This document shows positions 1 through 34,255 of a stretch of 34,255 bases of DNA, one piece after another. A program made the position numbers and the translations under genes. Numbering within the stretch: position 1 is the first letter of the stretch; every line of letters begins with the position of its first letter. This DNA comes from Paracoccaceae bacterium (GTDB lineage: Bacteria > Pseudomonadota > Alphaproteobacteria > Rhodobacterales > Rhodobacteraceae), in the NCBI GenBank assembly GCA_027082975.1, contig JALWTH010000411.1, positions 1 through 34,255 on the forward strand, given 5' to 3'. Under the pieces are notes generated by a model that was not told the origin of the DNA, made no database searches, and was given only the letters and a program-made list of their open reading frames with translations.

Positions 1-376
1 GGATCGGGGGGGCGAGCCACAGGCGGCGCGCCCCCCCGATCCAGCGCGCGAGCCCCGAAGCCGCGCCCCAGAACAGCGCCAGCCCGCCCGCCATGAACAA
101 GAGCGCGAAGGGCGCCATCCAGCCGTAGCGCTCCGGTTCGACCAGAAAGGGCGAGATGAGCCAATTGAGCGTGCCGGCGAAATAGCCGAGCCCCAGCGCC
201 CAGCCCGCCAGCGCGGCGCGGCGCGCGGTGGCGGCGCTGCGGGCGAGCCAGCAGCCCGCCGCGAGCCCGGCAATCCCCAGCCACCACAGGCCAAGGGGCG
301 CATGTCCCAGCGAAGCCACCGCCCCCGCGCCGAGGCTGGCAGAGAACAGGAAGCGCCGCCCCGGCGCCTCAGCCAC
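1..376 (-). CDS. lnt: Apolipoprotein N-acyltransferase, N-terminal part (cut by window edge)
   Basis: Not in the ORF track because its stop lies outside the window. The minus strand reads from a GTG at 376 through about 125 codons to the edge: [18 protein letters not shown], then hydrophobic segments, then LNWLISPFLVEPERYGWMAP. Small hydrophobic helices and a tryptophan-rich region like this are typical of the N-terminus of Lnt, the inner-membrane enzyme that adds the third acyl chain to lipoproteins. The gene follows corC with a short overlap: the GTG is eight bases before the end of the corC stop codon. Further in-frame GTG codons lie at 385 and above, so the exact start is uncertain. The ybeY-corC-lnt order is common in proteobacteria and supports the call. 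Confidence 0.85.
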   Translation of the reverse strand, partial: MAEAPGRRFLFSASLGAGAVASLGHAPLGLWWLGIAGLAAGCWLARSAATARRAALAGWALGLGYFAGTLNWLISPFLVEPERYGWMAPFALLFMAGGLALFWGAASGLARWIGGARRLWLAPPI

Positions 377-1313
377 CGGAGCCACCAAAGCCGCCAGCGC
401 CCCCGGAGCCGCCGCCGCCCCCCGCCCGCTGCGGCAGGCGGATGCGCGCCGCATCAAGCGCCTGCGCATCCACCACCTCGAATTCGGCCCCGCCCGGATG
501 ACCGATCACCTCGCCGCGCACCGGCACCCGGCCCGAAAGCAGGAAGACCAGCCCGCCCAGCGTGTCGATCTCGTCATCCTCCGGCGCCTCCCCGCGCAGG
601 CGCATCCCGATCTCGGCTTCGAATTCGTCGAGCGGCGCGCGCGCCTCGGCCAGGTAGCAGCCCGGCGCCTCCTCGGCCCAGAACGGCCCCTCGTCGGTAT
701 CGTGCTCGTCCTCGATCTCGCCCACCACCTGCTCCACCAGATCTTCCAGCGTCACCAGCCCGTCGACTCCGCCATATTCGTCGATCACCAGCGCCATGTG
801 GATGCGCTCGGCCTGCATCTTCTGCAGCAGCACGCCGATGGGCATCGAGGGCGGCGCATAGATGAGCGGGCGCAGCAGGGCCTTGAGGTCGAAGGGCGCT
901 TGCTCGCCGTTGCGGCAGTCGAAGCCGTGGGTGAGGGCGAAATCCTTGAGGTGGACGAGGCCCACCGGGGTATCGAGCGTGCCGTCATAGACCGGCAGGC
1001 GGGTAAGGCCGCTGTCGCGAAACAGCGCCACCAGGTCGTCGCGGGAGATGTCCAGCGGGGCCGAGGTGATCTCGGCGGAGGGGATCATCACGTCTTCGAG
1101 CCTGAGACGCTTGAGATTGACCATGCCCGGCACGATCGGCTGGGCCGCGCCCTCGGAGGGAGCGTCGGCGCTGGCCGCCTCGCCCACATCTGCCGGTGAA
1201 AGCGCGCCGATGATCCGGCGCAGAAAGCCGCCCCCGCCCCTCTCTTGCCCTTCTTCGGCTTCCGCCTGCGCGCCCCGCGCCGCGGCAGAAGGTCCTTCGC
1301 CTGAATCGCCCAT
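369..1313 (-). CDS. corC: CBS-domain protein of the HlyC/CorC family
   Basis: The 314-residue product lacks the N-terminal DUF21 membrane domain of larger family members, like classical CorC/YbeX. An acidic, Ala/Gly-rich N-terminus precedes a tandem CBS pair (roughly residues 70-200; signature [11 protein letters not shown] at the start and [19 protein letters not shown] in the second CBS). A C-terminal CorC_HlyC transporter-associated domain follows (about 210-295). The tail ends in an unusual Gly/Ser run ([12 protein letters not shown]). CorC was linked to Mg/Co efflux, and YbeX has more recently been tied to ribosome and Mg homeostasis. The ATG at 1313 is preceded by GGAAAGGGAC. It lies 21 bp downstream of ybeY and overlaps lnt, so the three are probably one transcript. 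Confidence 0.92.
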
Positions 1314-1334
1314 TGTCCCTTTCCAGATGCGGGG

Positions 1335-1823
1335 TCAGCCCCCCTCGTCTCCATATGGGTCCGAAATGCCCAGCTTGCCAAGTATTTCCACCTCCAGCGC
1401 CTCCATTTCGGCGGCTTCGGTCTCGTCAATGTGATCAAAACCCAACAGATGCAGGCAGCCATGGACCAGAAGATGGGTCACGTGGTCGCCAAAGGCCTTG
1501 CCCTGCGCGCCCGCCTCGCGCGCGCAGGTGTCATAGGCGATGGCGATGTCGCCGAGCTCCGCCGGGGCGGTTTGCGCGCGGATATCCGCCGGCGTCGCGC
1601 CCGCGCGCGCGGGCCAGGAGAGCACGTTGGTGGGGGCGGATTTGCCGCGAAACTCGGCGTTGAGCGCGGCGATGCGGGCATCGTCGCAGCCCAGCAGGCT
1701 GATCTCGCACAGCGCCGGGTCGAGGACGAGGCGCGCCAGCACCGCCCCGCAGGCCCGCTCGGCCAGGCCGGCAAGCCCCGCCTGCTCCCAGCGCGCATCT
1801 TCGATCAGTATTTCAAGGCTCAT
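1335..1823 (-). CDS. ybeY: Endoribonuclease YbeY (rRNA maturation factor)
   Basis: Single-domain metalloprotein of about 162 residues. The zinc-binding motif of the family, H-x3-H-x5-H, is intact near the C-terminus as HGCLHLLGFDH. Upstream family features include LNAEFRGKSAPTNVLSWP. YbeY takes part in 16S rRNA 3'-end processing and 70S quality control. The ORF track starts at 1865, but the first 14 codons (MFRRHESARDGTGG) look non-coding; the ATG at 1823 gives MSLEILIEDARW, like homologues. Many alphaproteobacteria have phoH directly upstream; here the upstream neighbour is instead the dctPQM operon, about 190 bp away. Confidence 0.93.
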   Translation of the reverse strand: MSLEILIEDARWEQAGLAGLAERACGAVLARLVLDPALCEISLLGCDDARIAALNAEFRGKSAPTNVLSWPARAGATPADIRAQTAPAELGDIAIAYDTCAREAGAQGKAFGDHVTHLLVHGCLHLLGFDHIDETEAAEMEALEVEILGKLGISDPYGDEGG

Positions 1824-2012
1824 CCCGCCGGTCCCGTCCCTGGCGCTTTCGTGCCGGCGAAACATGCCGGCGATGGCGCATCATGCGGCAAAAGCCGGCC
1901 GCTGTCGAGCCGGTGCCGATCTGCTCAGGCGGCGAGGGCGGCGCCGATTTTTCTGCGAAAAATCGTGCCCCCCTCCCCCTTTGCGCCGATCCCGCGCGCA
2001 TCGCCGCGCACA
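1824..2012. other. Intergenic region between dctM stop and ybeY start
   Basis: 189 bp with no credible ORF. It holds one copy of a hairpin repeat (1945-1965) also found upstream of dctP. On the minus strand the hairpin lies after the dctM stop and before ybeY, so it could act as an operon-end structure, although no T tract follows. I see no clear promoter for ybeY. Confidence 0.6.
1945..1965. repeat. Palindromic repeat copy 1 (GATTTTT-N5-AAAAATC)
   Basis: The sequence CGATTTTTCTGCGAAAAATC plus a final G forms an 8-bp stem around CTGCG. It is preceded by GAGGGCGGCG, and imperfect pairing extends outward to about 40 bp. The core and the preceding GAGGGCGGCG recur at 5386-5404 in the same orientation. 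It is likely a dispersed structured intergenic repeat, possibly a transcript-end element for dctM. Confidence 0.75.
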
Positions 2013-3413
2013 TCACCTGGTGACGATCTCCGGCCCCATCAGCGTATTGGGCAGCCAGGTGGAGAGGAACGGGATATAGGTCACCATGACCAGGAACACC
2101 ATCAGCACCGCGAGGAAGGGCAGCGCCGCGCGCACCACCTTCATCATCGGCATGCCCGCAACGCCGGAGGTCACGAACAGGTTGAGCCCCACCGGCGGGG
2201 TGATCATGCCGATCTCCATGTTCACCACCATGATGATGCCCAGGTGGATCGGGTCCACCCCCAGCTCGATGGCGATGGGAAAGACCAGCGGCGCCACGAT
2301 CACGATCAGCCCCGAAGGCTCCATGAACTGCCCGCCGATCAGCAGGATCACGTTGACCACCACGAGGAACATGATCTTGCCGAAACCCGCGCTCAGCATG
2401 GCATTGGCGATGCTCTGGGGGATCTGCTCGTCGGTCAGCACATGCTTGAGGATCAGCGCATTGGCGATGATGAACATCAGCGTCACCGTCAGCCGCCCGG
2501 CCTCGAACAGCGTGTCGCGGGTGTCGCGGTGAAAAAGGGCGGTGACCAGCGCCTGCGGCTTTTGCAGCAGGTTGAGGCGGGCGCCGTCGTTGTTCTTTTC
2601 CGCAAGCGGCCCCATGTCGCGATAGACGAAGGTGGCGACCACAAAGGCATAGATCGCCGCCACCGCCGCCGCTTCGGTCGGGGTGAACAGCGCGCCGATC
2701 CCCAGGGGAGGGATGCCGTAAATGCCGAGCATGATGATGACGATCAGCATCAGCCCCCAGAAGGCATCGGCAAAGCTCTCCCAGACCTCGCGCCAGCCGG
2801 CGAAATCGCCCTTGGGCATGTCCCTGAGCGTGGCGATGACATAGATCGCCACCATCAGCATGAGCCCGGCGAGGATGCCCGGGATCACCCCGGCGAGAAA
2901 CATCCGCCCCACCGAGACCTCGACCGCGCTGGCATAGACCACCATGACGATGGAAGGCGGGATCAGGATGCCGAGCGTGCCGGCATTGCAGATCACGCCT
3001 GCGGCGAAATCCCTGCTGTAGCCCACCTGGCGCATGGCGGCGATGACGATCGAGCCGATCGCCACCACGGTCGCGGGCGAGGAGCCGGAGAGGGCCGCGA
3101 ACATCATGCAGGCAAACACCCCCGAAATCGCCAGCCCGCCGCGAAAATGCCCCACCACGGCGATGGAAAAGCGGATGATCCGCTGCGCCACGCCGCCGGT
3201 GGACATGAAGGTGGAGGCGAGGATGAAGAACGGGATCGCCAGGAGCGTGTAATGCCCGGCCTCGGCCTGGTAGAAGCTCTGCGCCACCGAAGCCAGCGAG
3301 GAATCGGAAAACAGCAGCAGGAAGATGATCGAGCTGAGCCCCAGCGAAATCGCGATCGGCACCCCGATCAGCAGGAAGCCGACCACCATGGCAAAGAGGA
3401 ATACGACGTCCAT
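2013..3413 (-). CDS. dctM: TRAP transporter large permease subunit DctM
   Basis: A polytopic protein of about 466 residues with 12 or more hydrophobic segments. Family blocks visible are MFAALSGSSPATVVAIGSIV, VICNAGTLGILIPPSIVMVVY and the C-terminal MITPPVGLNLFVTSGV. It is the ion-coupled transport subunit of a tripartite TRAP system and moves substrate delivered by the periplasmic DctP. The ORF track extends 33 codons upstream into dctQ; the real start is the ATG at 3413 (MDVVFLFAMVVGFLLIG), one base past the dctQ stop. An extra hydrophilic loop (YRDMGPLAEKNNDGARLN...) mid-protein is compatible with the longer DctM proteins. Substrate is probably C4-dicarboxylates, given dctBD next door, but sequence alone cannot fix it. 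Confidence 0.93.
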   Translation of the reverse strand: MDVVFLFAMVVGFLLIGVPIAISLGLSSIIFLLLFSDSSLASVAQSFYQAEAGHYTLLAIPFFILASTFMSTGGVAQRIIRFSIAVVGHFRGGLAISGVFACMMFAALSGSSPATVVAIGSIVIAAMRQVGYSRDFAAGVICNAGTLGILIPPSIVMVVYASAVEVSVGRMFLAGVIPGILAGLMLMVAIYVIATLRDMPKGDFAGWREVWESFADAFWGLMLIVIIMLGIYGIPPLGIGALFTPTEAAAVAAIYAFVVATFVYRDMGPLAEKNNDGARLNLLQKPQALVTALFHRDTRDTLFEAGRLTVTLMFIIANALILKHVLTDEQIPQSIANAMLSAGFGKIMFLVVVNVILLIGGQFMEPSGLIVIVAPLVFPIAIELGVDPIHLGIIMVVNMEIGMITPPVGLNLFVTSGVAGMPMMKVVRAALPFLAVLMVFLVMVTYIPFLSTWLPNTLMGPEIVTR

Positions 3414-3414
3414 C

Positions 3415-4137
3415 CTACTTCTCCTCCCCGCCCGCAACTCCGCCCGCAACGCCGCCCGCATCGTCGCCGTCAAGGGCGGCATCCACCGTTTCGCCGCTGC
3501 CGATTTCGGCAATGTCGTCCTCGACCTCGTGGCTGACGATCAGGCTGTCGGCGCGCCCGGTCCAGATCGCCCAGGTGGCCTGCAGAAAGCGCCACAGCAA
3601 GAGCGCCATGCCCACGGGCAGGATCACATAGGGCACCACGCGGGGCAGCTTGTCATAGCTTTCGCCGTAATTGATCCAGTCTTCCAGAAAGCGCAGGAAG
3701 CCGGGCATCGGCACCTGATCGGTGATGTAGAAGGAGCGCCCGCGCGCGTGCCAGTCGAAGCCGGTGGGAAACCAGCGCCCGGTGGTCGGCGGCAGCTCCG
3801 CATAGGGCGCCCAGTAATCCCATGCGCCCTTGAGCAGCAAAAAGGCATAAAGGACGCAGAAGAGCGCCGCCAGCAGCGCCACCGCCCGGCGCGCGCGCGG
3901 CGACAGGGTATTGGTGAGCGCATCCACGCCCAGATGCGCCGTCACCTTCACCCCGTAGCTGACCCCGAACAGCACCAGCCAGGCAAACAGGATCAGCACC
4001 ACTTCGAGGCCCCAGACCAGCATCGAGTTGAACACGTAGCGCAGGATCACGTTGACAAAGGTGAGCACGGTCATCAGCCCGAGCAGCAGGGCGATCGCCG
4101 TCTCCTCGAAGCTCGCGCGTTTTCGCGATTGGCGCAT
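3415..4137 (-). CDS. dctQ: TRAP transporter small permease subunit DctQ
   Basis: About 240 residues with four predicted membrane segments. The typical DctQ pattern appears as FVNVILRYVFNSMLVWGLE followed by FAWLVLFGVSYGVKVTAHLG. A long soluble insertion (roughly residues 115-175, including TGRWFPTGFDWHARG) sits between TM3 and TM4, and the C-terminus is acidic and Gly-rich. The small subunit scaffolds the DctM permease. The start at 4137 was chosen over 4182 because GGGAGGGG lies just upstream of this ATG. It is separated from dctP by a 126-bp spacer with a strong hairpin and is followed almost immediately by dctM. Confidence 0.9.
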   Translation of the reverse strand: MRQSRKRASFEETAIALLLGLMTVLTFVNVILRYVFNSMLVWGLEVVLILFAWLVLFGVSYGVKVTAHLGVDALTNTLSPRARRAVALLAALFCVLYAFLLLKGAWDYWAPYAELPPTTGRWFPTGFDWHARGRSFYITDQVPMPGFLRFLEDWINYGESYDKLPRVVPYVILPVGMALLLWRFLQATWAIWTGRADSLIVSHEVEDDIAEIGSGETVDAALDGDDAGGVAGGVAGGEEK

Positions 4138-4182
4138 GGTCCCCTCCCGTATCGCAGCCGGTGTTCCGGTCTGCATCCGCAC

Positions 4183-4206
4183 GGGCGGCGGTGCGCGCCG
4201 CCGCCC
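4183..4206. terminator. Intercistronic hairpin between dctP and dctQ
   Basis: GGGCGGCGG-TGCGCG-CCGCCGCCC is a perfect 9-bp stem with a 6-nt loop, in the 126-bp gap between the dctP stop and the dctQ start. No T run follows on the minus strand, so it is not a classical terminator. It could stabilise the 3' end of the dctP message or partly attenuate transcription, giving more binding protein than membrane subunits, as is usual for periplasmic-binding-protein operons. Confidence 0.55.
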
Positions 4207-4263
4207 GGTTTCTCTCGGCCGCCCCCGCGCGGGAGCGGCAGGCCGGCAAGCGGCCTAGGGAGC

Positions 4264-5274
4264 CTAGTGCATGGCGTTGATTTCCTGGGCGGCGGCGATG
4301 TTTTCCTCGCCCACGTCGCCCTTGAACTGCTCCCAGACCGGCTTCATCGCATCGACCCATGCCTGGCGCTGCTCCGGCGTCAGCTGGCGCACCACGCCGC
4401 CGGCGTCGATGATCGACTGCTTGGCCGCCTCGTTCACCGCAAAGGCCTCGGCATTGCGGGTCGCGGTCACCTCGTCGAGGATCTGCTTGAGCTGGCTGCG
4501 CACGTCTTCGGGCAGGCCTTCCCACCAGTCCACATTGGTCACCACCAGGTAGTCGATGATGCCGTGATTGGTCTCGGTCACGCCGTCCTGCACCTCGAAG
4601 AACTTCTTGCCGTAGATGTTGGACCAGGTGTTTTCCTGCCCGTCCACGACCCCGGTCTGCAGCGCGCCATAGACCTCGGAAAAGGCCATCGGCTGGGCGG
4701 TGGCGCCGAGCGCCTCCATCTGCGCGATCAGCACGTCGGAGGGCTGCACGCGGAACTTGAGCCCGGCCGCGTCAGAGGGCAGGATCAGCGGCTTGTTGGC
4801 CGAGAACTGCTTCATGCCGTTATGCCAGAAGGCCAGGCCCAGCAGGCCCCGGCGCACCATGCTTTCCTTCAGCGCCTGGCCGGTCTCGGACTGCTGGAAG
4901 GCATCCACCGCGTCCATGTTCTTGAACATGAACGGCAGGTCGAAGATGCGGAAGCGCTTGGTGAAGGCCTCGAATTTCGACAAGGAAGGCGCCGCCATCT
5001 GCACGTCGCCCTGCAGCATGGCTTCGAGCACCTGGTTGTCGTTGTAGAGCGTGGAGTTCGGATAGACCTCCATGCAGGCCTTGCCGTCCATCTCCTCGTT
5101 CACCCGCTTGGCCAGCAGGGTGGCGGCGATGCCCTTGGGGTGGCGGTCGGTATTGGTGACGTGGCTGAACTTGATGACGATTTCGCCCTCGTCGCAGCCC
5201 GGCGAGGCCAGCGCGGTGCTGGCGCCGAGGCCGAGCGCGACGGTTGCGGCGGCGGCAATGGTCAGGAATTTCAT
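4264..5274 (-). CDS. dctP: TRAP transporter substrate-binding protein DctP
   Basis: About 336 residues. A signal peptide (MKFLTIAAAATVALGLGASTALA) is followed by the DctP fold: IKFSHVTNTDRHPKG near the N-terminus, FRVQPSDVL and YGALQTGVVDGQENTWSN mid-protein. The last contains the conserved region around the arginine and asparagine that bind carboxylate substrates in this family. The start at 5274 is supported by the signal peptide and by GGAGG ten bases upstream; the extra 22 codons in the ORF track are rejected. The stop codon TAG sits in TAGGCTCCCTAGGCC, a CTAG-containing palindromic stretch. First gene of dctPQM. Confidence 0.94.
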   Translation of the reverse strand: MKFLTIAAAATVALGLGASTALASPGCDEGEIVIKFSHVTNTDRHPKGIAATLLAKRVNEEMDGKACMEVYPNSTLYNDNQVLEAMLQGDVQMAAPSLSKFEAFTKRFRIFDLPFMFKNMDAVDAFQQSETGQALKESMVRRGLLGLAFWHNGMKQFSANKPLILPSDAAGLKFRVQPSDVLIAQMEALGATAQPMAFSEVYGALQTGVVDGQENTWSNIYGKKFFEVQDGVTETNHGIIDYLVVTNVDWWEGLPEDVRSQLKQILDEVTATRNAEAFAVNEAAKQSIIDAGGVVRQLTPEQRQAWVDAMKPVWEQFKGDVGEENIAAAQEINAMH

Positions 5275-5385
5275 GGCTCTTGTCCTCCCAGACAGAAACA
5301 GGTTGGGCGCCCGGGCGGGCGCATGGGGCGATTGGGCCATGAAAGGCGGGCTGGCTCAAGCAAAAGTGACGCGCGCGAGGGCGGC

Positions 5386-5404
5386 GATTTTTCTGCGAAA
5401 AATC
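5386..5404. repeat. Palindromic repeat copy 2 (GATTTTT-N5-AAAAATC)
   Basis: GATTTTTCTGCGAAAAATC, a 7-bp stem with loop CTGCG, preceded by GAGGGCGGC exactly as in copy 1 at 1945-1965. It has the same orientation, and the two copies bracket the dctPQM operon. Here it sits between the candidate dctP promoter and the paired palindromes. Confidence 0.75.
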
Positions 5405-5454
5405 AAGGCGGTGGAGCGGGAGGCGCGGATCCCGCCGCGGTGGCGCGGGGGGAT

Positions 5455-5470
5455 GTGCGGATATTCGCAC
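5455..5470. promoter_or_regulatory. Putative DctD operator, site 1
   Basis: GTGCG-GATATT-CGCAC, a perfect 5-bp inverted repeat with a 6-bp centre, about 180-195 bp upstream of the dctP start codon. It matches site 2 in half-sites and centre spacing. Binding by DctD is inferred from position and from the known tandem upstream DctD sites of rhizobial dctA. Confidence 0.55.
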
Positions 5471-5487
5471 GCGCGCAGGCGGCATAT

Positions 5488-5503
5488 GTGTGAAAATCCG
5501 CAC
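5488..5503. promoter_or_regulatory. Putative DctD operator, site 2
   Basis: GTGTG-AAAATC-CGCAC, an inverted repeat with one mismatch, in the wider context TGTGTG-N6-CGCACA. Its centre lies 33 bp from the centre of site 1, close to three helical turns, so two dimers would sit on the same DNA face. Confidence 0.55.
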
Positions 5504-5533
5504 ATTTCGGGCGAATCCCCCCAGCGGCGCCCC

Positions 5534-6763
5534 TCAGCGGCGAAAGTCCTCCGGGCGCAGGCGGTGGCGGGCGAGCTTGTCGTAAAAGGTCTTGCGCGGC
5601 AGTTTCAGGGCCGCCGCGGCGCGGCTGGCATGGCCCTGGTGCTTTTCCAGCGCCTCGATCAGCAGCGAGCGTTCGACCCGGGCGAGGCGCTCGGCGAGGC
5701 CGAGGCTTTCGTCGGGCGCGCGCTCGCTCTCGAGCCCCATGGCAAAGCGCATCGCCGTATTCATCAGCGCGCGGGCATTGCCGGGCCAGTCGCGCGCCAT
5801 CAGGCTGGCGGTATATTCGGGGGTGATCTCGGGCGCTTCCAGCCCGGCCTGTTCGCAGGCCAGCGCGACATAGTGGCGAAACAGCACCGGGATGTCCTCG
5901 GGCCGCTCGCGCAGGGCCGGGATGCGGATGCGCAGGATGTCGAGCCGGTAGAACAGGTCGGCATTGAAGCGCCCGGCCTCGGCCTCCTGTTCGAGCCGGC
6001 GGCAGGTGCCGGCGATCAGGCGGGTGCCGGCGGGGCGGTCGAGATGGTCGAGCAGGGCGAACTGCACCTCCGGGGCGAGGGCCGCCACCTCGTCGAGAAA
6101 CAGCGTGCCGCCGCGCGCCGCCGACAGCCCCTCGGCCAGCCCGGCGCGGTCCAGCCCCGCCGCGGCGAGCTTGACGAAGGGCCGGGTGGCGTCGCCCGAG
6201 AGCTGGTGAATCGCGTCGGCCACCTTGGACGTGCCCGATCCCGGCTCGCCGCAGATCAGCACTTCGGCCTGGCTGCGCGCGGCCAGGCGCACCCGCTGGC
6301 GCAGCTTTTCGGCCAGCGCGGAATTGCCGTGCAGCAGGCGCGCGGCGGCATCCCCGCTCTCGCAGCGGCGCGCCTGGCGGCGGTTTTCCAGCACCACCGC
6401 GCGCTGCTGCAGGGCGCGCTCGAGCACCGCCATCAGATCGCCCGGCTCGCAGGGCTTTTCGAGAAAGGCATAGGCGCCCCCCTTCATCCCGCGCACCGCC
6501 ATGGGTATGTCGCCCTCGCCGGTGAGCAGGATCACCGGCAGGTCCGGGTCCACCTTGCGGGCAAGTTCGAGCAGGGCGAAGCCGTCGCGCCCGGGCATGC
6601 GGATATCGGAGAGCACCACGCCGGGGAAATCGGCGCGGATATGGTCCTTGGCCTCGATATAGGAGGCGGCGGTGACCGGCTCCCGCCCGCCCAGTTCGAT
6701 GGTCTGGGCCAGTGCTTCGCGCACCATGGCGTCGTCATCGACCAGCAGCACCTTGCCCGTCAT
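5534..6763 (-). CDS. dctD: DctD-like response regulator with degenerate AAA+ domain (no GAFTGA)
   Basis: 409 residues. The receiver domain is intact: acidic pocket D9/D10, phospho-acceptor D53 in LSDIRMPG, T81, K103. The central AAA+ domain has Walker B GGTLFLDEV (about 218-226) and the FYRLDILRIRIPALRERPEDI block. Its Walker A is GEPGSGTSK, with T178 where the lysine of GxTGxGKE belongs. The roughly 25-residue segment carrying the sigma-54 contact loop GAFTGA is absent: AEGLSAARGG runs straight into Walker B. A Fis-type HTH (HASRAAAALKLPRKTFYDKL) ends the protein. It is therefore probably not a sigma-54 activator; NtrC of Rhodobacter capsulatus is a known precedent lacking GAFTGA and working with sigma-70. 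The start at 6763 overlaps the dctB stop as ATGA. Likely controls dctPQM downstream. Confidence 0.88.
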   Translation of the reverse strand: MTGKVLLVDDDAMVREALAQTIELGGREPVTAASYIEAKDHIRADFPGVVLSDIRMPGRDGFALLELARKVDPDLPVILLTGEGDIPMAVRGMKGGAYAFLEKPCEPGDLMAVLERALQQRAVVLENRRQARRCESGDAAARLLHGNSALAEKLRQRVRLAARSQAEVLICGEPGSGTSKVADAIHQLSGDATRPFVKLAAAGLDRAGLAEGLSAARGGTLFLDEVAALAPEVQFALLDHLDRPAGTRLIAGTCRRLEQEAEAGRFNADLFYRLDILRIRIPALRERPEDIPVLFRHYVALACEQAGLEAPEITPEYTASLMARDWPGNARALMNTAMRFAMGLESERAPDESLGLAERLARVERSLLIEALEKHQGHASRAAAALKLPRKTFYDKLARHRLRPEDFRR

Positions 6764-8520
6764 GCCGCCGCCTCCCGCTCGTCCCAGGTCTCGAGCTCGA
6801 CGCTGAAGCACGCCCCCTCGCCGGTATTGCGGGCGCGGATATTGCCGCCGAAGCTCTGCACCAGCCCGTAGGAGATCGACAGCCCCAGCCCCATGCCTTC
6901 GCCGCCTTCGCCGCCTTCGCCGCTGCCCACTTCCTTGGTGGTGTAGAAGGGCTCGAACACCTTTTCGGGCTCGGCAATGCCGGGGCCGGTATCGGTGACA
7001 TGCACCGCCAGACGCCCGCCGGCCCGGGCGATGTCGATACGGATGCGCCGCGCGCCCGCCTGCCCGGTCATGGCATCGGCGGAATTGGTGATCAGGTTGA
7101 CGAAAACCTGGGTCAGGCGCACATCGCCCGCGCGCACGAAGAGCGGCGCCGGCGGCGGTGTCCAGTCCAGCGCGACGCCCTCGCGGGCGAGGTGGGATGC
7201 GGTGAGTTCTGCAGCGTTTTCAATGACCTGCACCAGATCGACGCGGCCCACCGGCTCGGCCTCGTTGCGCGCGAAAGCGCGCAGGTTCTGGATGATCCGC
7301 CCCATGCGCCGGGCGAGGTCGGAAATGCGGCCGAGGTTCCGGGCGGCTTTCTCGGGATCGCCGCGCTTCAGGAACTGGGCGGCGTTCTCGGCAAAGGAGC
7401 GGATCGCCATCAGCGGCTGGTTGAGCTCGTGGCTGATCCCGGCGCTCATCTGGCCCAGCGCGCCGAGCTTGCCGGCCTGCACCAGGTCGGCCTGGGCCTG
7501 CTTGAGCGCCGCTTCCGCCTCGCGCCGCTCGCCGATCTCGCGGGTCAGTTCGGCATTGGCCGCGACCAGCGCCGCGGTGCGCTCGGCGACCCTGCCTTCC
7601 AGCTGGGCATTGGCCTCGGCCAGGGTGCGCCGGCGCTCGGCGGCGAGAAACAGAAAGGCGCCGAAGACCAGCACCAGGGCGGCAGCCACCGCGGCCTGCA
7701 GCGCGGCGCCGTGCCGGGCCGGGGCGGTCGCGGCGAGGATCTCGGCGCTGAGGCCGATCACCGGCAGCGACTGGCTGAGATGCAGCGCCTCGGCGGGCAG
7801 GTAGGGGCCGGCATCGAGGCGCCAGATGTCGTGCCCGGCAAGCCGGCGGGGGGCATGGCCGAGAAAGCCCGGGCCGGTGCGGTCGCGCAGGAGCACTTCG
7901 GAGCGGTTCGAGACGATCACCCGCCCGGCCCCGTCGGTGAAGAACACCACCGCCGGGCTGGTCGGCCAGTTCTGCTCGAAGCGCAACACATCCACCTCGG
8001 CGATCACCGCGCCGCGTGCCGGGCCCGGCGCGGCAAAGACCGGCGCGGCAAAGGCAAACAGCCGCCGCGCCTGCCCGTCAGCGCGCCCCTCGATGCGGCT
8101 CGCGGTGCCCAGCGCGCCGTTGAGCGCGCGCAGCAGCGGCTGGCGGCGGCGGTCGAGCGCCTGGCCGACAAGGCCGGGATCGGAGGCGGCGACGATGCGC
8201 CCGGACCTGCCGACCAGCGCCAGCGAGGAAGCGCCGGTCTTGTCGGCCACCTCGCGCAGCAGGGCATTGGCCGCGGCCGCCTCGCCGCGCCCTTCGAGGC
8301 GCGCCACCAGCACCGGGTGTTCGGCCAGCACCACCACCAGGTCGCGGGTGCGAAACAGGTGGCTGGTCAGCCGGTCCGAAGCCAGGTCGAGATCGCTTTG
8401 CGCCTTGGCCGCAAGCTGGGCGAGGGCGCCGCGCCAGGCCAGGTGCCAGACGCCGAGGCTCACCGCCGCCAGCGTGGCGGCAAAGGCAAGGATCCAGAGC
8501 GGGCGGCGGGTGGTGAACAT
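6760..8520 (-). CDS. dctB: C4-dicarboxylate sensor histidine kinase DctB
   Basis: 586 residues. TM1 (about 8-28) and TM2 (about 272-294) flank a periplasmic sensor region of about 240 residues of the DctB double-Cache type. A coiled-coil linker (about 297-350) leads to the kinase: H364 in ISHELNQPLMAI, N box VFVNLITNSADAM (about 472-484), G1 VTDTGPGI (508-515), F box FEPFYTTKE, G2 GMGLGLSIS (542-550). The ATP lid contains GSGEGGEGGEG, encoded by a tandem 9-bp repeat at 6895-6922. It should sense external dicarboxylates and phosphorylate DctD, whose start overlaps this stop. No strong Shine-Dalgarno is visible before the ATG at 8520. The gene lies 70 bp past the SseB-like gene. Confidence 0.92.
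   Translation of the reverse strand: MFTTRRPLWILAFAATLAAVSLGVWHLAWRGALAQLAAKAQSDLDLASDRLTSHLFRTRDLVVVLAEHPVLVARLEGRGEAAAANALLREVADKTGASSLALVGRSGRIVAASDPGLVGQALDRRRQPLLRALNGALGTASRIEGRADGQARRLFAFAAPVFAAPGPARGAVIAEVDVLRFEQNWPTSPAVVFFTDGAGRVIVSNRSEVLLRDRTGPGFLGHAPRRLAGHDIWRLDAGPYLPAEALHLSQSLPVIGLSAEILAATAPARHGAALQAAVAAALVLVFGAFLFLAAERRRTLAEANAQLEGRVAERTAALVAANAELTREIGERREAEAALKQAQADLVQAGKLGALGQMSAGISHELNQPLMAIRSFAENAAQFLKRGDPEKAARNLGRISDLARRMGRIIQNLRAFARNEAEPVGRVDLVQVIENAAELTASHLAREGVALDWTPPPAPLFVRAGDVRLTQVFVNLITNSADAMTGQAGARRIRIDIARAGGRLAVHVTDTGPGIAEPEKVFEPFYTTKEVGSGEGGEGGEGMGLGLSISYGLVQSFGGNIRARNTGEGACFSVELETWDEREAAA
6895..6922. repeat. In-frame 9-bp tandem repeat in the dctB ATP lid
   Basis: Three copies of GCCTTCGCC in a row (plus strand) encode Gly-Glu-Gly units between the F box and G2 box of DctB. 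Slippage here would change the ATP-lid length by three residues without breaking the frame. Confidence 0.7.
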
Positions 8521-8590
8521 GGGTGCAGGTTAGGACGCCGCCACCCGGACCACAAGCGCCCCGGAGGGGGGCGCTCCCAGCCCGCCCGGC

Positions 8591-9382
8591 CTATTTCAGC
8601 CGGGGCGGCTTGTCCGGGTCCGAGCCCGGCGGTGGAGGGGGCGCCGAGATGGTCGGCGCCGGCGGCTCCGGCAGGGGGATTTCCTCGCCCGCCTCCGCCA
8701 GTTCGGCCTCGGCGCGCGAGCCGGGGGCGACGAACAGGGTGGAGAGCGCCAGCGCCGCCCCGGAAAAGGTCAGCGCCTCCTGCGCGGCGCGGGCCAGGCC
8801 CTGCTGGCTTTCTCCGGGCACGCCGGAGAGCCCCAGCACCGCGCCTTCGCCCCCGTCTGCAAAGCGCGCCCTGGCCAGCCATGCCCGCGCCCCGAGCGCG
8901 CCGGCCGAGGCGAGCTTTTCGCGCAGGGCCGGCAGCAGGGCGCGGGTGGCGTCGTCGGGCGGCGACAGGGATTGCAGGCGCTCGCGGCTCTCCTCGGGCG
9001 CTTGTGCAAGCGCCCCCTTGAGCCAGTCCATCGCCTCGGCGGGGATCAGGATCGAGCTCGGCGCGACCCCGAGATTGAGCCCGAGCCCGATCCCCTGCCC
9101 CGCCAGCATTTCGGCAATCGCGCGCCCGGGCAGCGCCGCATAGGGGGCCGGGGCCTCGGCAAACCCGGTCAGCCGCTCCTCGCGGTCGAAGACCAGCGCG
9201 AAGCGCTCGCCCTCGAGGTCGAGGATTTCCGGGCTGATGGCGCCCGGCCCGGCCGGCTCTTCGCTGAGCAGCACGAACAGCTCCGCATCGGCCAGCGCGC
9301 CGTAAAAGGCAAGCCGCGCGGCGTCATCCTCGAGGTCGGCCTGCATGGCGGCATGGGCGGTATCGAGCCGGGTTTCGCTCAT
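8591..9382 (-). CDS. SseB-family protein
   Basis: 263 residues from the ATG at 9382 (MSETRLDTAHAAMQADLEDD). The ORF track start at 9646 is an extension into the upstream gene. The N-terminal half resembles the SseB domain: a region like ARLAFYGALADAELFVLL followed by FALVFDREERLTGFAE and a stretch ending in LGVAPSSILIPAEAMDWLK. The C-terminal half is less conserved and ends in a Pro-rich tail (EPPAPTISAPPPPPG). SseB was named from an enhanced-serine-sensitivity phenotype; its molecular function is not established. The start overlaps the upstream glycosylase gene as ATGA, so it looks co-transcribed with it at the end of the antiporter operon. No signal peptide or membrane segment is visible. 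Confidence 0.75.
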   Translation of the reverse strand: MSETRLDTAHAAMQADLEDDAARLAFYGALADAELFVLLSEEPAGPGAISPEILDLEGERFALVFDREERLTGFAEAPAPYAALPGRAIAEMLAGQGIGLGLNLGVAPSSILIPAEAMDWLKGALAQAPEESRERLQSLSPPDDATRALLPALREKLASAGALGARAWLARARFADGGEGAVLGLSGVPGESQQGLARAAQEALTFSGAALALSTLFVAPGSRAEAELAEAGEEIPLPEPPAPTISAPPPPPGSDPDKPPRLK

Positions 9383-9960
9383 TTCAGCACCTCCTCGATG
9401 CGGGCGCGCAGGGCGGGCAGAAGCTCGGCTGCGAACCACGGATTCTTCTTCAGCCAGGCGGTATTGCGCCAGGAAGGATGCGGCAAGGGGAAAAGCGCGG
9501 GCGCGTGGTCGCGCCAGGCGGCGACGGTCTCGGTGACGCCGGCGCGGGTCTTCAGGTGCCATTTCTGCGCGTGGCCGCCCACCAGCAGGGTGAGCGGCGC
9601 CGCGCCGAGGAATTCGTCCACCCGCGCGCCCCAGGTGCGGGCGCATTGGGGCGGCGGGGGCAGGTCGGCACCGCGCGCGTCATAGCCGGGAAAGCAGAAG
9701 GCCATGGGGGTGATCGCCAGCTTGCGGCGGTCGTAGAAGGCTTCGCGCTCGAGCCCCATCCACTCGCGCAGGCGCTCGCCGGAGGGGTCGTCGAAAGGCC
9801 GCCCCGATTCGTGCACCCGCGCCCCGGGCGCCTGGCCGATCAGCCGGATCGGCGCGCCTTTCTCGAACCACACCACCGGGCGCGGCGCATGGGCGGTGGC
9901 GGTGGCGGCAAAGCGGTCGGCGCACAGGCGGCAGGCGGCGATTTCGGCGCGCGGGTCCAT
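9379..9960 (-). CDS. Uracil-DNA glycosylase superfamily protein, possibly Fe-S type
   Basis: 193 residues. The glycosylase motif near residue 41 reads IGQAPGARVHESGRPFDDPSG (motif 1 plus the Phe that stacks on uracil), and the late motif LPHPSWRN provides the His of the HPS loop. Four cysteines are placed as in [4Fe-4S] UDGs: a CxxC pair near the N-terminus (CRLC) and a later pair spaced C-x16-C. The product should remove uracil or a related damaged base from DNA. Three bases separate it from the third D-type antiporter gene and it overlaps the SseB-like gene, so a DNA-repair enzyme is carried on an ion-transport transcript. Family assignment is firm at superfamily level; substrate is not known. 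Confidence 0.83.
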   Translation of the reverse strand: MDPRAEIAACRLCADRFAATATAHAPRPVVWFEKGAPIRLIGQAPGARVHESGRPFDDPSGERLREWMGLEREAFYDRRKLAITPMAFCFPGYDARGADLPPPPQCARTWGARVDEFLGAAPLTLLVGGHAQKWHLKTRAGVTETVAAWRDHAPALFPLPHPSWRNTAWLKKNPWFAAELLPALRARIEEVLK

Positions 9961-9963
9961 CGC

Positions 9964-11688
9964 TCAGGCGAGATAGACCACGACCAGCATCACGCCGAGG
10001 ATGATCGCCAGCCACTCGACCATCGAGCCCGTGGGCCAGACATGGGCCAGCCGCCCCTCGGGGCCGGAGCGCGCGCGGATAAAGCCCATCGCCGCCGCGC
10101 GCAGGGCGCCGACCGCCGCCGCGCCCGCGCCCCAGATGGCGCGCACCAGGGCCGCCACCGCGCCCAGCACCGCCGGCGCGGCGCGGCGATAGAGCCAGTC
10201 GCTGTCCAGAAGCGTGCCGCGCTTCTCTCCGGGATGCAGGCCGAAGCGCATGGCCAGCGCAAAGGCCACGACCCCGAACAGCAGAAGCTGCATCTGCCCG
10301 ACCACATGATAGCCGCTATAGGGGTGGTATTCGACCGGGTAGGGCAGCAGGGCATAGAGCAGCCCCGGCGCCAGCCCGATCGCGATGCACATCGCCGCGG
10401 TCAGCCCCATCGCCAGCAGCATGTGGCGCGGCGCCTCGGCCGGGCGCCTGCCGCTGTCATGGGCGAAGAAGATGAAATAGGGGATCTTGATGCCCGAATG
10501 GCTGAGCACCGCCGCCGAGGCAAAGACCAGCGCGCCCCAGACCGGCCACAGATGCGCGTCGCTGGCCGCCGACAGCACCATCGACTTGGTGACGAAGCCC
10601 GAAAACAGCGGCACGCCCGAGATCGACACCGCGCCGATGACGGCCATGATCGCGGTCAGCGGCATGGTGCGGTAGAGCCCGCCCAGTTCGGTCGCCCTGG
10701 CGGTGCCGGTGCGGTAAAGCACCGCCCCCACCGACATGAACAGCAGCGCCTTGTAGAGAATATGCGCGAAGGCATGCGCGGCGGTGCCGTTGAGCGCCAT
10801 TTCGCTGCCGATGCCGATCCCCACCACCATGAAGCCCAGCTGGTTGTTCAGCGAATAGGACAGCACCCGGCGCATGTCGTTCTCGACCTCGGCGAAGAAT
10901 ACCGGAAACACGGTCATCACCGCGCCGATCCAGATGAGTATCTCGGTGCCGGCAAAGCCGCGCGCCAGCGCGTAGATCGCCAGCTTGGTGGTAAAGGCCG
11001 ACAGGATCACCGTGCCGGTGACCGTGGCCGCCGGGTAGGCGTCCTGCAGCCAGTTGTGCAGGAGCGGAAAGGCGGCCTTGATCCCGAAGGCGAGGAAAAT
11101 GAGCCAGGTGGCCGGCGAGCCCAGCCTCATCAGGGTGAAGTCGAGGCTGCCGGTCTCGCGCCAGTAGAGCGCCGCGCCGGCCAGCAGCAGCACCCCGGAC
11201 AGCACCTGCACGACCAGGTAGCGCATCCCGGTGTGAAAGGCGCCTTCGGTGCGCCGCGCCCAGATCAGAAAGACCGAGGCGATCGCCGTGCCTTCCCACC
11301 ACAGAAACAGCGTGATCAGGTCGCCGGCAAAGACCGCCCCGATCGCCGCCCCGGCATAGAGCAGCGCCGCCACCTGCTGCACCCGGTCGCGCAGATGCCA
11401 GGCATAGAGGTTGCCCAGCACCGCGATCAGGGTGAAGATCAGCGCGAAGATGCGGCTGAGCCGGTCCACCCGCATCAGTTCCAGCTCCAGCCCCATCAGG
11501 GCGAGCGGCATCAGCCGGCCCTCGGGCAGGGTCCAGACCTGCCAGGCGGCCAGCGCCGGCAGGCCGACCAGCAGGGGCGGGCGCAGGCGCGCCGGCAGCA
11601 CCGCCGCCAGCAGCGCGCCCAGCAGGAACAGGAAGGCGGTGGGCAGGGCGGACAGGGCGGAAAGGGCGGGCAGGGTGTCAGGGCTCAC
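9964..11688 (-). CDS. Proton-conducting antiporter subunit, MrpD/NuoN-like (third D-type subunit)
   Basis: 574 residues with about 14 predicted membrane segments. Ion-path residues of the family are visible: Glu in LITLFLWWEGTAIASVFLI (TM5) and Lys in AFGIKAAFPLLHNWLQDAYP (TM7), followed by Lys in SAFTTKLAIYALARG (TM8). The GTG start at 11688 is chosen because GGAGG lies nine bases upstream and it overlaps the small upstream gene; the ORF-track ATG at 11730 would overlap it by 53 bases. A C-terminal extension past the core (about residue 490 on) carries two more hydrophobic segments. The N-terminal LPALSALSALP is encoded by a 9-bp repeat. It is one of three D-like pumps in the operon. Confidence 0.88.
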   Translation of the reverse strand: MSPDTLPALSALSALPTAFLFLLGALLAAVLPARLRPPLLVGLPALAAWQVWTLPEGRLMPLALMGLELELMRVDRLSRIFALIFTLIAVLGNLYAWHLRDRVQQVAALLYAGAAIGAVFAGDLITLFLWWEGTAIASVFLIWARRTEGAFHTGMRYLVVQVLSGVLLLAGAALYWRETGSLDFTLMRLGSPATWLIFLAFGIKAAFPLLHNWLQDAYPAATVTGTVILSAFTTKLAIYALARGFAGTEILIWIGAVMTVFPVFFAEVENDMRRVLSYSLNNQLGFMVVGIGIGSEMALNGTAAHAFAHILYKALLFMSVGAVLYRTGTARATELGGLYRTMPLTAIMAVIGAVSISGVPLFSGFVTKSMVLSAASDAHLWPVWGALVFASAAVLSHSGIKIPYFIFFAHDSGRRPAEAPRHMLLAMGLTAAMCIAIGLAPGLLYALLPYPVEYHPYSGYHVVGQMQLLLFGVVAFALAMRFGLHPGEKRGTLLDSDWLYRRAAPAVLGAVAALVRAIWGAGAAAVGALRAAAMGFIRARSGPEGRLAHVWPTGSMVEWLAIILGVMLVVVYLA

Positions 11689-11989
11689 GGTCGCGCACCT
11701 CCAGCTGATCGGCGGGGTATTGCTCCGCATTGACGGCGCTGCGGCCGTAATAATCCTCCTGCCGCCCGAGCAGGGCGCGCAGCAGCCGGGCGACGATGAG
11801 GACCACGCTCAGGCTGACGAAACCGGCCAGCGCGTAAAAGCCGCCGAAGCTCTCGGGCGGCGCCTTGGCGTGCATGTCGATGGCGAAACCGGCGCCCAGC
11901 GCCAGCGCGGCACCGGCGGCGAGCGCCTTGAGGAAGTGCCTTTCGACGAGGCCCAGCAGGCGGGCGAGGGGGGGCAGGTTCTCGCTCAT
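11678..11989 (-). CDS. Small two-TM protein of the antiporter operon
   Basis: 103 residues starting MSENLPPLARLLGLVERHF. Two hydrophobic segments (about 22-38 and 50-70) are followed by a short polar tail with the motif GRQEDYYGR. Only the last part of ORF-track entry 11678..12607 is this gene; the rest is out-of-frame shadow of its neighbour. Its ATG overlaps the upstream D-type stop as ATGA, and its end overlaps the GTG start of the next D-type gene, so it is translationally coupled on both sides. I do not recognise a named family. By position it is probably an accessory subunit or assembly partner of the antiporter. Confidence 0.8.
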   Translation of the reverse strand: MSENLPPLARLLGLVERHFLKALAAGAALALGAGFAIDMHAKAPPESFGGFYALAGFVSLSVVLIVARLLRALLGRQEDYYGRSAVNAEQYPADQLEVRDREP

Positions 11990-13452
11990 GGCGCGACCTC
12001 CGCGATGGGGGCGAGGAAATCGGTGACCGCCCCGGCGCAGAAGAACAGCACGACGCAGAGCAGCGCGGTAAAGGCCGGCGGCCCCCAGACCAGCGGGCCC
12101 GCCTCGCTCCACGCCTGCGGCGTGTCCTCGGCCGGGGGCAGGAAGAAGGCGCGTGCGACGATGGACAAGAGGTAGGCGATATTGAGGAGCGATGAGAGCA
12201 TCAGCACGCCGATGATGATCCACTGCCCGGTGTCCGCTGCGGCAAGGATCAAGAGCCATTTCGACCACGCGCCCGCCAGCGGCGGCAGGCCGATGATGGA
12301 GAGCGCGCCGATCAGGAAGGCGCCGAAGCTCACCGGAAGCGCGCGGCCGAGCCCGTCGAACTGGCTGATCTCGGTGCGGTGCGTGGCCACATAGATCGAG
12401 CCCGCGGCCATGAACAGCGTGATCTTGCCCACCGCATGGGTTGCGATATGCAGGCCGCCCCCGAGCACGCCCATCGAGGTCGCAAGCGCCATGCCAAGGG
12501 TGATATAGGCAAGCTGGCTGACGGTCGAATAGGCGAGCCTTCGCTTGAGATTGTCCTGCCGCATGGCGATCACGCTGGCGGCGATGATCGTCCAGGCCGC
12601 AAGCCACATCAGCCAGGTGGAAGCGCCGGTCTCGGCCAGGAAACCGGTGCCGAAGATGTAGATGCCGACCTTGAGCATGGTGAACACCCCGGCCTTGACC
12701 ACCGCCACCGCGTGCAGCAGCGCCGAGACCGGCGTGGGTGCGACCATCGCCGCCGGCAGCCAGCGGTGAAACGGCATCAAGGCCGCCTTGCCGATCCCGA
12801 ACGCATAGAGTGCCAGCAGCACCGGCACCAGCGAGGCCGGCAGATGGCCGCTGAGGATGCCGCCCGGGGTGAAGTCCAGCGTGCCGGCGGCAACCCAGGT
12901 CCAGACCACCGCCACCAGAAACAGCCCGATCGAGGTGCCCATGAGGATGCCCAGATAGGTCTTGGCGCCGCTGAGCGCCTCTTGCGTGCCCTTGTGGGCG
13001 ACCAGCGAGAAGGTCGAGAGCGTCAGAAGCTCGTAGAACAGGAAAAGCGTGAACATGTTGGCGGCAAAGGCCAGCCCCATGGTGCTGGCAATGGCGAGGC
13101 TGAAGGCGGCAAAGAAACGGGCATGGCCCTTTTCGCCATTGCCGCGCATGTAGCCCACGCCGTAGATGTGGGTGACGATCCAGAGCCCCGAGGCGATCAG
13201 CGCGAAGATCAGCCCCAGCGGCTCGATGGCAAAGGCGATGTCGAGCCCCGGCATGACGGTGAGCGCGCGCATGGTGGCGCTCGCCTCGCCGCCCGTCCGG
13301 CCCAGGATCGTCAGCACGGTCGCGAAGGTGGCTACCGCCGCCAGCAGGGTGAGGGCGTCGCGCAGGTTCTGCTGGCGCGCGAGCAGCACGTTCTGCAGCC
13401 CGGCGGCCAGCGGGATCGCCATGCTGAGGCCTATGAGGGTCGCAAGTTCCAT
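11986..13452 (-). CDS. Proton-conducting antiporter subunit, MrpD-like (second D-type subunit)
   Basis: 488 residues, about 14 membrane segments, starting MELATLIGLSMAIPLAAG. The TM5 glutamate is in MFTLFLFYELLTLSTFSLV and the TM7 lysine in GIGKAALMPFHRWLPAAM, with another Lys in HAVAVVKAGVFTMLK. All are residues used for proton transfer in MrpA/MrpD and complex I homologues. The start ATG shares one base with the previous gene's stop (TGATG). The ORF-track entry of 1031 residues joins this gene to upstream out-of-frame sequence and should not be used. Confidence 0.9.
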   Translation of the reverse strand: MELATLIGLSMAIPLAAGLQNVLLARQQNLRDALTLLAAVATFATVLTILGRTGGEASATMRALTVMPGLDIAFAIEPLGLIFALIASGLWIVTHIYGVGYMRGNGEKGHARFFAAFSLAIASTMGLAFAANMFTLFLFYELLTLSTFSLVAHKGTQEALSGAKTYLGILMGTSIGLFLVAVVWTWVAAGTLDFTPGGILSGHLPASLVPVLLALYAFGIGKAALMPFHRWLPAAMVAPTPVSALLHAVAVVKAGVFTMLKVGIYIFGTGFLAETGASTWLMWLAAWTIIAASVIAMRQDNLKRRLAYSTVSQLAYITLGMALATSMGVLGGGLHIATHAVGKITLFMAAGSIYVATHRTEISQFDGLGRALPVSFGAFLIGALSIIGLPPLAGAWSKWLLILAAADTGQWIIIGVLMLSSLLNIAYLLSIVARAFFLPPAEDTPQAWSEAGPLVWGPPAFTALLCVVLFFCAGAVTDFLAPIAEVAP

Positions 13453-15053
13453 CACCGCCCCACCCCGCCGGAAATCACGATCTCGCTGGCCCCGTGCATC
13501 AGCGCCTCGGCCGCGGTGCGGGCCGCGCCCACGGTCCACTCGGCCGAAAGCCCGAACCAGATCGTCGCAATCGCCATGACCCAGATCGGCACCAGCATCG
13601 CGAGCGGGGCTTCGCGCCGGTCCACGTCGTCGCGGGGGCTGCGCAGATAGGCCACCTCGATCCCCTTCCACACATAGACCACCGCCAGCAGCGAGGAGGC
13701 CACCACCAGGAGCGCCAGCCACCACCAGCCCTTTTCCAGCGCGCCCTGCACCAGCAGCCATTTGGAGACGAAGCCGGCGGTGCCCGGCACCCCGATCAGG
13801 CTGAGCCCGCCGATCACCCCGGCGGCGCTGGTCAGGGGCATGACGCGGCCGATCCCCTCGATATCGCGGTAAAAGGCACCGCCCGCGCGCAGCACATAGG
13901 CGCCGATCACCATGAACAGCGTGGCCTTGGTGATGGCGTGGTTGAACAGGTGCACGATGGCCCCGGAAAGCGCGGTCTGGCTCAGCATGGCGATGCCCAG
14001 CAGCATGTAGCCGACCTGGGCGATGGAGCTGTAGGCGAGCATCTTCTTGAAATTGACCTGAAAGATGGCGATGAAGCTCGCCGCGAACATCGCCAGCAGC
14101 GCCAGCGGCAGCACCACCAGGCCGAGCGCCGAGGCCTCGAACGGATAGGCCGGGCCGAACACGCTGAACAGGAAGCGCAGCATCACATAGACCGCGACCT
14201 TGGTCGCCGTGGCGGCGAGAAAGGCGCTCACCGCGCTCGGCGCATAGCTGTAGGCGCCCGGCAGCCACAGATGCAGCGGGTACATGGCGACCTTGAGCCC
14301 CATGCCGACGAGGATGAAGGCGAAACCGGCATGGATGGTGCGGTTGCCCGGCTGCTGGGCGATCAGCTGGGCCAGATCGGCCATGTTCAGCGTGCCGGTG
14401 GACATGTAGAGAAAGCCGATGCCGATCACGAAGAACGTGGCCCCGGTCGTGCCCATCAGCAGGTAGTTGAAGGCGGTGGTCAGCGCGCGCTTGTCGCGAT
14501 AGGCGCCCATCGCCACCAGCACATAGGTGGAAAGCGACGATATTTCGAGAAACACGAACAGGTTGAACGCATCGCCCGTGGCGCTGACGCCGAGCAGCCC
14601 GGCGAGGGCGAGCAGGAACAGGGCGTGAAACAGCACATGCTGGCGCGCGGGGATCTCGGCGGCGATGGAAGCGCGCGCATAGGGCAGGATCGCCACCGCG
14701 ATGGCGGAGACGATCACCATGACAAAGGCATTGGCCGCGTCGATCCGGTATTCGATGCCCAAGGGCGGCGCCCAGCCGCCGATATGGTAGCTGATCGCCG
14801 CGCCCCCCAGCACCTGCGAAAGCAGGGCGAGCGCGGCGGCGAGCGAGAAGAGCGCGGCGGCAAAGGTGACCGGCCAGGCCAGCCGGCGCGCGCCCAGCAG
14901 CACCACCAGCGGCGCGGCCAGAAACGGCACCAGCACCACCAGCGCCGGCAGGTGGTCCATGAGCCCCGGCGCCTGCTCCGCCGCCTTCCCGGCCGCCTGC
15001 GCGGCCTCGGCGCCGTGGCCGGCCAGCGCCCCGCTTGCCGCTTCGCCGCTCAT
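13452..15053 (-). CDS. mnhD: Antiporter subunit MnhD/MrpD (first D-type subunit)
   Basis: 533 residues. Family motifs include E170 in DAFNLFVFLEISSLSTYVL (TM5) and the TM7 lysine in GMGLKVAMYPLHLWLPGAYS, followed by SAFLAATATKVAVYVML. This is the proton-pumping subunit matching MrpD, since it directly follows MnhC. The first 31 residues are Ala/Gly-rich (MSGEAASGALAGHG...), an unusual extension; an alternative start is the ATG at codon 32 (MDHLPALVVLVPFL). I keep the first ATG because it overlaps the mnhC stop as ATGA. Confidence 0.92.
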   Translation of the reverse strand: MSGEAASGALAGHGAEAAQAAGKAAEQAPGLMDHLPALVVLVPFLAAPLVVLLGARRLAWPVTFAAALFSLAAALALLSQVLGGAAISYHIGGWAPPLGIEYRIDAANAFVMVIVSAIAVAILPYARASIAAEIPARQHVLFHALFLLALAGLLGVSATGDAFNLFVFLEISSLSTYVLVAMGAYRDKRALTTAFNYLLMGTTGATFFVIGIGFLYMSTGTLNMADLAQLIAQQPGNRTIHAGFAFILVGMGLKVAMYPLHLWLPGAYSYAPSAVSAFLAATATKVAVYVMLRFLFSVFGPAYPFEASALGLVVLPLALLAMFAASFIAIFQVNFKKMLAYSSIAQVGYMLLGIAMLSQTALSGAIVHLFNHAITKATLFMVIGAYVLRAGGAFYRDIEGIGRVMPLTSAAGVIGGLSLIGVPGTAGFVSKWLLVQGALEKGWWWLALLVVASSLLAVVYVWKGIEVAYLRSPRDDVDRREAPLAMLVPIWVMAIATIWFGLSAEWTVGAARTAAEALMHGASEIVISGGVGR

Positions 15054-15493
15054 TGGCTGCCCTCCCCGAACACTTCGCCATACTGGCGCCGCTCGCGGGC
15101 GGCGATCTCCTGTTCGGCCTCCCAGATGCCCTGCTCCTCGATGGTGCCGTATTCCTCGCGGATGCGCACGATCAGCGCCAGCGCCAGCGAGGTGGTGGCG
15201 ATGCCCACGACGATGGCGGTCAGCATCAGCACATGCGGCAGCGGGTTGGTATAGACGGTGGCCGGGTCGATCTCGCCGTGGATGGGAAAGATCGGCGCGG
15301 TGCCGCCCGCGACCTTGCCCATGGATATGTAGAGCATGATCACCGCCGACTGGAACATGTTGAGCCCGATCACCTTCTTGACGAAGTTGCCCCGGGCCAC
15401 GACGATATAGAGCCCGGTCATCATCAGCAGCACGAACAGCCAGTAATTGGCGTGGCCGACGAGGTATTCCCAACTGACGCCCTGCTGCATCAT
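15050..15493 (-). CDS. mnhC: Antiporter subunit MnhC/MrpC (NuoK-like)
   Basis: 147 residues from tandem ATGs at 15493/15490. Three membrane segments resemble NuoK: LVGHANYWLFVLLMMTGLY, KKVIGLNMFQSAVIMLYIS and HVLMLTAIVVGIATTSLALAL. The C-terminal polar tail (about residues 115-147, Glu-rich: EEQGIWEAEQEIAARERR) is longer than in typical MrpC. GAGGAGTGG upstream serves as ribosome site. It lies five bases past mnhB and overlaps mnhD. ORF-track entry 15050..16135 includes non-coding upstream sequence. Confidence 0.93.
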   Translation of the reverse strand: MMQQGVSWEYLVGHANYWLFVLLMMTGLYIVVARGNFVKKVIGLNMFQSAVIMLYISMGKVAGGTAPIFPIHGEIDPATVYTNPLPHVLMLTAIVVGIATTSLALALIVRIREEYGTIEEQGIWEAEQEIAARERRQYGEVFGEGSQ

Positions 15494-15498
15494 CGCCC

Positions 15499-15939
15499 TC
15501 ACCACTCCTCGTCGCCGATCACCGGGGTGCGCCCGACGAAGGCGTAGTAGATCGACAGCATCACCGCGGTCACGGTGATGCCCACGCCGCCCTCCACCAG
15601 CAGGATGCCCAGCTCCTGGCCGTGCTCCGGGTCGTGGGCGTTGAGCGCCGCGTAGTCGAGGAAATTGTACCCCAGCAGCAGCGCCGCCACCCCGGTGCCC
15701 GCATAGAGCAGCAGGCCCAGCGCCATGGCCCGGTGCACCAGCCAGGGCGGCATCACCCGCTGCACGGTTTCGACCGAAAAGACCAGCCCGTAGAGGATGA
15801 AGGCCACCGCCAGGATCACCCCGGCCTGAAAGCCGCCGCCGGGCGAATAGTCGCCATGAAACTGCACGTAGAAGGCAAACAGCATGATGGTGCCGGCGAG
15901 GATCTTGGTGATGACCCTCAGGATCAGGTGGTGGCGCAT
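15499..15939 (-). CDS. mnhB: Antiporter subunit MnhB/MrpB
   Basis: 146 residues, four membrane segments. The MnhB signature is clear: FYVQFHGDYSPGGGFQAGVI followed by LYGLVFSVETVQRVMP, and the C-terminal VEGGVGITVTAVMLSIYYAF. It has no pumping role by itself but is required for assembly of the Mrp complex. The start shares one base with the DUF4040 gene stop (TGATG). Confidence 0.95.
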   Translation of the reverse strand: MRHHLILRVITKILAGTIMLFAFYVQFHGDYSPGGGFQAGVILAVAFILYGLVFSVETVQRVMPPWLVHRAMALGLLLYAGTGVAALLLGYNFLDYAALNAHDPEHGQELGILLVEGGVGITVTAVMLSIYYAFVGRTPVIGDEEW

Positions 15940-16493
15940 CAGCTTTCCTCCTCCTCGCCGCGCCGCCGCCGGCGCGCGAGCGCCGCAAGCAGCGCCACCA
16001 CGCCGATCCCGGCGGTAAAGACCACCGCGGTTTCGCCCATCGTGTCATAGCCGCGATAGCTGGCGAGAATCGCGGTGACGATATTGGGCACGCCGATCTC
16101 ATGCGGGATGCGCTCGAGATATTCGGGCATGACATGCCGCATGGCCGGCGCGTTCGGATCGCCGAAATCCGGCATGTCGAGCGTGCCGTAGATCAGCGCC
16201 GCGCCGGTGACGGTGACCACGAAGAGCGGCAGCCAGGGCTTGTGCGCGGGCGCGCGCTCGTAGCGGCTGGTCAGCGCCAGCGTGCCCAGCATCAGCACGG
16301 TGGAGATGCCCGCGCCCACGGCGGCCTCGGTAAAGGCCACGTCCACCGCGTCCAGCGCCACGAACAGCGCCGCCGAGACCAGGCTGAAGCCCCCCGACAG
16401 CATCGCCAGCGCAAACAGGCTGCGGGTGCGCACCGCCATCAGCGCAATCGCCACCAGGAAGGTGAACAGCGATATGTTGATGAAGGTCTCTAT
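15939..16493 (-). CDS. DUF4040/MrpA C-terminal-like antiporter subunit, probable ATA start
   Basis: 184 residues if read from ATA at 16493 (IETFINISLFTFLVAIALMAV), or 171 from the GTG at 16454 used by the ORF track. The conserved core is LDAVDVAFTEAAVGAGISTVLMLGTLAL (DUF4040, like MbhD and the C-terminal part of MrpA), followed by a segment like MbhE with NIVTAILASYRGYDTMGE. The upstream reading is favoured because it completes the first membrane helix, has GGAG eight bases upstream, and would overlap the mnhG stop as ATAG. No ATG, GTG or TTG exists in frame before 16454. The full-length MrpA N-terminal (NuoL-like) half is not encoded in this operon. Confidence 0.85.
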   Translation of the reverse strand: METFINISLFTFLVAIALMAVRTRSLFALAMLSGGFSLVSAALFVALDAVDVAFTEAAVGAGISTVLMLGTLALTSRYERAPAHKPWLPLFVVTVTGAALIYGTLDMPDFGDPNAPAMRHVMPEYLERIPHEIGVPNIVTAILASYRGYDTMGETAVVFTAGIGVVALLAALARRRRRGEEEES

Positions 16494-16864
16494 GGCGCGC
16501 GCTCCGGTTGCGGGTCGGGCGCAAGCTCGAGCGGCTCGTCCGCCTCCAGCCCCTCGCCCTCGCGCGGGCGCAGCCCCGAGACTAGCGCGGCATTGGCCGT
16601 GGCATGGGTCGAGGTCGGCCCGGTGAGAAACAGGAACAGGCCGATAATGACCAGCTTGACCGTGACCAGGCCGAAGCCCGCATGGACCGCCATGCCGAGA
16701 AACAGCAGGATCATCCCGGCGCTGTCGGGGATCGAGGCCGCGTGCAGTCGGGCCCAGAAATCGGGCAGGCGGACAATGCCGAAAGCGCCGATCAGCAGGA
16801 AGGCCGAGCCCGACAGGATCAGCCCCCAGGCGAGGATCTCCTGCGCATTCGCCAGCCAGTTCAT
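16490..16864 (-). CDS. mnhG: Antiporter subunit MnhG/MrpG
   Basis: 124 residues with three membrane segments. The family block FGIVRLPDFWARLHAASIPDS is intact, followed by GMILLFLGMAVHAGFG and KLVIIGLFLFLTGPTSTHA. An acidic, Pro-rich tail of about 30 residues (EGEGLEADEPLELAPDPQP) extends beyond the usual end. The ATG overlaps the mnhF stop as ATGA. Its TAG stop overlaps the putative ATA start of the next gene. Confidence 0.94.
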   Translation of the reverse strand: MNWLANAQEILAWGLILSGSAFLLIGAFGIVRLPDFWARLHAASIPDSAGMILLFLGMAVHAGFGLVTVKLVIIGLFLFLTGPTSTHATANAALVSGLRPREGEGLEADEPLELAPDPQPERAP

Positions 16865-17157
16865 TCGCCCGCCTCCCCTGCGCGCTCCGCGCGGGGGGTC
16901 TCGTCGCCGATCGCCCGGTAGCGGAAGAACTTGAGGATGGCGATGGTGCCGACGAAATTGATCAGCGCGTAAAGCAGGGCGATGTCGAGAAAGTCCGGCC
17001 GCCCGGCAAGGAAGCCGAGAATCGCGATCAGCAGCACGGCGAGCGTACCGAAACTGTTGACCGCCAGCACCCGGTCATAGAGCGTCGGCCCCGAAAACAG
17101 CCGCCACAGCACCAGCGCCATGGCCACCAGGATGGCAATCGCGGCGACGGCAAACAT
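16861..17157 (-). CDS. mnhF: Antiporter subunit MnhF/MrpF
   Basis: 98 residues, three membrane segments, with the MnhF core WRLFSGPTLYDRVLAVNSFGT followed by DIALLYALINFVGTIAILKF. MrpF is a small subunit needed for cation binding and complex integrity. The start at 17157 (MFAVAAIAILV) is used, since the 17 extra residues in the ORF track lie inside mnhE. GGAGGGCC provides the ribosome site; one base separates it from the mnhE stop. Confidence 0.93.
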   Translation of the reverse strand: MFAVAAIAILVAMALVLWRLFSGPTLYDRVLAVNSFGTLAVLLIAILGFLAGRPDFLDIALLYALINFVGTIAILKFFRYRAIGDETPRAERAGEAGE

Positions 17158-17158
17158 C

Positions 17159-17638
17159 TCAGGCCCTCCGGCTTTCGGTCGCGGCCACGCGCGCATCCAT
17201 GTCGGCAAGCTCGCCCGGGGTGGCGTCGTCGTAGCTCAGCGCATGGACCAGAAAGCGCCCGGGCTCGGTCTCGATGGTGATGGTGCCGGGCGTCAGGGTG
17301 ATGGAATTGGCGAAGGTCACCTGGGCAAGGTCGCTGCGCGAAGTCACCGGCACCGCGAACAGGTGCTGGCGCAGGCGCATATGCGGCGCCAGGATCACCT
17401 TTGTCACGGCCCAGTTGGCCCGGGCGATTTCCTTCAGGAGCCAGACGAGATAGGCGGCAAAGGCCAGCGGCTTCAGGTGCCATTCGGGCGCGGCGCCGTC
17501 CACCCGGTCCATCCGCGCCATGAGCGCCACCACCACCGCGACCGAGCCGGCGCCGAAGGCCAGCAGCAGCGGCTCGTAGATACCCGAGAGCAGCAGCCAC
17601 AGGCCACCCAGAACAAGCGCGTTGGCGATGATTTTCAC
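17159..17638 (-). CDS. mnhE: Antiporter subunit MnhE/MrpE
   Basis: 159 residues from the GTG at 17638 (MKIIANALVLGGLWLLLSG). GGGAGAGGA about six bases upstream favours this over the ATG at 17659 and the ORF-track start at 17764. Two hydrophobic segments precede WLLKEIARANWAVTKVILAP and the hallmark FANSITLTPGTITIE, typical of MrpE. It is the first gene of the antiporter operon. The downstream order E-F-G-A'-B-C-D is that of mbh-type modules and not of the classical mrpABCDEFG. Confidence 0.92.
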   Translation of the reverse strand: MKIIANALVLGGLWLLLSGIYEPLLLAFGAGSVAVVVALMARMDRVDGAAPEWHLKPLAFAAYLVWLLKEIARANWAVTKVILAPHMRLRQHLFAVPVTSRSDLAQVTFANSITLTPGTITIETEPGRFLVHALSYDDATPGELADMDARVAATESRRA

Positions 17639-17715
17639 CCGTTCCTCTCCCCGGCTCATGCCCCGCGGCGGCCGCCCCGCCCGGTGCCGCCCCCGATATA
17701 GGCGAAGTCGGCGCC

Positions 17716-17741
17716 GGAGAAAAGGCACCCTTTGAGGTGCC
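17716..17741 (-). terminator. Hairpin with T tract in the mnh leader (terminator or attenuator)
   Basis: On the minus strand GGCACC-TCAAAG-GGTGCC is followed at once by TTTTCTCC. The stem has 6 bp and a 6-nt loop. It lies about 80 bp upstream of the mnhE start, so it would act as an attenuator if the promoter is further upstream, or as a barrier to antisense transcription from the kps side. Confidence 0.5.
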
Positions 17742-17810
17742 GGGGAAAACCGCGCGGGCGGCATTTTCTACACAATTCGCCATAAATCCGGCACATTGTT
17801 TCGATAGACA

Positions 17811-17840
17811 TTGCATCGTGGTACTGAAAAGCCACATAAT
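17811..17840 (+). promoter_or_regulatory. Candidate sigma-70 promoter for the kpsT-kpsE pair
   Basis: TTGCAT at 17811-17816, an 18-bp spacer, and CATAAT at 17835-17840 (five of six matches to TATAAT). Transcription would start near 17847, leaving an untranslated leader of about 130 nt. It lies in the AT-rich part of the intergenic region. Confidence 0.4.
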
Positions 17841-17976
17841 GGGGTAATAACGAAAAGGCCGAAAAGCGAGCGCGTAGGGGCGTTTGTTAGGAATTTCGGC
17901 ATATGCTCGGGCGCGCGGCGATGGCGCGCGACAAAACGGGCGACGAGGCAACGAGTGTGAGAGCGGGGCGATCCCG

Positions 17977-18636
17977 ATGCTTGAGTTCATCAATGTGAGC
18001 AAGTCCTTCTGGACCGGCAAGCAGCGCAAGGTGATCCTTGACCGCGCCTCGTTTCGCGTGGAGCTGGGCAATTCGCTCGGCATCCTCGCCCCCAACGGCA
18101 CCGGAAAGACCACTCTTATCAACATGATGGCGGGGCTCGAAAAGCCCGACGAGGGCGAGATACGGCGCACCTGCCGCGTCTCCTTTCCGCTCGGCTTCAT
18201 GGGCGGGGTCGTGCCCAAGCTCAGCGCCAGAGAAAACGCCCGCTACATCGCCCGCCTCTACGGGCTCGACCCGGATTATCTCGAGGCCTTCACCCGCTGG
18301 CTCTGCGGGCTGGAGGAATATTACGACATGCCGGTGGGCACCTACAGCCAGGGGATGCGCGCGCGGTTTACCTTCTCGCTGCTGCTGGCGCTGGATTTCG
18401 ACATCTACCTGATCGACGAGGGCATGCCCAACACCACCGATGCCGAGTTCAACCGCAAGGCCGGCGACGTGCTGCGCCAGCGGCTGGAAAACGCCACCGT
18501 GATCGTGGTTTCGCACCAGGCGAAAACGCTGGAGAAGTTCTGCCGCTCGGCGGCGGTGCTGAAAGACGGGCAGTTCTACATGTTCGATACCTTGGAAGAG
18601 GCTAAGCAACTTTATGACTACGAAACCCAGGGTTAG
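17977..18636 (+). CDS. kpsT: KpsT-like polysaccharide-export ABC transporter ATPase
   Basis: 219 residues from the ATG at 17977 (MLEFINVSKSFWTGKQRK). Walker A is APNGTGKTT (38-46), the ABC signature region is TYSQGMRARFTFSLLLAL, Walker B is DIYLIDEG and the H-loop is VIVVSHQ. The short length and SQGMRAR-type signature fit ABC-2 capsule/O-antigen exporters (KpsT/Wzt without a binding domain). It would power export of a capsular polysaccharide across the inner membrane. The expected ABC-2 permease (KpsM) is not next to it, and it overlaps the KpsE-like gene by 23 bases. The usual glutamate after Walker B is present; the following GMPNTTD replaces the more common alternatives. Confidence 0.85.
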   Translation: MLEFINVSKSFWTGKQRKVILDRASFRVELGNSLGILAPNGTGKTTLINMMAGLEKPDEGEIRRTCRVSFPLGFMGGVVPKLSARENARYIARLYGLDPDYLEAFTRWLCGLEEYYDMPVGTYSQGMRARFTFSLLLALDFDIYLIDEGMPNTTDAEFNRKAGDVLRQRLENATVIVVSHQAKTLEKFCRSAAVLKDGQFYMFDTLEEAKQLYDYETQG

Positions 18637-20386
18637 GAAATTCCGCGTCCGGCGCTCGCCTGCCACGCGCGCCGCGCCGGACAGCGGGCAGAGCGGGCGG
18701 AGCGGGCAGGCACCCGGGCCGCGCGAGGCGGCGCAGGGGCAGGCGCAGGGGCAGGCGCAGGCACGCCAGCCGCGCCAGCTCAACGCCATGGAAGAGGCCG
18801 CGCTGGAAGCGCAGGAAGACGGCTTCGGCGCCGAGCCCTTCCCGACCGCAGCCGCAGCCGGAGCCACGGCCGGAGCCGACGCAAAAGCCGCCCGAGCCAC
18901 CCGGGCCGCCCAGGTCAGCGCCGCCCCCTCGCGCGAGGAAGAGCTGGCCGCCATCCGCAAGGAAGGCCTGACCGGCCGCCAGTTGCGCATGGCCCGGCGG
19001 GTCGCGGCCAGGCACGGCCTGCCGGCGACCTCCGATTACGATGCCGTGCGCCTGCTGCGCCGGGCCGGGATCGACCCGTTTCAGCGCTCGACCATGCTGG
19101 AGCTTGTCTCGGCCGAGGGCGAGGCGGGCGCGGCGAGTGCAAAAGGCAAGGGCGGCCCCGCTGCCCAGCTGCCCCAGGTGGTCGGCGACAAGCAGCCGCA
19201 ACTGCCTTCGAAGGACGTGATGGACGCGGCCTCGCGGGCCAAGTCGATCATGGAAATCCAGCTCGACATCGCCCGCCGCCGCCGGCGCAAGATCCTGCTG
19301 CTCCTCACCCGGCTGGCCTTTTTCGTGCTGCTGCCGACCCTGATCGCGGGCTATTACTACTTCAACATCGCCACGCCGATGTATGCCACCCGCTCGGAAT
19401 TCATCATCCAGAAGGCCGATGCCGGCGGCGGCAGCGGGCTGAGCGGCCTGTTTTCCGGCTCGGGGCTCGCCACCTCGCAGGATTCGATCACCGTGCAGAG
19501 CTACCTGACCTCGCGCGACGCGATGCTGCGGCTCGACGAGGAAGTGGGCTTCAAGGCGCATTTTTCCAACCCGGAAATCGACCCGATCCAGCGCCTGCCC
19601 GAGGGCGCCAGCAACGAAGACGCCTACCGGCTCTACAAGCGCAACGTGAAGATCGGCTACGACCCCTCCGAAGGCATCATCAAGATGGAGGTGATCGCCG
19701 CCGACCCGGAAATGTCGGTGCGTTTCTCCGAAGCGCTGATCCGCTATGCCGAAGAGCGGGTGGACCACCTGACCCAGCGCAAGCGCGAAGACCAGATGAA
19801 GGGCGCGCGCGAGAGCTACGAGGAAGCCGAGGCGAAAATGCTGGCCGCCCAGCAGGAAGTGCTGCGCCTGCAGGAGGAAATGGGCGTGCTGGATGCCACC
19901 AGCGAAAGCGCCGCCATCATGGGCCAGATCAACGGCTTCGAGGTGCAGCTTCTGGAAAAGAAGCTGCAGCTGGCCCAGCTCGAGGCCAACCCGCGGCCCA
20001 ACCAGGCCCGGGTCGAGGGAGTCAGGGGCGATATCCGGCGCCTCGAGGGAGTCATCGCCGAATTGCGCGCCAAGCTGACCGAAGGCGACGGCGCCAGCGG
20101 CAACGGTTCGCTTGCCGCGATCCAGGGCAAGCTGGCCGTGGCCCAGACCAACATGGAGACCCGCATCCTGCTCATGCAGCAGGCGCTCCAGCAGCTGGAG
20201 ACCGCCCGCATCGAGGCCAACAAGCAGACCCGCTACCTGGAACTGGGCGTGCGCCCGGTCGCCCCGGACGAGGCCACCTATCCGCGCGCGCTGGAAAATA
20301 CCATCCTCGCCTTCCTGATCTTTGCCGGGATCTACCTGATGATCTCGCTCACCGCCTCGATCCTGCGCGAGCAGATCTCCAGCTAG
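18614..20386 (+). CDS. kpsE: KpsE-like capsule polysaccharide export inner-membrane protein
   Basis: 590 residues. A cytoplasmic N-terminal extension of about 220 residues is low-complexity in part (QGQAQGQAQARQ, encoded by 12-bp repeats at 18731-18762) and has a helical segment with GLTGRQLRMARRVAARHG. TM1 (about 227-249) follows RRRRRK. A long periplasmic part contains a coiled coil (about 390-530), and TM2 (about 562-583) comes before the C-terminal REQISS. Two terminal helices flanking a periplasmic coiled coil are the polysaccharide co-polymerase layout; no tyrosine-kinase domain follows. It would link the ABC exporter to the outer-membrane channel. The stop TAG is the start of a TAGGCTCAG motif seen at other stops here. 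Confidence 0.87.
   Translation: MTTKPRVRKFRVRRSPATRAAPDSGQSGRSGQAPGPREAAQGQAQGQAQARQPRQLNAMEEAALEAQEDGFGAEPFPTAAAAGATAGADAKAARATRAAQVSAAPSREEELAAIRKEGLTGRQLRMARRVAARHGLPATSDYDAVRLLRRAGIDPFQRSTMLELVSAEGEAGAASAKGKGGPAAQLPQVVGDKQPQLPSKDVMDAASRAKSIMEIQLDIARRRRRKILLLLTRLAFFVLLPTLIAGYYYFNIATPMYATRSEFIIQKADAGGGSGLSGLFSGSGLATSQDSITVQSYLTSRDAMLRLDEEVGFKAHFSNPEIDPIQRLPEGASNEDAYRLYKRNVKIGYDPSEGIIKMEVIAADPEMSVRFSEALIRYAEERVDHLTQRKREDQMKGARESYEEAEAKMLAAQQEVLRLQEEMGVLDATSESAAIMGQINGFEVQLLEKKLQLAQLEANPRPNQARVEGVRGDIRRLEGVIAELRAKLTEGDGASGNGSLAAIQGKLAVAQTNMETRILLMQQALQQLETARIEANKQTRYLELGVRPVAPDEATYPRALENTILAFLIFAGIYLMISLTASILREQISS
18731..18762. repeat. 12-bp tandem repeat inside the kpsE-like gene
   Basis: GCGCAGGGGCAG occurs twice in a row and a third copy begins (GCGCAGGC). 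It encodes the Gln/Gly/Ala-rich stretch QGQAQGQAQA in the cytoplasmic extension. Copy-number change keeps the frame. Confidence 0.7.
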
Positions 20387-20397
20387 GCTCAGAACCC
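20383..20397 (+). repeat. CTAGGCTCAG-type motif at the kpsE stop
   Basis: CTAGGCTCAGAACCC, differing at one position from the terminal sequence of the structured element at 22188. The TAG is the kpsE stop codon. Confidence 0.6.
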
Positions 20398-20405
20398 CGA
20401 TCCGC

Positions 20406-20435
20406 CCTTTTCCCTGCGCTTGCGCGGGGTTAAGG
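20406..20435. terminator. Stem-loop between kpsE and mscS
   Basis: CCCTGCGC-TT-GCGCGGGG pairs over 7-8 bp and the flanks CCTT/AAGG extend the stem. It lies 19 bp past the kpsE stop and 39 bp before the mscS start. There is no T run, so its role as terminator of kpsTE or leader structure of mscS is uncertain. Confidence 0.4.
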
Positions 20436-20473
20436 TGCGGCGATTCTGTTTCGGGACGTTTCGGGACCACGCC

Positions 20474-21727
20474 ATGCCTTTCCTCCGCCCCCTGCTTCTG
20501 GCGCTCTTTCTCACCCTGCCGCTCACCACGGCCAGCCCGGCCCAGGACGGCACGATCAACACCGAAACCGGCGCCGCCCAGGTCGAGCAGGACGCGGCCA
20601 TGGCGGTGAAGATCCGCGAGATCATCGGCGAGCTCGGCGGCTATGACGACGTGACCGTCAGCGTCTCCAACGGCGTCGTCACCCTGCGCGGCACCACGCT
20701 CGACGCTTCGGCCGGCGAGAAACTCACCGAACTGGTCGGGCGCATCGACGGCGTGGTGGCGATCGAAAACGAAGTCTCCATTTCCACCGATATCGGCGAG
20801 CGCCTGAACCCGGCCCTGCACCGATTCATCGAGCGCATCCGGCAGGTCCTGGCCTTCCTGCCGCTGGCGCTGGTCGGCCTGCTGGCCTTTGCCCTGATCG
20901 TCGCCGCCGGCTTCTTCGTCGCCCGCCGGCGCGAGCCCTGGAACCGCCTCGCGCCCAATCCCTTCATCGCCGATATCTACCGCACCATCATCCGGCTCGC
21001 GGCGATCTCGCTGGGCGTGGTGGTGGCGCTCGACATCCTCGGCGCCTCGGCCCTGCTCTCGACCATCCTCGGCGCCGCCGGCATCATCGGCCTGGCGCTG
21101 GGCTTTGCGGTGCGCGACACGGTGGAAAACTTCATCGCCAGCCTGCTCCTGTCGATCCGCCAGCCGTTTCGCCCCGATGACACGATCGAGATCGGCGGCG
21201 ACGTGGGCAAGGTGATCCGCCTGACCTCGCGCGCCACCATCCTGCTGAGCCCCGACGGCAATCATATCCGCATCCCCAACGCCACCGTGTTCAAGTCGCG
21301 GATCGTCAACTACACGCGCAACCGCGCCCGCCGCTTCCAGTTTTCCCTCGCCATCCCCGCCGCTCAGGACCCGGACGAGGCCATGGACCGCGGCCTTGCC
21401 GAACTCGAGCGCCTGCCCTTCGTGCTGGAAAAGCCCCGCCCGACCGTGTGGATCGACGCGGTGAGCGACAGCGGCGCCACGCTGTGCTTTGCCGGCTGGA
21501 TCGACCAGCACGAAAGCCACTTCGACCACGCCCGGGGCGAGGCCATGCGGCTGGTGAAACTGGCGCTGGAAAAGCCGCGCGGCAGCCGCGCCGGCGCCCC
21601 CCGGACCCGCGACGTGAGCGCCCAAGGCGCCGGGGCCGAAGAGGCCGAACTGACCCGCCTGGCCGAAACCGAACGCGCCGCCAACAGCGAAACCGACCTG
21701 CTCAGCCGCGACGGCCTGGACGAATAG
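20474..21727 (+). CDS. BON-domain mechanosensitive channel of the MscS family
   Basis: 417 residues from the ATG at 20474. A signal peptide (MPFLRPLLLALFLTLPLTTASPA) leads to a periplasmic BON domain (about 40-105; SVSNGVVTLRGTTLD, GVVAIENEVSI). Two or three membrane segments follow, with the pore helix ILGAAGIIGLALGFAVRDTVENF, then the MscS beta domain (FRPDDTIEIGG, VFKSRIVNYTRN) and a C-terminal alpha/beta part. The acidic tail (about 370-417) is variable. Channels of this class release solutes on hypo-osmotic shock; BON modules bind membranes or peptidoglycan-associated partners. The stop TAG again begins TAGGCTCAGGACCC. Confidence 0.9.
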   Translation: MPFLRPLLLALFLTLPLTTASPAQDGTINTETGAAQVEQDAAMAVKIREIIGELGGYDDVTVSVSNGVVTLRGTTLDASAGEKLTELVGRIDGVVAIENEVSISTDIGERLNPALHRFIERIRQVLAFLPLALVGLLAFALIVAAGFFVARRREPWNRLAPNPFIADIYRTIIRLAAISLGVVVALDILGASALLSTILGAAGIIGLALGFAVRDTVENFIASLLLSIRQPFRPDDTIEIGGDVGKVIRLTSRATILLSPDGNHIRIPNATVFKSRIVNYTRNRARRFQFSLAIPAAQDPDEAMDRGLAELERLPFVLEKPRPTVWIDAVSDSGATLCFAGWIDQHESHFDHARGEAMRLVKLALEKPRGSRAGAPRTRDVSAQGAGAEEAELTRLAETERAANSETDLLSRDGLDE

Positions 21728-21738
21728 GCTCAGGACCC
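21725..21738 (+). repeat. TAGGCTCAGGACCC motif at the mscS stop
   Basis: TAGGCTCAGGACCC is identical to 14 bases of the terminal inverted repeat at 22188-22221. The first three bases are the mscS stop codon. Confidence 0.65.
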
Positions 21739-21815
21739 GCATGGCGGTTTCGGCGCGACCATCACTTTGGGGCTTGAACCCGCCCGGCACATTCAGTAGG
21801 AAGACCCGCGCGCCT

Positions 21816-21890
21816 TGGGGTGTAGCCAAGTGGTAAGGCAGCGGTTTTTGGTACCGTGTATCGTAGGTTCGAATCCTACCACCCCAGCCA
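21816..21890 (+). tRNA. tRNA-Gln (anticodon TTG)
   Basis: TGGGGTG at the 5' end pairs with CACCCCA at the 3' end; discriminator G and an encoded CCA follow. The D-arm reads AGCCAAGTGGTAAGGC, the anticodon arm GGTTTTTGGTACC with TTG in the loop, and the T-arm GTAGGTTCGAATCCTAC. All arms fold in the standard cloverleaf. A weak -35 TTGAAC lies at 21774. It is followed by a region with mobile-element traces, so it may have served as an integration landmark. Confidence 0.97.
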
Positions 21891-22187
21891 GCACAGCCAA
21901 TACGTTGGCATCAATGGACAATCTCTGAGATTCGCCTGCAATCCCGGTAGTGTTCCGATATTGATCCGTAGCGACACGCCCGTCTCCCTCCTGAAGCATC
22001 CACTGGCCGGCTCTCCGGAGAAGTCCCTGCATCCGGGGCGGGCTGTTCTTCAGCGGAGGAAACAGGCGATGAAGAGAAGCCGTTTCAGCGAAGGGCGGAG
22101 TCTCGGGCAGGGTCCCCCCGGCCATTCGGCGCGCTGTCGCGACAGCTGACGACCCGTTCGGCAACCGGCTTTCAACCGAGGCTCAGC
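21891..22187. other. Region between tRNA-Gln and the structured element
   Basis: About 300 bp with no intact gene. The minus-strand ORF 21793..22164 is an antisense artefact of the tRNA (its C-terminus GFEPTIHGTKNRCLTTWLHP is the tRNA read backwards). The only recognisable content is a short IS3-type transposase N-terminus at 22069. Confidence 0.6.
22069..22149 (+). pseudogene. Remnant of an IS3-family OrfA transposase start
   Basis: GGAGGA followed nine bases later by ATG gives MKRSRFSEGRSLGQG, then a stop after 26 codons. MKRSRFSEEQI is the common N-terminus of OrfA in one IS3 subgroup. The first eight residues match fully and the following bases resemble the expected continuation with substitutions. 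No helix-turn-helix or OrfB follows, so only a decayed fragment remains. Confidence 0.45.
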
Positions 22188-22455
22188 CTAGGCTCAGGAC
22201 CCATTAATCCCGCGCTCACAGTCCGGCAGATTTGCTTCCTGAACAGGCGCAAGACCGCAGGAATAGCCGATCTATTCCAAGGTCTTGCAACGCATTCAGG
22301 GAGCAAATCCGCCGGACCCGCAGGGCGGCGCAGGCGCTTCATCTCAGGGGCCTTTTGCCCTTGGAAAGGGGGCCCACCCTGTCCGGCGGGCAAAAACCCC
22401 TGATATTTCGCGCCTGCGCCGCTGTGAGCGCGGGATTGATGGGTCCTGAGCCTAG
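22188..22455. mobile_element. 268-bp structured element with 34-bp terminal inverted repeats and two internal hairpins
   Basis: The left end (22188-22221) begins CTAGGCTCAGGACCCAT and the right end (22422-22455) is its inverted copy; 33 of 34 positions match. Inside are hairpin 1 (22222-22316: 22-nt arms with two mismatches, plus inner pairs GCAAGACC/GGTCTTGC and GGAATAG/CTATTCC) and hairpin 2 (22325-22422: GCGGCGCAGGCGC/GCGCCTGCGCCGC plus TCAGGGG and TTTTGCCC arms). The whole can fold as a three-way structure. No ORF of note is inside. It looks like a MITE-like non-autonomous element or a structured repeat; flanking CTAG at both ends would fit insertion at a CTAG target. The right CTAG supplies the TAG stop of the helicase gene. 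Confidence 0.75.
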
Positions 22456-25400
22456 CTGGGCGCATAGGTGATGTCGGGAAGAACCGTTTCCCATTCGTCG
22501 CGCCTGATACTGGCGTGATACTGTTCGTCATTGTCGCGCTTGCGCCAGACCATCACGCCGCCGATCCGGGCTTCGAGAACACGATATCCCCGTGGCGGCT
22601 GGAATTTCTTCGCCATGCGGCCGATAGCGATGCCATCGCTGTTGCGGATCCACCAGCTGTTACCCTGTTTTTCGATCGTGAGCGGATCGCCGGTGGCTGC
22701 CCCGTGGATCGCGGCCAGGGCGGGGTGATCCGCGCGCAGCCGCCCGGCATGGGAAAGGTCCACCATGGCCGGATCGGGCGGGTCATACAGGCGCGTGCAG
22801 GTGGCCCGCTCCCTGGGCTCGATGCCCGGGCTGCGCTCAAGCAAGGCGCGGCAATCCTCCTCGGCCAGGAAAGGGTGCCCCGCGCCGGTTTGCACCAGCG
22901 TCAGGCTCTGGCGGGCGCGGGTCATGGCCACATAGTAAAGCCGCCGGGCCGCGTCCGGGTCTTCCTCTGGCGCCCGCTTCCGCCAGGCCCCGTCGAGAAG
23001 GATCACATGGTCGAATTCCAGCCCCTTGGCCCGGTGGGCGCTCAGCAGTTGCAGCCCCGTGGGCGCCATGCGCTCTGCCTTCGACCATTCCGCCAGCCAC
23101 TCGACGATCTCGGCGGCCGGCGCGAGCTGGCCGCCCAGCGCCGCCTGCATCCGGGCCAGCCCGTCGCCGATCTGCTGCCACCAGGCATTGGCGGGCTGGG
23201 CGCGGATGAAGTCCTGCATCCTGTCCAGCGCCACCAGACGCTGCGGATCGGCGCGCAGTAGGCGCAGGATCTGCTGCATCTCCCGCATCCGCCACAGGCC
23301 GGGGCCGCGCTCGTTGGCCATGTGAACGGGGATGCCCAGGTGCTCGCAGCGGCTCCTGACCGGGGCGAGATAGCGCCACTCGCGGGCAATGACGGCGGCG
23401 CGCGCCCAGGACCAGCCGGGCACCAGCGCGCTGAGGCGTTCGAGTTCGCCAATGGCGGCAATCGCCTGATCGGCGGCGGTGTCGCTGGTGCGAAGGATCT
23501 GCACCCGCCCCTGCGCAACCGGATCGAGCCGGGCAAGCGTGCCGCCCTTGGGCGCCGCGCGCCGCGCGCGGTCGATGGTGATCGGATGCTCTGCCTTCAT
23601 GCGGTTTTGCACCGGCGCGATCACCCGGTTGGCGGCGTCGATGATATTGGCGGTGGAACGGTAATTCTCGGTCAGGTAGAAGGGCCGGGCCCTGTAGTCA
23701 TCCTGAAAGCGGCGGATGAATTCCACCGACGCGCCGCTGAAGGCATAGATGTTCTGGTCGTCGTCGCCCACCGCAAACAGGCTGATCCTGAGGTCGGGAT
23801 CCTCCAGCGAGCGCCCGGCCACGGCCGCGATCAGCGCATATTCCTCGGGCCCCACATCCTGGTATTCGTCCACCAGCAGCCAGCGATAGCCATGCAGAAG
23901 CTCGGCCCGGCGCGCCTCCATCTCGGGTTTTTCCAGCCCCTTCCCCTCGATCAGATCCACCGCCTGGCGCAGGATCTTGTCGAAATCCTCGGCGCCCGCG
24001 GCTTGTGCGCGCCCGGCAAAGCTCATCCCGAGCAGGCGCATGGCAAAGGCGTGGCAGGTGGAAATCGTCACCCGGGCCGCGTCCGCGCCGATCAGCTGTT
24101 TCAGGCGCGCGCGGATCTCGTCGGCGGCGTGCCGGTTGTAGACCAGCGCCAGGATGCCGCGCGGGTCTTCCCGGCGCGCGCGCACCAGATAGGCGATGCG
24201 ATGCACCAGCACCCGCGTTTTCCCCGAACCGGGCCCGGCAAGGACCAGGACATTGGTCTGCTGGCGATCGTCGGCGACGATTTTTTCCTGAACCGGGTTG
24301 CCCAGCCGATCGACGATGGCATGCCACGAGGCGGGCAGGGTCTGGCGCAGCAGTTCGGCGGGCTTTTCGGGCAGCCACTTCGCCAGGAAGTCCGGCTCGC
24401 TTTGGCGGAAATAATCCCCCACGAGCTGCTGCGCGCTGTCCATCGAGGCCAGCCCCAGCTGCGCATAAGCCGCCATGATATGCGTCTGCAGCGTCTGGGC
24501 GCGATAGTGATCCTCCAGCGGCCTGAAATCGCTTGTCGTGAATTTCCGCCTGCCCTTTTCCAGATGCACGGTGATGGCCTGGCGGAATATGGTCAGCCCC
24601 CGGCCAAGCATCAGGATATCCTGCTCGTGCATCCACAACAGCGCGCGTTCGGCCAGGCGGGTCGGGTCGATCCCGCTCTGGCGCAGGAAGGCATCCCCGG
24701 CGACGGCCGCGTGCAGCGCGCCCATGGTTGACACCACCTGAATATCCTTGCCGCGCTGGCCCTTTTCCAGGCCAGTCAGGAAATGCTCCAGTATTCGTTC
24801 CGCCGCCTGGGTTCTGAGGTCGGCATATGCAGCGATTTCCCGCCACGGCTTTTGCGCCCTGACCATGCAGCTTTCGCGCCCGCGCCTGCGCACATGCAGA
24901 TTGCCCTGGCGGGCGCCGTCATCGCGCCCGTCGCGGGCAAGCCCGCGCATGAGCGACATGACCTGATCCGGGCGCAGCTTCATTCCCGCCTCCTCGCGCA
25001 GGCGCATGCAGCACTGGCGCAGATGCAGTCCCAGCGTCTTGCCGTCCTCGCAGGCATCCGGCGCAAGCTCGCTGAGCAGGGCGATCAGGGCGCGCTCACG
25101 CTCTGCCGTGGCGCCCAGCCTTGCCTTTGAGGCCCCCACCACCCCGGCGCTGACATAGGCCGAGATTGCGGTGTCGTTGGTGGCGATGCCCAGGGTCTCC
25201 AGGTCCCTGAGCGCGCGCTGCAGGTCAATCGGAGAAAGCCCCGCTTGCCCGGCCAGTTCGTCGGTGCCGATGCCCTTGTCGCGGGGCGCCAGCAGCAGCG
25301 GCCTTACGACCCGGATGAGCTGCGCGCGCCGCGCTTGCGTGATCGGCGCCCTGTCGATGCGGGCGGCGGCCTCTGCCAGGCTCTTGACCTTGAGCGAGGA

Positions 25401-27023
25401 GGCAAAGACCTGCACCCGGTTTTCCTCTCGCTTCACCAGCCGGGCCTCTTCCAGCCAGGCCACGGCGGTTTTCACCCTGGTGTCGTCGCTTGCCTGGTCG
25501 CGCTCGAATTCCCAGTCCTTTTCCTCGCGCACGATCTCGCCGGGGGTGGCAATGACCGATCCGTTTTTCTTCTGCCGCTCATCGAGCCTGCGCAGCGCCT
25601 TATGGATCGCATTGATTTCGTGCTGGGCAAGACGCGCGCGGGCGGAAAGCGCAAACTGGCGCTCCACGTCGTCTTCGCAAAACAGCAGCACGCAGCGCGC
25701 CGGGGCACGATCCCGGCCGGCGCGACCGGCCTCTTGCACGTAGTTTTCCAGCGAACCGGGGATATCGGCATGCACCACAAGCCGGATGTCGGGCTTGTCG
25801 ATGCCCATGCCGAAAGCATTGGTGGCGGCGATCACGCGCAGCGTGCCGTCCTGGAAATGCTGCTGGATCTCGTTTTTCCGGTCGGGGGAAATGCCCGCAT
25901 GGAAATGCTCTGCCGCATGGCCCTGCTGGCGCAGGAATTCAGCCACTTTCTCAGTGCCGGCCCGGGTGGCGCAATAGACGATGGCGCCGGATTTTCCCTC
26001 GCCCGGCAGCGCGCTTTCCAATACCTCCAGGATGTCGGCCATTTTCCGGTCGCCATTGGTCTGGTGGACCTCGAAGGAAAGGTTTCCGCGCGCCGTGCCG
26101 CCATCGAGCAGCGCCAGTTCGCGCCCGAGGCGGGTCTTGAAATGCGCCCTGATCTCGGCGATCACCCCGGGCTTGGCGGTGGCGGTCAGGCACAGGAGCG
26201 GCGCGGGCGGCCCGTCGCCGGTGAATTCCTTGATGAACCGCGCGATATAGCGGTAATCGGGGCGAAAATCGTGGCCCCATTTGGAGAGGCAATGGGCCTC
26301 GTCGAGGATCCAGCTACCGATTTCGCGCTGTTTGAGCGCGCTCTGCACCGACAAGCTGCGCAACTGCTCGGGCGAAATCAGCAGCATCGAGGCCTCGCCC
26401 AGGCGCACCGCCTCGAGCGCGGCATGGCGCTCGGGCAGGGAAAGCAGGCCGTTCACGGTAACGCAGCTGTCAATGCCGTGTTGCTTCAGCCCCCGGACCT
26501 GATCGGCCATCAGCGCGACCAGCGGCGAAATCACGACGGACAGCGCGCCGGTGCGTTCGAATTTCGTGAGCGCGGGCAACTGGTAGCAGATGGATTTCCC
26601 GGTCCCCGTGGGCAGGATGCCCAGCACATCGCGTCCCGCCATGGCTTCGGCCACGATCCGCTCCTGCAGCGGTTGGCCCGCCTCATCCCTGGGCTCGGGG
26701 CGGAACCCGCTGAAGCCGAACCACGCCTTGAGCGCCGCCTGCGGGTCGGCCTTGGTCCGGCACCACCGGCAATCGGGGCGCCCGCAGGCCACGCCACGCA
26801 GCTCGCGCACGATCCGCCCGGCATCGGGAAACTGCTTCCGCACCCAGGGCGGCATCACCGATTGCCCCCCGGCGACATTTATCCACGACAGCGCATGGGC
26901 AAGCGGCCAGCCCTGCCCCGGCTCGCCAATACGCCTGCGCAGCCGCCTGATTGCAACGCTGCAGGCGCGCCCCTCCAGAAGCGCGCGCACAGCTCTCCAG
27001 GCTTCTGTTTCCGAGGGCCGGGG
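22452..27023 (-). pseudogene. RecQ + UvrD double helicase, downstream part of a frameshifted exonuclease-helicase gene
   Basis: About 1523 residues in this frame. It begins after the exonuclease part with SETEAWRAVRALLEGRA, then a Cys cluster CGRPDCRWC. RecQ follows: motif I GILPTGTGKS, II LDEAHCLSKWGHDFRP, III LCLTATA, V ATNAFGMGIDKPDIR, VI QEAGRAGRDRAPAR. A long middle region leads to a complete UvrD/PcrA core: I LVLAGPGSGKT, II LLVDEYQDVGPEE, III VGDDDQNIYAFSGAS, IV LTENYRST, V LSAHRAKGLEFDHVI, VI YYVAMTRARQS. All catalytic motifs are intact, so decay, if any, is recent. The ORF-track start at 27389 is out-of-frame shadow of the exonuclease part. If translated alone, the ATG at 26855 (MPPWVRKQFP) is a possible start. 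The stop is provided by the adjacent structured element. Confidence 0.85.
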
Positions 27024-27637
27024 GCCGCGCGCAGCAGCGCGAAAACCGCATCGAACCCTGCATGTTCCGGCGCCTGACCGGTCAGGAAATGATAGGCGCA
27101 AAGGGCCTGCTCGCCCATGGCGGGAAAGACGCGCAACTGGTTCTCGAGCACATCGAAGACCAGGCGCGCGTCCTGTTCCGGGTCTCCCACCTGTCCCGCC
27201 TGCAGGCGCCCGTCGTGATGATGCTTCACCAGGTGATGATAGGGATTGCGCGGAAAGGCCAGCGGGTTGAGCCAGAGCGTGTCGATCGCCCGTTCGGCAA
27301 GGTCGATCAGCCGGGGGCTGCGCGCCACAAGATGCGGCAGGTCGAAGCGGATGAAATTGTGCCCGATGATGAAATCCGCCGAGGCGCAAAAGGTCGCGAG
27401 ACGGGCCAGGATTGCTTCATCCACCGCGCCCATATGCAGCAGCTTGTCGCCCGGCGCGTGGCGGACCGCCGCCAGCTTGAAGATCCTGGCCTGCGAGGGA
27501 TCGACCTCGAGATCAATCGAAACGCAGCGCCGCAGGAACGCTTCCGCCCCCTCGGGCAGGGGCGGCGGGGCCGGGCCCGGTTTCCGGGGTTTCCCGGCAA
27601 GCGGTTTGGTATGCGCAGATTGATCGAACCGGCTCAC
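26879..27637 (-). pseudogene. DEDD 3'-5' exonuclease domain, upstream part of the frameshifted helicase gene
   Basis: The GTG start at 27637 (MSRFDQSAHTKPLAG) is preceded by AGGAAAG. The exonuclease core shows SIDLEVDP (motif I D and E), IIGHNFIRFDLPHLV (motif II) and QDARLVFDVLE (motif III), with the conserved D residues of the DEDD family. Sensible coding continues to about 27023 (FDAVFALLRAAPG); the remaining 48 codons to 26879 (PRKQKPGELCARFWRG...) are out-of-frame reading of the helicase part. A -1 shift at the C5 run (27020-27024 on the minus strand) would join it to the RecQ-UvrD frame as one protein of about 1728 residues. This could be decay, a sequencing error, or programmed frameshifting. 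Confidence 0.85.
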
Positions 27638-27664
27638 ACGCTCTTTCCTCGGCCTGTTGGACCA

Positions 27665-27693
27665 TTGCTATCCCAAAGACGCATTCTCGTCAC
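27665..27693 (-). promoter_or_regulatory. Weak promoter candidate for the exonuclease-helicase gene
   Basis: On the minus strand GTGACG, a 17-nt spacer and TAGCAA end about 28 bp before the GTG start. Both boxes match the consensus only in part. Confidence 0.25.
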
Positions 27694-27729
27694 CCCGACA
27701 ATCCCGGGGCCGGCCCGGGACAGGCCCGT

Positions 27730-27773
27730 GGCAGGAGCGGGGCAGGACCGCGGCAGGAGCGGGACAGGAGCGG
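27730..27773. repeat. Four 11-bp tandem repeats
   Basis: GGCAGGAGCGG, GGCAGGACCGC, GGCAGGAGCGG, GACAGGAGCGG in direct succession, followed by a partial GGCACAG. The 11-bp period places each unit on nearly the same face of the helix. No function can be assigned. Confidence 0.75.
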
Positions 27774-28136
27774 GGCACAGCGCCCGGCAGCGTGTCGAAA
27801 TGCCGGTATCGCGCCTGCGGATCTGGCCACCGGCGCGCGACTTGGGATTTTGCGCGGTTTCGAAGTGTCAGCCTTCGCCGCCGGGGACGGCCCCCGTCAG
27901 CGATGGATTTCACGGCAGCGGCGGCCACTGCCATGCCCGGCCGGCTTCGGAACCCGGTCTTCCGTGAAGACGCTGACGCGGCAGGGGCCCGGGCCCGGAC
28001 CGGGGCCACACCCCCAAGCGCCAATCTATTCCGGCTCTTTTCCCTGTTTGCGGAGAATTGCCGGGAGATGGATGGCCCCGGACAGTGTGGGTTGCCCGCA
28101 CAAGCCCCCGGCCAGCACGCGGCCACCCCGACCGGC

Positions 28137-28658
28137 TCAGCTGTCCTGTCGCAGGATATCCGTGATCAGGACATCCCGGACCATGTCTCCCATGACCTTG
28201 CGGGCCATTTCGACAAGGGCAAGGCGCAGGCTGTCCATTTTGCGCCCCTGCGTGAACATTCCGTCAAAGCCGCCGGCATTGGCATGGTCGAACAGGACCT
28301 GCAGGAATGCGTCACGGACCTTCGGTTCGCGCTGGTAGAAGATCTCGGTGCCGCCCGGGTCCAGCTCGAGGCTCAGGGACATCACCACCAGGGCGCTGAC
28401 CTTCTCCTCGCTGACGATCGGCACCACGAACTGGTTGTTCATCTTGACGAATTCGCCTTCGGCTTGCGGATCCGGCGCGGCCATCTCTTCCGATGTCGCC
28501 GCTTTTTCCGACCCGGGATCATGCGCCGGGCAATCGGCTTCGCAGGTTTCCGGCGGCGCTTCGGCACCGATTTCGGGGGCGGGGCGCAGGGCGATGCCGG
28601 CCCCGACCCCCGCGCCCAGCCCGATCAGGGCCAGCAGGATGGGAAGTATCTTGCCCAC
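28137..28658 (-). CDS. fliL: Flagellar basal body-associated protein FliL
   Basis: 173 residues from the GTG at 28658 (MGKILPILLALIGLGAGVGAG), preceded by GAGGAGGGG. One N-terminal membrane segment leads to an acidic linker (about 25-70) and the FliL periplasmic domain: KMNNQFVVPIVSEEKVSALVV, then VRDAFLQVLFDHANAGGFDG. FliL is a SPFH-like ring protein around the stator. The ORF-track extension into flgH is rejected. It is the last gene of this flagellar operon, with about 500 bp of gene-poor DNA beyond. Confidence 0.88.
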   Translation of the reverse strand: MGKILPILLALIGLGAGVGAGIALRPAPEIGAEAPPETCEADCPAHDPGSEKAATSEEMAAPDPQAEGEFVKMNNQFVVPIVSEEKVSALVVMSLSLELDPGGTEIFYQREPKVRDAFLQVLFDHANAGGFDGMFTQGRKMDSLRLALVEMARKVMGDMVRDVLITDILRQDS

Positions 28659-28668
28659 GCGCCCCTCC

Positions 28669-29394
28669 TCAGAATGGCAGAACGATATCGAGTATCTGCT
28701 GACCGTAGCGCGGCTGCTGGACGTCGGAGATCTGCCCACGGCCGCCATAGGATATGCGGGCCGAGGCGATCTTGTCATACGGGATCTCGTTCTGGCGGGA
28801 GATGTCCTCGGGTCGGACGAAGCCGGTGACCAGCAATTCACGCAGCTCGTAATTCACCCGCACTTCCTGGCTGCCCTGGATCTGGAGCACGCCGTTGTCG
28901 AGCACCCCGACCACGGTGGCGGCGATGCGCAGGGTGAGCTTTTCGTTGCGTTTGACCTGGCCGTTGCCGGAAGAGGCCGAGGTGGAGGTGGTGGAAACGG
29001 CAGGGTCGAGGCTGATGCCCGCGGATTGGGAGAGCGCGTCCGGCACGCCGAAGAAGGACTTGATCCCCATGCTTTCCGATCCGCTGCGCCCGCGCTTTGA
29101 CGTATTGGATATTTCGGCCTTGTCGTTGATCTCGATGACCACGGTGAGGATATCCCCGGCCTGTTGCGCCCGGTGGTCGCCCAGCAGAGAGGCCCGGTCC
29201 CGGCTCCAGAGGGAGGCGTCGTCGGAGCTGCGGGCGCGGGCGCTCTCCTGCGGCAGGCCGCCGGCAATGGTCATGGCTTCGTATTCCGCCCCCTGGTCGA
29301 TCGGCGACAGGGCCGGCGCCCGGCCGACCTGATCGAGGCGTGAACAGGCTGCGGGGAGCAGGACCAGGATGGGAAGGGCATGGAGAATGCGCAT
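28669..29394 (-). CDS. flgH: Flagellar L-ring protein FlgH
   Basis: 241 residues from the ATG at 29394. A lipoprotein signal (MRILHALPILVLLPAAC) has the lipobox LPAAC, and AAAGGAAAG lies upstream. FlgH features include DHRAQQAGDILTVVIEINDKAEISNT, RNEKLTLRIAATVVGVLDNG and the C-terminal ISYGGRGQISDVQQPRYGQQ. It forms the outer-membrane ring around the rod. It lies ten bases past flgA and ten before fliL. Confidence 0.94.
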   Translation of the reverse strand: MRILHALPILVLLPAACSRLDQVGRAPALSPIDQGAEYEAMTIAGGLPQESARARSSDDASLWSRDRASLLGDHRAQQAGDILTVVIEINDKAEISNTSKRGRSGSESMGIKSFFGVPDALSQSAGISLDPAVSTTSTSASSGNGQVKRNEKLTLRIAATVVGVLDNGVLQIQGSQEVRVNYELRELLVTGFVRPEDISRQNEIPYDKIASARISYGGRGQISDVQQPRYGQQILDIVLPF

Positions 29395-29404
29395 GGGCTT
29401 TCCT

Positions 29405-29845
29405 TTATCGAACCGGAAGAGAGGGAGGGGAGACCGAAACGCTGCCATCGGGCTGGACCCAGCCGGTGACGGTGCTTCGCGAGGAAAGGTTCATCACCCG
29501 CAGGCGATCGCCGACCCCGCCCCGGCCCAGGGCGCGGGCATCGGTGGCGATGGTCAGCCCGCCGGCGGCATAGATCAGGGTGACGATCTGGTTGCGCTCG
29601 ACCAGGGCCGGCGGGCCGATATCGTCGATACGGATCGGCCGGCCGGGATAGAGCGCGACGCGCGCCTCCATGCCGATCACCTCGTCCGGCGTGACATAGG
29701 TGCCGGCGATGCCCTGGTCGATCAGCTTGACATCGGCGGCGGTCAGGATGGTTTGCGGGCGGATCGTGCGGGTGGCCACGACCGTTTGCGCCAGGGCGGG
29801 CAGGGGCGCCAGAAGCAGGAGGAAAAACAGGCCGAGTGTTCTCAT
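29405..29845 (-). CDS. flgA: Flagellar P-ring assembly chaperone FlgA
   Basis: 146 residues. A Sec signal (MRTLGLFFLLLLAPLPALA) precedes a SAF-like domain: VVATRTIRPQTILTAADVKL, then GMEARVALYPGRPIRIDDI and LVERNQIVTLIYAAGGLTI, typical of FlgA. The protein is shorter than enterobacterial FlgA (about 220) because the N-terminal domain is missing, as in other alphaproteobacteria. The start shares one base with the flgG stop (TGATG). Confidence 0.93.
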   Translation of the reverse strand: MRTLGLFFLLLLAPLPALAQTVVATRTIRPQTILTAADVKLIDQGIAGTYVTPDEVIGMEARVALYPGRPIRIDDIGPPALVERNQIVTLIYAAGGLTIATDARALGRGGVGDRLRVMNLSSRSTVTGWVQPDGSVSVSPPSLPVR

Positions 29846-30630
29846 CAGCGCACCTGTGTCATGGCCGCGAGCATCTGGTCGGCGGCGGTAATGACCTTGG
29901 AATTGAGTTCGTAGCCGCGCTGGGCCTCGATCAGCTCGGTGATTTCCCGGACCGCATCGACCGAGCTGTTTTCGAGATATCCCTGGCGCAGGGTGCCCAG
30001 CCCGTCCTGCCCCGGCTCGGATACCAGTGCCGGGCCGGAGGCGGCGGTTTCGACGAACATGTTCGAGCCGATCGCCTCAAGCCCCTTGTCATTGGTGAAG
30101 CCGGCGAGGGTGAAGGCGCCGATCAGCTCGGGCTCCACCTGGTCGACGAAATAGGCATAGACCTCGCCCTGGGCATTGATCGAGACCGACCGGGCGTCGG
30201 ACGGGATGGTGATCTCGGGCACCACCGGGAAGCCCTCGGAGGTGACGATCAGCCCGTCTCCGGTGAGCTTCAGGCTGCCGTCGCGGGTATAGGCGGAGGT
30301 GCCGGAGGGCAGGGTGACCTCGAAGTAGCCCTTGCCCTCGATCGCCAGGTCCAGCTCGCCATTGGTCTGCGCGAGGCTGCCCTGGGCCACCATCATGGTC
30401 ACTGCCGCGGGCCGCACCCCGAGGCCGAGCTGGACCCCGGTCGGCAGGATCGTGCCGTCGGCGGCATTGATTGTGCCGGCGCGGGTGGCCTGCTGGTAGT
30501 GCAGGTCGGCGAATTCGGCCCGGCGGGCGTTGTAGCCGGTGGTGGACATGTTGGCGAGGTTGTTGGAGATGGTTTCGACCCGCATCTGCTGGGCCTGCAT
30601 TCCGGTCGCCGCGATACTGAGAGCGCGCAT
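29845..30630 (-). CDS. flgG: Flagellar distal rod protein FlgG
   Basis: 261 residues, the usual length. The N-terminal MRALSIAATGMQAQQMRVETISNNLANMST and the C-terminal ITELIEAQRGYELNSKVITAADQML are the paired helices of rod/hook proteins. AGGAGACAGAC lies before the ATG. It polymerises as the distal rod that passes through the FlgI and FlgH rings. Confidence 0.97.
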   Translation of the reverse strand: MRALSIAATGMQAQQMRVETISNNLANMSTTGYNARRAEFADLHYQQATRAGTINAADGTILPTGVQLGLGVRPAAVTMMVAQGSLAQTNGELDLAIEGKGYFEVTLPSGTSAYTRDGSLKLTGDGLIVTSEGFPVVPEITIPSDARSVSINAQGEVYAYFVDQVEPELIGAFTLAGFTNDKGLEAIGSNMFVETAASGPALVSEPGQDGLGTLRQGYLENSSVDAVREITELIEAQRGYELNSKVITAADQMLAAMTQVR

Positions 30631-30645
30631 GTCTGTCTCCTGTGG

Positions 30646-31365
30646 TTATGTCTGGCCGATGGTACGGATCATGTTGCGCACGCGATCGTCTTCGCGTGTG
30701 AGGAACTGCTGACCCATTTCATAGGCGCGCTGGACCTCGATCATGCGGCTGATCTCGGCGATCGGGTTCACGTTCGAATGCTCCAGGTAGCCCTGCAGGA
30801 GGGAGGCCGTGCCGAGGGCCGGTTCGGTGCCGCCGGGGACGGCGAAGCGTATGCCGTCGCGGTGGGTCAGGTCATTGGGGTCGCTGGGCAGGTAGAGGCC
30901 GATTTCGGTCAGCGGGTTGCCGTCCGCCGACAGGGTGCCGTCGGCCGCGAGGCTGACCGAGCGGGCATCGGGAGGCACGAAGATCGGCGAACCGCCGGCA
31001 TCGAGCAGGCGCAGCCCGTCGGCGGTGACCAGTTCCCCGGTCTCCGAGGGCAGGAAGGCCCCTGCCCTGGTCAGCAGCGGCCCGTCGGGGCCCTCGAGCA
31101 TGAAGAAGCCCTCGCCCTCGATGGCAAAGTCGAAGCTGCCGCCGGTCCGGGTGAGCGTGCCCTGTTCCAGATTGGTCACCCGGACATTGCCCAGGGCCAT
31201 GGAAAGCGACGGGTCGCCCTCCAGCGCCTTGACATATTCGGAAAAGACCACGCCTTCGCGGCGAAAGCCCGTGGTGGACATGTTGGCGATATTGTTGGCC
31301 ACGACCTGCATTTCGCGCAGCAGGCCCGACTGGCGGGTGAGGGTGACATATCCGCTGTTGTCCAT
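30646..31365 (-). CDS. flgF: Flagellar proximal rod protein FlgF
   Basis: 239 residues. The rod signature appears as MDNSGYVTLTRQSGLLREMQVVANNIANMST and the C-terminal ISRMIEVQRAYEMGQQFLTRED. It has the FlgF-type shorter N-terminus with DNSGYV and not the FlgG type. It lies 15 bp upstream of flgG and nine past fliQ. Confidence 0.95.
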   Translation of the reverse strand: MDNSGYVTLTRQSGLLREMQVVANNIANMSTTGFRREGVVFSEYVKALEGDPSLSMALGNVRVTNLEQGTLTRTGGSFDFAIEGEGFFMLEGPDGPLLTRAGAFLPSETGELVTADGLRLLDAGGSPIFVPPDARSVSLAADGTLSADGNPLTEIGLYLPSDPNDLTHRDGIRFAVPGGTEPALGTASLLQGYLEHSNVNPIAEISRMIEVQRAYEMGQQFLTREDDRVRNMIRTIGQT

Positions 31366-31374
31366 CTCGCTTGC

Positions 31375-31641
31375 CTATCCTCCGGCGATCAGGGGGATGA
31401 TGGTGCCCTGGAAGAAGCTGACCAGGGTCGAGGTCATGTAGCTCATCGACACCCAGAAGACGGCGAGGATCGCCGCCAGCTTGGGCACGAAGGTCAGGGT
31501 CATCTCCTGGATCGAGGTGAGCGCCTGAAACAGGCCCACGGTCAGACCGGCGACGAGGGCAACGCTCAGGATCGGGGTCGAGAGCTTCACCGCGTCCCAG
31601 AGCCCTTCGCGCAGGGTGTCGAAAAAGATCGTCTGGTCCAT
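31375..31641 (-). CDS. fliQ: Flagellar export apparatus protein FliQ
   Basis: 88 residues from the ATG at 31641 (MDQTIFFDTLREGLW). Two membrane helices are visible: LSTPILSVALVAGLTVGLFQALT and FVPKLAAILAVFWVSM. The family signature LFQALTSIQEMTLTFVPKL is intact. It forms part of the export gate with FliP and FliR, neither of which is in the window. The start is two bases past the fliE stop. ORF-track entry 31375..32091 joins it to unrelated frame. Confidence 0.95.
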   Translation of the reverse strand: MDQTIFFDTLREGLWDAVKLSTPILSVALVAGLTVGLFQALTSIQEMTLTFVPKLAAILAVFWVSMSYMTSTLVSFFQGTIIPLIAGG

Positions 31642-31643
31642 GG

Positions 31644-31934
31644 CTATACCGGCATCCTGAGGATTTCCTGGTAGGCTTCGACCACCTTGTCGCGCACGGT
31701 CACGGCGGTCTCCACCGCCAGTTCGGTCTGGGCCAGCGCCTGCACCAGCGCATTGGGGTCTGCGTCTCCGACCATGGCGGCCATGGCGGTCTCTTCGCCC
31801 TTGCGCAGGGTCTCGGCGAAATCTCCGGCCACTCTGGACAGCGCTTCGCCGGGGCCGTCCGGCTGTGCCTTCGGCGCTGTCGCCGGACGGGTTGCCGCAT
31901 ATTGCCGGGCCGCGAGAGAGGATCTGATATCCAT
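31644..31934 (-). CDS. fliE: Flagellar hook-basal body complex protein FliE
   Basis: 96 residues. A variable N-terminus is followed by the FliE core: ADPNALVQALAQTELAVETAVTVRDKVVEAYQEILRMPV, ending in the usual RMPV. FliE links the MS ring/export gate to the proximal rod. AGGAG precedes the ATG. Confidence 0.95.
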   Translation of the reverse strand: MDIRSSLAARQYAATRPATAPKAQPDGPGEALSRVAGDFAETLRKGEETAMAAMVGDADPNALVQALAQTELAVETAVTVRDKVVEAYQEILRMPV

Positions 31935-31945
31935 TCCGAATACTC

Positions 31946-32338
31946 CTATCTGCGTAGCAGTTCGAGCAGGGCGCGCGACATTTGCCGCGTCTGGTCGAAC
32001 ATCCTGAGATTCGCCTCATAGCTGCGCTGCGCTTCGCGCGCGTCAGCGATTTCGACCACCAGATCGACATTGGAGCCGTCATAGTAGCCAAGCTGGTTCG
32101 CCAGCGGGTGGGATGGGTCGTAGATCGAGGGCAGCTCGCTGCGGTCGAGGATCACCCGGCCGGTCGTGACCTCGCCGGTGGGGCGGCCTGCCTCGACCAC
32201 CGCCTTGAAGGGAACGATCTTGCGCCGGTAGCCGGGGGTGTCGGCATTGGCGATATTCTCGGAGACGAAGCGCAGGCGGGTGGCCTGGGCCTGCATCCCG
32301 GAAGAGGCGGCGGCGAGTGCGGTGCGAAAATCGCTCAT
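31946..32338 (-). CDS. flgC: Flagellar proximal rod protein FlgC
   Basis: 130 residues, normal length. N-terminal ASSGMQAQATRLRFVSENIANADTPGYRRK and C-terminal EIADAREAQRSYEANLRMFDQ are FlgC signatures. AGGAGGACAGC precedes the ATG. Seventeen bases after flgB. Confidence 0.96.
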   Translation of the reverse strand: MSDFRTALAAASSGMQAQATRLRFVSENIANADTPGYRRKIVPFKAVVEAGRPTGEVTTGRVILDRSELPSIYDPSHPLANQLGYYDGSNVDLVVEIADAREAQRSYEANLRMFDQTRQMSRALLELLRR

Positions 32339-32355
32339 GCTGTCCTCCTGTCTGC

Positions 32356-32748
32356 CTATTTGCGTCCGAGGCTGGTACGCAGCACGTTGAGCGCCGAGCG
32401 GTAGATCGCCAGCGCCCTCTGCTGCTCGTCTTGGGCCTCGGCGGCCATCATCAGCTCGGTCTCGAGCGAGACATTGTTGCCATTGGGCGACAGGGCGCCG
32501 GGGCGCTCGGCCTCGAACGGGCGCCAGGCCGGCGCGCGGCTCTCGCCCGGCGGCAGGTGGCCGGGGCGGGTGGCGCGCAGGGCCAGGGCCGGCTCTGCGC
32601 TGTAGGAATCACGAAAGGAGGCGATGTCGCGGGCCCGGTAGCCGGGGGTGTCGGCATTGGCCACGTTCTCAGCGATGAGCGCCTGACGGGTGCTGGCATG
32701 GCGGGCCATGCCCTGGGCCATGCGAAAGATCTGCAATTTTTCCAGCAT
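32356..32748 (-). CDS. flgB: Flagellar proximal rod protein FlgB
   Basis: 130 residues from the ATG at 32748 (MLEKLQIFRMAQGMARHAS); GGGAGAAG upstream supports this start over the ORF-track start at 32778. The motif RQALIAENVANADTPGYRARD is the FlgB/C rod signature, and GNNVSLETELMMAAEAQDEQ the C-terminal one. First gene of the minus-strand flagellar operon, divergent from fliI. Confidence 0.95.
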   Translation of the reverse strand: MLEKLQIFRMAQGMARHASTRQALIAENVANADTPGYRARDIASFRDSYSAEPALALRATRPGHLPPGESRAPAWRPFEAERPGALSPNGNNVSLETELMMAAEAQDEQQRALAIYRSALNVLRTSLGRK

Positions 32749-32817
32749 CGGGGCTTCTCCCTCGAATAACGCAACCAAGGCTTAACCCTGATTCGTTTAA
32801 AAACGGTTTCGAACCGC
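32749..32817. promoter_or_regulatory. Divergent flgB/fliI promoter region
   Basis: Only about 70 bp separate the two start codons. It is AT-richer than its surroundings and holds TTAACC and TTTAAA elements (TTAA-N11-TTAA) and the near-palindrome CGGTTTCGAACCG. TTAA pairs recall CtrA sites (TTAA-N7-TTAA), common before alphaproteobacterial flagellar genes, but the spacing here is not the canonical one. Confidence 0.4.
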
Positions 32818-34182
32818 ATGGAGATTCGAAAAATGATCGGATTCGAGCAATTGGCAGCGGAGGTGTCGGCCACCCCGGCGATGTATCATGTGGGCCGGGT
32901 GGCGCGCATTCACCGGGGCACGGTCGAGGTGAGCGGGCTTTCGTCGGTGGCCGGGCTGGCCGACCTGGTGGAAATCGGCGCCGGACCGGGCAGGCGCGGA
33001 CGCCTGGGAGAAGTGATCGCGCTTTCGGGGCAGGTGGTCACGGTGCTGCCGGATGGCGATGTGGAGGGGCTGAGGATCGGCGAGGCGGTCCGATTGCTGG
33101 GGCGCAGCGACATCGCCCCGGACGACAGCTGGGTCGGTCGCGTCATAGATCCCTTTGGCAAGGCGCTGGACGACCGTCCGATCCTGCGCGGCACCGAGAG
33201 CAGGCCGCTGCGCGGCGCGCCGGCAAACCCGACCCGCCGCCGCCCCCTGGGCGCCCGGCTCGAGACCGGGATGGCGGTCTTCAACACCCTGCTGCCGATC
33301 GTGCGCGGGCAGCGGATCGGGCTGTTTGCCGGCTCCGGGGTCGGCAAGTCTACCCTGCTGGCCAAGCTGGCCCGGGGGGTGCAGGCCGATGTGGTGGTGA
33401 TCGGCCTGATCGGCGAGCGCGGGCGCGAGGTGCGCGAATTCGTCGAGCGGGTGCTGGGGCCGGAAGGGATGAAGCGGGCGGTGGTGGTGGCGGCGACCTC
33501 GGACCAGTCGCCGATGGTGCGCCGGCGCTGCGGCTGGACGACAATGGCGGTGGCCGAGCACTTTCGCGACCAGGGCAGGCATGTGCTGCTGCTGGCCGAT
33601 TCGATCACCCGCTTCGCCGAAGCCCACCGCGAAATCGCCCTGGCGGCGGGCGAAGAAGGCAGCCTGCGCGGATACCCTCCCTCGACGGCGCAGCAGATCA
33701 CCACGCTGTGCGAGCGGGCCGGGCCGGGGGAGGACAACCAGGGCGACATCACCGCCGTGTTCAGCGTGCTGGTCGCCGGCTCCGACATGGAAGAGCCCAT
33801 CGCCGACATCCTGCGCGGGGTGCTGGACGGCCATGTGGTGCTGGAGCGCAAGATCGCCGAGCGCGGGCGCTTCCCGGCAATCGACCTGCTGCGCTCGGTC
33901 TCGCGCGCCCTGCCGGGCGCGGCCAGCGATGCCGAGAACACGCTGATTGCCGCCGCGCGCCAGCGGCTGGGCACCTATGACCGCTCGGAAATGATGATCC
34001 AGGCCGGGCTTTACTCGCCCGGCTCCGACCCGATGATCGACGCCGCCATTGCCGCCTGGCCGAAGCTGGATGCCTTTCTCGCCGAGGACGAATGGGAAAA
34101 TACCCAGGCCAGCTTCCGCCGGCTCGCCGCCTGTCTGGTCGAGGAAAGCGGGGAGGAAGGGCAGGACGAACAGGCCGGCTGA
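32818..34182 (+). CDS. fliI: Flagellum-specific ATPase FliI
   Basis: 454 residues from 32818, or 449 from the ATG at 32833 (MIGFEQLAAEV), which has GGAG nine bases upstream and may be the true start. Walker A is AGSGVGKSTLL, Walker B region HVLLLADSITRFAEAHRE, and the type-III ATPase signature GYPPSTAQQITTLCERAG. GERGREVREFVE and VAATSDQSPMVRRR are F1-beta-like family blocks. It energises export of rod, hook and filament proteins. The signature is somewhat divergent from the common PSVFAKLPRLVERAG. Confidence 0.96.
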   Translation: MEIRKMIGFEQLAAEVSATPAMYHVGRVARIHRGTVEVSGLSSVAGLADLVEIGAGPGRRGRLGEVIALSGQVVTVLPDGDVEGLRIGEAVRLLGRSDIAPDDSWVGRVIDPFGKALDDRPILRGTESRPLRGAPANPTRRRPLGARLETGMAVFNTLLPIVRGQRIGLFAGSGVGKSTLLAKLARGVQADVVVIGLIGERGREVREFVERVLGPEGMKRAVVVAATSDQSPMVRRRCGWTTMAVAEHFRDQGRHVLLLADSITRFAEAHREIALAAGEEGSLRGYPPSTAQQITTLCERAGPGEDNQGDITAVFSVLVAGSDMEEPIADILRGVLDGHVVLERKIAERGRFPAIDLLRSVSRALPGAASDAENTLIAAARQRLGTYDRSEMMIQAGLYSPGSDPMIDAAIAAWPKLDAFLAEDEWENTQASFRRLAACLVEESGEEGQDEQAG

Positions 34183-34186
34183 GCCC

Positions 34187-34255
34187 CCGCACGGCCCCAC
34201 GCGGCCCGGGCGCGGATCAGGCCCGCAAGCGCCAGGGCCGCGTGGGGCCGTGCGG
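34187..34255. terminator. 21-bp perfect inverted repeat after fliI
   Basis: CCGCACGGCCCCACGCGGCC plus a C at 34187-34207 is repeated in perfect inverted form at 34235-34255, with a 27-nt loop that itself contains GGGC/GCCC. It begins four bases past the fliI stop and ends at the window edge, so a following T tract cannot be seen. It is likely a strong terminator for fliI or one arm of a GC-rich repeat. Confidence 0.65.

Follow-up and report, generated by a model that had tools for sequence, protein, structure and literature searches.

The DctD response regulator encoded in the window, by which we mean the whole 34,255-nucleotide stretch of DNA analyzed here, is in all likelihood a phosphorylation-gated, σ54-independent activator that works on a σ70-type promoter, probably without ATP hydrolysis, as judged from its sequence and those of its relatives. 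The genes of the locus lie on one strand in the order dctB, dctD, and then dctP, dctQ, and dctM of a TRAP transporter (table 1), and the dctD start overlaps the dctB stop by four bases. Upstream of dctB and on the same strand, positions 8591–9960 encode SseB-domain and uracil-DNA-glycosylase-family proteins. By its Pfam matches, DctD consists of a receiver, an AAA+ domain of the σ54-activator type, and a Fis HTH, and annotation pipelines name its relatives "sigma-54 dependent transcriptional regulator." Its structure was predicted with confidence (mean pLDDT 89.9), and the AAA+ core of the model resembles the AAA+ domains of PspF and NtrC1 with TM scores of about 0.73–0.75 by target length.

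Table 1. Features of the dct locus in window coordinates; residue numbers refer to DctD.
Feature	Position	Strand	Remarks
dctM, TRAP large permease	2013..3413	minus	start inferred
dctQ, TRAP small permease	3415..4140	minus	
dctP, TRAP solute-binding subunit	4264..5274	minus	
-10-like CCCAAT	5331..5336	minus	17-bp spacer, conserved final T
-35-like TTGAGC	5354..5359	minus	
Two A/T tracts, 11 bp apart	5387..5403	minus	match clade-wide A/T peaks; candidate bend
Proximal operator CGTGCGAATATCCGCACA	5454..5471	minus	centre about -138 from the putative start; 33 bp from distal
Distal operator TGTGCGGATTTTCACACA	5487..5504	minus	centre about -171 from the putative start
dctD	5534..6763	minus	409-aa response regulator with receiver, loop-less AAA+, and Fis-HTH
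Fis-type HTH (HTH_8)	5567..5686	minus	residues 360-399, LPRKTFYDKL near-invariant
Arginine-finger region GRFNADLFYRLD	5939..5974	minus	residues 264-275; Asn267 in place of the first finger Arg; second is R273
Shortened loop L2	6023..6061	minus	residues 235-247, 13 aa vs 25
Walker B TLFLDE	6089..6106	minus	residues 220-225, kept in this protein
Loop L1 (GAFTGA) excision site	6110..6169	minus	residues 199-218, 20 aa vs 39
Degenerate Walker A	6224..6250	minus	residues 172-180 GEPGSGTSK; Thr178 where Lys is canonical; Lys180, two residues past it, is conserved
dctB sensor histidine kinase	6760..8520	minus	weak dCache match, HisKA, HATPase

Losses and Constraints in the AAA+ Domain

The original prediction held that DctD has lost the GAFTGA segment and the Walker A lysine while keeping its receiver, Walker B, arginine-finger region, and HTH, and these residues were counted in 112 unique orthologs and in related sequences (up to 120 for K198). 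In the comparison with rhizobial DctD, the P-loop reads GEPGSGTSK in the window protein versus GETGSGKE in Sinorhizobium meliloti, and the segment from K198 to G219, which lacks GAFTGA, has 20 aa versus 39 aa in canonical DctDs. Both predicted losses proved to extend over the whole clade: a functional Walker A (GxxGxGK) is absent, with lysine in none of the 112 orthologs (Thr in 55, Ile in 36, Asn in 13, Val in 6, and Met and Leu in one each), and the L1 segment is 20 aa in all 112, compared with 39 aa in GAFTGA proteins. Because the lysine is never found and L1 always has the same length in unique orthologs, we judge the loss of GAFTGA and Walker A to be neither chance nor sequencing error; it is a fixed trait of the clade. 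Loop L2 has also been excised, having 13 aa in loop-less DctD versus 25 aa in canonical DctD, and given the shortening of both L1 and L2, the two loops that touch σ54 and promoter DNA (PMC7175178) are gone.

The receiver and HTH are kept as predicted, with D53, T81, and K103 of the former and RKT..Y of the latter each present in 112 of 112 sequences. The prediction for the Walker B and arginine-finger regions stood in part. Walker B is retained by the window protein and by most clade members (Asp in 108 and Glu in 105 of 112), but one subclade of the group to which the window protein belongs (clade A, below) has D-H or D-K and has lost the Glu; the second arginine finger is Arg or Lys, but the first is never Arg and mostly Asn, Ser, or His. 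Beyond what had been noticed originally, loop L2, this first arginine finger, the switch Asn (in all orthologs), and the sensor-I Asn (in 107 of 112, being left in 5) have also been lost. The residue losses make it a well-supported prediction that ATP hydrolysis by DctD is lost or weak, in agreement with the original proposal.

The mean pairwise identity of the AAA+ region is 0.585, below the 0.70 of both the receiver and the HTH, as would be seen if this region were merely drifting in pseudogene-like decay. We consider such decay scarcely credible, for it is contradicted by the fixed loop lengths and by the conservation of the P-loop glycines (112 of 112), of two new lysines, K180 (111 of 112) and K198 (118 of 120, the remaining two being Arg), and of Gly219, which is nearly invariant over 112–120 sequences; the reading frames are open throughout, and operon and operators are conserved. 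Given K180, K198, and its intact Walker B, DctD may still make some use of nucleotide. A σ70-type activator that still needs nucleotide, in which the missing Walker A lysine is made good by Lys180 or Lys198 and assembly is powered by ATP binding or slow hydrolysis, would account for these conserved residues and for the Walker B Glu, and it has a precedent in Rhodobacter capsulatus NtrC, which needs ATP binding, and in Caulobacter NtrC, which needs its Walker A and B residues (PMC10274813). We nonetheless regard it as unlikely, since the switch Asn and first arginine finger are lost in all orthologs and the sensor-I Asn in nearly all, the Walker B Glu is replaced in a subclade, a second clade keeps the Walker A lysine yet has lost Walker B, and Lys180 is placed by the model in the first turn of helix 178–188, two residues past the canonical lysine position.

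Distribution and Descent of the Loop-Less Clade

Of the 80 close relatives recovered by a scan of 84,980 species genomes, almost every one carried the title of Rhodobacteraceae or of one of its member genera, and an ortholog (at least 53% identity) was found in about 104 of 198 sampled genomes of the order, i.e., about half. The loop-less group comprises two clades: clade A, which includes the window DctD, no longer has the Walker A lysine and for the most part retains Walker B, and clade B (L151 and L153–L160) has kept the lysine and has its Walker B destroyed (K-N, K-H, K-R, or R-W). The ATPase lesion of clade B is thus the mirror image of that of clade A, and the clade B gene is divergent from dctPQM.

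Sister to the loop-less clade (100/99) is L152, a canonical DctD bearing GAFTGA, and this placement was obtained in trees built both with and without the trait columns. L152 is encoded in a dctB-dctD-dctPQM locus of an RpoN-positive genome; the locus has tandem operators 32 bp apart and, 96 bp downstream, CTGGCACGCATCTTGAA, which is near the σ54 consensus and differs from it at the -12 C. Because its sister is a canonical GAFTGA DctD in such a locus, the window DctD belongs to the DctD lineage by descent. The simplest order of events would be that loop excision came first, followed by decay of the ATPase in two ways and by repeated loss of rpoN.

Other losses or alterations of GAFTGA were seen outside this clade. 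A DctA-linked DctD on a Paracoccus plasmid (L091:3968-5314) has EPQGRALRA in place of GAFTGA, keeps GPGGSGKE and L2, and has two operator-like palindromes 31 bp apart at its locus, an independent partial loss. The relatives L161–L174, L176, and L180, which are encoded in loci with other dctB-like kinases, mostly read GAFPGA (Thr to Pro), and nearly all are in genomes without detectable RpoN.

Absence of RpoN and the dctP Upstream Region

Neither the DNA-binding domain nor the activator-interacting domain of RpoN was detected in the genome of the window, a MAG of 96% completeness, and four congener genomes agree in that no RpoN DNA-binding domain was detected in them. Among 50 genomes with a clade DctD, RpoN is clear in 20, marginal in 2, and not found in 28, and the DctD lesions are found alike in RpoN-bearing and RpoN-free genomes. 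Cultured species among them include Thioclava marina and Celeribacter ethanolicus, which have RpoN, and Ruegeria intermedia and Aliiroseovarius halocynthiae, which do not. Four NtrC-family AAA+ regulators were recovered from the window's own genome with PF00158 and PF14532, and GAFTGA is also absent from the other three (C256, C139, and C215). The one on contig C139 (L002) is a second DctD-like regulator that has an intact GETGTGKT, a 33-aa L1 that lacks GAFTGA, and LEDIE as Walker B; its relatives are found across Rhodobacterales (L175 and L177–L179).

In the 68 dctP upstream regions searched for σ54 boxes, the mean best score was 3.5 versus 4.2 in shuffles, and 4 of 68 exceeded the 95th percentile; with the same matrix, the S. 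meliloti dctA box scored 17.8 and the L152 box 15.6. Of the features of group I σ54 enhancer-binding proteins, GAFTGA, a functional Walker A, a host σ54, and a -24/-12 target promoter are wanting here, and the architecture of receiver, AAA+, and Fis HTH is kept. What the gap between dctD and dctP does contain are tandem palindromes (TGTGCGGAwwTCCGCACA) 32–33 bp apart, which in sequence and spacing are those of S. meliloti dctA and identify a DctD operator at the target. At least one operator is present in 68 of 71 dctP upstream regions and two in 61, versus 0.5 in shuffles, and in the window's own genome the pattern (at most one mismatch) is confined to the dctP pair apart from one weak match with a single mismatch.

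A conserved TTG(A) is located about 94–100 bp past the proximal operator, or 86–89 bp in some lineages. Of all 77 TTGs between +84 and +103, 58 have a T at +28 after the TTG, against a background of 0.24; the pairing has a p value of 3e-21 in a naive binomial that ignores relatedness and is optimistic because related sequences are not independent, and neighboring intervals are far weaker. This pairing was seen at 15 of 19 rpoN-positive and 20 of 26 rpoN-negative loci. The interval apparently represents the -35/-10 spacing, with a 17-bp spacer, of a σ70-like promoter, whose predicted transcription start would be some 7 bp past the conserved T of the -10. As the -10 element is weak, another σ70-family factor is possible, but we hold recognition by an alternative factor of the heat-shock or ECF type to be decidedly unlikely; although the CCCAAT of the window would suit it, the TTGA, the 17-bp spacer, and the conserved final T fit a housekeeping -35/-10 promoter better. 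Between operators and promoter, A/T peaks occur at +43, +54, and +65 (an 11-bp phase) and IHF-like sites are in excess, part of which may be explained by local A/T richness.

The original proposal that DctD has left σ54 is upheld by the failure to detect RpoN in its own genome, the σ70-like dctP promoter, and the lack of σ54-box enrichment. That it is still a σ54 activator through another contact surface would agree with the presence of RpoN in the 20 genomes mentioned and with the enhancer-like spacing of the operators; we consider this highly improbable, because both contact loops are gone, the σ54 motif is not enriched, the operators and promoter pattern are alike in RpoN-free genomes, and in the window's genome and its congeners the idea is contradicted unless the RpoN gene was missed.

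Proposed Mechanism and Comparison with Known Systems

We propose that the DctB–DctD two-component system turns on the adjacent TRAP C4-dicarboxylate transporter DctPQM. The ancestor of DctD would have been an ordinary σ54 enhancer-binding protein from which L1 with its GAFTGA and L2 were deleted in the ancestor of the clade, ATPase residues being replaced later, and the phosphorylatable receiver, the AAA+ core fold, the HTH, and the tandem operators would have been kept through this change. DctB would phosphorylate Asp53, DctD would assemble on the two operators on about the same helix face, and the phased A/T tracts may bend the DNA, perhaps with IHF, so that DctD could recruit or stabilize housekeeping RNA polymerase at the promoter TTGA-N17-(weak -10), probably without hydrolyzing ATP. 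A more specific version, which we offer tentatively and at somewhat less than even chance, is that of a motor-less distance regulator, in which the dead AAA+ domain is a phosphorylation-gated scaffold that loops DNA to σ70 RNA polymerase, its pocket having been remodeled around K180 and K198 and its loops excised before repeated loss of rpoN.

A positive role for DctB–DctD is backed, by analogy, by a mutant of the sensor gene and not of dctD in Ruegeria pomeroyi. Mutation of SPO2630, annotated as a C4-dicarboxylate transport sensor protein (PMC4809877), reduced growth by 96.9% on fumarate and by 81.8% on succinate, nearly as in dctM and dctP mutants (PMC10130141), although the transposon in SPO2630 could be polar on dctD. 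The R. pomeroyi locus is putatively orthologous by annotation and gene order, by which its dctD would be SPO2629, and other Ruegeria loci fall in clade A. We deem it very unlikely that DctD is instead a repressor or anti-activator of dctPQM: loop-less Caulobacter NtrC does repress as well as activate (PMC10274813), but the operators here are about 86–100 bp upstream of the -35 rather than over the promoter, and the partner-sensor mutant loses growth on fumarate.

DctB–DctD of S. meliloti is similar in domain order, kinase partner, and control of C4-dicarboxylate transport, and its dctA operator TGTGCGGATTTCCGCACA, which has a weaker companion site at a distance of 33 bp, is the same palindrome as that found here. 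The tandem DctD sites at S. meliloti dctA are of unequal affinity. The S. meliloti system differs in that it controls DctA rather than a TRAP transporter, its operator lies between dctA and dctB beside a consensus σ54 promoter, and its DctD has GAFTGA, L2, the Walker A lysine, the switch Asn, and the arginine fingers.

R. capsulatus NtrC, like NtrC of Rhodobacterales, also lacks L1 and GAFTGA, and the account in PMC10274813, citing Bowman and Kranz 1998, reports that it activates σ70 promoters and needs phosphorylation. The likeness to this protein that was originally suggested holds for promoter logic, DctD falling by sequence pattern only in the same σ70 class (no GAFTGA, upstream tandem sites, and a σ70-type promoter), but not for the ATP site, as the Walker A lysine is replaced in the DctD clade; R. 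capsulatus NtrC is also a different paralog that needs ATP binding and serves nitrogen genes. Caulobacter NtrC similarly has no GAFTGA and acts at σ70 promoters, but its deletion is smaller (8 residues) and it cannot function without its Walker A Lys or its Walker B Asp (PMC10274813).

The enterobacterial phosphoglycerate transport regulator PgtA resembles the window DctD in its 20-aa L1 segment, short L2, and missing Walker A lysine, and it differs in having Walker B also destroyed and in its operon. The PgtA model NF047793 is the best NCBIfam match to DctD and is colinear with it, at 283 bits versus a cutoff of 650 bits, below equivalog level. In an E. coli plasmid (L090:4980-6227) and in Klebsiella (L099), PgtA has GAPGTGRM and LSHP, so that the Walker A lysine and the acids of Walker B are missing; GAFTGA and the greater part of L2 are gone as well, and the AAA+ domain is apparently dead. 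A shared origin of the loop loss is rejected by the tree (AU p of 0.0005, with long branches), and the stripped AAA+ domains of PgtA and the DctD clade are therefore probably convergent; no operator match was found in the E. coli pgt locus. GAFTGA has also been lost or altered in the NtrC-family proteins HupR, TyrR, and DhaR, reported to be σ70 dependent (PMC3162934), and in VpsR, all of which differ from DctD in signals and promoters. No papers on the loop-less DctD clade were found in a nonexhaustive search of the open literature.

DctD thus appears to be a rewired dicarboxylate activator that has come off σ54, kept its old operators, and apparently drives an ordinary σ70-type promoter. The annotation "sigma-54 dependent" is carried by relatives in a lineage that, in genomes without σ54, is unable to use it. 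The clade provides a rare stepwise record of an enhancer-dependent circuit changing its sigma factor, with shared operators, a canonical sister that has a σ54-like box, loop-less members in RpoN-bearing as well as RpoN-free genomes, and an ATPase broken in two different ways. The change also has implications for the regulation of carbon uptake in marine bacteria, since fumarate, succinate, and malate are substrates of the R. pomeroyi transporter (PMC10130141).
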